Of a DNA stretch of 47,362 bases, positions 1 through 47,362 are shown piece by piece. The stretch's first letter is position 1; every line of letters starts with the position of its first letter. The notes below the pieces were generated by a model that saw only the letters and a program-made list of their open reading frames with translations, was not told the DNA's origin and searched no databases. The stretch comes from Actinomycetes bacterium (lineage in GTDB: Bacteria > Actinomycetota > Acidimicrobiia > Acidimicrobiales > RAAP-2): the NCBI GenBank assembly GCA_021779735.1, contig JAJYAC010000009.1:1-47362 (forward strand), read 5' to 3'. Made by a program: the position numbers and the translations under genes.

Positions 1-74
1 GACATTGGCCACTGTCGGCCCATGGGGATTCCACTCAACCATTCCACAAGGCTAGAAGTCGACACGCTCACCAG

Positions 75-121
75 GGTGGGGCCATTTCAGATGCGCACGG
101 TGGGGCCAGATTGACTTGACA
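75..121. mobile_element. Probable terminal end of an IS21-like insertion sequence
   Basis: The 10-base word GGTGGGGCCA occurs twice in direct orientation (75-84 and 99-108), 24 bases apart, and the stretch ends in TTGACA at 116-121. Repeated short blocks near the tip and a terminal ACA are usual for IS21-family ends, and such ends often supply an outward -35 box. The transposase genes would lie left of the window, so the assignment rests on the terminus alone. It could instead be an unrelated short repeat. Confidence 0.3.
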
Positions 122-619
122 TTCCCAAGCGCTTCAGTGGATGTTCTTCCAGATGTCCTGCCACTGCCAACTGGCACACCATCTTCCGATCTGCTCACAC
201 CACTTCCCGGCGATGACGAGATGCGAAGGGACGCTGGGCGAGGAGTTGGGCCGGGACGGCGGCGAATCGATCGGTTCGTCGAGGAACGTGCGATTCATCT
301 AGCAAGAACCTACATGGAAGCTAATGGTTGGAGGCTCCTGCGGGATTGTCAGGCTCTTGGTGTGGGGTTTGACTTGGAGTTCGAGAAGGGCGGCACAATC
401 CGGCACGTCGAGGTCAAGGGAGTCGGGGGATCTCGTCTCGCGTTCAACATGACAGCACTTGAGTGGCGCCGTGTGCTGGAGGATAGGGAGTTCTTCGTGA
501 TCGCGGTGACAAGTGTGCTCGACCCAAGTTCTACCCACGTTCATGTACTGACGAGGAACACCTTGCAGGATGCCGATCGAAGTCCGGTGCAGTACCGGCT
601 GAATGTCCGCCTGCCCTAG
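116..619 (+). CDS. DUF3883-domain protein, probably the 3' fragment of a larger gene
   Basis: The last hundred residues match the DUF3883 pattern: an amphipathic helix ending in ANGW, then GFDLEF, a strand ending HVEVKG, a T-x-x-E-W helix and a FFVIAVTSV strand. The G-x-D ... E-V-K arrangement resembles a PD-(D/E)xK nuclease-like core. DUF3883 usually forms the C-terminus of long proteins, many of them linked to defence or helicase modules. The Pro-rich first fifty residues look like an interdomain linker. The frame opens just after a TAG at 53-55. The first usable start is a TTG lying inside the putative IS end, and an ATG at 221 is the alternative; neither has a ribosome site. I infer that an insertion removed the 5' part. 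It could also be a short functional gene read from an IS-derived promoter (TTGACA 116-121, GATGTT 140-145). Confidence 0.5.
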   Translation: MTFPSASVDVLPDVLPLPTGTPSSDLLTPLPGDDEMRRDAGRGVGPGRRRIDRFVEERAIHLARTYMEANGWRLLRDCQALGVGFDLEFEKGGTIRHVEVKGVGGSRLAFNMTALEWRRVLEDREFFVIAVTSVLDPSSTHVHVLTRNTLQDADRSPVQYRLNVRLP

Positions 620-723
620 AACGGTAGGCAGCGGGTGACAGCTACGGCCGCGGCCGGGGCTACTTGCTGGTTGCAGCACGCGCGCCGAAACTTGTGCCCA
701 CAAGAGTGTTGAGTGGCTCGGCG

Positions 724-954
724 TCATACCTCGTGTGCAGCGGCATCCAACTTCGCCCAGAACACGAGTTCCCCGCCCCGGAACGCATACGCCCAATCAC
801 GTGCACCCTTGACATCGTCTTCGGAAAGTCTCGACGAGAGGCTTGCGACTCCTCGGGCCGCCTGAACCTCTTCTTCTTTCGAGTGCGCTCGAAGCAGTTT
901 CACGTAGCACCACGACAGGTTGCATACCTCTAGTCGCCTCTGGAATTCAGTCAT
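724..954 (-). CDS. Small hypothetical protein of the integrated element
   Basis: I do not recognise this 76-residue protein. It begins MTEFQRRLEVCNLSWCYVKL, has a charged helical middle rich in Glu and Ala, and ends with a W-rich part containing GARDWAYAFRGG and LVFWAKL. The support for a real gene is the strong ribosome site AAAGGGAAGGACC directly before the ATG. The gene lies downstream of the integrase on the same strand, with 92 bases between them. No Cys pairs, membrane segments or DNA-binding motif are visible beyond the predicted helices. It is convergent with the DUF3883 fragment. Small orphan genes like this are common cargo in integrated elements. The reading frame also stays open upstream of the ATG, but that part is Arg-rich shadow sequence of the integrase. 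Confidence 0.5.
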   Translation of the reverse strand: MTEFQRRLEVCNLSWCYVKLLRAHSKEEEVQAARGVASLSSRLSEDDVKGARDWAYAFRGGELVFWAKLDAAAHEV

Positions 955-1046
955 TGGTCCTTCCCTCTTTGGGTGAGTCTTGAGCACGGTTGCTCTCCTT
1001 GCACAGTCGAGGGAATGTGCCGCTGGGCAATCGTGGCAATTTACGA

Positions 1047-2570
1047 CTAGACACACTCGGAGGCCCTCATACCCTGGGGAATCGTGTCGGCACCGGTGCG
1101 GTAGTAGCGCCGCTGGGTGTAGTCGACTGTGGCGTGCCCCATGCAGTGGCTGATGAGCTCGTCGGGATACCCGTGGCGCTTGGCCCAGGTGGCGAAGTGG
1201 TGCCGCAGGTTCTCGAAGGGGAAGTTCGGGGTGTCTGGCCACCCCTCCGCCCGGGCGGCGGCGTTGAGGTACATCGTCTTGCGGAAGTGGTCGCGACTCC
1301 ACCAGTCCTGGTCCTGCCAGCGCGTGCCCCGTGAGGGACGTCGTGGGTCCAGGGGCACCTGGACGAAGCGGTGGTCGCCGGCGGGAAAGAGCAGCGCGTG
1401 GGGACCCTGCTCGGGCCCGAAGCGCTCGAGCAGCTCAGCACAGCGCGCGGCCATTGGCTCTACGAGGCTCGCGGGGTAGATCGTCCAGCGCTCCTTCTTG
1501 GACTTGGGCGCCTTACCCGAGGCGCGCTCCTCGGGCGGGGCGATGTAGGGCGTGGAGCCCTTCCACTCGACTGTCTCGAAGATGTTGATCAGGCGGCGCC
1601 CGGGATCGATGGCGTAGCCGTGGGGGAGGTGGATGAGGGCCTCGCGCCGCGCCACCCGACTGGTGGGGTTGAGCGTGAGGTCCTCCTCGATCGCCGAGAG
1701 GACCTCGGCGAGCGGGCGCACCACACTCGTCACCGTGAGGGCCACCCCTTCGCCGAAGCGGGGTCCGCACTTGCCCATGGTCTGGGTGAACAGCCAGCCC
1801 CATTCCCGGTCGACCGTGACGTTCGTCGTCGGCCGGCCGTCGTGGTAGGCCTGGGTCGAGCACCCGACCTCCTGCATCGAGGTGGACAGGGACTCCACCT
1901 GGTCGGTCGAGGGGCGCTCCTTCATGGGCACGTAGTGGACGCTCTCACCTTGTCTCGTGGCGCGCACGCGGAACTCCACTCCCTCCATCGGGTCCTCGTC
2001 GCGCGAGAGCCACAGCGGCTTGCGGTGCGCCAGGGTGACGAGGCTGCGTAGGAGGCTGCCGAGGTCGGCGACGCGCTCGGCTCCGCAGGTCTGACGCGCC
2101 CGGTTCAGCACCGCGAGGGAGTGCTCGGGGCTCCAGTCCGCTACCTCGAGGTCGCCGATGAGCGGGCGCACGTAGAGGCGCATCAGGCACTCGTTCTTCT
2201 CGATGGTCCCGCGCTCCCGCCCCTTGCTGGACAGTTCCTCGAGCCGTCGGTCGCACAGCGCGTTCATCGTGCGCTCGCCCCGCCGCGTCGGGCTCGTCTG
2301 GTGCTTGGCCCAGCGCACCATCTGGTCGAAGAGCTCGTCGGCCTCGCGTCGCGAGCAGGCGGTCTCCGGGTCGATGCCACGGCCAGTGAACCTCACAGCC
2401 TGGCTCGCGGCGAGGTGCTCGCGCGGCACGGGCGCGCTGGTGCGCTCGACCTGGCCGGCCGCGACGACGCGGAAGTAGGGCTTCGCCATCGTGGGCGCGT
2501 AGAGCTTGACGCCGCGGTCGCTGCGCAGCGGCGGGCGCCGCGTGGTGCCGGTAGATCCCTTGGCCGGCAT
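1047..2570 (-). CDS. Tyrosine recombinase (phage-type integrase)
   Basis: This 507-residue site-specific recombinase integrates and excises the element. The N-terminal part (about 70-210) contains the SAM-like core-binding helices. The C-terminal catalytic part shows the active-site pattern: Arg271 in CGPRFGEG, Arg456 in NLRHHFAT, His479 in CMGH and the nucleophile Tyr489 or Tyr490 in QRRYYR. The box II His that usually precedes the second Arg by three residues is Glu453 here, a deviation worth noting. Its ATG overlaps the excisionase stop (TGATG), so the two are translationally coupled. The gene reads away from tRNA-Glu, with the excisionase between, which is the standard layout for an element inserted in a tRNA 3' end. 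It is longer than a typical 350-450-residue integrase; the extra length lies in the N-terminal half and in a loop near residue 330. Confidence 0.9.
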   Translation of the reverse strand: MPAKGSTGTTRRPPLRSDRGVKLYAPTMAKPYFRVVAAGQVERTSAPVPREHLAASQAVRFTGRGIDPETACSRREADELFDQMVRWAKHQTSPTRRGERTMNALCDRRLEELSSKGRERGTIEKNECLMRLYVRPLIGDLEVADWSPEHSLAVLNRARQTCGAERVADLGSLLRSLVTLAHRKPLWLSRDEDPMEGVEFRVRATRQGESVHYVPMKERPSTDQVESLSTSMQEVGCSTQAYHDGRPTTNVTVDREWGWLFTQTMGKCGPRFGEGVALTVTSVVRPLAEVLSAIEEDLTLNPTSRVARREALIHLPHGYAIDPGRRLINIFETVEWKGSTPYIAPPEERASGKAPKSKKERWTIYPASLVEPMAARCAELLERFGPEQGPHALLFPAGDHRFVQVPLDPRRPSRGTRWQDQDWWSRDHFRKTMYLNAAARAEGWPDTPNFPFENLRHHFATWAKRHGYPDELISHCMGHATVDYTQRRYYRTGADTIPQGMRASECV

Positions 2571-2911
2571 CAGCGGGCCCTCCGGCGGGGCTGGGCGCGC
2601 TTGGCCGGCGGCAGGGCCGCCGGGAGGTCCGGAACGTCCGCGTCGAGCTCGAGTTCGAGTTCGAGTTCGAGTTCGAGCTCGCTGGCGTGCACCATGTGGG
2701 CCTCCTCGAAGGCCCGGATGTCGGACTCACGGAAGCCCATTCGGCGTGCTTGGCCGTTGGCCTGGCGCAGCAGGACCAGGGCCCGGGGAAAGTCGGGGCT
2801 CTTGATGAGCGTGTAGATCGAGTTGCGCGCGATTGGCCAGCGCTCGATGAGCTCGGGCACCGTGAGGAACCGGTCGGGAAAGGCGTGGCTGGTGGTGGCT
2901 GTCGTGTTCAT
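2570..2911 (-). CDS. Excisionase-like small DNA-binding protein (winged HTH_17/AlpA type)
   Basis: A 113-residue protein whose first 70 residues form a MerR-like winged helix: FLTVPELIERWPIARNSIY, then a wing region ending in GFRESDIRAFEEA. Such proteins direct the integrase toward excision or act as AlpA-type regulators. The ATG chosen begins MNTTATTS and is preceded by AGGA about 15 bases upstream; an in-frame upstream start would add 27 residues without homology. The C-terminus is unusual: a run of alternating Glu-Leu pairs encoded by a hexanucleotide tandem repeat, followed by a Pro- and Arg-rich tail. The stop overlaps the integrase ATG. Function is inferred from the fold and position; a transcriptional regulator of the integrase is the alternative. 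Confidence 0.75.
   Translation of the reverse strand: MNTTATTSHAFPDRFLTVPELIERWPIARNSIYTLIKSPDFPRALVLLRQANGQARRMGFRESDIRAFEEAHMVHASELELELELELELDADVPDLPAALPPAKRAQPRRRAR
2645..2680. repeat. Six-unit hexanucleotide tandem repeat inside the excisionase gene
   Basis: Six consecutive 6-base units, GAGCTC then four copies of GAGTTC then GAGCTC (read on the plus strand), lie in frame and encode the Glu-Leu run near the excisionase C-terminus. Unit gain or loss would keep the frame and only lengthen or shorten the acidic run. Confidence 0.9.
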
Positions 2912-3074
2912 GGACGGGACGGGTTCCTGCCCGCCGTCCGCGTGCACTCGTGGCAGTAATGGGACCTCCTGGGACGTCCTGGGCCCGCACAAGTTATGGA
3001 AGAAGCTATGGAAGTGGTCGCCGTGGCCGGGAGCGGTCGCAGATATACGTGCTCTGACCAGGAAGGAAGGAGAG
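2912..3074. other. Intergenic region between excisionase and tRNA-Glu
   Basis: This 163-base stretch should contain the promoter of the xis-int pair and the recombination core. It is less GC-rich than the flanks and holds two near copies of TATGGAAG (around 2996 and 3008), possibly arm-type binding sites. No gene is visible. Confidence 0.4.
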
Positions 3075-3100
3075 CACCCCCAACGGGATTCGAACCCGTG
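3075..3100. other. Predicted attachment-site core in the 3' end of tRNA-Glu
   Basis: The recombinase and excisionase lie just beyond the 3' end of this tRNA and read away from it, and T-arm/acceptor sequences are the usual crossover sites for tyrosine recombinases. The tRNA is intact, as expected when the incoming element restores its 3' end. No second copy of the T-arm/acceptor sequence is visible between 1 and 3074, so the other att site would be left of the window. The exact core cannot be set from one end. Confidence 0.35.
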
Positions 3101-3147
3101 CCGCCACCTTGAAAGGGTGGTGTCCTAGGCCGCTAGACGATGGGGGC
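3075..3147 (-). tRNA. tRNA-Glu (anticodon TTC)
   Basis: A complete cloverleaf is visible on the minus strand. The acceptor arm is GCCCCCA with TGGGGGT (including one G-U closing pair). The anticodon stem CCACC/GGTGG encloses the loop CTTTCAA, giving TTC, and the T-arm contains GGTTCGAATCC. The CCA end is not encoded. It lies 23 bases downstream of tRNA-Pro and probably shares its transcript. Its 3' end faces the integrase. Confidence 0.95.
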
Positions 3148-3170
3148 CTACTGTCCCATGTCGTGCATGG

Positions 3171-3248
3171 TGGTCGGGCTGCCCGGATTTGAACCGGGGA
3201 CCTCTGCGTCCCGAACGCAGCGCGCTAACCAAACTGCGCTACAGCCCG
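3171..3248 (-). tRNA. tRNA-Pro (anticodon CGG)
   Basis: Minus-strand cloverleaf. The acceptor is CGGGCTG with CAGCCCG, the discriminator is A, and CCA is encoded at 3171-3173. The anticodon stem CTGCG/CGCAG holds the loop TTCGGGA, giving CGG. The T-arm contains GGTTCAAATCC. It is the first gene of a Pro-Glu tRNA pair. Confidence 0.95.
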
Positions 3249-3273
3249 CGGCAGGTTTCCCCGCAGCCCGACA

Positions 3274-3303
3274 ATCCTACTCGGCGCCGCGCGCCTCAGC
3301 CAA
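3274..3303 (-). promoter_or_regulatory. Promoter of the tRNA-Pro/tRNA-Glu pair
   Basis: On the minus strand TTGGCT (3303-3298) and TAGGAT (3279-3274) are separated by 18 bases, and the -10 ends 25 bases before the tRNA-Pro 5' end. The -35 falls inside the last codons of the corC-like gene. Confidence 0.45.
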
Positions 3304-4117
3304 CGGCCTCGTCCTCGGGTGCGTGGCGCTCGACGACTATCTCGCTGATGCGCCTCTTTTCGAGGGACTGGACCCGCAAGGTCCACTCACCGAAGGGGTA
3401 GGTCGCCCCCTCGCTCGGGATTTCGCCCGCGAGGTCCAGGAGAAATCCGGCGATCGTGACGTACTCCCCTTCGGGCACGGCGAGGCCAATCTCCTCTTCG
3501 ACCTTGTCGACGTGCGTCTGGCCGTCGACCAGCCAGCGATTCTCGCGAATGCGCACGATGGGCACCTCGTCGTCCTCGTCGAACTCGTCACTCCAGTCGC
3601 CGACGAGTTGCTCAAGGATGTCGCGGATGGAGACTACGCCCGCGACGCCGCCGTGTTCGTCGAGCACGAGGGCGAAGGTGCGACGTTGCTCACGCATCTC
3701 GGCGAGACTCTCGAGCAGGTCGAGCGTCTCAGGTAAGAGGAGAGGGCGGCGGATCTTTCGACCGATCTCGCTCGCGGTTGGCAACGACACGCCGATGTGA
3801 CGTTTCGCCGTCGTGGAGCGAAAGAGGTCGTTGACGAAGAGCACCCCCGTCACCTCATCGAGGTCACTTCCGACCACCGGAAAGCACGAGTGCCCCGTGT
3901 CGCGCACGGCGTCGGCGACCGCTTCGGGCGTGACCGGGAAGGTCAGGTAGGCCACGTCGACGCGCGGAGTCATGACGTCGCGCAACTCGAGCTTGCTCAG
4001 CTGGTCGACGCGCGCGTGGATGGCCTCGGCCTCGGGGGTGGGAGTGGGAGCGTCCTCGCGCCCGCGCAGTTTCGCGCGGAACCGCGCGAGAGACGACGGG
4101 GGAGGCTGGTCGTTCAC
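3296..4117 (-). CDS. CorC/HlyC-family CBS-domain protein, soluble form
   Basis: This 273-residue protein has two CBS domains followed by a CorC_HlyC (transporter-associated) domain. The first CBS starts at the family signature LRDVMTPRVDV (about 45-55). The second contains RRTFALVLDEHGGVAGVVSIRDILEQLVGD (about 145-175). The C-terminal domain begins near WLVDGQTHVDKVEEEIG. There is no DUF21 membrane domain, so it resembles soluble CorC rather than full-length hemolysin-C-type Mg/Co efflux proteins. The family binds adenine nucleotides and modulates divalent cation export; the partner is not in this window. It starts with GTG, overlapping by four bases (GTGA) the stop of the upstream receiver protein, so the two are translated together. 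The 3' end carries the tRNA-Pro promoter. Confidence 0.85.
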   Translation of the reverse strand: MNDQPPPSSLARFRAKLRGREDAPTPTPEAEAIHARVDQLSKLELRDVMTPRVDVAYLTFPVTPEAVADAVRDTGHSCFPVVGSDLDEVTGVLFVNDLFRSTTAKRHIGVSLPTASEIGRKIRRPLLLPETLDLLESLAEMREQRRTFALVLDEHGGVAGVVSIRDILEQLVGDWSDEFDEDDEVPIVRIRENRWLVDGQTHVDKVEEEIGLAVPEGEYVTIAGFLLDLAGEIPSEGATYPFGEWTLRVQSLEKRRISEIVVERHAPEDEAVG

Positions 4118-4536
4118 CGCGAGGCGGCGCGAACCGTGCTCGGACGCAGGGCGTCGTCTTCGTAGGCGCCACCGTCGAGCAGGGCGCGTACGGCGGCCCG
4201 TACCCGACCGGGGGCGAGGGGCTTGACGAGGAAGCCTTCAGCCCCGCTGCGACGCGCGAGGAAGACGTCGGGACGCCGGTCGAGCAGCATCAGAACGGGC
4301 ACGGCCTCGGCCGCGCCGTAGGACTCCTCGTTGCGCATCTCCAGGCAGATGGCCATGGCTCCCATGGAGCCAATCTGTAGGTCGAGCACCGCGAGGTCGA
4401 TGCCGCCCTCGCGCACGAGGTCGAGTACGTCGGGCCCCGAGGCGGCCTCCTCGATCACGAGATCGGGGCCCTCGAGCATGGTGCGCAGTTCGAGCCGCAG
4501 GGCGGCGAGGTCGCTCGCAATCAGGACAGTGGCCAC
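4114..4536 (-). CDS. Single-domain response regulator (receiver only)
   Basis: A 140-residue CheY-like receiver without an output domain. The phosphoacceptor candidate is Asp52 in DLAVLDLQIG, and the conserved Lys is Lys105 in GFLVKPLAPG. The N-terminal acidic pair is reduced to one Asp (Asp9), and the usual Ser/Thr after strand 4 is Leu (VLMLLDRR), so phosphorylation switching may be weak or absent. I chose GTG at 4536 because TACGCT sits exactly six bases upstream and there is no ribosome site, matching the leaderless pattern seen at other genes here. Its stop overlaps the corC-like start. Pairing with a CBS/CorC protein suggests a role in ion or stress signalling, but no kinase is nearby. 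Confidence 0.75.
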   Translation of the reverse strand: MATVLIASDLAALRLELRTMLEGPDLVIEEAASGPDVLDLVREGGIDLAVLDLQIGSMGAMAICLEMRNEESYGAAEAVPVLMLLDRRPDVFLARRSGAEGFLVKPLAPGRVRAAVRALLDGGAYEDDALRPSTVRAASR

Positions 4537-4542
4537 GCCTAG

Positions 4543-4548
4543 AGCGTA
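4543..4548 (-). promoter_or_regulatory. -10 box of the receiver gene (leaderless)
   Basis: TACGCT lies six bases before the GTG at 4536, with no Shine-Dalgarno between them. Confidence 0.5.
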
Positions 4549-4662
4549 GCGGAGGCCCCCGGGGGTACCAGGGGGCGCGTGGGCGGGGAGAAAATCACAT
4601 CTTGCCTTTGCTCCGTGGGGGTGCTTGACTGGGCGACGCAGAGCCAACCGGGGGGAGGGGCT

Positions 4663-4911
4663 ATGACAGTTGTACGCGTGGCGTGGATGGACCTCGCCGC
4701 TTGTCGCGCCAGTGAGGGTTCGCTCTTCTTTCCGCCGGACGCGAGTGAGCGCAAGGAGGAGCGCCTCGAGCGAGAACTCATGGCCAAGCGGATCTGCCAG
4801 TCCTGCCCGGTGCACGAAGAGTGCCTGGCCGCCGCGCTCGAGCGCCACGAGTCCCACGGCATCTGGGGCGGTCTCAACGAGGTGGAGCGGCGGATCCTCC
4901 AGCGCCACTGA
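4663..4911 (+). CDS. WhiB-family Fe-S transcriptional regulator
   Basis: An 82-residue WhiB-like protein. It carries the four cluster-binding cysteines Cys14, Cys45, Cys48 and Cys54 (spacing C-x30-C-x2-C-x5-C), the GIWGG turn at 66-70 and a short basic tail. WhiB proteins bind a [4Fe-4S] cluster and act with the primary sigma factor at promoters, responding to redox signals in actinobacteria. The start is the ATG preceded by a GGGGGAGGGG ribosome site; upstream in-frame starts lack one. It is transcribed alone. Its last 38 bases overlap the 3' end of the convergent VKOR gene, so antisense interference is possible. The subgroup (WhiB1 or another) cannot be fixed from the sequence alone. Confidence 0.92.
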   Translation: MTVVRVAWMDLAACRASEGSLFFPPDASERKEERLERELMAKRICQSCPVHEECLAAALERHESHGIWGGLNEVERRILQRH

Positions 4912-5365
4912 CCCAGCCCAGCTGGCTTGGCGCGACGCTCACCATGACGCCAAAGAGGGCGAAGGTCGCCACGTGCACTCCCGTGCACCACAGGCAGATG
5001 TGGTCGATGATGAGAAGCTCCGCCGCGACGAGCCAGAGCACGAAGGCCATCGAGATCACCACGAGGATGAAGCGCGTCACGTGCACCCAGTAGGAGCGCG
5101 CGCGCCAGGCCCACGGCGAGGTCAGAGCACTCACGACGACGTAGTGCGCGAGGCCGAGCACCGCGACGGGCATCCCCAGGAAGTAGGACTGGGCCGACGT
5201 CGTCACGACGCCGCAGTTGATCACCCCCGTCGATGAGCACGCGAGGTACTGCTTGCCGGCGAAGTGTGCGAAGGCGAGGTAGGCCGAGATCGCCAGGCCG
5301 ATCAGGCTGAGGATCCAGGTGACGACGGGGACCCAGCGGGCAACGGGCTGGGTCGCGCGACTCAC
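4874..5365 (-). CDS. Vitamin K epoxide reductase-family membrane protein
   Basis: A 163-residue integral membrane protein with four to five hydrophobic segments (about 12-35, 62-82, 93-115, 118-145). The VKOR cysteine sets are present: the loop pair Cys43 and Cys51 ([11 protein letters not shown]) and the active-site Cys124-x2-Cys127 (ICLWC). Bacterial VKOR passes electrons from a DsbA-like protein to quinone and so drives disulfide formation outside the membrane. It replaces DsbB in actinobacteria. The GTG start overlaps the stop of the upstream thioredoxin-like gene (GTGA), making that protein the obvious redox partner. The 3' end overlaps whiB by 38 bases in the opposite direction. Confidence 0.9.
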
Positions 5366-6303
5366 TTAATGCCCAGGGCCTTCTTTGCCGCCATCACGCC
5401 CGGACTCGAACAGACGTGGCCGGGCTGGTTGTGCGTCAGCGAGCAGAACGTCGCGGTCAGGTAGTTCGCGGTGGCGAGCACGGCGGTGCTGACGGGACTC
5501 GAGGTGTTGGATAGGCCCGCCGCGATGGAGCTACGTGACTGGTTGGCCAGGGTGGCTGGGGTGTAGCTCGAGCCCGAGACCAGGAACTTGTTGCCCACCG
5601 TGATGTAGGGGATGGAGTGGTCCTGGGTTGGCTGCATGCCCGGGATGTACTTCGAGGTGTCGTACTTCTGGAAGTTGGCGGCCTCCACGCCGGTGGGCGT
5701 CTGGAGCTTGGTGTAGAAACTCGCGGCGGGGTCGTAGACGTTGGTGAACTGCTCGATGCTCTTAAAGACCAGGTACTTCGAGGTGTAGGTGGACTTGACG
5801 AAGGTGAAGGTGGGCGTGCCTTGGAAGACCTCGCCCGAGAGGGTCGAGCTCTCCATGTCGCCCAGTCCCGACCACGTGCCAAAGCGGCTGAGCGCGACGA
5901 TGAGCGGCCAACGTTCGGCCGCGCAGAACGGGCAGTACTCGGCCCCGAGGTAGAAGACCTCGGGCAAGGTCGCGCCGGTCGCCGACTTGCCGGTCAGGGC
6001 CGGCGCACCGGCGAGCTTGACGGGCGCGGTCACGGGCACGACGTTCGAGGTGATGCCCACCTTGTTAAAGGCCGAGGCCGGCACCGACGTGAGTTCGGCG
6101 ACGACGGTGGGGTCACTGGCGACGAAGGCGCCGTTGCCCGAAGACGACGGGCCACTCGTGACCTTGATGATGACCAGGGTGGCGACGACCACCACGACGA
6201 GTCCAATGGCGACCCAGGTAAAGAGCCCGGCGGGTCGACCCGAGGCCTTGGCCGAGGGCTTGCGAGCGGCACTGCGATTCTGGGCGGGCGAGGTCTTGGC
6301 CAC
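5362..6303 (-). CDS. Membrane-anchored DUF929 thioredoxin-like protein with CPFC motif
   Basis: A 313-residue protein with a basic N-terminus rich in Lys and Ala, one membrane anchor (about 24-47) and a long exported part. The exported part holds [15 protein letters not shown], whose CxxC (Cys124, Cys127) is a thioredoxin-type active site, and two further cysteines near the end ([14 protein letters not shown]). This matches the DUF929 family. Together with the overlapping VKOR gene it forms a likely disulfide-forming pair, with this protein as the DsbA-like donor. The GTG start is preceded by AAGGAG at short spacing, and a -10 candidate TAAGTT lies at 6330-6335. An upstream TTG would add nine residues. 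Substrates are unknown; secreted surface proteins, such as the one at the right edge, are possible. Confidence 0.75.
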
Positions 6304-6329
6304 GATGCTCCTTGTTGTAGAACCCCACA

Positions 6330-6335
6330 AACTTA
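6330..6335 (-). promoter_or_regulatory. -10 box of the DUF929-VKOR operon
   Basis: TAAGTT on the minus strand, about 26 bases upstream of the GTG, leaves room for a short leader carrying the AAGGAG ribosome site. No clear -35 is visible. Confidence 0.3.
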
Positions 6336-6379
6336 GTGGAAGTCGCCCCGGTGACCCCGTGGGTTAGAAAACTCTTAGG

Positions 6380-6385
6380 TACCTT
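6380..6385 (+). promoter_or_regulatory. -10 box of the Nudix gene (leaderless)
   Basis: TACCTT lies five bases before the ATG, with no ribosome site in between. This is the shortest spacing in the leaderless group and less certain than the others. Confidence 0.35.
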
Positions 6386-6390
6386 GTTCT

Positions 6391-7167
6391 ATGGCTGAGA
6401 TCTTGGAGCCGCGCCCCGCCTCGACGGTGCTGATCGTGCGCGAGGGCGACAGCGTCGAGGTGTTGATGCTGCGCCGTAGTTTGCGCAGCGACTTCGTCGG
6501 TGGCGCCTACGTCTTTCCGGGCGGGGGCGTCGATGAGGGGGACGTCGCCCTGGCCGACTTCGTCGTCGGACTCGACGACGTCACGGCTTCGGCGCGTCTG
6601 GGCCTAGCGAGTGGAGGGCTCGCCTACTACGCCGCGGCGTTGCGCGAGCTCTTCGAAGAGGCGGGACTGCTCATCGCCTGTGACGAGAACGGCGAGTGCG
6701 TGGTCCCCACCGCCCCCCAGGCCCAGCGCCTCAGCGAGCACCGCGCCGCGATGAACGCGCGCGCCGCGCACCTCGACGAGCTCTTAGACGAGTTCTCGTG
6801 GCGGCTCGATGTTCGCGCCATGGAGTACCTCGCCCACTGGGTAACCCCGGTGGGCCCGCCGCGGCGCTACGACACGCGCTTCTTCGTCGTCGCCGCGCCG
6901 AGCGGTCAGGTCGCCGCCCACGACGAGGGCGAGACGGTGGCCGCGCGTTGGGTCTCGCCGACCGAGGCGCTCGCCGCCCACGAACGCGACGAGCTCGAGA
7001 TGATCTTTCCCACGATTCGCACCCTCCAAGAGATCGCGGAGTTCGAACACCTCACCGACATCCTCGCCCACGCCGCTCAGTCCCGGCCCGTGCGCCGCGA
7101 GCCGCGTCTCATTGAGCGCGACGGCGTTCTCGTGCCGGTCCTGCCGGGCGATCCCGGCTTCGACTAG
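6391..7167 (+). CDS. Nudix hydrolase, NUDT19/long-box type
   Basis: A 258-residue Nudix hydrolase. The Nudix box is split by an insertion: GGAYVFPGGGVDEGD (about 37-51) supplies the first glycines, and AALRELFEEAGLLI (about 80-95) supplies the RExxEE-x-G catalytic part that binds metal. This layout is typical of the NUDT19-like CoA/ADP-ribose-type hydrolases, but the substrate cannot be read from the sequence. A later motif (HWVTPVGPPRRYDTRFFV) fits the same subgroup. The gene is transcribed alone. It converges on the mrp gene, and the two share the palindrome CTAG as overlapping stop codons. Confidence 0.85.
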   Translation: MAEILEPRPASTVLIVREGDSVEVLMLRRSLRSDFVGGAYVFPGGGVDEGDVALADFVVGLDDVTASARLGLASGGLAYYAAALRELFEEAGLLIACDENGECVVPTAPQAQRLSEHRAAMNARAAHLDELLDEFSWRLDVRAMEYLAHWVTPVGPPRRYDTRFFVVAAPSGQVAAHDEGETVAARWVSPTEALAAHERDELEMIFPTIRTLQEIAEFEHLTDILAHAAQSRPVRREPRLIERDGVLVPVLPGDPGFD

Positions 7168-8279
7168 GACTCGCGCGTCGCCGCCTCGAGCGTTTCGAGG
7201 AGTCGCGCGCTGCAGCCCCGCGCCCCGAGGGGCGGAGCGACGTCGCTGATCAGGCGCTCGGCTAGTTCGTCGAAGACCGTGCGGGCAACGACCGAGTCCT
7301 CGCCCACACGCGCGAGCGCCCCGTCGAGGGGGATTTGGGCGAGCAGGGGCACGGCCAGGTTCTCGGCCAAGTCCCTCCCGCCCCCCTCGCCAAAGGGCGC
7401 GTACCGTGTGCCGTCGGGCGCGGTGACGGCGCTCATGTTCTCGATGACGCCCAGGACGCGCACGTGGGACTTGCGAGCGAAGTCCGCCGCGCGCGCCGCG
7501 ACGCGCGTCGCGCCCGGGTCGGGAGTCGTCACCACGATCTGGCCCATGCGTGGCAAGAGCCGCGCGAGGGTCATCGCGATGTCGCCGGTGCCCGGCGGCG
7601 TGTCGATGACGACGTAGTCACAGCCCGACCAGTCCGCGTCCTCGATGAACTGCGCGACGGCCTTTTGGACGACGAGCCCGCGCCAGAGCAACGCCTGGTC
7701 CTCGTCGGCGAGCAGTCCCATCGAGAGCAGTCGGATGGCGCCCTCGCCGAGACGCTTCTCGAGGGGGATCATGCGTCCGTTGCGGGCGGTTACCTCGCCC
7801 TCGATGCCGAGCAGGCGCGCCAGGGAGAACCCCCAGATGTCGGCGTCGAGCACGCCCACGGTCAGCCCGCGCGCCGCGAGGGCGCTCGCCACGCGCGCCG
7901 CGACGACGCTCTTGCCCACGCCACCCTTGCCCGAGGCGATCATGAGGATCGGGGCGTGGGCGGGGATGGTGGTCGTGGGTGCGCTCTCCCGTGCGAGGAG
8001 TCGGGCCCGACTGAGGAGCTCTCGCTTGGCGGTGGCGTCCATCACCGAGGTGGTGACCGCGACGTCAGAGACGCCCTCGAGACCTCGGAGAGCGCCCACG
8101 ACGTCGCGCTCAATCTGGGCGCGCAGCGGGCAGCCCACCGTGGTGAGGGCCACCTCGACTTCCACGCGTGGGCCATCCACGCGCACGGCGCCCACCATGC
8201 CCAGATCGACGATTGAGGCCCCCAATTCGGGGTCGAGAACGCCCGCCAGGCACTCGCGCACGGCGGCTTCGGTGTTCAT
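7164..8279 (-). CDS. mrp: Mrp/NBP35-type Fe-S cluster carrier ATPase
   Basis: A 371-residue protein with an N-terminal MIP18 (DUF59) domain (about 4-80, including TVGCPLR with Cys50) and a C-terminal P-loop ATPase. The deviant Walker A is ASGKGGVGKS (115-124), the Walker B is DYVVIDTPPGTGD, and GVIENMS precedes the segment where many family members carry a CxxC. Here that segment reads NMSAVTAPDGTRYAPFG without cysteines, so a bridging cluster as in ApbC is unlikely; loss of this motif also occurs in other actinobacterial members. It probably moves Fe-S clusters to target enzymes. It diverges from erpA, an Fe-S insertion gene. TAGCGT lies six bases before the ATG, consistent with leaderless transcription. 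Confidence 0.88.
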   Translation of the reverse strand: MNTEAAVRECLAGVLDPELGASIVDLGMVGAVRVDGPRVEVEVALTTVGCPLRAQIERDVVGALRGLEGVSDVAVTTSVMDATAKRELLSRARLLARESAPTTTIPAHAPILMIASGKGGVGKSVVAARVASALAARGLTVGVLDADIWGFSLARLLGIEGEVTARNGRMIPLEKRLGEGAIRLLSMGLLADEDQALLWRGLVVQKAVAQFIEDADWSGCDYVVIDTPPGTGDIAMTLARLLPRMGQIVVTTPDPGATRVAARAADFARKSHVRVLGVIENMSAVTAPDGTRYAPFGEGGGRDLAENLAVPLLAQIPLDGALARVGEDSVVARTVFDELAERLISDVAPPLGARGCSARLLETLEAATRES

Positions 8280-8285
8280 GTGGTG

Positions 8286-8291
8286 ACGCTA
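8286..8291 (-). promoter_or_regulatory. -10 box of mrp (leaderless)
   Basis: On the minus strand TAGCGT, then CACCAC, then the ATG at 8279. No ribosome site is present. Confidence 0.45.
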
Positions 8292-8361
8292 CTGGCGAAC
8301 GCGCGTGCCCGATCGGACGCGTGATCACTAGCATGGGGGGCAGTATTCGCCAAGGAGGGCC

Positions 8362-8733
8362 ATGTCCGACGCAACGTCCACTGAGGTTCTGGCACAGCCC
8401 AGCACCGACCCCATCACGCTGACCGCCGCGGCGACCGCGAAGGTCGCCGAGCTGATCGCCGGAGAGGCCGCCGACGAGGTCCTCGCGCTGCGCGTCGCCG
8501 TCAAGTCGGGCGGCTGCTCGGGCTTTAACTACGACATGTACTTTGACTCCGAGGTCGCCGGCGACGATGTCGTGCGCGAGTTCGGTGACGTGCGCGTCGT
8601 GGTGGACGCCGAGAGCGCCGGACTTCTCACCGGATCCACCCTCGACTTCACCGACGGCCTCTCGGGCGCGGGCTTTCACATCACGAACCCCAACGCCTCG
8701 CGCACCTGCGGGTGTGGCAACTCCTTTAGCTAA
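8362..8733 (+). CDS. erpA: Iron-sulfur cluster insertion protein (ErpA/IscA family)
   Basis: A 123-residue A-type Fe-S carrier. The HesB-like fold carries the three cluster ligands Cys52 (SGGCSGFNY), Cys116 and Cys118 (RTCGCGNSF). The first 17 residues are a variable extension. It accepts a cluster from the scaffold and passes it to apoproteins. A strong ribosome site (AAGGAGGGCC) precedes the ATG. It is followed directly by ridA, whose GTG abuts the stop codon, so both form one transcript. A TAGCAT box at 8329-8334 is a -10 candidate, giving a short leader. The divergent neighbour mrp works in the same pathway. Confidence 0.93.
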   Translation: MSDATSTEVLAQPSTDPITLTAAATAKVAELIAGEAADEVLALRVAVKSGGCSGFNYDMYFDSEVAGDDVVREFGDVRVVVDAESAGLLTGSTLDFTDGLSGAGFHITNPNASRTCGCGNSFS

Positions 8734-9099
8734 GTGGCCGCCACCTTCGGGCCCTACACGCCCTGGCGGCGCGCGGGTGACTTCGTCATCCTCTCGGGTC
8801 AGCTCGGCGTGGTGAGCGTCGACGGCACGACGTCGATGGTCGACGGCGGCGCCCCCGCGCAGTTGCGCCAGGCGCTCGCGAACGCGCGCGCGCTACTCAC
8901 CGAGGCCGGCGCGACGTTCGACCAGGTGGTCAAGGCCACCCTCTACCTCGCGTCCATGGACGACTTCGCCGCGTGCAACGACGTCTGGGTGGAGGAGTTC
9001 AACCCGCCGCGGCCCACGCGTTCCGCGGTGGCGGTGGCCCAGCTGCCCCTCGGGGCCCGCGCCGAGGTCGAGCTCTGGGCCTACGCGCCCTCGTCCTGA
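8734..9099 (+). CDS. ridA: RidA-family protein (enamine/imine deaminase)
   Basis: A 121-residue protein with the YjgF/RidA fold: FVILSGQLGV near the start, FDQVVKATLYLASMDDFA in the middle and the catalytic Arg in PRPTRSAVAVAQLP. The C-terminal AEVELWAYA carries the acidic residue of the active site. RidA hydrolyses reactive 2-aminoacrylate-type imines and so protects PLP enzymes. The GTG start follows the erpA TAA with no gap, implying reinitiation after erpA. The 3' end overlaps the convergent glnR-like gene by 19 bases. Specialised RidA subfamilies exist, so the exact substrate is open. Confidence 0.88.
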   Translation: MAATFGPYTPWRRAGDFVILSGQLGVVSVDGTTSMVDGGAPAQLRQALANARALLTEAGATFDQVVKATLYLASMDDFAACNDVWVEEFNPPRPTRSAVAVAQLPLGARAEVELWAYAPSS

Positions 9100-9788
9100 T
9101 CGAGCGCTCGCTCGCTCTGGCCGAACTTGTAACCCACGGAGCGCACCGTCTGGATCAGGTGGGCGTGCTCTTCGCCCAGTTTCGCGCGTAGGCGCCGCAC
9201 GTGCACGTCCACCGTGCGCGCGCCCCCGTAGTACTCGTATCCCCAGACCCGACTGAGCAGCGTCTCGCGCGAGAACACGCGATAGGGGTTGGTGGCAAAG
9301 AAGCGCAAGAGCTCGTACTCCATGAAGGTCAGGTCCATCACTCGTCCGGCCACCGTGGCCTGGTACGTCTCGAGGTTCATCACGAGGCCGCCGTGTTGAA
9401 TCCGCGGGGCCACCGACTCGTTGCCCGCGCGCTTGAGGCGGTGTCGCAGGCGCGTGGCGAGCTCGCTGACGTCAAAGGGCCCCACCACGAAGTCGTCGAA
9501 GAGGTCTTCGCGAAAGGTCAGGTCGTCGAGCTGGTAGTGGTCGAGCAACAAGATGATCGGGCTGATGGGACGTTCGCGGTTGCGTAGCTGGCGACAGAGG
9601 TTCATCGCGTCGGTGAAGGGAAAGCCGGCAGCGTTGATCACCGCGCCGGCGTACCCGTCGGAGGGCTCGAGCGAGGTGACCTCGGCCAAGCGTCCGGTGC
9701 TCGCGACGCTCGGCGTGACCCCGGAGACCTCGAAGGCCTTCTTGACCGGACCCTCGCAGGACGGCACGCAGAGCACGACGTCGTTCAC
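9081..9788 (-). CDS. glnR: GlnR-like orphan OmpR-type nitrogen regulator
   Basis: A 235-residue regulator with a degenerate receiver domain (1-115) and an OmpR winged helix (about 135-228). The DNA-binding half matches actinobacterial GlnR closely, for example VMDLTFMEYELLRFFATNP and RTVDVHVRRLRAKLGEEH. The receiver lacks the phosphoacceptor: strand 3 reads GAVINAAGFPF, and the conserved Lys before Pro is Gly103 (VVGPFD). It therefore cannot follow the usual His-Asp phosphotransfer. No sensor kinase lies nearby. The GTG start overlaps the glnA stop (GTGA), so regulator and glutamine synthetase are made together. GlnR proteins control nitrogen assimilation genes, and the adjacency supports that role here. 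The 3' end overlaps ridA. Confidence 0.82.
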   Translation of the reverse strand: MNDVVLCVPSCEGPVKKAFEVSGVTPSVASTGRLAEVTSLEPSDGYAGAVINAAGFPFTDAMNLCRQLRNRERPISPIILLLDHYQLDDLTFREDLFDDFVVGPFDVSELATRLRHRLKRAGNESVAPRIQHGGLVMNLETYQATVAGRVMDLTFMEYELLRFFATNPYRVFSRETLLSRVWGYEYYGGARTVDVHVRRLRAKLGEEHAHLIQTVRSVGYKFGQSERALDQDEGA

Positions 9789-11077
9789 AGCAGTGGTAGG
9801 TACCGATCGAGCTCGAAGGGTGTGACCTGGCCGCGGTACGCGTCCCACTCGGCGCGCTTGTTGCGCAGGAACCACTCGACCTGGTGCTCCCCGAGGGTCT
9901 CTAAGAGCAGCTCGGAGTGCTCCATGAGATCCACCGCCTCGGCGAGGGACTGGGGCAGGGGCGCGGTGGGCTGGCCCTCGCCGGGCAATTCGTAGTCCCC
10001 GGCCACCCCGCGCAGGCCGGCCGCCAGGATGACCGCGAAGGCGAGGTAGGGATTTGCCGCGGGGTCGGGCGCGCGGTACTCGACGCGCGTCGAGTCCAGG
10101 CGACCAGGCTTGACCGAGGGCACGCGCACGAGCGCGGCCGCGTCGAGGTGGGCCCAGCCCGCGCCCACCGGCGCCTCGACGCCGGGCACCAGGCGCTTGT
10201 AGGAGTTGACCCACTGGTTGGTGATCGCCGTGATCTCGGGCGCGTGGGTGACCAGGCCGGCGATGAACTTGGTCGCCAAGTCCGAGAGCCCGTAGGGGCC
10301 GTCGCCGATGAAGGCGTTGACCTCGTCGCGCCACAGCGAAAGGTGCGTGTGCATGCCCGAGCCCTGGACGCCCACGAGGGGCTTGGGCATGAAGCTCGCG
10401 TAGACGCCGGCCTGGCGCGCGAGCTCTTTGACCACGAGGCGAAGCGTCATCACCGTGTCGGCCATGGTGAGCGCGTCGGTGTAGCGCAGGTCGATCTCGT
10501 GCTGGCCGGGGGCGTCCTCGTGCTGGGCGTGCTCGACGCCCACGCCCATTTCCTCGAGCGTGAGAACGGTGCGCCGGCGCAGCTGACTGGCCGTGTCGTC
10601 GGCCAGCAGGTCGAAGTAGCTGCCCCGATCGAGCGGCTCGGGCGGGCTCTGGAGCGAGGCGAAGTAGAAGTACTCGACTTCGGGCGCGACGAAGAAGGTG
10701 TAACCCTGGGCGTGCGCGCGCTCGAGCACCCGGCGCAGCTGCTGGCGCGGGCAGCCGTCAAAGGGGGAGCCGTCGATGTTGACGATGTCACAGAACACCC
10801 GCGCGACGCCGGCGCCCTCGTCGTACCAGGGCAGCAGCTGGAAGGTCGTGAGGTCGGGTCGGGCGAGCACGTCAGACTCGCGAACGCGGCTGAACCCGTC
10901 GATCGAGCTGCCGTCGAAGGTCATGCCCTGGTCGAGCGCGTCTTCGAGCTCGGCCGGGGTGACGTGGAACGCCTTGGGCCGACCGAGGACGTCGGTGAAC
11001 CAGAGCTGGACGAAACGCACGCCGCGTTCCTCGACGGTTCGCAGCACGTACTGGGCTTGGCTCTGCATACTCGACAT
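9785..11077 (-). CDS. glnA: Glutamine synthetase type I (alpha-like)
   Basis: A 430-residue GSI enzyme condensing glutamate and ammonia with ATP. Visible motifs are MTFDGSSIDGF (beta-grasp end), the metal ligands in EVEYFYF and QHEIDLRY, GSGMHTHLSLW, the NSYKRLVPG ATP loop and EYRAPDPAANPY. The length and the lack of an extended adenylylation loop place it nearer the GSI-alpha group, though this is not certain without alignment. It is the first gene of a glnA-glnR pair. Upstream, GATGGT sits six bases before the ATG and is close to the leaderless -10 pattern. A second, unrelated GS (type II) gene precedes it, separated by a hairpin terminator. Confidence 0.92.
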   Translation of the reverse strand: MSSMQSQAQYVLRTVEERGVRFVQLWFTDVLGRPKAFHVTPAELEDALDQGMTFDGSSIDGFSRVRESDVLARPDLTTFQLLPWYDEGAGVARVFCDIVNIDGSPFDGCPRQQLRRVLERAHAQGYTFFVAPEVEYFYFASLQSPPEPLDRGSYFDLLADDTASQLRRRTVLTLEEMGVGVEHAQHEDAPGQHEIDLRYTDALTMADTVMTLRLVVKELARQAGVYASFMPKPLVGVQGSGMHTHLSLWRDEVNAFIGDGPYGLSDLATKFIAGLVTHAPEITAITNQWVNSYKRLVPGVEAPVGAGWAHLDAAALVRVPSVKPGRLDSTRVEYRAPDPAANPYLAFAVILAAGLRGVAGDYELPGEGQPTAPLPQSLAEAVDLMEHSELLLETLGEHQVEWFLRNKRAEWDAYRGQVTPFELDRYLPLL

Positions 11078-11108
11078 TCTCGCACCATCCTCGCCCGGGC
11101 CGAAATGA

Positions 11109-11140
11109 CGAAGCCCGCCGCCCGGGGGCGGCGGGCTTCG
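11109..11140 (-). terminator. Hairpin terminator after glnII
   Basis: A perfect 14-bp stem (arms 11109-11122 and 11127-11140) with a 4-base loop begins six bases past the glnII stop. Only TCATTT follows on the minus strand, so the U tract is weak. It separates glnII from glnA. Confidence 0.7.
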
Positions 11141-11145
11141 TGACT

Positions 11146-12225
11146 CTAGCGGCGGGTCGTCTTCTTGGCCGGCGCCTTGGCGGCGGCCCTCTTTGCCGGG
11201 GCCTTCTTGGCCGGGGCCTTGGCGCTTGCCGCCCCGCAGATCGTCTCGACCATCAAGCGCGCTACCACGTAGGGGTCGACGTTGGCGTTGGGGCGCCGGT
11301 CCTCGAGGTAGCCGCGCTTGTCGCGCGCGACGCCTCCGGGGATCCGTACGGACGAGCCGCGGTCCGAGACGCCGTAGGAGAACTTGGACCAGTGGGCGGT
11401 CTCGTGGGCGCCCGTGAGGCGCTCCTCGATGCCGGCGCCGTAGTTGGAGATGTGCTCCTTAACCCGCGTGCCCAGCGCCTCACAGCCGGCGATGATCGCG
11501 TCCCAGCCTCCCGCGGCGCGCATCTGCTTGGTGGAGAAGTTCGTGTGGGCTCCCGCGCCGTTCCAGTCGCCCTTGATGGGCTTGGCGTCCCAGTTGACGT
11601 CCACGTCGAAGTCCTCGGCGATGCGCTCGAGCAGCCAGCGCGCCGTCCAGAGCTGGTCGCCGACCTCGACGGTGCCCAGGACGCCGACCTGGAACTCCCA
11701 CTGGCCCATCATCACTTCGGCGTTGGTGCCCTCGATGCCGAGACCCGCGCGCAGGCAGGCCGCGGTGTGGGCCTCGACGATCTCACGACCGGGCATCTTC
11801 GAGCCGCCCACGCCGCAGTAGTACGGACCCTGGGGGGCGGGGAATCCCACCTCGGGCCAGCCGTAGGGGCGCCCGTCTTGAAAGAACGTGTACTCCTGCT
11901 CGATGCCGAACATGGGCACGAAGCTCGCGTAGTGCTTGGCCACCGCGACGGCCGCGGCGCGGGTGTTGGTGACGTGAGGGGTCATGTCGGGGTTGAGCAC
12001 CTCGCACATGACGAGTACGTCCTTGGGACCGCGCAGCGGGTCCGCGCAGGTGAAGACGGGCCGCAAGACGCAGTCGGAGAAGTGGCCGGTCGCCTGGTTG
12101 GTGCTCGAGCCATCGAAGCCCCAGATGTCGGGCTGCTTGGCGTCGGCGACGATGCGCGTCTTTGAGCGCAACTTTCGAGTGGGCTCGGTTCCGTCGATCC
12201 AGATGTACTCGGCCTGATACGACAC
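11146..12225 (-). CDS. glnII: Glutamine synthetase type II with a lysine-rich C-terminal tail
   Basis: A 359-residue GSII of the eukaryotic type. Motifs include IWGFDGSSTNQA near the start, FGIEQEYTFF, NGAGAHTNFSTKQMR, and GSSVRIPGG with YLEDRRPNANVDPY for the ATP/glutamate site. The catalytic part ends near residue 330 (VVARLMVETICG). The last 25 or so residues form an Ala-Lys-Pro tail (KAPAKK-type repeats, ending TTRR), like histone H1 or the TopA tail in this window. Such a tail is not usual for GSII. The GTG start has an AAAGGAG ribosome site. The pair GSI plus GSII is also found in Streptomyces. It diverges from nadE, whose glutaminase domain consumes glutamine. Confidence 0.93.
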   Translation of the reverse strand: MSYQAEYIWIDGTEPTRKLRSKTRIVADAKQPDIWGFDGSSTNQATGHFSDCVLRPVFTCADPLRGPKDVLVMCEVLNPDMTPHVTNTRAAAVAVAKHYASFVPMFGIEQEYTFFQDGRPYGWPEVGFPAPQGPYYCGVGGSKMPGREIVEAHTAACLRAGLGIEGTNAEVMMGQWEFQVGVLGTVEVGDQLWTARWLLERIAEDFDVDVNWDAKPIKGDWNGAGAHTNFSTKQMRAAGGWDAIIAGCEALGTRVKEHISNYGAGIEERLTGAHETAHWSKFSYGVSDRGSSVRIPGGVARDKRGYLEDRRPNANVDPYVVARLMVETICGAASAKAPAKKAPAKRAAAKAPAKKTTRR

Positions 12226-12350
12226 GATTGCTCCTTTTGCTGTGACCTACTTCGGTCGCTCACCAGTCTGACGGGCCGCGGCGCGCGAGCCACCGGCTTG
12301 TGTTAACCGCGTGTGAATACTTCTCTCGGGCCGCTCGCGCACGCCCCCGG

Positions 12351-12356
12351 TAGGCT
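12351..12356 (+). promoter_or_regulatory. -10 box of nadE (leaderless)
   Basis: TAGGCT lies six bases before the GTG at 12363, with no ribosome site. Confidence 0.5.
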
Positions 12357-12362
12357 CGCGTC

Positions 12363-14114
12363 GTGCCGCTCGTGCGCCTCGCTCTCGCCCAGATGAACGC
12401 CGTGGTGGGGGACTTCGCGCGAAACGTCGAGACCCTGACACGCTTTCGCCACCAGGCCTCGGCCGCGGGCGCGGACCTCGTCGTCACCCCCGAGCTCTCC
12501 CTCGCGGGTTACCCGCCCGAGGACCTGCTCTTGAAGGAAGGTTTCGTCGACGCCGCCGAAGAGGCCCTCGCGGGCCTGCGCGACGCGCCCGGCCTCGCGC
12601 CGATCCTGGTGGGGACGGTGGTAAAGGAGTCGGAGGCGCTCGTGCTCGGGCCCTCGAGTGACTGGCGCGACGTGGCGCACCCCGACGAGAGGCCCCCCCA
12701 CGTCGCCAACGCCCTCGTCGCGCTGAACGAGGGCGTCGTCGCCACCGCGACCAAGCGCCTGCTGCCCAACTACGAGGTCTTTGACGAGCGGCGTTACTTT
12801 CACGCCGGCGTGGGTCCCCACACGATCCTCCACGTGCGCGGCGTGGCGGTGGGACTTCTCATCTGCGAAGACGTCTGGACCGAGAACGGCCCGGCCGCCG
12901 AGCTCGCCGCCCAGGGCGCGACGCTGCTCGTCGTGGCCAACGCCTCGCCCTTCGCGCGCGGGCGCCGCGAGGAGCGAGAGCGCATGCTCGGCGAACGCGC
13001 GCGCGAGACGAACTGCCCCATCGCCTACGTGAACCTCGTGGGTGGCCAGGACGAACTCGTCTTTGACGGCCAGAGCGTCGTGGTCGACGCCTCGGGTGCG
13101 GTGATCGCGCGCGCGGGGGCCTTTAGCGAGGAACTCCTCGTGGTCGAGGTCGAGGCCCGCGCGAGCGACGTCGGCACGCCCCTTGACGTGAACTACCCAC
13201 ACGAGGGCGCACGCGCGACGCTCAATCCGATCGCCGAGCCGCGCAGTGAGATCGCCGAGGTCTACGACGCGCTCGTGATGGGCACGCGCGACTACCTCTG
13301 GAAGAACGGCTTTCGATCGGTCGTCGTCGCGGTGTCGGGTGGCATCGACTCCTCGCTCGTGGCCGCGATCGCGGTCGACGCGGTGGGCGCACGCGCGGTG
13401 CGCGGCTTCGCGCTGCCGAGTCGCTACTCGTCGGCCCACTCGATCGAGGACGCCTACGACCTCGGTGGGCGCCTCGACATCGACGTGACGACCGTGCCGA
13501 TTGAGCGCGCGCACACCGCGCTCTCGAGCTTGCTCGAGGACGTGCTCTTGGGTGAGGTGACGGGACTGACCGACGAGAACCTCCAGAGCCGCATCCGCGG
13601 CGTGCTGATGATGGCGATCTCCAACGCCACGGGGGCCATCGTTCTCACGACGGGCAACAAGTCCGAGATGTCGGTGGGCTACACCACTCTCTACGGCGAC
13701 TCCGTGGGTGGATTCGCCGTCATCAAGGACGTGCCCAAGACCATGGTCTACGAACTGTGCCGCTACCGCAACGAGTGCGCGCGCGAGGTCGGCGACCCGG
13801 AGCCGATCTCGGCCTCGGTGCTCGAGAAGGCCCCCTCGGCCGAATTGCGGCCGGATCAGCGCGACGACCAGTCGCTGCCGCCCTACGAGCTGCTCGACCC
13901 CCTGCTCGAGGCCTACATCGACGGCGACGCCACCGCCGAGGAGCTCGTAGCCGCGGGCCACGACGCCGCCCTGGTGACTCGCATCACTCGTCTCGTGGAC
14001 GCCGCGGAGTACAAGCGTCGCCAGATGCCCCCCGGGGTGCGCATCTCCAAGAAGGCCTTCGGACGCGACCGGCGCATGCCAATCACCAACGCGTTTCGCG
14101 CGGAGAAACGATGA
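12363..14114 (+). CDS. nadE: Glutamine-dependent NAD synthetase
   Basis: A 583-residue two-domain enzyme making NAD from deamido-NAD. The N-terminal nitrilase-like glutaminase (about 1-270) shows the Glu, Lys and Cys triad in VTPELSLAGYPPEDLL, the KRLLPNYEVFDE segment and LLICEDVW. The C-terminal ATP-pyrophosphatase domain has the P-loop VSGGIDSSL at about 328 and TTGNKSEMSVGY. The domain order and length fit the bacterial glutamine-using form. It begins at a GTG located six bases after TAGGCT. Its stop overlaps the ATG of the next gene (ATGA). A long open frame on the opposite strand is a GC-driven shadow. Confidence 0.95.
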   Translation: MPLVRLALAQMNAVVGDFARNVETLTRFRHQASAAGADLVVTPELSLAGYPPEDLLLKEGFVDAAEEALAGLRDAPGLAPILVGTVVKESEALVLGPSSDWRDVAHPDERPPHVANALVALNEGVVATATKRLLPNYEVFDERRYFHAGVGPHTILHVRGVAVGLLICEDVWTENGPAAELAAQGATLLVVANASPFARGRREERERMLGERARETNCPIAYVNLVGGQDELVFDGQSVVVDASGAVIARAGAFSEELLVVEVEARASDVGTPLDVNYPHEGARATLNPIAEPRSEIAEVYDALVMGTRDYLWKNGFRSVVVAVSGGIDSSLVAAIAVDAVGARAVRGFALPSRYSSAHSIEDAYDLGGRLDIDVTTVPIERAHTALSSLLEDVLLGEVTGLTDENLQSRIRGVLMMAISNATGAIVLTTGNKSEMSVGYTTLYGDSVGGFAVIKDVPKTMVYELCRYRNECAREVGDPEPISASVLEKAPSAELRPDQRDDQSLPPYELLDPLLEAYIDGDATAEELVAAGHDAALVTRITRLVDAAEYKRRQMPPGVRISKKAFGRDRRMPITNAFRAEKR

Positions 14115-14566
14115 GCGAGGATCTCGTCGCCTCGTGCGTCGAGGCGATCTACCGGGGGCTGGGCGAGTCGGCCCCCACCCGCCGCCACGACGCGTACGTG
14201 GTGTGTCTCTACGAGGCGTCACGCGCCTTCGGCGCGCTCGCCCAGCGAGTGCGCGGCGAACCGGTGTCGCCCCACCCGGTCATTGCCGAGATCTTCGCGC
14301 GCGCGAGCGACGAGCCCACCGGGGCCCTCAGCCTCTATGCGCTGACCATGGTGGTGGGGCCGCGCCTGCTCGTGACCCTGGCGGACCTGAACGAGAGGCG
14401 CTACGACGAGGTGGCTGAGGTGACCCGGCGCCAGTTGCTGGCTTGCGCGCGCCTGACCAGTCACCCCGAGGGGATCGATGATCCCGGCTTCGCGGCGGCG
14501 GCGCGCGCGCTCGTCGTCTTGGCCGAGTCGAGCGGAAACGCGGAGAGTTTCACGGTTTCCCGCTAA
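14111..14566 (+). CDS. Conserved-looking hypothetical protein coupled to nadE
   Basis: I do not recognise this 151-residue protein. It is predicted all-helical and soluble, with one repeated theme of Ala- and Leu-rich amphipathic helices (for example ALSLYALTMVVGPRLLVTL and EVTRRQLLACARL). No catalytic motif, signal peptide or cysteine pair stands out. The ATG overlaps the nadE stop by ATGA, so it is translated with nadE and may assist it or share its regulation. The sigma gene follows after 56 bases and has its own ribosome site. Codon usage resembles the neighbours, so it is not recent foreign DNA. Confidence 0.6.
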   Translation: MSEDLVASCVEAIYRGLGESAPTRRHDAYVVCLYEASRAFGALAQRVRGEPVSPHPVIAEIFARASDEPTGALSLYALTMVVGPRLLVTLADLNERRYDEVAEVTRRQLLACARLTSHPEGIDDPGFAAAARALVVLAESSGNAESFTVSR

Positions 14567-14576
14567 GTTGCGTACC

Positions 14577-14592
14577 CCCGTATAACTACGGG
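14577..14592. promoter_or_regulatory. Perfect palindrome overlapping a -10-like box upstream of the sigma gene
   Basis: CCCGTA, then TAAC, then TACGGG form a 16-base inverted repeat. TATAAC (14581-14586) inside it is close to the -10 consensus, so a bound repressor or activator could control the sigma gene. It may instead act as a weak hairpin ending the nadE transcript, although no U tract follows. Confidence 0.35.
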
Positions 14593-14622
14593 TGGCACAA
14601 AGCCCGTCTGGGAGGCATCACC

Positions 14623-15576
14623 ATGGCAAAAGACCGCGTCGATCGCGACGACGAAGACCTCGTACGTCTCTACCTGTCCGACATCGGCCAGTACACCCTG
14701 TTGACCAAGGACGACGAGGTTCGTCTCGCCCAGACGATTGAAGAGGGTCGCGAGGCCAAGGCCGAGCTCGAGGCGGCCGAGACCGACAAGAAGCTCAAGG
14801 TCACCCCGGCCAAGAAGCAGGCGCTCAAGCGCACCGCGCACCGCGGCGACGAGGCCGAGCGCGACTTCGTCCAGTCGAACCTGCGACTCGTGGTCTCCAT
14901 CGCCAAGAAGTACCAGGCGTCGGGACTTCCCCTGCTCGACCTGATCCAAGAGGGAAACCTCGGTCTCATGCACGCCGTCGAGAAGTTTGACTGGCGTAAG
15001 GGCTTCAAGTTCTCGACGTACGCAACGTGGTGGATTCGTCAGGCGATCACGCGCGGCATCGCCAACACTGGTCGCACGATCCGCCTCCCGGTGCACGCGG
15101 GTGACACGCTGGCGCGCGTGCAGAAGGCGCAGTCACGCCTCGAGCTGAAGTTCGGACGCCCCCCCACCATTCGCGAACTGTGCGAAGAGTGCGAGATGCC
15201 CGAGGACAAGCTCATCGAGGCCCTGCGCTTTCGCTCTGAACCGATCTCGTTGTCCGAGCCGCTGCGCGAAGACGGCGACGCCGAACTCGGCGACGTGGTC
15301 GAGGACCGCTCCGCGGAGTCGCCCTTTGACGTCGCGGCCAAGGGCATGATGCCCGACGCGATCGCACGCCTTCTTCAGCCGCTCGACGAGCGCGAGCAGC
15401 AGATTCTTCGCATGCGCTTTGGCCTCGACGGCGCGGGCGAACAGCGCACCCTTGAAGACGTGGGCGCGGTGATGGGCCTGACTCGCGAGCGCATTCGCCA
15501 GATCGAGGCGCGGGCGATGAGTAAGTTGCGCCACCCCTCCTCGGACACCGGCGCGCGCGAGCTGCTGACCCTCTAG
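14623..15576 (+). CDS. RNA polymerase sigma-70 factor (RpoD/SigA-SigB family)
   Basis: A 317-residue sigma factor with region 1.2 (LVRLYLSDIGQYTLLT), region 2 (NLRLVVSIAKKY, DLIQEGNLGLMHAVEKFDW and the -10-recognising FSTYATWWIRQAI), region 3 (IRLPVH onward) and region 4 (LTRERIRQIEARAMSKLRHP). It lacks region 1.1 and the long acidic N-terminus of primary actinobacterial factors. It is thus either a group 2 factor (SigB/Hrd-like) or a short primary factor. A Lys- and Glu-rich insert lies at about 45-75. The ATG has a GGGAGG ribosome site. It is transcribed alone and meets the HAD gene at a shared CTAG. Confidence 0.93.
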   Translation: MAKDRVDRDDEDLVRLYLSDIGQYTLLTKDDEVRLAQTIEEGREAKAELEAAETDKKLKVTPAKKQALKRTAHRGDEAERDFVQSNLRLVVSIAKKYQASGLPLLDLIQEGNLGLMHAVEKFDWRKGFKFSTYATWWIRQAITRGIANTGRTIRLPVHAGDTLARVQKAQSRLELKFGRPPTIRELCEECEMPEDKLIEALRFRSEPISLSEPLREDGDAELGDVVEDRSAESPFDVAAKGMMPDAIARLLQPLDEREQQILRMRFGLDGAGEQRTLEDVGAVMGLTRERIRQIEARAMSKLRHPSSDTGARELLTL

Positions 15577-16340
15577 CGTCGGCGCAGGCGCGACTGGCCG
15601 AAGAGGGCCGCCACGCCGATGATGATCGCCGAGAGGAAGTACGGCGTGTGCGAGCGCGAGCGGTCGTGGGCGAGCACCGGGTGGGTGAAGCTCAGCACGG
15701 GCCACTCGCTCTCGTGGGCGATGCGCGCCAGAGCGCGGTCGGGGTTGACCGCGTAGGGGTGTCCCACGCAGCGCAACATCGGCTCGTCGGTTTCAGAGTC
15801 GGAGTAGGCGAAGGACTCGGCGAGGTCGATGCCGCGCGCGGCGGCGAGCTCGCGAATAGCCACGGCCTTGTTCTCGCCCTGGGCGAAGAACGCCATCTCG
15901 CCGGTGAACTTGCCGTTCTCATCGACACGGGCCTTCGACGCGATCGCGCCCGTGATACCCAACAGCGCGGCGAAGGGCTCGACGATCTCCTCGGGTGACA
16001 TCGATACGAGCCAGACCTCGTCGCCCTGGATGCGGTGGTGGTCGATCAGCTCGAGTGCCTCGTCGTAGATGAGGGGTTCGATGACGTGGTTGATCGTCTC
16101 GTCGACGAGCTCGCGGACCTCGTCGCGGTCCCAGCCCTTGGTGACCTTGAGAACCGACTCGCGAAACTTGGTCAGGCGCTTCTCGTCGGCGCCAAAGCGA
16201 ATGAAGAGCAGCTGGGAGAGCACCGCCCACACGAGCGTTCGCCGGTGCAACAGGCCGCGCGCGTGGAACTCCGGACCCAGGGCGACCAGCGAGGACTTGG
16301 CGATGACCGTCTTATCGAGGTCGAAGAAGGCCGCGCGCAC
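15573..16340 (-). CDS. HAD-superfamily IB phosphatase with C-terminal membrane anchor
   Basis: A 255-residue HAD subfamily IB hydrolase. Motif I is FFDLDKT (Asp7 nucleophile, Asp9 acid), motif II lies in WLVSMSPEE, motif III Lys is in GENKAVAIRELA, and motif IV is AYSDSETDEPML. SerB-type phosphatases and lysophosphatidic or glycerol phosphate phosphatases share this layout; the substrate is not decided here. The C-terminus has a hydrophobic stretch (TPYFLSAIIIGVAALFG) followed by RLRRR, typical of a tail anchor, so it likely works at the membrane. The GTG follows TAGCAT by six bases (leaderless). Its stop shares CTAG with the sigma gene. Confidence 0.83.
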   Translation of the reverse strand: MRAAFFDLDKTVIAKSSLVALGPEFHARGLLHRRTLVWAVLSQLLFIRFGADEKRLTKFRESVLKVTKGWDRDEVRELVDETINHVIEPLIYDEALELIDHHRIQGDEVWLVSMSPEEIVEPFAALLGITGAIASKARVDENGKFTGEMAFFAQGENKAVAIRELAAARGIDLAESFAYSDSETDEPMLRCVGHPYAVNPDRALARIAHESEWPVLSFTHPVLAHDRSRSHTPYFLSAIIIGVAALFGQSRLRRR

Positions 16341-16346
16341 GCAGTC

Positions 16347-16352
16347 ATGCTA
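16347..16352 (-). promoter_or_regulatory. -10 box of the HAD gene (leaderless)
   Basis: On the minus strand TAGCAT, then GACTGC, then the GTG at 16340. No ribosome site is present. Confidence 0.5.
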
Positions 16353-16376
16353 GGCCCGGGGCCTCCTCGCGTTGGC

Positions 16377-17045
16377 TCAGCCAATAAAGGCGTCGGCGCA
16401 GTCCTGGGTGGCGCCCTCGCGCGCCATGAGAATCACGTGGTCGTGCTCGAGGAAGCGCATACTCGACGTCGGGATGAGGGGCTGTTCGGCGCGAACGACG
16501 GCGACCACGCGAATCGAATCCGAGAGTCGCAGTTCGTCGAGGGTGAGTCCGTTGGCGACCGCGGGCGCGTCCGCGGCCAGCGTCACCTCGATCAGCTTCA
16601 TCTTGCCGTCAACGAGGTCGAGAAGTTTGATGATCGAGCCGACCTCGACCGCTTCGTCCACGAGTGAGGTGATGAGAGCCGGCGTCGAGACCGAGACGTC
16701 GACGCCCCAGTTCGCGCTGAAGAGCCACTCGTTGCGAGAGTTGTTGATGCGTGCGATGACGCGCGGCACTCCAAATTCCTGCTTCGAGAGCCAGCTCACG
16801 ACCAGATTGTCTTCGTCGTCGCCGGTCGCCGCGATGACGACGTCCGCGCTGCGAAGGTCGGCGGCGGCCAGGCACGCGTACTCGCACGCGTCCGCGGCCA
16901 TCACGTTCACGCCGGGCAGTAGCGACTTGATCTTCTCGGCGCGGTCACTGTCTTGCTCGAGCAGGGCGACGTCGTGGTGACGGTCGAGCAGGTCGAGCGC
17001 GATCGCGGTGCCTACCGAGCCGCCGCCGGCGATAACGACCCTCAC
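16377..17045 (-). CDS. TrkA-type potassium-uptake regulator, second of a pair (CeoC-like)
   Basis: A 222-residue RCK protein. The Rossmann NAD(H)/nucleotide fold begins RVVIAGGGSVGTAIALDLL and continues through ADVVIAATGDDEDNLVVSWL. The C-terminal RCK_C domain (about 140-215) includes NGLTLDELRLSDSIRVVAVVR. TrkA proteins gate potassium transporters in response to nucleotides. The GTG overlaps the stop of the other TrkA (GTGA). The same pair next to an APC-type transporter is found in mycobacteria (ceoB/ceoC beside Rv2690c), and the divergent transporter here fits that. It is more divergent than its partner, so a regulatory division is likely. Confidence 0.88.
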   Translation of the reverse strand: MRVVIAGGGSVGTAIALDLLDRHHDVALLEQDSDRAEKIKSLLPGVNVMAADACEYACLAAADLRSADVVIAATGDDEDNLVVSWLSKQEFGVPRVIARINNSRNEWLFSANWGVDVSVSTPALITSLVDEAVEVGSIIKLLDLVDGKMKLIEVTLAADAPAVANGLTLDELRLSDSIRVVAVVRAEQPLIPTSSMRFLEHDHVILMAREGATQDCADAFIG

Positions 17046-17692
17046 GAGGCCGTCTCCAGAAGTGCGCGAAGGTCGTCTAGACCCTGGGGCGTGACGATGA
17101 ACTCGAGCATGTCGTCTTCCTGGGCGAAGAGGCCCTCGATGTTCACTCGTCCGGCGCCCGCGCGAATCAGCCCCACGACGCGCACGTGCTCGCTCACGTT
17201 GAAGGTCTCGAGGGACTGGCCGGCGAGGTGATCGGGCACGATGCGTTCGACCAAGTGCAGGGATCCCGCCCCGTCGGTCCACTCGATGGACTCGTCCGAG
17301 GGCAACATCCAGCGCTTGACCTGCTGGGTGGTCCACAGCGAGGTTGCGACGGTGGGGATGCCGAGCTTCATGTAGATCTCGGCGCGCTGGGGGTCGTAGA
17401 TTCGCGCCACCACGTTCTTGATGTGGTAGTTGTCGCGCGCGATGCGCGCGCACAAGATGTTGGTGTTGTCCCCGCTCGTCACCGCGGCCAGGGCGTCGGC
17501 CTGGCTGGCTTCGGCCTTTTGGAGGATGTCGCGGTCGAATCCCGAACCCACGAGGGTGCGCCCGTGGTAGCGGGTCAGGCGGCGAAACGCGTCGCGATTC
17601 TTGTCAATGATGACGACGCTGTGACCCTCGTCGGAGAGTTGCATGGCCAACTCTGAGCCCACACGGCCACAGCCGACCACCACGATATGCAC
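17042..17692 (-). CDS. TrkA-type potassium-uptake regulator, first of a pair (CeoB-like)
   Basis: A 216-residue RCK protein starting HIVVVGCGRVGSELAMQL, with acidic residues binding the ribose in VVIIDKNRDAF. The segment VTSGDNTNILCARIARDNY is typical of TrkA_N. The C-terminal TrkA_C domain covers about 130-210. I place the start at GTG 17692 because the fold begins there; an upstream TTG or GTG would add up to 12 residues, and no ribosome site decides. It heads a two-gene operon and diverges from the KimA-like gene across a short region containing a perfect hairpin. Confidence 0.85.
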   Translation of the reverse strand: MHIVVVGCGRVGSELAMQLSDEGHSVVIIDKNRDAFRRLTRYHGRTLVGSGFDRDILQKAEASQADALAAVTSGDNTNILCARIARDNYHIKNVVARIYDPQRAEIYMKLGIPTVATSLWTTQQVKRWMLPSDESIEWTDGAGSLHLVERIVPDHLAGQSLETFNVSEHVRVVGLIRAGAGRVNIEGLFAQEDDMLEFIVTPQGLDDLRALLETAS

Positions 17693-17732
17693 CCGCTCAT
17701 CTGACCACACGAACGGCTCAAATCGCAACTCT

Positions 17733-17750
17733 CACCGCGCTTTCGCGGTG
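17733..17750. repeat. Perfect 7-bp inverted repeat between trkA pair and transporter
   Basis: CACCGCG, then CTTT, then CGCGGTG. It overlaps where the -35 of the transporter gene would be and lies just upstream of the trkA start, so it could be an operator shared by both directions or a hairpin in the trkA leader. Confidence 0.45.
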
Positions 17751-17757
17751 GTTCGCT

Positions 17758-17763
17758 TAGTGT
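17758..17763 (+). promoter_or_regulatory. -10 box of the KimA-like gene (leaderless)
   Basis: TAGTGT lies seven bases before GTG 17771. This favours that GTG over the ATG at 17765, which would overlap the spacer. Confidence 0.4.
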
Positions 17764-17770
17764 GATGCAC

Positions 17771-20137
17771 GTGTCAGAGGCTGATAAGCAGATCGCCAAG
17801 TCGACGCGTGTACTGACCAGTCACGCGAATGTCAGCGTCGTCTACCCCGAAACTCTGGGCTATCGCCTCAAGCGAGTCCTGCTTGGTCGACCTTTTGTCA
17901 CCGAGCAGCTCTCGGGCGAACGGCTCAATCGCCCCATCGCCCTGGGCGTCCTCGCGCCCGACTGCATCTCCTCGTCGGCCTACGGCACCGAGCAGATTCT
18001 CACCCAGTTGACGCCAATCATTGGACTGGCTGCGTTCGCGATGGTCGTGCCGATCATGTTCGTCATCTTGGGCGTGCTGTTCTTTGTGACGACGTCCTAC
18101 CTCGACGTCATCAAGTACTACACGACCGCCGGCGGGTCCTACGTAGTCGCGCGAGACAACTTCGGTCCCAAGGTGGCCCAGATCGCCGCCGTGGCTCTGC
18201 TGATTGACTACATCGTCACCGTCGCCGTGCAGTGCTCGGCGGGAACGGCGGCGCTGACGAGCGCGTTCCCCGGGCTCGTGCACTACACCGTGGAGATCAC
18301 GGTGGCCGTCGTGCTCATCTTGATCTACGGCAACCTGCGCGGACTTCGCGAGGCGGGCAGCTACTTCGCGGTGCCGACGTACTTCTTCGTGCTGATGATG
18401 GGTGGCACGGTCATCGTGGGCTACGTGAAGAAGGCGATGGGCACGCTGCACATGATCGCCCAGCCCGCGGCGAGTGAACTCGTCAAGGGCCACCTGGGGC
18501 ATCGTGGTTCGGGGATCCTCATGGGCCTGGCCTTCATCACGCTGCTGCGCGCCTACGCCAACGGTGGATCCTCGCTCACCGGTCTCGAGGCCATCTCCAA
18601 CGGCGTGGCGAGCTTTCGTCGACCCGAGTCGAAGAACGCGCGCTCGACGCTGGTGGTGATGTCGAGCGTGCTCGCGTTCTTGCTCCTCGGCACGACCCTG
18701 CTCGCCGCCTGGACCCACGCGCTGCCCTACGCCGCGGGCAGCCCCACCGTCGTCAGTCAAGAGGTGCGCGCGGTCTTTGGCAGTCACGGCATTGGCAACA
18801 TCATCTTCTACCTCGTGCAGTTCGCGACCCTTCTCATCCTCTACACCGGGGGCAACACGTCCTTTAACGGCTTCCCCTTCCTCGCCAACTACGTGGCCGG
18901 TGACAAGTACCTGCCGCGCCAACTCACCAAGCGCGGACACCGCCTCGCCTTCTCCAACGGCATCATCGTCCTGGGGATTGTGTCCCTGGTCTTGATCCTG
19001 GTCTTTCGCGCGCAGGTCAGCTCGTTGATCTCGCTCTACGCGATCGGCGTCTTCACGGGGTTCACGATGGCGGGCGCGGGCATGGTCAAGCGCCACTTCC
19101 ACGAGCGCAGCGGGCGTTGGCGATTCGGCCTCGTCGTGAACGCCACCTCGGCGACGGTGACCTCGCTCGTCGTCTTGATCTTCGTGTTCGCCAAGTTCAC
19201 CGAGGGCGCGTGGATCATCGTTCTCGTGGGCCCCCTGATGTACTACGGGCTCATTCGCTTCAATCGCCAGTACGAGCGCGAGGACGCGGCCTTCGCCGCC
19301 ACGAGCGCGCGCGCGGCGATGGAGATCCGCATGAACCGGGTCCTCGTCTTCGTCGACTCCTACGACCTCGTGACCGAGCGCGCCCTGCGCTACTGCGCGA
19401 CGCTCAACGCCTACTCCATTCGTGCGGTGCACTTTGACATTGACCCGATGGTGACCAAGCGCATCGAGGCTGCCTGGGGGGCGCCCAACACCGCCTCGGC
19501 GGGCATCAGCCTGGAGATCGTCGAGTGCGAGGACCGGCGAGTGGATCGCGCGGCGCTTGAACTCGTGGCGGACGTGGTGCGCGACCCCGACGTGTTCTGC
19601 ATGGTGATCCTGCCGCGACGGGGATTCTCGTCGCGCCTCCAGCGCCTCCTGCACGACCGCACCGCCGACGCCATCGCCGGGGCTGTCATGCACGTGCCGC
19701 GCACGGCCGCCACGATTATCCCCTATCGCATGGGCAAGACCCGAGTGATCGAGGGCAAGGCCGAAGAGCCCATGAGTGACGAGGTCCAACGAGGCGGACT
19801 GCGAGAAGACGCGCACCTCCAGGCCGACCTCAAGCTCGCCGAGCGTTCGGGCGGGGCCTTTCCCATCGGTGCTCTCAAGGAGCGCCAGTTCGCCGAGATC
19901 GCGGGACGCGTGCGCGCGATGGCGCTCTCCCACGAGCACGGCGCCCAGGAGCTGCGCTGCGTTATCGCCGACAACACCGGCTCGGTAACTCTCGTCTTCC
20001 AGGGCCGTCAGCAGGTGCCGGGCATCGAGCGCGGGACGCGGCTGCTCGTGCGCGGGACGGTCACGGCGATGCGTCGCGAGGCCGTGATCCTCAATCCGCA
20101 GTACGAAATCGTGGCCGGCCCCGCGGGTGACGACTAG
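17771..20137 (+). CDS. KimA/APC-type potassium transporter fused to an OB-fold domain
   Basis: A 788-residue fusion. Residues about 50-510 form an APC-superfamily transporter with about 12 membrane segments, starting at IALGVLAPDCISSSAYGTEQIL; the family includes KimA (YdaO) and mycobacterial Rv2690c. Residues about 520-650 make a cytosolic alpha/beta domain (RVLVFVDSYDLVTERALRY), as in KimA, where it can sense c-di-AMP. After a linker, residues about 695-785 are an OB fold (LRCVIADNTGSVTLVFQGRQ, GTRLLVRGTVTAMRREAVILNPQYEIV). In related actinobacteria a protein like this OB fold (Rv2694c type) is a separate gene in the same neighbourhood, so this is a gene fusion. Divergent trkA genes support potassium transport. 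The start at GTG 17771 is chosen from the -10 spacing; ATG 17765 is possible. Confidence 0.85.
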   Translation: MSEADKQIAKSTRVLTSHANVSVVYPETLGYRLKRVLLGRPFVTEQLSGERLNRPIALGVLAPDCISSSAYGTEQILTQLTPIIGLAAFAMVVPIMFVILGVLFFVTTSYLDVIKYYTTAGGSYVVARDNFGPKVAQIAAVALLIDYIVTVAVQCSAGTAALTSAFPGLVHYTVEITVAVVLILIYGNLRGLREAGSYFAVPTYFFVLMMGGTVIVGYVKKAMGTLHMIAQPAASELVKGHLGHRGSGILMGLAFITLLRAYANGGSSLTGLEAISNGVASFRRPESKNARSTLVVMSSVLAFLLLGTTLLAAWTHALPYAAGSPTVVSQEVRAVFGSHGIGNIIFYLVQFATLLILYTGGNTSFNGFPFLANYVAGDKYLPRQLTKRGHRLAFSNGIIVLGIVSLVLILVFRAQVSSLISLYAIGVFTGFTMAGAGMVKRHFHERSGRWRFGLVVNATSATVTSLVVLIFVFAKFTEGAWIIVLVGPLMYYGLIRFNRQYEREDAAFAATSARAAMEIRMNRVLVFVDSYDLVTERALRYCATLNAYSIRAVHFDIDPMVTKRIEAAWGAPNTASAGISLEIVECEDRRVDRAALELVADVVRDPDVFCMVILPRRGFSSRLQRLLHDRTADAIAGAVMHVPRTAATIIPYRMGKTRVIEGKAEEPMSDEVQRGGLREDAHLQADLKLAERSGGAFPIGALKERQFAEIAGRVRAMALSHEHGAQELRCVIADNTGSVTLVFQGRQQVPGIERGTRLLVRGTVTAMRREAVILNPQYEIVAGPAGDD

Positions 20138-20243
20138 GCCGGCACCCTTGTCATCAGGGTGTGCGCGTGGTCGCGCGCCAGATCTGTCTATTTTGTAGGG
20201 CGAACCAGGCGGCGAGATCGCCACGAGCACGAAGAGGTGGTGA
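20138..20243. other. Intergenic region before topA
   Basis: A short hairpin CACCCT ... AGGGTG (20143-20148, 20156-20161) follows the transporter stop and may end its transcript. TATTTT at 20189-20194 is the only AT-rich box and may be the topA -10. No gene is visible. Confidence 0.35.
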
Positions 20244-23027
20244 ATGGCCCGAGCCCTAGTCATAGTCGAGTCGGTGGCCAAGGCCACCCGTATCCAGGGC
20301 ATGCTCGGGCCCGACTACATCGTCAAGCCCTCGATTGGCCACGTACGCGACCTGCCACAGAGCGCGGCGGACATTCCCGTGGATGTCAAGAAGGAGAAAT
20401 GGGCGCGTCTGGGGATCAATGTCTACGACCACTTCAAGCCGGTATACGTTGTCAGCCCCGATCGCAAGAAGGTGGTGAGCGAACTCAAGGCGGCTCTCAA
20501 GGAGGTCGACGAGCTCTACCTCGCCACCGACGAGGACCGCGAGGGCGAGGCGATCGCCTGGCACCTGCGCGAGCTGCTCAATCCCAAGGTCCCCGTCAAG
20601 CGCATGGTCTTTCACGAGATCACGCCGGCCGCCATCCAGCGAGCGGTCAGCGACACTCGCGACCTCGACCTGCGCCTCGTGGACGCCCAGGAGGGCCGGC
20701 GTTTCCTGGACCGCCTCGTGGGCTACGAGGTCTCCCCGGTTCTGTGGCGAGCGGTCGACAAGGCGCGCTCGGCCGGGCGCGTCCAGTCGGTGGCCATTCG
20801 CCTGGTCTGTGAGCGCGAGCGCGAGCGCATGGCCTTTACCTCCGCGTCGTGGTTCGACGTGACCGCGAACCTCGTCGTGGCGGGTGGCCCCTTCGAGGCG
20901 ACGCTCGAGTCGCTCAACGGTGCGGCCCTCGCCACGGGCAAGAACTTCGACGCGAGCGGCGCTCTCACGAGCGCCGATGTGACGCGCCTCGATGAGGCCA
21001 CGGCCACGGCGCTCGCGACGAGCCTGTCGGGAAGTAGCGCCGAGGTCGTGTCGGTCACCTCGACCCCGCGCACCCAGCGCCCTCAGGCACCCTTCATGAC
21101 CTCGTCGCTGCAGATCGAGGCGAGTCGAAAGTTGCGCTTTGACCCCGAGCGAACGATGCGCGCCGCCCAGCGGCTCTACGAGCAGGGCTGGATCACCTAC
21201 ATGCGCACCGACTCGACGACACTGTCGAGCGAGGCGATCGCGGCGGCGCGGGCCATCGCCGCGGCGACCTTCGGTGATGACTACGTGCCCGACGCGCCGC
21301 GCCACTACGACCGCAAGGTCAAGAACGCCCAAGAGGCCCACGAGGCCATTCGCCCCGCCGGCGAGACCTTTCGCTCCCTCGACGAAGCGGCGAGCCTGGG
21401 CGGAGACGAGCGCGCGGTCTACGAGCTGGTCTGGAAGCGCACGATCGCCTCGCAGATGGTCGACGCGCACCTCACCCAAGACCGGGTGCGCCTGCGCGCG
21501 CGTCTCGATCGCGTCGCGGGACTCGCGGGCGTCGTCGAGGCGGGACTGCTGGCGAGCGGCATGCGCATCGGCTTTGCCGGTTTTCGCCGCGCCTACGTCG
21601 AGGGTACCGATGATCCTGAGGCCGAGCTCGCCGACCAGGAGCGCTTGCTGCCCGATCTACGCGAGGGCGAGGTGGCCAACGTGGCGAGCGCCGAGGCGAA
21701 GGGTCACGACACCCAGCCGCCCGATCGCTACTCCGAGGCGACACTGATCAAGAAGCTCGAGGACCTCGGCATTGGACGACCGTCGACGTACGCGTCGGTC
21801 ATGAAGACGATCGACCGGCGGGGCTACGTGTGGAAGAAGGGCAAGGCGCTCGTGCCGGCCTTTCGCGCCTTCGCCGTGGTGAACCTGTTGACCCACTACT
21901 TCGCCGATCTCGTGGACTACCAGTTCACCGCCGCGATGGAAGACCAGCTCGACGACATCGCCGAGGGTCGCGAGGACCTCGAACCCTGGCTGCGGCGCTT
22001 CTACTTCGGCGATCCCGACGCGTCGACCGAGTTTGCTCGTCAGGGTCTCGAGCACGTCACCCACGAGACCCACGACTTCGACTTCGCCTCGATCAACTCG
22101 ATTCCCCTGGGGGTGGCCCCCGACGGGGAGAGCGTGTCGGTGCGCTCGGGACGTTACGGTCCCTACCTCGTCCACGGCGAGGATCGCGTCTCGATTCCCG
22201 AGGCCACGGAACCCGACTCGCTGAGCGTGGAGCGGGCGCTGGAGCTCTTGGCTGCGCCGAGCGGGGATCGCGAATTGGGCCTCGACGAGGAGAGCGGCCT
22301 GCCCATCTTTCTCAAGGCCGGACGCTACGGACCCTACGTGCAGGTCGGAGAGATCACCGACGCGAAGGATAAGCCGCGCACCGCCTCGCTGCTCTCGACG
22401 ATGACGCCCGAGACCCTGACCCTCGATCAGGCGCGCCAGCTGCTCTCGCTGCCGCGCGTGGTGGGAGCACACCCCAGTGACGCCGAGCCCATCCTCGCCC
22501 AGAATGGCCGCTACGGCCCCTACCTCACGTGGGGCAAGGAGACGCGCTCACTCGAGAACGACGAACAGATTTTCTCGGTCTCGTTGGATGAGGCGCTCGC
22601 CCTGCTCGCCCAGCCCAAGCAACGCGGTCGTCGCGCCGCGGCCGGGCCACTACGCGAGCTCGGCGAGGACCCGGTGACCAAGCGACCGGTCGTCGTGCGC
22701 ACTGGGCGCTTTGGGCTCTACGTGACTGACGGAGAAGTCAACGCGACCCTTCGCCTCGGTGACGCCGTCGAGACCTTGACGCTCGATCGCGCCTGCGAGC
22801 TGCTCGCCGAGCGGCGTAACGCTGAACCCTCCTCGCGCGCGCGCGCGGCGAAGAAGTCGCCCGCGAAGAAGTCGCCCGCCAAGAAGGCGCCCGCCAAGAA
22901 GGCCGCCAAGAAGGCCACGACGTCCAGCGTGAAGACGGCGGGTGCGCGCGCGGCCAAGACCGCGGGCGCGGCCCGGGGCAAGAGCGCGAACGCGGTGCTG
23001 CTCGCCGCCACGGAGACTGCCCCGTGA
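20244..23027 (+). CDS. topA: DNA topoisomerase I (type IA)
   Basis: A 927-residue enzyme that relaxes negative supercoils. The Toprim domain starts LVIVESVAKATRIQGML and has the acidic motif ATDEDREGEAIAWHL. The catalytic tyrosine is Tyr319 in WITYMRTDST. The C-terminus has no zinc-finger cysteines. Instead it has four topoisomerase C-terminal repeats, each with a GRYGPY-type core (GRYGPYLVHG, GRYGPYVQVG, GRYGPYLTWG, GRFGLYVTDG), then a Lys-Ala-Pro tail of KKSPAKK type over the last 65 residues. This is the usual actinobacterial architecture. The ATG follows a GAAGAGGTGG ribosome site. Its stop overlaps the tmk GTG, so the two are coupled. Confidence 0.96.
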   Translation: MARALVIVESVAKATRIQGMLGPDYIVKPSIGHVRDLPQSAADIPVDVKKEKWARLGINVYDHFKPVYVVSPDRKKVVSELKAALKEVDELYLATDEDREGEAIAWHLRELLNPKVPVKRMVFHEITPAAIQRAVSDTRDLDLRLVDAQEGRRFLDRLVGYEVSPVLWRAVDKARSAGRVQSVAIRLVCERERERMAFTSASWFDVTANLVVAGGPFEATLESLNGAALATGKNFDASGALTSADVTRLDEATATALATSLSGSSAEVVSVTSTPRTQRPQAPFMTSSLQIEASRKLRFDPERTMRAAQRLYEQGWITYMRTDSTTLSSEAIAAARAIAAATFGDDYVPDAPRHYDRKVKNAQEAHEAIRPAGETFRSLDEAASLGGDERAVYELVWKRTIASQMVDAHLTQDRVRLRARLDRVAGLAGVVEAGLLASGMRIGFAGFRRAYVEGTDDPEAELADQERLLPDLREGEVANVASAEAKGHDTQPPDRYSEATLIKKLEDLGIGRPSTYASVMKTIDRRGYVWKKGKALVPAFRAFAVVNLLTHYFADLVDYQFTAAMEDQLDDIAEGREDLEPWLRRFYFGDPDASTEFARQGLEHVTHETHDFDFASINSIPLGVAPDGESVSVRSGRYGPYLVHGEDRVSIPEATEPDSLSVERALELLAAPSGDRELGLDEESGLPIFLKAGRYGPYVQVGEITDAKDKPRTASLLSTMTPETLTLDQARQLLSLPRVVGAHPSDAEPILAQNGRYGPYLTWGKETRSLENDEQIFSVSLDEALALLAQPKQRGRRAAAGPLRELGEDPVTKRPVVVRTGRFGLYVTDGEVNATLRLGDAVETLTLDRACELLAERRNAEPSSRARAAKKSPAKKSPAKKAPAKKAAKKATTSSVKTAGARAAKTAGAARGKSANAVLLAATETAP

Positions 23028-23626
23028 GGGGACTCCTCGTCGCCTTCGAGGGGGTCGACGGCTGTGGCAAGTCCACTCAGGCGCGTCGCGTGGCGCTCGC
23101 ACGTGGCGCGCACTTCACCTTCGAGCCGGGCGACTCACCCCTCGGGGCCGAGCTGCGCCGTTGGCTGCTCGACGCGAGCACGCCGATGTCTCCGGTCACC
23201 GAGGCGCTGCTCATGCTCGCGGACCGCTCGCACCACGTGCGCAGCGTCGTTGAGCCCGCCTTGGCTCGCGGGGCCAACGTGGTGACCGACCGCTTCGCCC
23301 CGTCGAGCCTCGCGTACCAGGGATACGGACGGGGCGTGGATCTCGAGGACTTACGCGCGGCCACCGACCTCGCGATCGGCACCTGCGTCGCGGACCTCAC
23401 CATCCTGCTCGACCTCGCGCCCGAAGTCGCCAACGCCCGACGCGCGCCCGACGCGCGCGATCGCTTCGAGTCGGCAGACGCCGGCTTCTTTGACCGGGTG
23501 CGCCAGGGGTATCTCGAAATGGCCGCCGCGGATCCCGCGCACTGGTGTGTCGTCGACGGCGCGCGAGAGATCGACGACGTCTCGGCCGCCATCGACGCGC
23601 GCCTTGATCAGCTGACGTGGGCGTGA
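23024..23626 (+). CDS. tmk: Thymidylate kinase
   Basis: A 200-residue dTMP kinase making dTDP. The P-loop is FEGVDGCGKSTQAR (about 8-21), the phosphate-binding Glu-Pro is in FTFEPGDSPLG, the DRF motif is VVTDRFAPSSLAYQG, and the LID segment has RAPDARDRFES. GTGA overlaps join it to topA upstream and, as I read it, holB downstream. The topA-tmk-holB order is common in actinobacteria and links DNA precursor supply with replication. Confidence 0.94.
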   Translation: MRGLLVAFEGVDGCGKSTQARRVALARGAHFTFEPGDSPLGAELRRWLLDASTPMSPVTEALLMLADRSHHVRSVVEPALARGANVVTDRFAPSSLAYQGYGRGVDLEDLRAATDLAIGTCVADLTILLDLAPEVANARRAPDARDRFESADAGFFDRVRQGYLEMAAADPAHWCVVDGAREIDDVSAAIDARLDQLTWA

Positions 23627-24708
23627 ACGTGAGCGACGTCTTCTCGTCTCTGATCGGTCAGGACCAGGCCGTCGCGGCGATGCGCCACCACGTGCGCCAC
23701 CCGGTGCACGCCTACCTCGTGAGTGGTCCCGCGGGCGCGGGAACGCGCGACGCTATCGACGCCTTCGTGGCGGGACTTCAGTGCCCCGAGCACGGCTGTG
23801 GCGCGTGCGACGTGTGCCGTCGGGTACTGACCGGCATCGAACCGGATGTCTACGTTGCCGAGCGCGCCGGCGTGTCCTGGCGAGTCGACGAGTTGCGCGA
23901 GGCCGAGCGCGTGAGTCGGCGTCGGCCCCTGGGCGAGGGTTATCAGGTGGTCATCGTTCCCGACGTCGAACTGACGGTGACCGGGCCCTCGCCCTCGGCC
24001 GGCGCGCTGCTCAAGTCTCTCGAGGAGCCCCCGGCGCGCACCATCTTCGTGCTGAGCGCCGAGGAGCTGCCCGCGGGGCTCGAGACGATTCTCTCGCGCT
24101 GTGTCGAAGTTCGACTACGCGGCCTCGTCGAGTCCGACCTCGTGGACATCCTCGCGCGTGAGGGAGCACCCCTCGCGGCGGCGCGCCTCGCCGCCCAGGC
24201 CGCGGGAGGGAACCTGCAGAGGGCGCGCGTTCTCGTCGCCGACACCGCGCTCGCCCAGCGCATCGAGATCTGGCGCAGCGTGCCCGACCGTCTCGCGGGC
24301 ACGCCGGCCTCGGCGCTCGCGCTGGTGTCGATTCTCAGCGCGTCACTCGACGAGGCGATGGCCCCCCTCGTCGCCCTCCAAGAGGCCGACGCCGCGCGTC
24401 GTCGCGACGACGCCAAGGAGGTTGGCCAGCGCACGTTGACCACTCGGCGCGACCTCGAAGCCCAGTTCAAGCGCGAGCAGCGTCGTTTTCGCCTCGAGGA
24501 CCTGCGCTTTGGCCTCTCGGCTCTCGCGCGTGTCTACCGTGATCGCCTCGTCGAGACCCTCGACGACCCCACCACACGCGCGCGCCAGCGCGCGCAGGCC
24601 TCGCTGGCGGCCATCGAACGCATCACCGAGGCGACCCGGCGCCTGGGGCGCAACGTCGACGAGACACTGCTGCTCGCTGACCTCCTGGTGGGCCTGGCCG
24701 ACCTGTAG
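23623..24708 (+). CDS. holB: DNA polymerase III delta-prime subunit
   Basis: A clamp-loader subunit of about 361 residues. The AAA+ core opens FSSLIGQDQAVAAMRHHV. The P-loop is degenerate (SGPAGAGTRDAI, no Lys-Thr), as expected for the non-hydrolysing delta-prime. A four-cysteine zinc module follows (CPEHGCGACDVC), then KSLEEPPARTIFVLSAEE (sensor region) and SRCVEVRL. The start lies among three in-frame GTG codons (23617, 23623, 23629). I use 23623 because it gives the GTGA overlap with tmk seen at most junctions here. The C-terminal helical domain is ordinary. Confidence 0.9.
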   Translation: MNVSDVFSSLIGQDQAVAAMRHHVRHPVHAYLVSGPAGAGTRDAIDAFVAGLQCPEHGCGACDVCRRVLTGIEPDVYVAERAGVSWRVDELREAERVSRRRPLGEGYQVVIVPDVELTVTGPSPSAGALLKSLEEPPARTIFVLSAEELPAGLETILSRCVEVRLRGLVESDLVDILAREGAPLAAARLAAQAAGGNLQRARVLVADTALAQRIEIWRSVPDRLAGTPASALALVSILSASLDEAMAPLVALQEADAARRRDDAKEVGQRTLTTRRDLEAQFKREQRRFRLEDLRFGLSALARVYRDRLVETLDDPTTRARQRAQASLAAIERITEATRRLGRNVDETLLLADLLVGLADL

Positions 24709-24739
24709 GGCGCGCGCATCGGGTAATCTTTCTCTCTGC

Positions 24740-24815
24740 GCCTGGGTAGCTCAGTCGGTAGAGCAGCGCATTCGTAATGCGCAGGTCAAGGGTTCGAATC
24801 CCTTCCCAGGCTCCA
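24740..24815 (+). tRNA. tRNA-Thr (anticodon CGT)
   Basis: Complete cloverleaf with acceptor GCCTGGG/CCCAGGC, discriminator T and encoded CCA (24813-24815). The anticodon stem GCGCA/TGCGC encloses TTCGTAA, giving CGT; the T-arm has GGTTCGAATCC. TAATCT at 24724-24729 is a -10 candidate just upstream. Confidence 0.95.
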
Positions 24816-24847
24816 AGTAGCTTTCGCGGACGAGCCTCGCCGGGGCC

Positions 24848-26149
24848 CTAGTTCGCGTCGAGGAACGGCCGTACGTGCGCCGCGAAGTCCTCGCTTCTCT
24901 CGAGCCAGTTGCGGTAGCGGTCAAAACTGGGCGCCGCGGGCGAGAAGAGGACGACCCCGCCCCCGTGAAGCGCGGCGCGCGCGAGGCGAACCGCCTCGTC
25001 CATCGAAGACGCGCCGTGGGTACTCAGCTCAGTGCGCCTCGCGATCTCCTCGGCGAGGCGTTCGCCCGCGGGGCCCATCGTCACGACGCTAGTGAGTCGC
25101 GCGCGTCGCGCGAGGGCGTCGACGAGGACGCCGTAGTCGACTCCGCGATCAAAGCCCCCCGCGATGAGGGCGACGGGTTCGTCCTCGAAGACCTCGAGGG
25201 CCGCGACCGTGGGCAGCGCCGCGGTCGCGAGGCCGTCGTCGACGTAGCGAACGAGCCCGCTCTCTCGGGTCTCCTCGCCGAGCGGGGTGAGCCGTCCACG
25301 CAACGGCACGAAACTGCTCGCGTGGGCCATCGCGCTCGCTGCGACGCTCTCGCGGGAGCGGTGCGTCAGCGCGCCGACGACCGCGAGGGCGAGGGCCACG
25401 TTGCTCGCACTGTGGCGACCGAGGAGCCCGAGGGCGCGGACCAGTTCGTCGTAGCCAGGTTCTATCTCGACGACGTCGCCCCCGAGGAGGTCTCTCGCTA
25501 CCTGGGCCACGGCGCTCGCGACGAACGTGTGGTGCTCGCCGGGTGCGCGCGTGAGAGAGAGCTTGTCGCTCCAGTACTGCTCGAGCGAGCCGTGCCAGTC
25601 GAGGTGATCGCTGCCGAGCGAGGTGACGACGACCGTGGCGGGCGCCACGTCGAGATCAACGCTCTGAAAGCTCGACACCTCGAGGACGAGCCAGCCCTCG
25701 GCCGGCGCGTGCTCGGGATCGTAGGGTGGGCGACCGATGTTGCCCACACTCGTCGCCTCCTCGTCGAGGCAGTTGAGGAAGAACGTGATGAGGCTTGTCG
25801 TGGTGGACTTTCCCTTGGTGCCGGTGACCGCGACGACGCGCTCGCGGTCGGTGTCGTGCAGCCACAGGTTGAGAGCCGACGTCACCGCCACGCCGGCCGC
25901 TTCAAGGGCGAGGACGTCGGAGCGACGTCGCGCGATGCCGGGACTCTTGAGAACGACGTCGCAGCCCAGGAGAGCCTCGAGTCCGCCCTCGTTCGTCCGG
26001 TGGGCCTCGTCGGCGAGGTCGGCGTCATCGACGATGATGAGCCGCGCGACGCCCTCGAGGCGCCGAGCGCTGGCGCGGCCCTCGACGCCGAATCCGAAGA
26101 TCCCGACCGTCTTGCCGGCGAGATCAGCGAAGCCAGTGGGCCGGAACAC
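24848..26149 (-). CDS. murD2: Mur ligase, MurD2-type (UDP-MurNAc-L-alanine:L-glutamate ligase)
   Basis: A 433-residue Mur ligase. The N-terminal Rossmann-like domain starts VGIFGFGVEGRASARRL, the ATP loop is VTGTKGKSTTTSL, then LEVSSFQSV, SDHLDWHGS and the C-terminal ligase domain with VALIAGGFDRGVDYG and the LFSPAAPSFDRY ending typical of MurD. Ordinary MurD adds D-Glu. I assign the MurD2 form because the overlapping upstream gene is MurL, which works on the L-Glu product. The GTG at 26149 has GAGGA seven bases upstream and lies 26 bases inside murL. The assignment of L-Glu specificity is by context, not by residues. Confidence 0.8.
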   Translation of the reverse strand: MFRPTGFADLAGKTVGIFGFGVEGRASARRLEGVARLIIVDDADLADEAHRTNEGGLEALLGCDVVLKSPGIARRRSDVLALEAAGVAVTSALNLWLHDTDRERVVAVTGTKGKSTTTSLITFFLNCLDEEATSVGNIGRPPYDPEHAPAEGWLVLEVSSFQSVDLDVAPATVVVTSLGSDHLDWHGSLEQYWSDKLSLTRAPGEHHTFVASAVAQVARDLLGGDVVEIEPGYDELVRALGLLGRHSASNVALALAVVGALTHRSRESVAASAMAHASSFVPLRGRLTPLGEETRESGLVRYVDDGLATAALPTVAALEVFEDEPVALIAGGFDRGVDYGVLVDALARRARLTSVVTMGPAGERLAEEIARRTELSTHGASSMDEAVRLARAALHGGGVVLFSPAAPSFDRYRNWLERSEDFAAHVRPFLDAN

Positions 26150-27428
26150 GACTAGGTCCTCGGGGGGCGAGCAGGTCGTCGAGACTCGCGTGCGGGTGCA
26201 CGCGCGTCGCCAGCGTCGCGAGGTGCTCGACGTCGCGCCAGGACTCTTCGTGGGCCGTCGCCACGAGGGCGGCGCCACTCTCATCGGGGTCGCCGACGCA
26301 CTCGAAGGGCTTGGGCGTCTCGCCGAGGCCCACCAGCGTCTCGAGCTGGCTGAGCCGGTCCGGGTTCGCGAGGGGCTCGCTGTTAAAGATGTCCCCGAGC
26401 GCCTCACGCGAGAGGAAGGGGGCCAAGACGAGATTGATGAAGAGGCACTTGTCGCACTCGCCGCACCACGTCGGCGCTCGGCGCGACTGGTCCTGGGCGA
26501 ACGCGCGATTGCAGCTGCGAAATACCGGGTGGTACGCGAGAAGGTGGCTGAACCGCTCGGCGACCCACAGCTCGCTGCGATCGCGCAGTGCGCTCGCGAC
26601 GACGAGCCCCTCGACGACCTCGTCGATCGCGTCGGCGAGGAGGATCTCGGCGATGAGCGACTTGCTCCACTGGTGGTTGATCGGGCGCTGTCGCCAGGTG
26701 AGATTGGGGACCGAAGCTGAGTGCTCGTTGCTCATGACGACGCCCCCCCGCCCGGCGGCGACCGCCGCCGTCGCCGCGAGAAGCGTGACCATTGCGGTGA
26801 CCGGGACGTGGCCGTGGAAGAACGCCGGTCCTCCCGCGAGGAGACGCTCATCGAGTGAACGCGTCGCGCGCACCACGGGAAGTCCCGTCTGCGCCGCGGT
26901 CGCCTCAAGCGCGTCGAAGCGGCCACTGGCCGGCGAGACGACGAAGAGCTGTCGATCGAGAGAGGGGTTGAGCTCTTCAACGACCACGACCGAGTCGATG
27001 CCGCCGCCAAAGGGGACGAGCACGGCCCGTGGATCAAGTGGCGGCGCGTGGCGCCTCGCCGGCGTCCCACCGTCGATCGTGACGTTGTCGAGCGGGAGGT
27101 GATTGAGCACCGAGAACTCACCGAGCCCGTCGTGCAGGGCCGCGCTCAGCAGGACGCGCCCCGCGGGACCGACGGGGGTCTCGGCGAGATCGACGTGCAG
27201 CGCGGCGCCCGCCTTGTAGTACGAGAGCCCGGCGATGAGGTACCACAAGGTTGCCACCGCGCGGCTCGCGTCGTTGAGGTCGTCCACGCCCTCGAAGACC
27301 ACCGTCTCGGTGAAGTCGAGGTCGTCGAGACGGTAGTGGGCGAACAGGGTCGCGCCCGAGATCTCGAGGCCGCGGTACGAGAAGAGGGACGCTCGATGGC
27401 GCGGGCCGGGGGACATGGCGGCTCTCAT
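26124..27428 (-). CDS. murL: MurL-type epimerase (UDP-MurNAc-L-Ala-L-Glu epimerase)
   Basis: A 434-residue protein of the MurL family, which uses ATP to invert the terminal L-Glu of UDP-MurNAc-L-Ala-L-Glu to D-Glu. Visible are the PP-loop-like VLVPFGGGIDSVVVVEEL (about 140), a GRGGVVMSNEHSAS segment (about 225) and the cysteine cluster TWCGECDKCLF (about 320). This combination of an ATP-pyrophosphatase-like loop and a CGxCxKC motif fits MurL. The ATG overlaps the pgeF stop (ATGA), and the 3' end overlaps murD2. It would supply D-Glu without glutamate racemase. Whether murI also exists in this genome cannot be seen here. Confidence 0.82.
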   Translation of the reverse strand: MRAAMSPGPRHRASLFSYRGLEISGATLFAHYRLDDLDFTETVVFEGVDDLNDASRAVATLWYLIAGLSYYKAGAALHVDLAETPVGPAGRVLLSAALHDGLGEFSVLNHLPLDNVTIDGGTPARRHAPPLDPRAVLVPFGGGIDSVVVVEELNPSLDRQLFVVSPASGRFDALEATAAQTGLPVVRATRSLDERLLAGGPAFFHGHVPVTAMVTLLAATAAVAAGRGGVVMSNEHSASVPNLTWRQRPINHQWSKSLIAEILLADAIDEVVEGLVVASALRDRSELWVAERFSHLLAYHPVFRSCNRAFAQDQSRRAPTWCGECDKCLFINLVLAPFLSREALGDIFNSEPLANPDRLSQLETLVGLGETPKPFECVGDPDESGAALVATAHEESWRDVEHLATLATRVHPHASLDDLLAPRGPSRVPAHWLR

Positions 27429-28186
27429 GCTAGGACTCTCGCCACGAGGCCAAAGCGTCCGGTGGGCCGACTCGCGCGGTCGCTGAAGAAGGTCGCCCCC
27501 CCGTCGGTGACGTCGTGGGTGTAGGCGACGTGCGCGTCGGCGAGACCCGCGTCGCGCAGCCGCGCGAGAGCGACCGCGCGCAGGTCGAGACGAGAGCGGT
27601 CGCCGACGTCGGGGGACAGCGCTCCGCTCACCTCGGCGAAGTGAGCGGCGACCTCGGGGCCGACCTGATAGACGCGTGGTGAGACGCCCGGCCCCACGAC
27701 GGCGTGCACGCGACGCGGGTCGGCGAAGAGAGCCAGCGCGGCCTCGAGCACGCCCTCGTGCAGGCCACGCCAGCCCGCGTGCACGACGCCCGCACGTCGA
27801 GTGGTTTCGTCGACGAGCAAGACGGGTAGACAGTCGGCGACGAGCACCGCGATGGCGAGGTCGCGCGAGGACGTGACGAGTCCGTCGCCCTGGGCCGCGA
27901 CGGGATCGCGCACCTCGAGCACGGTCGCGCCGTGAACCTGGTCGAGAGTGGCGAGTCGCTCGGGCGCCACGCGCGCGGCTTCGCAGACGCGCGAGCGATT
28001 GATGGCGACGTGGCGTGCGCGGTCACCCACGTGCAGGCCCAGGTTCAGTGAGTCAAAGGGCGCCTCGCTGACACCGCCGGCTCGAGTGGTGAAAAACGCG
28101 TCGACCCCGAAGTCGCGCACGTGCGGCAGCGCCACCACGCGCAGTGCGCCACGACGCTCGGGGGCAAGAGTCAGTTCGACTGGCAC
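27425..28186 (-). CDS. pgeF: PgeF (YfiH/LACC1-family peptidoglycan editing factor)
   Basis: A protein of about 253 residues. The family is recognised by DAFFTTRAGGVSEAPFDSLNLG, the zinc-site TLDQVHGATV, VADCLPVLL, VVHAGWRGL and VGPGVSPRVYQVG. YfiH proteins are polyphenol-oxidase-fold enzymes. PgeF acts in peptidoglycan editing, by removing wrongly made UDP-MurNAc-L-Ser or related products, and purine nucleoside activity is reported for relatives. It precedes murL and murD2 in one overlapping operon, which agrees with a cell-wall role. The GTG at 28186 lies inside the 3' end of zur (16-base overlap); an in-frame GTG three codons upstream is also possible. Confidence 0.85.
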   Translation of the reverse strand: MPVELTLAPERRGALRVVALPHVRDFGVDAFFTTRAGGVSEAPFDSLNLGLHVGDRARHVAINRSRVCEAARVAPERLATLDQVHGATVLEVRDPVAAQGDGLVTSSRDLAIAVLVADCLPVLLVDETTRRAGVVHAGWRGLHEGVLEAALALFADPRRVHAVVGPGVSPRVYQVGPEVAAHFAEVSGALSPDVGDRSRLDLRAVALARLRDAGLADAHVAYTHDVTDGGATFFSDRASRPTGRFGLVARVLA

Positions 28187-28563
28187 GCCGGGCACACTCC
28201 GCTCAGCTCGAGAACGTGGCGCAGGTCGCGATAGCCATAGCGCGCGGCGATGTCGCGCGACCACAACTCGAGTTCTGGAGTGTCGACCTCGACGATGGCG
28301 CCGCAGGCGCTGCAGGCCAGGTGATGGTGGTGAGACTCGACCACACAGCGCCGAAAGAGGCTCTCACCGCGATTGGTCATGATGACGTCGACCTCGTGGT
28401 CGTCAGCCAGTCTCTTGAGCTGGGTGTAGACGGTGGCGAGTGAGATGCGTCCCCCCGAGCGCACGATGAGCGCGTGGAGCTCTTGGGCGCTGAGGAAGCC
28501 CTGGACGCGTCCGAGGGCCGCGATGACCTCTCGACGCTGGGCGGTGTTGCGCGTGCTTCCCAC
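28171..28563 (-). CDS. zur: Fur-family metal regulator, probably Zur
   Basis: A 130-residue Fur-family repressor. The winged helix covers about 1-80 (LSAQELHALIVRSGG, SLATVYTQLKRL). The dimerisation part has SHHHHLACSACG and a second pair in SGVCPACQSN, giving the structural four-Cys zinc site. The divergent neighbour is a zinc-type ABC transporter with a His-rich ATPase, so I call it Zur rather than Fur. GTG 28563 follows TACACT by six bases (leaderless). Its promoter lies next to a 13-bp palindrome that also sits in the znuA promoter, so both directions may be zinc-controlled. The stop lies inside pgeF, linking zinc sensing to a cell-wall operon. Confidence 0.85.
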   Translation of the reverse strand: MGSTRNTAQRREVIAALGRVQGFLSAQELHALIVRSGGRISLATVYTQLKRLADDHEVDVIMTNRGESLFRRCVVESHHHHLACSACGAIVEVDTPELELWSRDIAARYGYRDLRHVLELSGVCPACQSN

Positions 28564-28569
28564 GACGCC

Positions 28570-28575
28570 AGTGTA
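28570..28575 (-). promoter_or_regulatory. -10 box of zur (leaderless)
   Basis: On the minus strand TACACT, then GGCGTC, then the GTG at 28563. With 17-base spacing its -35 would fall in the palindrome at 28596-28608. Confidence 0.5.
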
Positions 28576-28587
28576 GCCCCGGCGGAC

Positions 28588-28616
28588 TTGTTTTCTAGAA
28601 CGATTCTAAATATAGT
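28588..28616 (+). promoter_or_regulatory. znuA promoter (leaderless)
   Basis: TTGTTT (28588-28593), 17 bases, TATAGT (28611-28616), then seven bases to the ATG at 28624. Both boxes and the spacing are good, and transcription would begin at or next to the ATG. Confidence 0.65.
28596..28608. promoter_or_regulatory. Candidate Zur operator
   Basis: TAGAA, then CGA, then TTCTA form a perfect 13-base inverted repeat. It lies in the spacer of the znuA promoter and over the expected -35 of zur. Position and symmetry suit a Fur-family repressor; the exact consensus of this lineage is unknown. Confidence 0.5.
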
Positions 28617-28623
28617 AGTTGGA

Positions 28624-29517
28624 ATGGTTCTGAGAAACTACCGGTGGCCCGTGGCCGTGGGCGTCGTCGTCGTAGCGGTGGTCGCCACGATGCTCACCCT
28701 GGGCGCGCGCGGTCCTCGCTCCTCGACGCCGGTCGTGGTCTCGGGGGTCTCCCAGTGGGGCGCGCTCGCGCGCGCCGCCCTCGGCGCGCACGCGCACGTC
28801 GTGACGCTGCTGAGCGACCCGAACGCTGATCCACACTCTCACGAAGCCACGACCTCCGACGCCGCCTACGTCGACGAGGCGAAGATCGTCATCGAGAACG
28901 GCGCGGGCTACGACACGTGGCTCAGCCAACTGGTCAGCGCACGCTCCTCGCGCCCTTCAGTGATCAACGTCGCGTCACTCGTGGGGGTCAAGATCGGTTC
29001 GAACCCCCACCTCTTTTACGACGTCACCGCGGCGCGGCGCTTCGTCGAGGCTCTCGTGCGCGTCGCCCACGCCTCGAGCGACCCGTCCGTTTCTGCGAGC
29101 GCCGGAGCCGTCCTCGCGTCGCTGCGCGACCTCGAGGGTCAGGTCGCCTCACTGCGAACGCGCTGTCGCGGCGTGAACGTCGCGGCGACCGAGGACGTGA
29201 CGGGCTACCTGCTCGCCTCGCTGGGGCTCCACGTGATCACGCCGGAGTCGCTTCGCCTCGCGGTGGGCAACGGCGTCGACCCCTCAGTGGGCGCACTCGC
29301 CACGGCGCTCGATCAATTGCGTCACCATCCTGCGTTCCTCGTCAACAACACCCAGACCGCGACGCCCTTGACCAATGAGATGGTCAGCGTCGCCCGGCGA
29401 AACCACGTGCCCGTGATCGACGTCACCGAAACTCTCGTGGGCACGAACTACGTCACGTGGATACGTCATACGATTTCGTCGATGCGACGCGACCTGGTCC
29501 TCCAGGGGTGCGCGTGA
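28624..29517 (+). CDS. znuA: Metal ABC transporter substrate-binding protein (zinc, ZnuA-like)
   Basis: A 297-residue cluster A-I metal-binding protein with an N-terminal hydrophobic anchor (about 8-27) and no lipobox cysteine. Metal ligand candidates are His in LLSDPNADPHSH and NPHLFYDV, and Glu or Asp near VIDVTETLVG. The protein lacks the His-rich loop usual in ZnuA; that feature appears instead on the ATPase. The mRNA appears leaderless: TATAGT is seven bases before the ATG. The stop overlaps the znuC GTG. Manganese is the alternative substrate, but the zur neighbour favours zinc. Confidence 0.83.
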   Translation: MVLRNYRWPVAVGVVVVAVVATMLTLGARGPRSSTPVVVSGVSQWGALARAALGAHAHVVTLLSDPNADPHSHEATTSDAAYVDEAKIVIENGAGYDTWLSQLVSARSSRPSVINVASLVGVKIGSNPHLFYDVTAARRFVEALVRVAHASSDPSVSASAGAVLASLRDLEGQVASLRTRCRGVNVAATEDVTGYLLASLGLHVITPESLRLAVGNGVDPSVGALATALDQLRHHPAFLVNNTQTATPLTNEMVSVARRNHVPVIDVTETLVGTNYVTWIRHTISSMRRDLVLQGCA

Positions 29518-30386
29518 AGCCCCTCGAACTCGACGACGTCGCGGTGCACCTGGGCGACGCGACGATCTGGCGCCACGCCACGTTCGCCCTCGAGCCCGCC
29601 ACGATCACCGCGGTCCTCGGACCCAACGGAGCGGGAAAATCGACGTTGCTCAAGGTCATCCTCGGCCTCATCGAGCCGAGCGAGGGATCCCTACAGGTGC
29701 TGGGCGCACCGCCAGCGCGTGGCAACCCGCGCGTGGGCTACATGGCCCAGAGTCGTCACGCCGACTCGCTCAGTTCAATTACCGCTCGCGACTACGTCGG
29801 TTTGGGATTCGACGGGCCCCGCTTTGGCTGGGGGCGCTCTCGCGCCAAACGTGACGTGGTGGCGCGAGCCCTCGAGCTCACGGGAACGACGCACTACGCC
29901 GACCAGCCACTCAGCACCCTCTCGGGGGGTCAACGTCAGCGCGTCGCTCTCGCACACGCGGCCGTCTTTCGGCCCGATCTGCTGCTGCTCGACGAGCCAC
30001 TCGCCGGTCTCGACCTCGCCGCGCAGGCCGAGATCGTCGAGTTGATCAACCTCATTCGCGACACGACCGGCGCCGCGATCGTCGTCGTCGCCCACGACCT
30101 CAACCCGCTGGCCTCCGTCGTCGACTGCGTCTTGTGGATTGCTCGTCGCCAGGTGCGCTGCGGATCGGTCGACGAGGTGGTGAACGCGACCGTCTTGAGC
30201 GAGCTCTACGGTCACCCGATCGAGATCTTCACCACGGCGCGCGGTCGGCGCGTGATCGTGGGCCTCGAAGAGGAGTTCGCCCATCCCCACCCCCACGGCC
30301 ACGACCACGACCACGGCCACGACCACGAACACGAACATGACGACCTCGACCACGCCCACGATGGCGTCGCACCGGAGGCCCCGTGA
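29514..30386 (+). CDS. znuC: Metal ABC transporter ATPase with His-rich C-terminal tail
   Basis: A 290-residue ABC ATPase. Walker A is GPNGAGKST (about 40-48), the signature is LSGGQRQRVALAHA, Walker B is LLLLDEPLAGLD, and the switch His is in VVVAHDLNP. The last 35 residues alternate His with Asp, Glu, Pro and Gly, with 12 histidines. This tail could bind zinc in the cytosol as a buffer or a sensor limiting uptake. It joins znuA and znuB by GTGA overlaps on both sides. The start is the GTG within the znuA stop; longer starts upstream lack homology. Confidence 0.88.
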   Translation: MKPLELDDVAVHLGDATIWRHATFALEPATITAVLGPNGAGKSTLLKVILGLIEPSEGSLQVLGAPPARGNPRVGYMAQSRHADSLSSITARDYVGLGFDGPRFGWGRSRAKRDVVARALELTGTTHYADQPLSTLSGGQRQRVALAHAAVFRPDLLLLDEPLAGLDLAAQAEIVELINLIRDTTGAAIVVVAHDLNPLASVVDCVLWIARRQVRCGSVDEVVNATVLSELYGHPIEIFTTARGRRVIVGLEEEFAHPHPHGHDHDHGHDHEHEHDDLDHAHDGVAPEAP

Positions 30387-31207
30387 GCGTCTGGCAACTC
30401 CTCTCGACGCCCTTTGTCCAGAACGCCTTCTGGGCGGTGAGCGCGGTGGCCCTCGCGGCCGGCGCCGTGGGCTACTTCGTTGTCTTGCGTCGCCAGGCAT
30501 TCGCCGCGCACGCCATCGGCCACGTCGGCTTCGCGGGGGCGGCGGGGGCCGTCCTCGCGGGGCTCTCGCCGATCTTCGGCCTCCTGGTGTTTTGTCTCGG
30601 CGCGGGTCTCTTGATCGGGGTCGGCGGGGCCGACCTCGACGATCGAGACGCGGTCGTTGGCGTGACTCTCACCGCCGCGCTCGGATTGGGCGTCCTCTTC
30701 ATCTCGCTCTACAGCGGCTACGCGAACGCGACGTACTCGATCCTCTTCGGACAGATTTTGGGCGTGTCGTCGCGCGACCTCGTCATCGTGGCCCTCTTGT
30801 CGCTGGTCGTGCTCGTGAGCGTGTCGCTGACGTATCGACCACTGCTCTTCGCCTCGGTCGACGCGCAGTCAGCCGCGGCGCGGGGGCTCTCGACTCGTGT
30901 CATGTCGATCGTCTTCATGACCCTGCTCGCGGTGACGACGGTCGTGGCCATTCAGGTGGTGGGCGTGCTGCTCGTGTTCTCGCTGCTCGTCGCGCCGGCC
31001 GCCGCGGCGGAGGTTCTCACGAGGCGACCGCGCGACGCCATGTTCGCCGCGGTCGTCCTCGCGCTCTTTAGCGCCTGGGCGGGACTATTCCTCGGCGTGT
31101 GGCTCGGCGGGCCGGTGAGCTTTTGGATCACCGCGCTCGCGTCATCGGCCTACCTGGGCGCGCGCGTGCGCGCGAGTCTGCGTCGTCGCGTTCAACTCTC
31201 TGCGTAG
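30383..31207 (+). CDS. znuB: Metal ABC transporter permease (ZnuB-like)
   Basis: A 274-residue permease of the ABC-3 family with about eight membrane segments. Family motifs are HAIGHVGFAGAAGAV (about 47) and SLLVAPAAAAEVLTRRP (about 205). It forms the membrane channel of the zinc importer with ZnuC and ZnuA. The GTG overlaps the znuC stop (GTGA). The operon ends here; tilS begins nine bases later with its own -10 box inside the znuB 3' end. Confidence 0.9.
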   Translation: MSVWQLLSTPFVQNAFWAVSAVALAAGAVGYFVVLRRQAFAAHAIGHVGFAGAAGAVLAGLSPIFGLLVFCLGAGLLIGVGGADLDDRDAVVGVTLTAALGLGVLFISLYSGYANATYSILFGQILGVSSRDLVIVALLSLVVLVSVSLTYRPLLFASVDAQSAAARGLSTRVMSIVFMTLLAVTTVVAIQVVGVLLVFSLLVAPAAAAEVLTRRPRDAMFAAVVLALFSAWAGLFLGVWLGGPVSFWITALASSAYLGARVRASLRRRVQLSA

Positions 31208-31210
31208 TCT
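31205..31210 (+). promoter_or_regulatory. -10 box of tilS (leaderless)
   Basis: TAGTCT lies six bases before the GTG at 31217. The box overlaps the znuB stop codon. Confidence 0.45.
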
Positions 31211-31216
31211 GGGCGC

Positions 31217-32101
31217 GTGACCAGCGAGTCCGCGCTTCTCGAGACGTGCCACTTCCCCCGCGCCGGGGATACGGTGGCGCTCGCCGTCTCGGGTGGCCCC
31301 GACTCGTTGGGCCTGGCCCTGCTGGCTCGAGCCGCGGGACTACGCGTAGAACTCCACCACGTCGATCATCACGCGAGACCCACCAGTGGCGAGGATGCCG
31401 TGTTCGTTGTAGAACTGGCCCGCGAGTGGGGAGTGCCGGTGAGCGTCCACGACGTGCACCTGGCGCCGGGCGCCAACTTCGAGGCCCGCGCGCGCGCCGC
31501 GCGTCGCGCCGCGATGCCGGCGGGGGTGTTGACGGGCCACACGCTCGACGATCTTGCCGAGACGGTCCTACTCAACCTCGTTCGCGGCGCGGGACTCGAC
31601 GGACTCTCGCCCATGGTGGGAGATCCCACCAAACCACTGATCGACGTGCGCCGGCGCGACCTGCACGGCTACGTCGCCGCGCGCGGCTACGTCGCGCGCC
31701 ACGACGAGACGAACCTCGACGGTCGCTTCCGACGCAACCGGGTGCGCCACGAAGTGCTGCCGCTGCTCGACGACGTCGCCGAGCGCGACGTCGCCCCACT
31801 GCTCGCGCGGGCGGCTCACCTCGTCTACGACGAGCGGCGCTGGATCGCCGAGTCGACCGCCGAGGACGAGTTGATCCCCCTCGCCGAGGCCGACTGTCGG
31901 ACGCTCGCGACGTGGCCCGTGGCGCGTCTGCGGCGCTGGTTGCGGGTGCGGCTCGCGCGCGAGGAGCCCGACGGTTTGCACTCTCCCGACGCGGCCGAGA
32001 TCGAGCGAGCCCTGCGCGTGGTGCGCGGCGAGGTCGTTGCCACGCAGCTTCTGGGTGGTCGACGCCTGGCTCGTCGACACCAACGCCTAATTCTGGAGTG
32101 A
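31217..32101 (+). CDS. tilS: tRNA(Ile)-lysidine synthase
   Basis: A 294-residue N-type ATP-pyrophosphatase that converts the wobble C of tRNA-Ile(CAU) to lysidine. The PP-loop is AVSGGPDSLGLALL (about 23). GHTLDDLAETVLLNLVRGAGLDGLSPM is the family signature. RRNRVRHEVLPLL is also typical. The length fits the short actinobacterial form lacking the C-terminal TilS domains. In actinobacteria tilS, hpt and folate genes are usually together, as here. Confidence 0.93.
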   Translation: MTSESALLETCHFPRAGDTVALAVSGGPDSLGLALLARAAGLRVELHHVDHHARPTSGEDAVFVVELAREWGVPVSVHDVHLAPGANFEARARAARRAAMPAGVLTGHTLDDLAETVLLNLVRGAGLDGLSPMVGDPTKPLIDVRRRDLHGYVAARGYVARHDETNLDGRFRRNRVRHEVLPLLDDVAERDVAPLLARAAHLVYDERRWIAESTAEDELIPLAEADCRTLATWPVARLRRWLRVRLAREEPDGLHSPDAAEIERALRVVRGEVVATQLLGGRRLARRHQRLILE

Positions 32102-32111
32102 GCGACTCCAC

Positions 32112-32117
32112 TACGCT
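32112..32117 (+). promoter_or_regulatory. -10 box of hpt (leaderless)
   Basis: TACGCT lies eight bases before the ATG at 32126. This is the loosest spacing of the leaderless set. Confidence 0.35.
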
Positions 32118-32125
32118 GAGCCATC

Positions 32126-32692
32126 ATGGGACGCGAGCACGCTGAGGACACCGCGGGCTGGGCTGCCCACGATCTGGGACGCGTGATCGTCTCGGCCGAC
32201 GAGGTGGCGGCGAGGGTGCGAGACCTCGGCTCCCAGATCACTCGCGACTACCAAGACCACCCCCCGCTGCTGGTGTGCGTGCTCAAGGGCGCGATCAACT
32301 TCATGTCGGACTTGATGCGCGCCATCGAACTGCCCGTGGAGGTGGATTTCATGGCGGTGTCCTCCTACGGGGCCGCGACCAAGACGAGCGGGGTAGTGCG
32401 CATCGTGAAGGATCTCGACGTCGATCTCGCCGACCGCGACGTGCTCATCATCGAAGACGTCGTGGACTCGGGACTCACACTGAACTACCTGCGCCAGTAC
32501 CTGGGCGCGCGCAGTCCGCGCTCGCTCGAGGTCTGTGCGCTACTGCTCAAGCAGGGTGAGCAGCGCGTGGAGCAGGACCTCAAGTACGTGGGCTTCTCCA
32601 TCCCCTCTGACTTCGTCGTGGGATACGGCCTCGACGTGAACGAGCGCTACCGCAATCTCGACGCGATCTACACGTTCGTGGGTCAACCCTGA
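32126..32692 (+). CDS. hpt: Hypoxanthine phosphoribosyltransferase
   Basis: A 188-residue purine-salvage enzyme making IMP or GMP from the free base and PRPP. The PRPP loop is VLIIEDVVDSGLTL. LLVCVLKGAINFMSDL supplies the pyrophosphate loop, and FVVGYGLDVNERYRNL the C-terminal purine contact. The stop overlaps the folE ATG as TGATG. In most actinobacteria ftsH sits between hpt and folE; here there is no room for it. Confidence 0.95.
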   Translation: MGREHAEDTAGWAAHDLGRVIVSADEVAARVRDLGSQITRDYQDHPPLLVCVLKGAINFMSDLMRAIELPVEVDFMAVSSYGAATKTSGVVRIVKDLDVDLADRDVLIIEDVVDSGLTLNYLRQYLGARSPRSLEVCALLLKQGEQRVEQDLKYVGFSIPSDFVVGYGLDVNERYRNLDAIYTFVGQP

Positions 32693-33273
32693 TGGTCGAT
32701 CGCGAGCGCGTGCAGGTCCTCGTGCGCGAACTGCTCGAGGCTCTCGGCGAGGACCCGACGCGCGACGGTCTCCTCGAGACGCCTCGGCGCGTGGCCGAAA
32801 TGTACGTCGAGCTCTTCGAAGGCCTCGAGGTCGATCCCGGAGAGCATCTGCGTGTGACCTTCGAAGCCGGTCACGACGAGATGGTCATGGTGCGCGACAT
32901 TCCCTTCACGACACTCTGCGAGCACCACCTGGTGCCCTTTCGCGGACTCGCTCACCTCGCGTACCTGCCCGGGCCCGAGGGTCGCATCACCGGACTGTCC
33001 AAGATGGCGCGTCTGGTCGAGGGATTCGCGCGCCGACTCCAAGTCCAAGAACGCATGACGACCCAGATCGTCGACGCCATGGAGCGCGAGCTGCGCCCGC
33101 GCGGGTCGATCTGCGTTCTCGAGGCCGAGCACTTCTGCCTGGCGATGCGCGGGGTGAAGAAGGAGGGCGTCTCGACGGTCACCTCGGCCGTGCGTGGCGT
33201 GTTTCGCGATGACGCCTCCTATCGCGCCGAAGCCCTGCAGTACATCCATCAACGGCGGTCCGCGTGGCGCTGA
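32692..33273 (+). CDS. folE: GTP cyclohydrolase I
   Basis: A 193-residue enzyme opening the folate pathway by converting GTP to dihydroneopterin triphosphate. The zinc ligands are in TLCEHHLVPF and HFCLAMRGV, and GLSKMARLV and QERMTTQI are family motifs. The ATG overlaps the hpt stop, and folP starts ten bases before the folE stop. It heads the contiguous folate block. Confidence 0.95.
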   Translation: MVDRERVQVLVRELLEALGEDPTRDGLLETPRRVAEMYVELFEGLEVDPGEHLRVTFEAGHDEMVMVRDIPFTTLCEHHLVPFRGLAHLAYLPGPEGRITGLSKMARLVEGFARRLQVQERMTTQIVDAMERELRPRGSICVLEAEHFCLAMRGVKKEGVSTVTSAVRGVFRDDASYRAEALQYIHQRRSAWR

Positions 33274-34061
33274 GCCCTCGGGTGATGGGCATCGTCAACG
33301 TGACGCCCGACTCGTTCTATCCCGAGTCGCGCACCGCCTCTACCGACGTGGCTCTCGCGCGCGGGCGCGACTTCTTCGCTCGCGGCGCCGACGTCGTGGA
33401 CGTGGGCGGGGAGTCGACGAGACCGGGCGCGACGCCGGTGAGCGAGTCCGACGAGCTCGCGCGCGTCGTGCCGGTGATCGAGGGTCTCGCCCCGCTCGGG
33501 ATCGTGTCGGTCAACACGCAAAAGGAGAGCGTGGCGCGGGCCGCGTTGGCGGCGGGGGCCCAGATTCTTAACGACGAGTCGTGTTCGCTCGCCGACGTCG
33601 CGGGTGAGCGAGGCGCGGGCTACGTCGCGATGCACCGCCTGCACCCGACGATCACGCCGGGCGACGCGCTCTACGGAGACGTCGTGGCCGACGTGCTCGA
33701 CTTCCTCGCACGCGCCGCGCGCCGCGCGCGAGCCGCGGGGGTGAGGGACCTCTGGCTCGATCCCGGCATCGGCTTTAACAAGACGACCGAACACAACCTC
33801 GCGCTGCTCGCCCACCTCGGCGACGTCGTCGCCGTGGCGCGCGAGGCGGGCGCGAAGGTGTTGGTGGGCACGAGCCGCAAGCGATTCCTCGGCGACCTCG
33901 CCGACGCGCCCCTCGCGGTCGAGGACCGTCTCGAGGGCTCACTCGCCAGTGCGGCGTGGGCCATGCTCTGCGGTGTCGACCTCGTGCGCGTGCACGACGT
34001 GGCGCCGACGCTCTACGCGCGCGAGCTGATCGCGCGGCCCCTCGCCGAGGTGACCTCGTGA
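33264..34061 (+). CDS. folP: Dihydropteroate synthase, divergent
   Basis: A 265-residue TIM-barrel enzyme of the pterin-binding family. The signatures VNVTPDSFYPESR and GADVVDVGGESTRPGA are intact, as are the phosphate-binding GFNKTTEHN and TSRKRFLG. Two positions deviate. The conserved SVDT Asp, a pterin contact, is Asn84 (SVNTQK). The ND that follows it is followed by ESCSLAD rather than a Val-Ser-Gly motif. The enzyme may be less active or lineage-specific. Context (between folE and folB/folK) supports dihydropteroate synthesis. The GTG start lies inside the folE end; the stop overlaps the next GTG. Confidence 0.85.
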   Translation: MALSPRVMGIVNVTPDSFYPESRTASTDVALARGRDFFARGADVVDVGGESTRPGATPVSESDELARVVPVIEGLAPLGIVSVNTQKESVARAALAAGAQILNDESCSLADVAGERGAGYVAMHRLHPTITPGDALYGDVVADVLDFLARAARRARAAGVRDLWLDPGIGFNKTTEHNLALLAHLGDVVAVAREAGAKVLVGTSRKRFLGDLADAPLAVEDRLEGSLASAAWAMLCGVDLVRVHDVAPTLYARELIARPLAEVTS

Positions 34062-34558
34062 GGGGCCGGTGGGCCGCGGGCATTGAGCCGCGCGGCTTCA
34101 CCTGGGTCTACCGGGGCATTCTCGCGGTCTCGGAGAGGCCCGGTGGCTCGACAGCGGTGCACCGTCGGGTGCGCCGCGACGAGGAGCTGCTCTGGCTCAA
34201 GCACCAGGGGTTTACCCGCGTCATCTCGATTCTGCCCGTGATGCAGAACCTCGCGGCCTACGTCGAACACGGACTCAGCGCGAGCCACTACCCCCTGCGT
34301 GGTGGCCCCGCCCAGCGCGACGTCCTCGAGGCCTGCTTCCGAGACCTCGCCGCGTCGATGCGCGACGCGCAGGTCGTCCTGCTCCACGGTGACGACGTGT
34401 CGGACCGCTTGCTCGGCGTCGTGGCGGGTTACCTCGTGTGGTCGGGGCGCGCGCCGAGCGTGCCCGGATCGATCGCATTGGTCGAACGACTCTTTCGCCG
34501 CAGCGTCGGACCCGACGGACGTGGCGTGCTGATGGCCCTGCCGGTGAGTGATGAGTGA
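34058..34558 (+). CDS. Phosphatase-like protein with missing catalytic cysteine
   Basis: A 166-residue protein that looks like a dual-specificity tyrosine phosphatase fold. It has a strand FTRVISILPV, a helix, ASHYPLRGG, a long helix ending ASMRDAQVVLLHGDDVSDRLLGVVAGYLVWSG. The last stretch aligns with the HC-x5-R-(S/T) phosphate loop, but the Cys is Gly111 (His110-Gly-x5-Arg117). It would be a pseudophosphatase, likely binding phosphate without hydrolysing it. Position between folP and folB, with GTGA overlap upstream and an 8-base overlap with folB downstream, ties it to folate synthesis. In that pathway a phosphatase step (dihydroneopterin triphosphate to monophosphate) is often unassigned; the missing Cys argues against catalysis by the usual route. 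Recognition is by motif only. Confidence 0.6.
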   Translation: MRGRWAAGIEPRGFTWVYRGILAVSERPGGSTAVHRRVRRDEELLWLKHQGFTRVISILPVMQNLAAYVEHGLSASHYPLRGGPAQRDVLEACFRDLAASMRDAQVVLLHGDDVSDRLLGVVAGYLVWSGRAPSVPGSIALVERLFRRSVGPDGRGVLMALPVSDE

Positions 34559-34916
34559 CGTCATCGAACTACGGGCGTTGCGGGTCAGCGCGATCGTCGG
34601 CGTGCTGGCTGAGGAACGCGACCGGGCCCAGCCCCTCGAGTTCGACCTCGACATCGAGCGCAACTTCGAAGAGGCCGCGATGAACGACGATCTCTCGGAG
34701 ACGACCGACTACGCCGCGGCGGTGGGAATCGCCACATCCGTCGCGACCCACGGGCGCTTTTTGCTGCTCGAAACCCTCGCCTACCGAGTCGCGCGCGAGA
34801 TCCTCGCCCTCGACGAGGCGATTGAGGCGGTCGTCGTCGCGGTGCGCAAGCTGCGCCCGCCCGTGCCCGAGGACCTTCGCAGCGCCGGCGTGCGCTGTCG
34901 CGTCACTCGGTCGTGA
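34551..34916 (+). CDS. folB: Dihydroneopterin aldolase
   Basis: A 121-residue enzyme of the folate pathway. It starts DVIELRALRVSAIVGVLAEERDRAQPLEFDLDIE, has the substrate Glu in FLLLETLAYRVAREIL, and a Lys in VVVAVRKLRPPVP that is the catalytic base. The ATG lies inside the previous gene's stop region. The stop overlaps the folK GTG. It releases glycolaldehyde to leave hydroxymethyl-dihydropterin for FolK. Confidence 0.92.
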   Translation: MSDVIELRALRVSAIVGVLAEERDRAQPLEFDLDIERNFEEAAMNDDLSETTDYAAAVGIATSVATHGRFLLLETLAYRVAREILALDEAIEAVVVAVRKLRPPVPEDLRSAGVRCRVTRS

Positions 34917-35377
34917 AGGCGTACCTCTCGCTGGGCTCCAACGTTGGCGACCGCGCCGCGCACCTCGCCGGCGGCGTCGCGATCGTTTCCGACGGCGACG
35001 CGGTGCGCGTATCGCGCGTCTACGAGACCGAACCGGTCGGGGGCGTCGCCCAGGACGACTTCTGGAACCTCGTCGTCGAGCTCGAGACTCGGGCGACGCC
35101 GCGCGAGCTCCTCGAACGCTGCCGCGAGGCCGAGTCCGCGCACGCGCGCACCCGCGGCGTGCGCTGGGGCCCGCGCACCCTCGACGTCGACGTGCTACTC
35201 GTGGGCGAGCTGCGCAGCGACGACCCCGACATCGTCGTGCCGCACCCGCGCATGTTCGAGCGCCTCTTCGTCCTCGTCCCCCTAGCCGAACTGGCTCCCC
35301 AGTTGGTGCCCGCGGCGGCCCTCGCGGGTGGTGTCGGGCGGGTGCGCATCCTGGGTACACTCGAGTCGTTGCGATAG
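34913..35377 (+). CDS. folK: Hydroxymethyl-dihydropterin pyrophosphokinase
   Basis: A 154-residue kinase that activates the pterin for FolP. Motifs are AYLSLGSNVGDR, VYETEPVGGVAQDDFWNLVV, and RWGPRTLDVDVLLVGE with the Mg-binding Asp pair, then VPHPRMFERLFVLVPLAEL. It closes the folate block (GTGA overlap with folB). Its 3' end contains TACACT (35356-35361), a -10 candidate for the next operon. Confidence 0.93.
   Translation: MKAYLSLGSNVGDRAAHLAGGVAIVSDGDAVRVSRVYETEPVGGVAQDDFWNLVVELETRATPRELLERCREAESAHARTRGVRWGPRTLDVDVLLVGELRSDDPDIVVPHPRMFERLFVLVPLAELAPQLVPAAALAGGVGRVRILGTLESLR
35356..35361 (+). promoter_or_regulatory. -10 box for the DUF2520-panC-coaX-lysS operon
   Basis: TACACT within the folK end. 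A leader of about 45 bases with a GGGGGGCAAG ribosome site would follow. No good -35 is visible. Confidence 0.3.
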
Positions 35378-35413
35378 CCGAACGGCACCTGCGGGGCCGG
35401 AACGGGGGGCAAG

Positions 35414-36127
35414 ATGAAAGTCACCATCATTGGCGCGGGCCGTGCCGGGCGCGCCTTCGCACTGGCACTCTCGCGCGTCGGCCACGAGGTCACGGTGCGC
35501 CACCACGATCAACTCGAGGACGTCACGGGCGATCTGGTTCTCCTCACCGTGCCCGACGACGCCTTGGCCGACGTGGCGGCGGCGCTCGTGCCCGACGCGA
35601 CGCGCGTGCTGGTCCACGCGGCCGGTTCGCGGACCCTCGAGGTCCTCGCGCCCCACCCGCGCGTGGCGTCGCTGCACCCTCTCGCGGCTCTCTCCTCGCC
35701 CGAGCTCGGCGCCCAGCGCCTCGTCGGGGCGACCTACTGCGTCGCGGGTGACGAGCTCGCGCTGGCGCTCGTTCGCTCGCTCGAGGGTCGCGCTATCACG
35801 CTCGACGACGCTCATCGCACGCTCTATCACGCCACGGCGACCGTCGCGGCCAACCACCTGGTGGCCCTCATGGGTCAGGTCGAGCGCCTCGCGCGCGGGG
35901 CCGGGCTCGAGCTCGAGGACTTTCTCGCCCTCGCGGGTCAGGCTCTGTCCGACGTGGCGAGCGTTGGCGCGACGGCGGCGCTGACCGGACCGGCGTCGCG
36001 CGGCGATGTCGAGACGATCGACGCGCACCTCGCCGCGATGCCCGAGGCCGAGCGTCCGGCCTACGTGGCCCTCGCCCACGCGGCCTTCGAGCTCGCCGAG
36101 CGGCGCCGCAGCGTCACGATCGCCTGA
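35414..36127 (+). CDS. DUF2520 Rossmann-fold protein, panC neighbour
   Basis: A 237-residue protein with a nucleotide-binding Rossmann fold (VTIIGAGRAGRAFALAL at the start) and a helical C-terminal domain resembling 6-phosphogluconate dehydrogenase-type folds (TLYHATATVAANHLVALMG). The family (DUF2520, COG5495) lacks an assigned reaction and is often next to panC. It could be a ketopantoate-reductase-like or other dehydrogenase; the sequence does not decide. A GGGGGGCAAG ribosome site precedes the ATG. The stop overlaps the panC ATG as TGATG. Confidence 0.8.
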   Translation: MKVTIIGAGRAGRAFALALSRVGHEVTVRHHDQLEDVTGDLVLLTVPDDALADVAAALVPDATRVLVHAAGSRTLEVLAPHPRVASLHPLAALSSPELGAQRLVGATYCVAGDELALALVRSLEGRAITLDDAHRTLYHATATVAANHLVALMGQVERLARGAGLELEDFLALAGQALSDVASVGATAALTGPASRGDVETIDAHLAAMPEAERPAYVALAHAAFELAERRRSVTIA

Positions 36128-36969
36128 TGCAGCACGTACGCGCGATCGCCGAGTGGCGCCGCAGCGCCTCGGCGCTGCGCGAGAGCGGGCGCACGGTCGC
36201 CCTGGTGCCCACGATGGGCGCTCTGCACGCGGGACACGAGTCCCTCGTGGCGGCGGCGCGCGATCGCGGCGACGCGGTCGTTCTCAGCGTCTTCGTCAAC
36301 CCGCGCCAGTTCAACGACGCCGACGACCTCGCGCGCTATCCGCGCACCCCCGAAGCCGACGAGGAGTTCGCCCGTCGCGCGGGCGTGGACGTTCTCGTGA
36401 CGCCCGCGCTCGCCGAGATGTGGCCCACCGGCCGCGCCACGGCGACGACGGTGAACGTCGGGCCGCTGGGTGAACTCTTCGAGGGGGTCGATCGTCCCGG
36501 GCACTTCAACGGGGTGGCGAGCGTGGTGGCCAAACTGCTCATCGTCAATGGCCCCGGTCGGCTCTACCTCGGCGAGAAGGACTTTCAACAACTCGTTCTC
36601 GTGCGCCAGATGGTGCACGACCTGGGCTTTGACGTCGAGGTCGTGGGCTGTCCCATCGTGCGCGAGTCGTCGGGTCTCGCACTGTCGAGTCGCAACGTGC
36701 GACTGAGCGAAGCCGGCCGAGAGGTGGCGCGCGGCTTCTCGCGCGCCCTGGCCCGCGTGAGCGAACCGGCGGCGGCGAGCGTGCAGCGCGCGCGCCTGCG
36801 CGCGAGCCTCGAAGAGTCCGGCGTCGACATCGCCTACGTGGACGTGGTGGATCCGACGAGCCTGGCGAGCGCGCGAGACGACGAGGTCGGTGAGCGCCGG
36901 GCCCTGCTCGCGGGCTACGTCGAGGGCGTGCGTCTCATCGACAATGGACGACTCTGGGTAGGGAGGTAG
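36127..36969 (+). CDS. panC: Pantothenate synthetase
   Basis: A 280-residue ligase joining pantoate and beta-alanine. The HIGH-type motif is PTMGALHAGHESLV (about 29), VFVNPRQFND follows, then LYLGEKDFQQLVLVRQMV and the KMSKS-like SGLALSSRNVRLS. The ATG overlaps the stop of the DUF2520 gene. The next gene (coaX) begins two bases after the stop. Aspartate decarboxylase (panD), often found between them, is missing. Confidence 0.95.
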   Translation: MQHVRAIAEWRRSASALRESGRTVALVPTMGALHAGHESLVAAARDRGDAVVLSVFVNPRQFNDADDLARYPRTPEADEEFARRAGVDVLVTPALAEMWPTGRATATTVNVGPLGELFEGVDRPGHFNGVASVVAKLLIVNGPGRLYLGEKDFQQLVLVRQMVHDLGFDVEVVGCPIVRESSGLALSSRNVRLSEAGREVARGFSRALARVSEPAAASVQRARLRASLEESGVDIAYVDVVDPTSLASARDDEVGERRALLAGYVEGVRLIDNGRLWVGR

Positions 36970-36971
36970 TC

Positions 36972-37802
36972 ATGCTGCTGGCCATCGACGTGGGCAACAC
37001 CGAGACCGTGGTCGGCCTCTTTGGCCCCGACGCGCCCGACGCGCCCGAGGCGATGGGATTCGCCCGCGCGACCGACGAGCGGGGTCTCGCCTTTCACTGG
37101 CGGCTCTCGACGGTGGCCGAGCGCACGCCCGACGAGTACGCGATGATGCTGACCCAGTTGCTCGATCTCGAGGGTCTCGACCTGCGAGTGGACGTGTCGG
37201 CTATCGCCATCTCCTCGTCGGTCCCGCCGGTGACCACCCAGCTGCGGCGCATGGCGAATCGCTGGTTCGCCGAGCTCGAGGTGACGGTGCTCGGACCGGG
37301 AACGAAGTCCGGCATGGCCATTCTCTACGACAATCCGCGCGAGGTGGGCGCCGATCGGATCGCCAACTCGGTGGGCGCCTACGACCTCTACCCGGGCGCG
37401 GGCATCGTCGTGGACCTGGGCACCGCGACGACCTTTGACGTCATCAGCGCGCGCGGCGAGTACCTCGGCGGGGCCATCGCCCCGGGCGTGGCGATCTCGC
37501 TCGAGGCTCTCTACACTCAGGCCTCGGCGCTGCGTTCGGTCGAACTCGTGGAGCCGCGCTCGGTGGTCGGGCGCTCCACGGTCGAGTCGATCCAGTCGGG
37601 CGTCCTCTACGGCTTCGCGGCCCAGGTGGACGGAGTGGTCGAGCGCATCATCAACGAGGTGGGACCCTCGCGCGTGATCGCCACGGGGGGCCTCGCCGGG
37701 CTCATCGCGCCCCACACGCGTAGCGTCGAGCACGTCGAGCCGTGGCTCACCCTGCACGGTTTACGTATCATTCATGGACGCAACCATTCGGGAGACCTGT
37801 GA
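36972..37802 (+). CDS. coaX: Type III pantothenate kinase
   Basis: A 276-residue kinase for the first step of CoA synthesis. The ASKHA-fold phosphate loop is LLAIDVGNTETVVGLFG at the start, the second phosphate motif is IVVDLGTATTFDVISARGEYLGGAIAPG, and VIATGGLAGLI completes the site. The loop after the first strand carries a short Asp/Ala/Pro insert. It works directly after PanC in the same transcript, and its stop overlaps the lysS GTG. Type III kinases are not inhibited by CoA and use monovalent cations. Confidence 0.93.
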   Translation: MLLAIDVGNTETVVGLFGPDAPDAPEAMGFARATDERGLAFHWRLSTVAERTPDEYAMMLTQLLDLEGLDLRVDVSAIAISSSVPPVTTQLRRMANRWFAELEVTVLGPGTKSGMAILYDNPREVGADRIANSVGAYDLYPGAGIVVDLGTATTFDVISARGEYLGGAIAPGVAISLEALYTQASALRSVELVEPRSVVGRSTVESIQSGVLYGFAAQVDGVVERIINEVGPSRVIATGGLAGLIAPHTRSVEHVEPWLTLHGLRIIHGRNHSGDL

Positions 37803-39208
37803 GCACCCCCTACACCTTCGCCCACTCGGCGTACTGCGCGGCGCTGGCCGAGACCTACGGGCATCTCGCCGCCGGCGAGGAGTCGGGGGTCAACGTCGCC
37901 GTCGCCGGACGCGTGATGCTGCTGCGTAGTCAGGGACGACTGGCCTTCGCCACGATGCGTGACTCCACTGGTGAGATCCAGCTCTTCGCCCTCGAGTCGA
38001 TGACGAGGGACTTCGAGAACTTCACGAAGCTCCACCTGGGCGATTGGGTTGGCGTCCACGGCGAAGTCGTGCGCACCAAGCGTGGCGAACTCTCGGTGAA
38101 GGTGGCGCGTTTCGAGCTGCTCGCCGAAGCGCGACGCAACTTCGGCGACAAGTGGGCGGGCATCGCCGACTACGACCTGCGCTATCGCCACCGCGAGGCC
38201 GACTTGTGGGCCAACGACGTCACGCGGGTCTCACTCGCGCGACGCAGTGCCCTCGTGCGCGCCCTGCGCGAGCGCTGCTGGGCGGCCGGCTTCATGGAGG
38301 TCGAGACGCCGATTCTCAACGCGATTCCTACAGGCGCGGCCGCGCGGCCTTTCGTCACGTACCACCAGGCCCTCGGCAGCGAGTTCTACCTGCGCATCGC
38401 GCCCGAGCTGTGGCTCAAGCGCCTCGTGGTGGGTGGCTTTGAGCGGGTGTTCGAACTGGGTCGCGTCTTTCGCAACGAGGGCGTGAGCCCGCGCCACAAC
38501 CCCGAATTCACCATGCTCGAGCTCTACGCGGCGTACTGGAACTACGAGGACATGATGGCCTTCACCGAGGAGCTCGTCACCGGGGCCGTCGTTGACGTGC
38601 TCGGCACGACGCGCGTGACCTACCAGGGTCGCGAGATCGACTTCACCACGCCCTGGGCCCGTCGCCCGATGGCCGAGCTCGCGAGCGAGGCGGTGGGCGA
38701 GGCGGTGAGCGTGCACACGAGCCGTGAGCGCCTGGCCCAGCTCCTGACAGAGCGCGACGTCGAGGTGCACCCCTCGTGGGGGGCCGGACGTTGCCTGGCC
38801 GAGCTCTTCGAGGCCACGTGCGAGAGCGATCTGTGGAACCCGACGTTCGTCACGCAGTACCCGGTGGAGGTCTCACCGCTCGCGCGCCGCCACCCCCAGG
38901 ACCACGAGCTCACCGAGCGCTTCGAGTCCTTCCTCGCCGGCCGCGAGCTCTCCAACGGCTTTTCTGAGTTGACCGACCCCCAAGATCAGCGCGAGCGCTT
39001 CGAGGACCAGGCCCGCTTGGCCGCGGCCGGCGACGACGAGGCGATGCGTATCGACGAGGACTACATCAAGGCCCTCGAGTGGGGCCTGCCGCCCACGGCG
39101 GGTCTGGGCGTGGGCGTGGATCGCCTCGCGATGGTGATCGCCGACGCGTCGAACCTGCGCGAGGTCATCGCCTTTCCCACCCTCAAGCCGATCCGAGAGG
39201 ATCAGTAG
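37799..39208 (+). CDS. lysS: Lysyl-tRNA synthetase, class II
   Basis: A 469-residue class II synthetase. The N-terminal OB fold (about 25-130: VNVAVAGRVMLLRSQGRLAF) binds the anticodon; class II motif 1 is near VETPILNAI, motif 2 is FRNEGVSPRHNPEFTMLE, and motif 3 is GLGVGVDRLAMV. The GTG overlaps the coaX stop; longer in-frame starts inside coaX are not homologous. The gene's last seven bases overlap the 3' end of the convergent polyprenyl synthase. lysS next to the pan/coa genes is an actinobacterial arrangement. Confidence 0.95.
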   Translation: MSTPYTFAHSAYCAALAETYGHLAAGEESGVNVAVAGRVMLLRSQGRLAFATMRDSTGEIQLFALESMTRDFENFTKLHLGDWVGVHGEVVRTKRGELSVKVARFELLAEARRNFGDKWAGIADYDLRYRHREADLWANDVTRVSLARRSALVRALRERCWAAGFMEVETPILNAIPTGAAARPFVTYHQALGSEFYLRIAPELWLKRLVVGGFERVFELGRVFRNEGVSPRHNPEFTMLELYAAYWNYEDMMAFTEELVTGAVVDVLGTTRVTYQGREIDFTTPWARRPMAELASEAVGEAVSVHTSRERLAQLLTERDVEVHPSWGAGRCLAELFEATCESDLWNPTFVTQYPVEVSPLARRHPQDHELTERFESFLAGRELSNGFSELTDPQDQRERFEDQARLAAAGDDEAMRIDEDYIKALEWGLPPTAGLGVGVDRLAMVIADASNLREVIAFPTLKPIREDQ

Positions 39209-40179
39209 ACGGGCAAGTCCTCGAGCAGCGAGCGAATCAGCGAGGAGAAACCCTCGCGAAGCGCCGCCTCGGGCACGACTGACAGCGCCGCGTCGGCTTC
39301 GGCGAGGAAGTGCTGGGCCGCGAGAATCGTCTGGGCGACGCCGTCAGTCGCCACGACGAGCTTGCGCGCTCGTTCGCGGTCCGCGTCGTTGAGGGCCGCG
39401 CCCAACAGGGAGCGCAACTCGTCGCCCACCGTGGCGTCACGCAGCGCGTAGAGCGTCGGCAAGTTGTAGATGCCCTCGGCGAGGTCCTGGCCGGCGGGCT
39501 TGCCGAGCTGGTTGTCGGTGGCGGTCACGTCGAGGATGTCGTCGCGCAGCTGGTAGACCATGCCAAAGCACCGTCCGTACTCGGTGAGCGCCTCTAACTG
39601 CTCGCTGGGTAGTCCCGCGGTGATCGCCCCCACGCGGCAACTCGCCGACATCAGGTAGGCGGTCTTGCCCCCAATGGCCTCGAAGTAGTCCTCCTCGGTG
39701 CGCTCCACGGAGAAGGCCGTGCGCACCTCGGAGACCTGGCCCCGGGTGAGGCGCGCGAGCGTGCGAGCCATCAGACCGGCCACGTCGGTGCCGAGGTCGG
39801 CGGCGATGCCGGCCGAGCGGGCCATGAGGTAGTCCCCGGCCACGATGGCGATCAGGTTGCCGTAGCGCGCGTTCACGCTGTCGACGTTGCGGCGCACCTC
39901 GGCCTCGTCCATGACGTCGTCGTGGTAGAGCGAGGCGAGGTGCATCAGCTCGAGCGAGACGCCACCGAGCAGGTCCTCGCGGGTCGCCTCGCGCTGGCCG
40001 CTCGTGGCCGAGGCCACCGCCAGCAGGGGTCGCAGACGCTTGCCGCCCGCATAAATCAGGTGCGTTGTGACCGAGTCGAGGTAGGCGTCGCCGTAGACCA
40101 CAGACTCGGCGAGGAGGGTTTCGAGGCGCGCGAGATCCGCCTCCACCTGGGGCAGGCCAAGTCGCTCGTGCGGATTCAC
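39202..40179 (-). CDS. Polyprenyl diphosphate synthase
   Basis: A 325-residue trans-prenyltransferase. The first Asp-rich motif is ASLYHDDVMDEA (DDxxD), the second is YQLRDDILDVT, and GGKRLRPLL and GGKTAYLM bind the diphosphate. The first motif and a small residue at the fifth position before it suit a long-chain product (heptaprenyl to nonaprenyl, for menaquinone), but the chain length is not certain. GTG 40179 follows TATGGT by six bases and fits the leaderless pattern; an in-frame upstream start adds 21 residues without homology. It converges on lysS. Confidence 0.88.
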   Translation of the reverse strand: MNPHERLGLPQVEADLARLETLLAESVVYGDAYLDSVTTHLIYAGGKRLRPLLAVASATSGQREATREDLLGGVSLELMHLASLYHDDVMDEAEVRRNVDSVNARYGNLIAIVAGDYLMARSAGIAADLGTDVAGLMARTLARLTRGQVSEVRTAFSVERTEEDYFEAIGGKTAYLMSASCRVGAITAGLPSEQLEALTEYGRCFGMVYQLRDDILDVTATDNQLGKPAGQDLAEGIYNLPTLYALRDATVGDELRSLLGAALNDADRERARKLVVATDGVAQTILAAQHFLAEADAALSVVPEAALREGFSSLIRSLLEDLPVY

Positions 40180-40185
40180 CCCACC

Positions 40186-40191
40186 ACCATA
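40186..40191 (-). promoter_or_regulatory. -10 box of the polyprenyl synthase gene (leaderless)
   Basis: On the minus strand TATGGT, then GGTGGG, then GTG 40179. Confidence 0.45.
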
Positions 40192-40222
40192 GATGAGCCT
40201 TGGGCCCCCTCTGCGGGGTGAG

Positions 40223-40251
40223 TTCGAAGTGATACCTAGCACCGGTACACT
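40223..40251 (+). promoter_or_regulatory. clpC promoter
   Basis: TTCGAA (40223-40228), 17 bases, TACACT (40246-40251). The transcript would have a leader of about 20 bases with the AAGGA ribosome site. Confidence 0.4.
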
Positions 40252-40278
40252 TCAGATATCGGCGACTAAGGATGAAAT

Positions 40279-42783
40279 TTGTTCGAACGATTTACTGACC
40301 GGGCCCGGCGAGTCCTCGTGCTCGCCCAGGAAGAGGCGCGCGACCTCAACCACGCCTTCATTGGCACCGAGCACATCTTGCTCGGGCTGATTCGAGAGGG
40401 CGAGGGAGTGGCCGCCAAGGCCCTCGACGCCCTGGGGGTCACGTTTGAGGTGGTGCGTGAGAAGGTCGAAGAGGCCATTGGCACGAACACGAATCCCTCA
40501 CCCGGATCGCCCCCCTTCACCCCTCGGGCCAAGAAGGTTCTCGAGCTCTCCCTGCGCGAGGCTCTTCAGTTGGGCCACTCCTACATCGGCACCGAGCACA
40601 TGCTCCTCGGCCTCGTGCGCGAGGGCGATGGCGTGGCCGCCCAGGTCCTCAACGACCTCGGCGCCGACATGGCCCGCGTGCGCACCCAGGTCATCCAGAT
40701 GATGTCCGGTCAGGGTGGCAAGGAGACCGGCGCGACGTCGAGCGCGAGCTCGTCTAAGTCCGACGCCGAGGCCTCGGGTGGCTCGGCCGTGCTCGACCAG
40801 TTCGGTCGAAACCTCACCCAGTTCGCCCGCGAGGGCAAGCTCGACCCGCTGGTGGGACGCGAGAAGGAAGTCGAGCGGGTCATGCAGGTCCTCTCGCGGC
40901 GCACCAAGAACAACCCGGTGCTGATCGGAGAGCCCGGCGTGGGCAAGACCGCCATCGTCGAGGGCTTGGCCCAGCGCATCGTGGCCAACCAGGTGCCGGT
41001 GACGCTGGCCGACAAGCAGCTCTACACGCTGGACCTGGGCGCGCTCGTCGCGGGCAGCCGCTACCGTGGCGACTTCGAGGAGCGGCTCAAGAAGGTCCTC
41101 AAGGAGATCCGCACGCGCGGGGACATCATCCTCTTCATCGACGAGATCCACACTCTCGTGGGCGCCGGTGCGGCCGAGGGCGCCATCGACGCGGCGTCGA
41201 TCCTCAAGCCCATGCTCGCTCGCGGCGAACTCCAGACGGTGGGCGCCACGACGATCGACGAGTACCGCAAGCACATCGAAAAGGACGCGGCCCTGGAGCG
41301 GCGTTTTCAGCCCGTCAAGGTCGAGCAGCCCTCGATCGCCATGACCATTGAGATCCTCAAGGGCCTGCGCGAGGTGTACGAGGAGTTCCACGCGGTCAAG
41401 ATCACCGACCAGGCCCTCATCGCGGCCGCGAACCTCGCGGACCGCTACATCGCGGACCGCTTCTTGCCCGACAAGGCGATCGACCTCATCGACGAGGCGG
41501 GCAGCCGCCTGCGCATCCGACGCATGGACGCCCCGCCCGCGGCGAAGAAGATCGACGAGGACCTGGCGCGCGTGCGTGCCGACAAGGAGTCCGCCATGGA
41601 GAGCGGCGCACTCGAGCAGGCCAAGGCCCTCGAGGAGCGCGAGCGTGACCTGGTGGGCAAGCGAGACGCCCTCGACGTGAGCGTCAAGTCATCGGGTGGC
41701 GTGACCTTCGACCTCGTGGACGAAGAGACGATCGCCGAGGTGTTGGCGAACTGGACCGGCATTCCGGTCTACCGCCTCACCGAGGAGGAGACCTCCAAGT
41801 TGCTGCGCATGGAAGACGAGTTGCACAAGCGCATCATTGGCCAGAACGAGGCGATCATCGCGCTCTCTCGCGCCATCCGGCGTACCCGCGCGGGCTTGAA
41901 AGACCCCAAGCGCCCCGGTGGCTCGTTCATCTTCCTCGGGCCCACGGGCGTGGGCAAGACCGAGTTGGCCAAGACCCTCGCGGAGTTCCTCTTTGACGAC
42001 GAAGACGCGCTGATCCAGCTCGACATGAGTGAGTACATGGAGAAGCACTCGGTGAGCCGACTGGTGGGTTCGCCCCCGGGCTACGTCGGTTACGACGAGG
42101 GCGGCCAGCTGACCGAGGCGGTTCGTCGCAAGCCCTTCTCGGTGGTGCTCTTCGACGAGGTCGAAAAGGCCCACCCCGACGTGTTCAACACGCTGCTGCA
42201 GATTCTCGAAGACGGTCGACTCACAGACTCTCAGGGTCGCGCGGTGGACTTCAAGAACACGATCCTCATCATGACCTCCAACCTCGGCACCGCCGACCTG
42301 CGCAAGGCCGCCATTGGCTTTGGCAAGGGGTCGGACCTGCTGACCCACGAGCGGATGAAAGAGAAGGTCCACCAGGCGTTGAAGGCCCACTTCCGCCCGG
42401 AGTTCTTGAACCGCATCGACGACACGATCGTCTTCCACGAACTGACCCGCGAAGAGGTGATTCTCATCGCCGACCTGTTCATCACGCGTCTGCGCGAGCA
42501 GCTCAAGGTTCAGGGACTGGGACTCGAACTCTCCGCCGCGGCGCAGAACTACCTCGCCGAGAAGGGCTACGACCCCGAGTTGGGCGCGCGACCGCTGCGT
42601 CGGGCGATCCAGACCTACGTCGAGGACGTGCTGAGTGAGAAGATCCTCTTCAAGGAGTTCCACGCGGGCCAGACGGTGGTCGTGGACGCGGTCGAGGGCC
42701 CCGAGGGGATCTCGCTGAGCTTCGAGGGCGTCGAAGGCCTGCCGCCATCGGTTGACTTCGAAGATCTCACCGGCAATCTGTAG
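40279..42783 (+). CDS. clpC: ClpC-type AAA+ protease chaperone
   Basis: An 834-residue Clp ATPase. Two N-terminal Clp_N repeats ([18 protein letters not shown] and [18 protein letters not shown]) bind adaptors. The first AAA+ module has Walker A GEPGVGKT (about 217). The middle domain spans about 415-470. The second module has Walker A GPTGVGKT (about 554). It unfolds substrates for the ClpP protease. The start is TTG, with AAGGA seven bases upstream; homology begins exactly at [13 protein letters not shown] Ser/Ala-rich linker (about 150-170) joins the N domain. Confidence 0.96.
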
Positions 42784-42797
42784 TCACAGTGCCTACC

Positions 42798-42803
42798 TAG
42801 GGT
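42798..42803 (+). promoter_or_regulatory. -10 box of radA (leaderless)
   Basis: TAGGGT lies seven bases before ATG 42811. A GGTGGG just downstream could be read as a weak ribosome site, so this case is less clear. Confidence 0.35.
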
Positions 42804-42810
42804 GGGCGTC

Positions 42811-44145
42811 ATGAGAAACCCCACCCACGTCTGTCGCGACTGCGGTGCGACGGCGCCTCGCTGGGCGGGGCGTTGCGCGGGTTGCGGAGAGTGGAACACG
42901 CTCGAGGCGACCACGTCAGCCCCGCGCGCGAGTAGCGAGGCGACGACTTGGGCGCTCGCGGACGTTGACGTGTCGCGACTCGCGCTGCGCACGACGGGGG
43001 TCGGCGAGCTCGACCGGGTGCTCGGCGGTGGTCTCGCACCCGGGTCCTCGACGCTCCTCTACGGCGAGCCGGGGGTCGGCAAGTCGACGCTTGCTCTCAT
43101 GGTGCTGCTCGCGCACGCCTCGCGCGGCTCGGCGCTGCTCATCGCCGCCGAGGAGTCCCTCGCCCAGGTGGCCAGACGCGCTCGGCGCCTCGGCGACGTG
43201 CCGAGCGGCCTCGAGGTGGCCGCCGTGACCGATCTGGCCCAGGCGGCCGATCTCGTGGTGGCCCGGCGCCCCGAGGTGGTCGTGGTGGACTCGCTCTCGG
43301 CGATGAACGACGCCCAGCTGGGTGGCGCGTCCGGATCGGTCAGCCAGTTGCGCCACGGGGCCGAGCGGCTCAGCCAGAGCGCGCGCGCCACACAGAGCTC
43401 GCTGGTGCTCGTGGGTCACGTCACCAAGGACGGCGACCTCGCCGGCCCGCGCGCCCTCGAGCACCTCGTGGACACCGTCATTCGCATCGAGGGCGATCGG
43501 CACGGCTCGCTGCGAATCCTGCGCGCCCAGAAGCACCGCTTCGGGCCCACCGGCGAGATCGGCCTGCTCGAAATGGAGGGCAGTGGCCTACGCGACCTGC
43601 CCGAGCTCGCGATCACGTGCGCCGAGGCCACCTCGGGAGTTGTCTTGGGCGTCACGAGAGACGGCACGCGCTCGCTCGTCGTCGAGGTCCAGGCCCTCGT
43701 CGTGGCGGCGCTCTCGTCTCCGCGACGCGTGGCTCACCAGGTCTCGGGCCAGCGTCTCGCTCTCCTCCTGGCGGTGTTGGAGGCGCGGTGCGGCGTGTCC
43801 ACGGCGGGCTGTGACGTCTTCGCGGCGACCGCCGGGGGACTGCCCGCGACCGACCCGGGCATCGACGTGGCCCTCGCCCTCGCGGTGGCCTCGGCGACCC
43901 AGGGCTTCGTGGTGCGCCGTGACGTGGCCGCGCTCGGTGAGGTCGGACTCGCCGGCGAACTGCGCGTGGTCGAGGGGCTCGCCCGGCGCGTGCGCGAGGC
44001 CGCCCGACTCGGAGCGAGCACCGTCATCGTGCCCGCCGGAGCCGACCTCGAGGGGGTGGACGGCGTGCGGGTGGTGCGCTGCGCCACGCTGGCCGAGGCG
44101 ATCGGTGCTCTCACGTCACGATTCGCCGTGGGTGCGGTAGAATAG
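42811..44145 (+). CDS. radA: DNA repair protein RadA
   Basis: A 444-residue recombination helicase. The N-terminal zinc finger is CRDCGATAPRWAGRCAGC. The RecA-like core has Walker A GEPGVGKST (about 89), VVVDSLSAM, and the RadA-specific KxRFG motif as QKHRFGPTGEIG. The C-terminal Lon-like domain runs from about 285. RadA promotes branch migration in recombination. The ATG at 42811 was chosen over GTG 42802 on spacing to the -10 box. The end of the gene holds the likely carD promoter. The clpC-radA-carD order occurs in other actinobacteria. Confidence 0.94.
   Translation: MRNPTHVCRDCGATAPRWAGRCAGCGEWNTLEATTSAPRASSEATTWALADVDVSRLALRTTGVGELDRVLGGGLAPGSSTLLYGEPGVGKSTLALMVLLAHASRGSALLIAAEESLAQVARRARRLGDVPSGLEVAAVTDLAQAADLVVARRPEVVVVDSLSAMNDAQLGGASGSVSQLRHGAERLSQSARATQSSLVLVGHVTKDGDLAGPRALEHLVDTVIRIEGDRHGSLRILRAQKHRFGPTGEIGLLEMEGSGLRDLPELAITCAEATSGVVLGVTRDGTRSLVVEVQALVVAALSSPRRVAHQVSGQRLALLLAVLEARCGVSTAGCDVFAATAGGLPATDPGIDVALALAVASATQGFVVRRDVAALGEVGLAGELRVVEGLARRVREAARLGASTVIVPAGADLEGVDGVRVVRCATLAEAIGALTSRFAVGAVE
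44138..44143 (+). promoter_or_regulatory. -10 box of carD
   Basis: TAGAAT overlaps the end of radA. No good -35 is seen 17 bases upstream. The leader of about 40 bases includes GAGGAG before the ATG. Confidence 0.35.
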
Positions 44146-44188
44146 GCAATCCCCTTTACGCCCGCTGCGTTAGCTCGAGGAGCCCCGC

Positions 44189-44677
44189 ATGACCGCTCGC
44201 AAGTACAAGAAAGGCGACCGTCTCGTCTACCCCCACCACGGTGCCTGCACCGTGGAGAAGATCGAGAAGATGACCGCCTTTGACGTCAAGCAGGACTACC
44301 TGAAGCTCAAGGTTGCCTACACGGACCTCGTTCTGATGGTGCCGGTCGCCAACGCGGAGTCGGTGGGACTGCGCGACGTAATCAACGACGAAGAGGTCGA
44401 AGAGGTGTTCGCGGTGCTGCGCAAGAAGGAAGCGCGCATGCCGACCAACTGGTCGCGGCGCTTCAAGAACCACTCGGAGAAGTTGCGTTCGGGCGACATC
44501 TACCAAGTCGCCGAGGTCGTGCGCAATCTCTCGATCCGCGACAAGGACAAGGGACTGTCCGCGGGCGAGAAGCGAATGTTGACCCGTGCCCGCCAGATCC
44601 TGGTGTCTGAACTCACGTTCGCGCTCAACGTGGACACCGAGGCGGCCGAGGAAAAGCTCGCGTCGGTACTTCCCTAG
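44189..44677 (+). CDS. carD: CarD-family RNA polymerase-binding regulator
   Basis: A 162-residue protein that binds RNA polymerase and stabilises the open complex at rRNA and other promoters. The N-terminal RNA-polymerase interaction domain starts KKGDRLVYPHHGACTVEKIEK. The C-terminal part has the conserved MPTNWSRRFKNH (with the Trp that wedges into the -10 edge) and KGLSAGEKRMLTRARQILVSEL. A GAGGAG ribosome site precedes the ATG. ispD follows after two bases. It probably sets expression of the many AT-poor, -35-poor promoters seen in this window. Confidence 0.95.
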   Translation: MTARKYKKGDRLVYPHHGACTVEKIEKMTAFDVKQDYLKLKVAYTDLVLMVPVANAESVGLRDVINDEEVEEVFAVLRKKEARMPTNWSRRFKNHSEKLRSGDIYQVAEVVRNLSIRDKDKGLSAGEKRMLTRARQILVSELTFALNVDTEAAEEKLASVLP

Positions 44678-44679
44678 CC

Positions 44680-45321
44680 ATGTCCGTCACCGCCGTCGTG
44701 GTCGCCGGCGGCCAGGGAGTGCGCTTCGGCGGCCTCAAGCAGTTCGCGCCCCTGGGCGAGGAGACCGTCGCCGCGCGCAGCGTGCGCCAAGCCCGTAGCG
44801 TGGCCGACGTCGTCGTACTCGTCGTGCCCCCCGGCTACCAGGGATCTGGCGAGGGCGCCGACGTCATCGTCGAAGGCGGCGCGACGCGCGCCGCGTCGGT
44901 GCGCGCTGGTTTGCACCACGTTCGCGACGCGGACGTCGTGGTGGTGCACGACGCGGCTCGTCCTCTCGCCTCTCGCGCCCTCTTCGTCGCCGTCGTCGAG
45001 GCCGTGCGTGCCGGCGCCGACGCCGCCATCCCGGGTCTGACGATCACCGACACGGTCAAGCGGGTCGAGCGAGACGGTGAGACCACCATCGTGCGCACCA
45101 CGGAGATTCGCGAAGAGCTCGTGACCGTCCAGACACCCCAAGCGTTTCGTCGTCACGTGCTCGTCGCGGCCCACGAGACCGGCGCTGAGGCCAGCGACGA
45201 CGCGGCGCTCGTCGAGCGCGCCGGAGGTCGAGTCGTCGTCGTGCTTGGTCACGCCGACAACGTCAAGATCACGGTCCCCGAGGACCTCACGCGCGTGACG
45301 CGCGGGGGAGGGCTCGCGTGA
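44680..45321 (+). CDS. ispD: 2-C-methyl-D-erythritol 4-phosphate cytidylyltransferase
   Basis: A 213-residue enzyme of the MEP pathway to isoprenoids. The nucleotide loop reads VVAGGQGVRFGGLKQFAPL, one or two residues shorter than the usual GxGxR...PKQ form and lacking the Pro. Further motifs are GGATRAASVRAGL, VVVHDAARPLAS, TITDTVKRV and VQTPQAFRRHVL. The ATG begins two bases after the carD stop. The GTG of ispF overlaps its stop. It is slightly shorter than the E. coli enzyme. Confidence 0.93.
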   Translation: MSVTAVVVAGGQGVRFGGLKQFAPLGEETVAARSVRQARSVADVVVLVVPPGYQGSGEGADVIVEGGATRAASVRAGLHHVRDADVVVVHDAARPLASRALFVAVVEAVRAGADAAIPGLTITDTVKRVERDGETTIVRTTEIREELVTVQTPQAFRRHVLVAAHETGAEASDDAALVERAGGRVVVVLGHADNVKITVPEDLTRVTRGGGLA

Positions 45322-45791
45322 GAATCGGTCAGGGCCTCGACGTGCATCGCTTCAGTGACGACGAGAGCCGTCCCCTCGTGCTCGGTCTCGTTCACGTGCC
45401 TGACGCTCCCGGTCTCGCGGGACACTCCGACGCTGATGTCGCGACGCACGCGCTCTGTGACGCGCTGCTGGGGGCCGCGAACCTCGGCGATCTCGGCCGC
45501 CATTTTCCCGACGACGACCCGTCCCTCGCCGGGGTCTCCTCGCGCCACCTGCTCGAGGGCACCCTCGAACTGCTTCGCACGCACCACTTTCGCGTGGTGA
45601 GCGCCGACCTGACTCTCATTGCCCAGCGTCCGCGCCTCGCGCTCTACATGCCGGCGATGAGCCACGAGTTGTCCAGCATCCTCGGCACCGTGGTGTCGGT
45701 GAAGGCGACCACCACTGAGGGGCTGGGAGCGATTGGCCGCGCGGAGGGCATTGGCGCTCTGGCGGCGGTCTTGATCGAGGAGCTCGCGTGA
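45318..45791 (+). CDS. ispF: 2-C-methyl-D-erythritol 2,4-cyclodiphosphate synthase
   Basis: A 157-residue trimeric enzyme of the MEP pathway. Metal ligands are Asp8 and His10 (GLDVHRF) and His44 (DVATHALCDALLGA); the CDP pocket has GHSDADVA and the C-terminal VKATTTEGLGAIGRAEGIGA. GTGA overlaps join it to ispD and rlmB. cysS, usual between ispF and rlmB in many actinobacteria, is missing. Confidence 0.95.
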   Translation: MRIGQGLDVHRFSDDESRPLVLGLVHVPDAPGLAGHSDADVATHALCDALLGAANLGDLGRHFPDDDPSLAGVSSRHLLEGTLELLRTHHFRVVSADLTLIAQRPRLALYMPAMSHELSSILGTVVSVKATTTEGLGAIGRAEGIGALAAVLIEELA

Positions 45792-46615
45792 GCCCCCGTC
45801 CCCCGGCGCCCGGTCGGGGCCCGCGCCGCGGACCCAGCGCCCGCGCCGGCGCGCCTCGTCGGCCCACGAGCGAGGGTCTCGGCGGCGAACAAGTCGAGGG
45901 ACGCCGCGCGGTCCTCGAAGTGCTCAAAGCCCGACGTCGCAGCGTCCAGCGCATCCTTCTCGCCGATCAACAGGACCCCTCTGACGTGCTTGACGCCATC
46001 GAGCGCGAGGCCCAGCGCCAGCGGGTGCCCGTGTCAGTCGTCTCAATGGCCCGCCTCGATCGCGAAGCACGCACCGAGGGTCACCAGGGCGTCGTGGCCT
46101 TCGCCGGTCGACTCCCCACGACCGACCTCACGGCGCTGGCGACGGATCCGCGGGCCTTTCTCCTCGTCTGTGATGGCGTCACCGACCCGCGCAACCTAGG
46201 TGCCATGCTGCGCAGCGCCGACGGCGCGGGGGTGACCGGCGTTGTTTTGCCCCGCCACCGCTCCGCGCGCATCTCGCCGACGGTCACGAAGACCGCGGCA
46301 GGGGCTATTGAGTACCTCGACTTCTGCGACGTGGGTGGAGTTCCCGCGGCTTTGGATCAACTCACCAAGGCCGGTGTGCTGACGGTGGGCCTCGCGGGTG
46401 AATCCCCTCACTCTCTTTACGACCTCGACCTCGGTTCGGGACCCGTTGCGCTCGTCGTGGGTGGAGAAGAGAAGGGTTTGGCCTCTCTGACGCGCAAGCG
46501 ATGCGCGGCCGTTGTCTCCATTCCTCAACTCGGCAAGATCTCTTCTCTTAACGCCGGCGTGGCGTATTCGATCGCTGCGTTTGAAGTCGCGCGCCAGCGT
46601 CGCCTCTCTCGCTAG
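45788..46615 (+). CDS. rlmB: 23S rRNA (guanosine-2'-O-)-methyltransferase, RlmB/TrmH family
   Basis: A 275-residue SPOUT methyltransferase. After a Pro- and Arg-rich N-terminus (about 1-28) comes the substrate-binding domain EGRRAVLEVLKARRR. The knot contains motif 1 CDGVTDPRNLGAMLRSAD, motif 2 ALVVGGEEKGL and motif 3 SIPQLGKISSLNAGVAYSIAAFE. It methylates a ribosomal guanosine; the target position is by family. The GTG overlaps the ispF stop. It ends the operon. Confidence 0.92.
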   Translation: MSPRPPAPGRGPRRGPSARAGAPRRPTSEGLGGEQVEGRRAVLEVLKARRRSVQRILLADQQDPSDVLDAIEREAQRQRVPVSVVSMARLDREARTEGHQGVVAFAGRLPTTDLTALATDPRAFLLVCDGVTDPRNLGAMLRSADGAGVTGVVLPRHRSARISPTVTKTAAGAIEYLDFCDVGGVPAALDQLTKAGVLTVGLAGESPHSLYDLDLGSGPVALVVGGEEKGLASLTRKRCAAVVSIPQLGKISSLNAGVAYSIAAFEVARQRRLSR

Positions 46616-46881
46616 CTCACTCCGAAGCGGGTTCCCCAGCCATCTTTAGATGGGTCTTTAGTCCATAACGACTTGTTCAGCCGTTGTGATTACGGATGAT
46701 ACTAAGTATGCGCTAATCAACCTCAAATAGTAGTAATTGCCAGCCTCTATATGACTACAACCAAGGGCTGATTGGCAGTATTCACGTGCGGTGATGGATT
46801 TCGAGGGAAGAAGACAAACTGACTCCCGATGCTTTTCCATCACACGGGAATGGCCAAATGTCGGAACCTTGGGAGGTATTT
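46616..46881. other. AT-richer intergenic region
   Basis: This 266-base stretch separates the core genes from the surface-protein gene. Past rlmB there is a weak hairpin (CCATC 46640-46644, GATGG 46649-46653) followed by TCTTTA, possibly a terminator. Further on the composition drops in GC, with words such as AAATAGTAGTAATT. No coding frame looks convincing. It should contain the promoter of the next gene. Confidence 0.4.
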
Positions 46882-47362
46882 ATGAAAATTACCGCTGGTG
46901 CTAGGGCAAGTGCGCTCATCAGGAAAGTAGTTCGATGGAGCAAATCTCCGTTGATTGCTGGAGTTGCGTTAATCGCACCGACTCTTGTGTTCGCTCCCAC
47001 CGCGAGTGCGGTGAATGTCTATCACAATGCTGTCTTCTATGAAAATGCGGGGCCATCGGATGCTACCTACCTCTATCAAGTTGAGGATGTAAGTACCCCT
47101 TTGACGCTCTTCGCCAATCTAAGCCCCGCTTTCTCTGACCCGGGTTACTCATTTACTGGGTGGAACACCGCAGCAGATGGAACTGGAACGTCCTATGCCG
47201 ACGGAGTTACATATTCTTTTGGAGCAGATCTGTATCTTTTTGCGCAGTGGACAGAGAACCGAGTTGTGTTCCACGAGAACGCATCGTCGAGTGACGGCGT
47301 GACTGCCACTCAACTTGGCGCCTCGCCTACGAGCCTTGACGCGTTCACTAGCATCTCGCCGG
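46882..47362 (+). CDS. Secreted InlB-B-repeat surface protein, partial (5' end only)
   Basis: The first 160 residues are present; the gene runs off the window. A long signal peptide (basic residues, then a hydrophobic core near SPLIAGVALIAPTLVFA) ends at ASA before VNVYHN, about residue 43. Two Listeria-Bacteroides (InlB-B, Flg_new) repeats follow; the first is NAVFYENAGPSDATYL ... GYSFTGWNTAADGTG ... YLFAQW, and the second starts VVFHENASSSDGV. Such repeats build stiff surface adhesins. A GGGAGG ribosome site lies six bases before the ATG. Codons are clearly more AT-rich than in the core genes, hinting at transfer or relaxed selection. Confidence 0.85.
   Translation, partial: MKITAGARASALIRKVVRWSKSPLIAGVALIAPTLVFAPTASAVNVYHNAVFYENAGPSDATYLYQVEDVSTPLTLFANLSPAFSDPGYSFTGWNTAADGTGTSYADGVTYSFGADLYLFAQWTENRVVFHENASSSDGVTATQLGASPTSLDAFTSISP

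Follow-up and report, generated by a model that had tools for sequence, protein, structure and literature searches.

A probable MurD2/MurL D-glutamate locus overlapping a predicted Zur repressor gene in uncultured actinobacteria

In the 47,362-nucleotide stretch of DNA analyzed here (the window), which comes from an uncultured acidimicrobial bacterium, four overlapping genes, zur, pgeF, murL, and murD2, appear to join a branch of peptidoglycan precursor synthesis to a zinc-sensing repressor. Our preferred account, to which we give a probability of about two in three as a whole, is that the locus encodes the rare MurD2/MurL branch in an overlapping unit that lies behind zur and shares its Zur control, and that MurL is a QueC-like enzyme with a four-cysteine (Cys4) zinc site. 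The genes and elements of the locus are as follows.

tRNA-Thr, 24740-24815, plus strand: tRNA gene converging on the end of murD2
murD2, 24848..26149, minus strand: MurD-type ligase, GTG start at 26149 (TIGR01087, 252 bits)
murL, 26124..27428, minus strand: predicted QueC/QatC-like PP-loop enzyme with a Cys4 cluster (NCBIfam MurL, 1e-72)
pgeF, 27425..28186, minus strand: YfiH/YlmD-type UDP-MurNAc-peptide editing amidase (Pfam Cu-oxidase_4, 2e-59)
zur, 28171..28563, minus strand: FUR-family zinc-uptake repressor, 130 aa (Pfam FUR, 2e-25)
Zur box 2 (AGAACGATTCT), 28597..28607, no strand assigned: predicted operator in the -35 region of zur, with its center 39 nt ahead of the start codon of that gene
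Zur box 1 (GGAATGGTTCT), 28621..28631, no strand assigned: predicted operator overlapping the znuA start codon
znuA, 28624..29517, plus strand: zinc-binding lipoprotein/solute-binding protein, divergent from zur (Pfam ZnuA, 1e-28)
znuC, 29457..30386, plus strand: zinc ABC transporter ATPase (Pfam ABC_tran, 4.8e-28; AztA/ZnuC-type NCBIfam matches); 29457 is the edge of the open frame and the true start is probably at about 29520
znuB, 30383..31207, plus strand: zinc ABC transporter permease (Pfam ABC-3, 1.2e-51; AztB, 8e-40)

All four genes of the unit are present on the minus strand and overlap, as the first-pass annotation had described. The overlaps are 16 nt between zur and pgeF, 4 nt (ATGA) between pgeF and murL, and 26 nt between murL and murD2, all three as read from the sequence; the start of pgeF is the GTG at 28186, and its open frame extends to 28264. 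Since the 26-nt overlap of murL and murD2 is shared by 54 of 79 related locus pairs, including those of Blastococcus and Modestobacter, it is not a matter of chance. On the opposite strand, znuA-znuC-znuB (28624-31207) starts 60 bp from zur and is followed by tilS, hpt, folE, and folP. Neither the divergent znuABC genes nor the tRNA-Thr gene had been mentioned in the first-pass annotation.

The first-pass annotation also proposed that MurD2 and MurL supply the D-glutamate of peptidoglycan by adding L-Glu and then epimerizing it, and suggested that the genome be checked for murI and a second murD. In Xanthomonas, Micromonospora, and Salinispora, L-Glu is ligated by MurD2 and then inverted by MurL, with conversion of ATP to AMP (PMC8788868, PMC5808125), and we conclude with high confidence that the window locus specifies the same route. 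Neither MurI nor a second MurD was found in the source assembly (1.71 Mb, 88.7% complete), and eleven members of the family that are 96-97% complete agree with both absences. The assembly encodes five proteins with Mur-ligase domains (MurE, a MurF-like protein, FolC, MurC, and the window MurD2), and the last of these is its only MurD-type ligase. Of 148 genomes of the class, 15 encode MurL, among them all 12 that were sampled from the family of the window, and 95 have a MurI that scores above the cut-off; no genome has both. A single MurL genome has a 29-bit match to MurI, which is far under the cut-off of 147, and two additional MurL genomes of the order are likewise without MurI. The dcw cluster of the assembly is intact and consists of what we take to be, in part by position, ftsI, murE, mraY, ftsW, murG, murC, murB, ftsQ, ftsZ, yggS, and sepF; murD is missing from the interval between mraY and ftsW, as is pgeF from that between ftsZ and yggS. 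The locus would then form the D-glutamate branch of precursor synthesis in a lineage from which glutamate racemase has been lost. We infer that MurC would make UDP-MurNAc-L-Ala, PgeF would remove wrongly charged UDP-MurNAc-L-Ser, MurD2 would add L-Glu, and MurL would use ATP to activate the carboxylate of the Glu residue, with release of AMP, and invert the residue to D-Glu.

How firmly are these genes tied to the regulator? Among 80 related loci, pgeF-murL-murD2 is a stable core that extends across the Acidimicrobiia and beyond. In a well-supported clade of 39 MurL loci (SH-aLRT 99), a FUR-family gene lies directly upstream of this core in 34, and the link to Zur is therefore more than the accident of one genome. 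Three types of regulator are represented in these 34 loci: an orthologous zur, most often with divergent znuABC (24 loci); a different FUR protein beside znuABC (5 loci); and a FUR gene that, together with a ZIP zinc transporter gene, is codirectional with pgeF-murL-murD2 (5 loci). A separate lineage outside the clade (L059) also has zur and znuABC in place. The coupling of murL-murD2 with pgeF and zur, which the first-pass annotation had pointed out in the window, is conserved across these relatives.

The region between zur and znuA is conserved as well. Paired 11-bp palindromes of the RGAAYSRTTCY type, spaced exactly 24 bp apart and with at most two departures from this pattern in the pair, are present in all 25 orthologous zur loci (window included); in 20 of these loci, the center of box 2 stands 39 nt ahead of the zur start codon. 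When the 80 loci were scanned, the strict pattern occurred at the zur-znuA site and almost nowhere else, and the boxes were not found in loci that lack the orthologous zur. Six sites matched in a strict scan of the window's own genome, and the reversed control pattern matched two. The window boxes account for two of the six sites; the other four, as candidates for a wider Zur regulon, were treated as chance, since none is clearly placed before a zinc-type gene. Box 2 is flanked by the promoter elements of znuA and coincides with the zur -35 region. A TACACT element resembling a -10 sequence lies 6 nt before the GTG of the window zur, and in the promoter alignment a TANNCT element precedes the zur starts by only 6 to 7 nt, a spacing which suggests that zur transcripts are likely leaderless. 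Loci with the alternative FUR protein carry a palindrome of their own (TGAGACTGAGTCTCA), and the ZIP loci carry TGAAAATGGTTTTCA or AATGATAATCATT ahead of ZIP, so that every form of the locus has a FUR-type operator before the unit.

From this arrangement, one may envision that Zur binds the two predicted palindromes in the 60-bp gap and represses znuABC, while the same operators act on a promoter from which transcription passes through zur and on into pgeF-murL-murD2. The zur gene is commonly autoregulated when it is within an operon (PMC6103462), and the wall genes would share this autoregulation, with their expression rising in zinc shortage. Because zur overlaps pgeF, transcription that begins at the Zur-controlled promoter most likely continues into the wall genes. 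The zinc control put forward in the first-pass annotation thus stands in part: conserved paired operators resembling Zur boxes are found at the promoter that reads into zur-pgeF-murL-murD2, but the control itself is a prediction, the presence of zur is accounted for by znuABC, and several relatives lack the regulator. The coupling of the locus to zinc is structurally conserved; functionally, Zur would control the wall genes in vivo by read-through and perhaps with a physiological benefit to the cell, and zinc supply may in this way tune an essential step in building the wall. A more demanding version, in which zinc status would directly determine the output of this essential precursor branch, with pgeF-murL-murD2 driven by the zur promoter, MurL containing zinc as a carboxylate-activating enzyme of the QueC type, and the epimerase raised when zinc is short, strikes us as doubtful when all of its parts are taken together.

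An alternative that has a substantial chance of being correct, albeit somewhat below an even one, is that zur and the wall genes are only neighbors. The zur-znuABC genes may have come to lie between tilS and pgeF by chance, with an internal promoter feeding the wall genes and zinc having no meaningful effect on them. The divergent znuABC genes are the ordinary and simplest explanation for the presence of zur, and boxes 1 and 2 lie more directly over the promoter of znuA than over that of zur. A promoter inside zur could supply the wall genes free of zinc control, although the overlap of zur and pgeF leaves room for such a promoter only within coding sequence. Five loci of the clade have lost zur and the boxes in at least three separate events on the tree and have retained the wall genes, so zinc control is not a requirement of the pathway. 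More distant lineages (L050, L052, L067, L071, and L073-L076) have pgeF-murL-murD2 without zur; among relatives outside the clade, L052, L067, and L073, for example, have no regulator at that position. Two further observations count against mere proximity. Where ZIP replaces znuABC, the ZIP, fur, pgeF, murL, and murD2 genes are codirectional behind one operator-like promoter, and two loci (L012 and L013) have kept zur and both boxes despite the loss of znuABC.

Shared Zur control, as we prefer to read the locus, presumes that the repressor senses zinc. Among solved structures, the window protein comes closest to 3mwm, a metal uptake regulator of S. coelicolor (6.6e-35), and to 2o03, the Zur/FurB of M. 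tuberculosis, and its Cys and His residues line up with their counterparts in 2o03. It is very unlikely that this FUR-family protein responds instead to iron, manganese, or peroxide. No NCBIfam Zur model is matched at its cut-off, and several Fur/PerR models outscore the enterobacterial Zur model, but actinobacterial Zur proteins are by far the closest solved structures (1e-30 to 1e-35) and the gene is divergent from znuABC. Moreover, the AT-S-AT center of the window boxes is also that of tGaNNatSatNNtCa, the Zur box of S. coelicolor, a species in which znuA has two boxes as well (PMC5472717).

The assignment of MurD2 to the L-Glu route can be examined at individual residues. The window protein scores 252 bits against the murD model TIGR01087 (cut-off 212). 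In X. oryzae MurD2, specificity for L-Glu is set by Glu197 and Arg358 (PMC8788868). Compared with X. oryzae Glu197, Arg358, Pro433, and Phe435, markers that are known only from Xanthomonas and were not treated as defining, the window MurD2 keeps the Arg, Pro, and Phe and has Asp at the Glu197 position. Asp is the residue of canonical MurD and also that of 66 of 69 related MurD2 proteins encoded beside murL, and it may be either neutral or compensated in this branch. Furthermore, the lysine K319 is lost in the window MurD2, which has Leu in its place, and changing that lysine let MurD enzymes accept L-Glu. It is very unlikely that the ligase is instead an ordinary D-Glu MurD, with MurL minor or inactive and D-Glu drawn from an unrecognized source such as uptake or a D-amino acid aminotransferase, for which that Asp and the one candidate of the right aminotransferase superfamily in the assembly (125 bits against a cut-off of 277) may be cited, given that such a score is at a generic level reached by 12 of 14 control genomes, that the same Asp recurs next to murL, that the other marker positions fit MurD2, that the window MurL is intact and keeps all family-invariant residues, and that MurL and MurI exclude one another.

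The most useful new lead is the fold and cysteine cluster of MurL, a protein described in published reviews as being without known conserved domains (PMC8788868, PMC5808125). The window MurL matches NF041275 at 1e-72 over residues 26-438 of 447; its 245 bits fall below the cut-off of 700 bits for this model, which is an equivalog specific to the Xanthomonadales. It is 34% identical to the MurL of Xanthomonas sacchari. Four cysteines (C306, C322, C325, and C328, in the arrangement C-x15-C-x2-C-x2-C) and a GGGxDS motif are invariant in 78 MurL sequences, and both motifs are likewise present in the X. sacchari protein. Sequence-only searches of PDB, Pfam, and PADLOC with MurL gave nothing useful. 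An AlphaFold2 model of the window MurL (mean pLDDT 94.7) aligned by VIA-align with QatC (Z 17.9, 310 residues), QueC (13.9), and Cap9 (13.6), followed by ArgG (10.6) and other PP-loop enzymes at Z of about 10 and below; Foldseek alone gave no E-value below 0.001 for the model against the PDB library, and the QueC/QatC result came from closer alignment of the same candidates. When the model was compared with a viral structure library, the best matches were QueC proteins (7-cyano-7-deazaguanine synthases). A profile comparison of MurL with QueC was weak (probability 9.8, E 0.0033), yet it aligns exactly the cysteine clusters. Since no match to Pfam PF06508 (QueC) was found among 45 members at E up to 1, we refer to MurL as QueC-like rather than file it as a member of QueC.

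QueC is a zinc enzyme with the motifs SGGxDS and C(x)8CxxCxxC, of which QatC keeps a variant (PMC13329287), and it activates a carboxylate with ATP (PMC13279940), which fits the AMP-forming activation of a carboxylate proposed for MurL. MurL thus resembles QueC, QatC, and Cap9 in its predicted fold, its phosphate-binding GGGxDS loop, its C-x(n)-C-x2-C-x2-C cluster, and its ATP-driven carboxylate activation (PMC13329287, PMC13279940). It differs from them in that it has no match to PF06508, its loop begins with G rather than S, and its reaction is an epimerization rather than formation of an amide or nitrile. In the literature library searched, no paper links MurL to QueC or QatC, and PMC13329287 and PMC13279940 do not mention MurL. 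We take MurL to be a QueC-like enzyme with a probable zinc in a structural or catalytic role, and its putative Cys4 zinc site is a possible biochemical reason for the link to zinc. The fold assignment offers a testable mechanism for an epimerase that had been described as having no recognizable domain.

The first-pass annotation had looked to PgeF, as a zinc-site protein, for an explanation of the zinc control. The window PgeF aligns with YfiH/YlmD structures and has the QVHG, ADCLPV, and HAGW motifs with the catalytic Cys and His; its score against TIGR00726 (137.5 bits) is just below the cut-off of 141. The explanation is weak, as YfiH is an amidase with a Cys107-His124-Asp89 triad and the words zinc and metal are absent from the structure-function paper (PMC8844914). 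We consequently rejected PgeF as a zinc-requiring member of the pathway, and the cysteine cluster of QueC type makes MurL the better candidate. The window pgeF is the only copy in the genome. Because 26 of the 30 pgeF loci sampled in the order are at ftsZ/yggS, the window gene has left the dcw cluster and sits with murL.

The locus has several known counterparts, each of which it matches in part. Like the MurD2/MurL systems of Xanthomonas oryzae (XOO_1319/1320), Micromonospora, and Salinispora, which have been discussed as targets for narrow-spectrum antibiotics (PMC8788868), it has adjacent, overlapping murL and murD2 genes of the same families and no MurI (PMC8788868, PMC5808125), whereas the Xanthomonas locus has neither zur nor pgeF as a neighbor. 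It shares with the Zur-znuABC divergon of Streptomyces an actinobacterial Zur, a znuABC target, two boxes at znuA, 7-1-7 palindromes, and the AT-S-AT center (PMC5472717); the outer letters of the boxes differ (GGAATCATTCC type), and the window zur runs into peptidoglycan precursor genes. A review of Zur has no cell-wall entry (PMC6103462), and known links of Zur to the wall, such as ShyB of Vibrio cholerae, concern hydrolases (PMC6381278). As with ShyB, the response to zinc starvation would reach the cell wall through Zur, control that in the window is predicted. ShyB, however, acts in the periplasm as an endopeptidase, taking the place of a zinc-dependent enzyme of that kind, whereas the window genes serve cytoplasmic, essential precursor synthesis. 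If our account is correct, zinc sensing extends beyond wall hydrolases to the synthesis of cell-wall precursors across an entire family of abundant and uncultured actinobacteria.

The overlap by which murL runs into murD2 in the window is of a fixed length.

26124-26149, 26-nt overlap of murL and murD2

Exactly this length recurs in 54 of 79 related pairs, whose range reaches the Geodermatophilaceae, and such constancy suggests that the two enzymes are translationally coupled. The only MurF-like ligase of the assembly is located outside the cell-wall and division (dcw) cluster, carries a membrane-like segment at its N-terminal end, and scores 184 against the murF model, for which the cut-off is 289.

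L002:1051-2613 (contig C46), the sole MurF-like ligase

No match to MurI was found in the genomes of family f15 or in genomes G134 and G168, all nearly complete; MurL, which was also searched for in G134 and G168, is absent from both, and none of the 15 MurL genomes belongs to family f15.

An orphan MurL-like protein has a perfect SGGKDS loop together with the cysteine cluster, and there is no murD among the neighbors of its gene. Relatives of MurL may epimerize or modify other peptides.

L094:3459-4865, orphan MurL-like protein, Pseudonocardia plasmid pLS1-1

Two further loci (L012 and L013) retain zur and both predicted Zur boxes, but in place of znuABC they have a divergent membrane ORF, about 100 residues long and with no match in Pfam. 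It is possible that this ORF encodes a new small membrane protein under Zur control.

L012:6469-6771, minus strand, small membrane ORF divergent from zur (also in L013)

At five other loci (L021, L033, L034, L037 and L077), the perfectly conserved palindrome TGAGACTGAGTCTCA lies upstream of an alternative FUR gene, between znuA and this gene, whose product is from a different subfamily.
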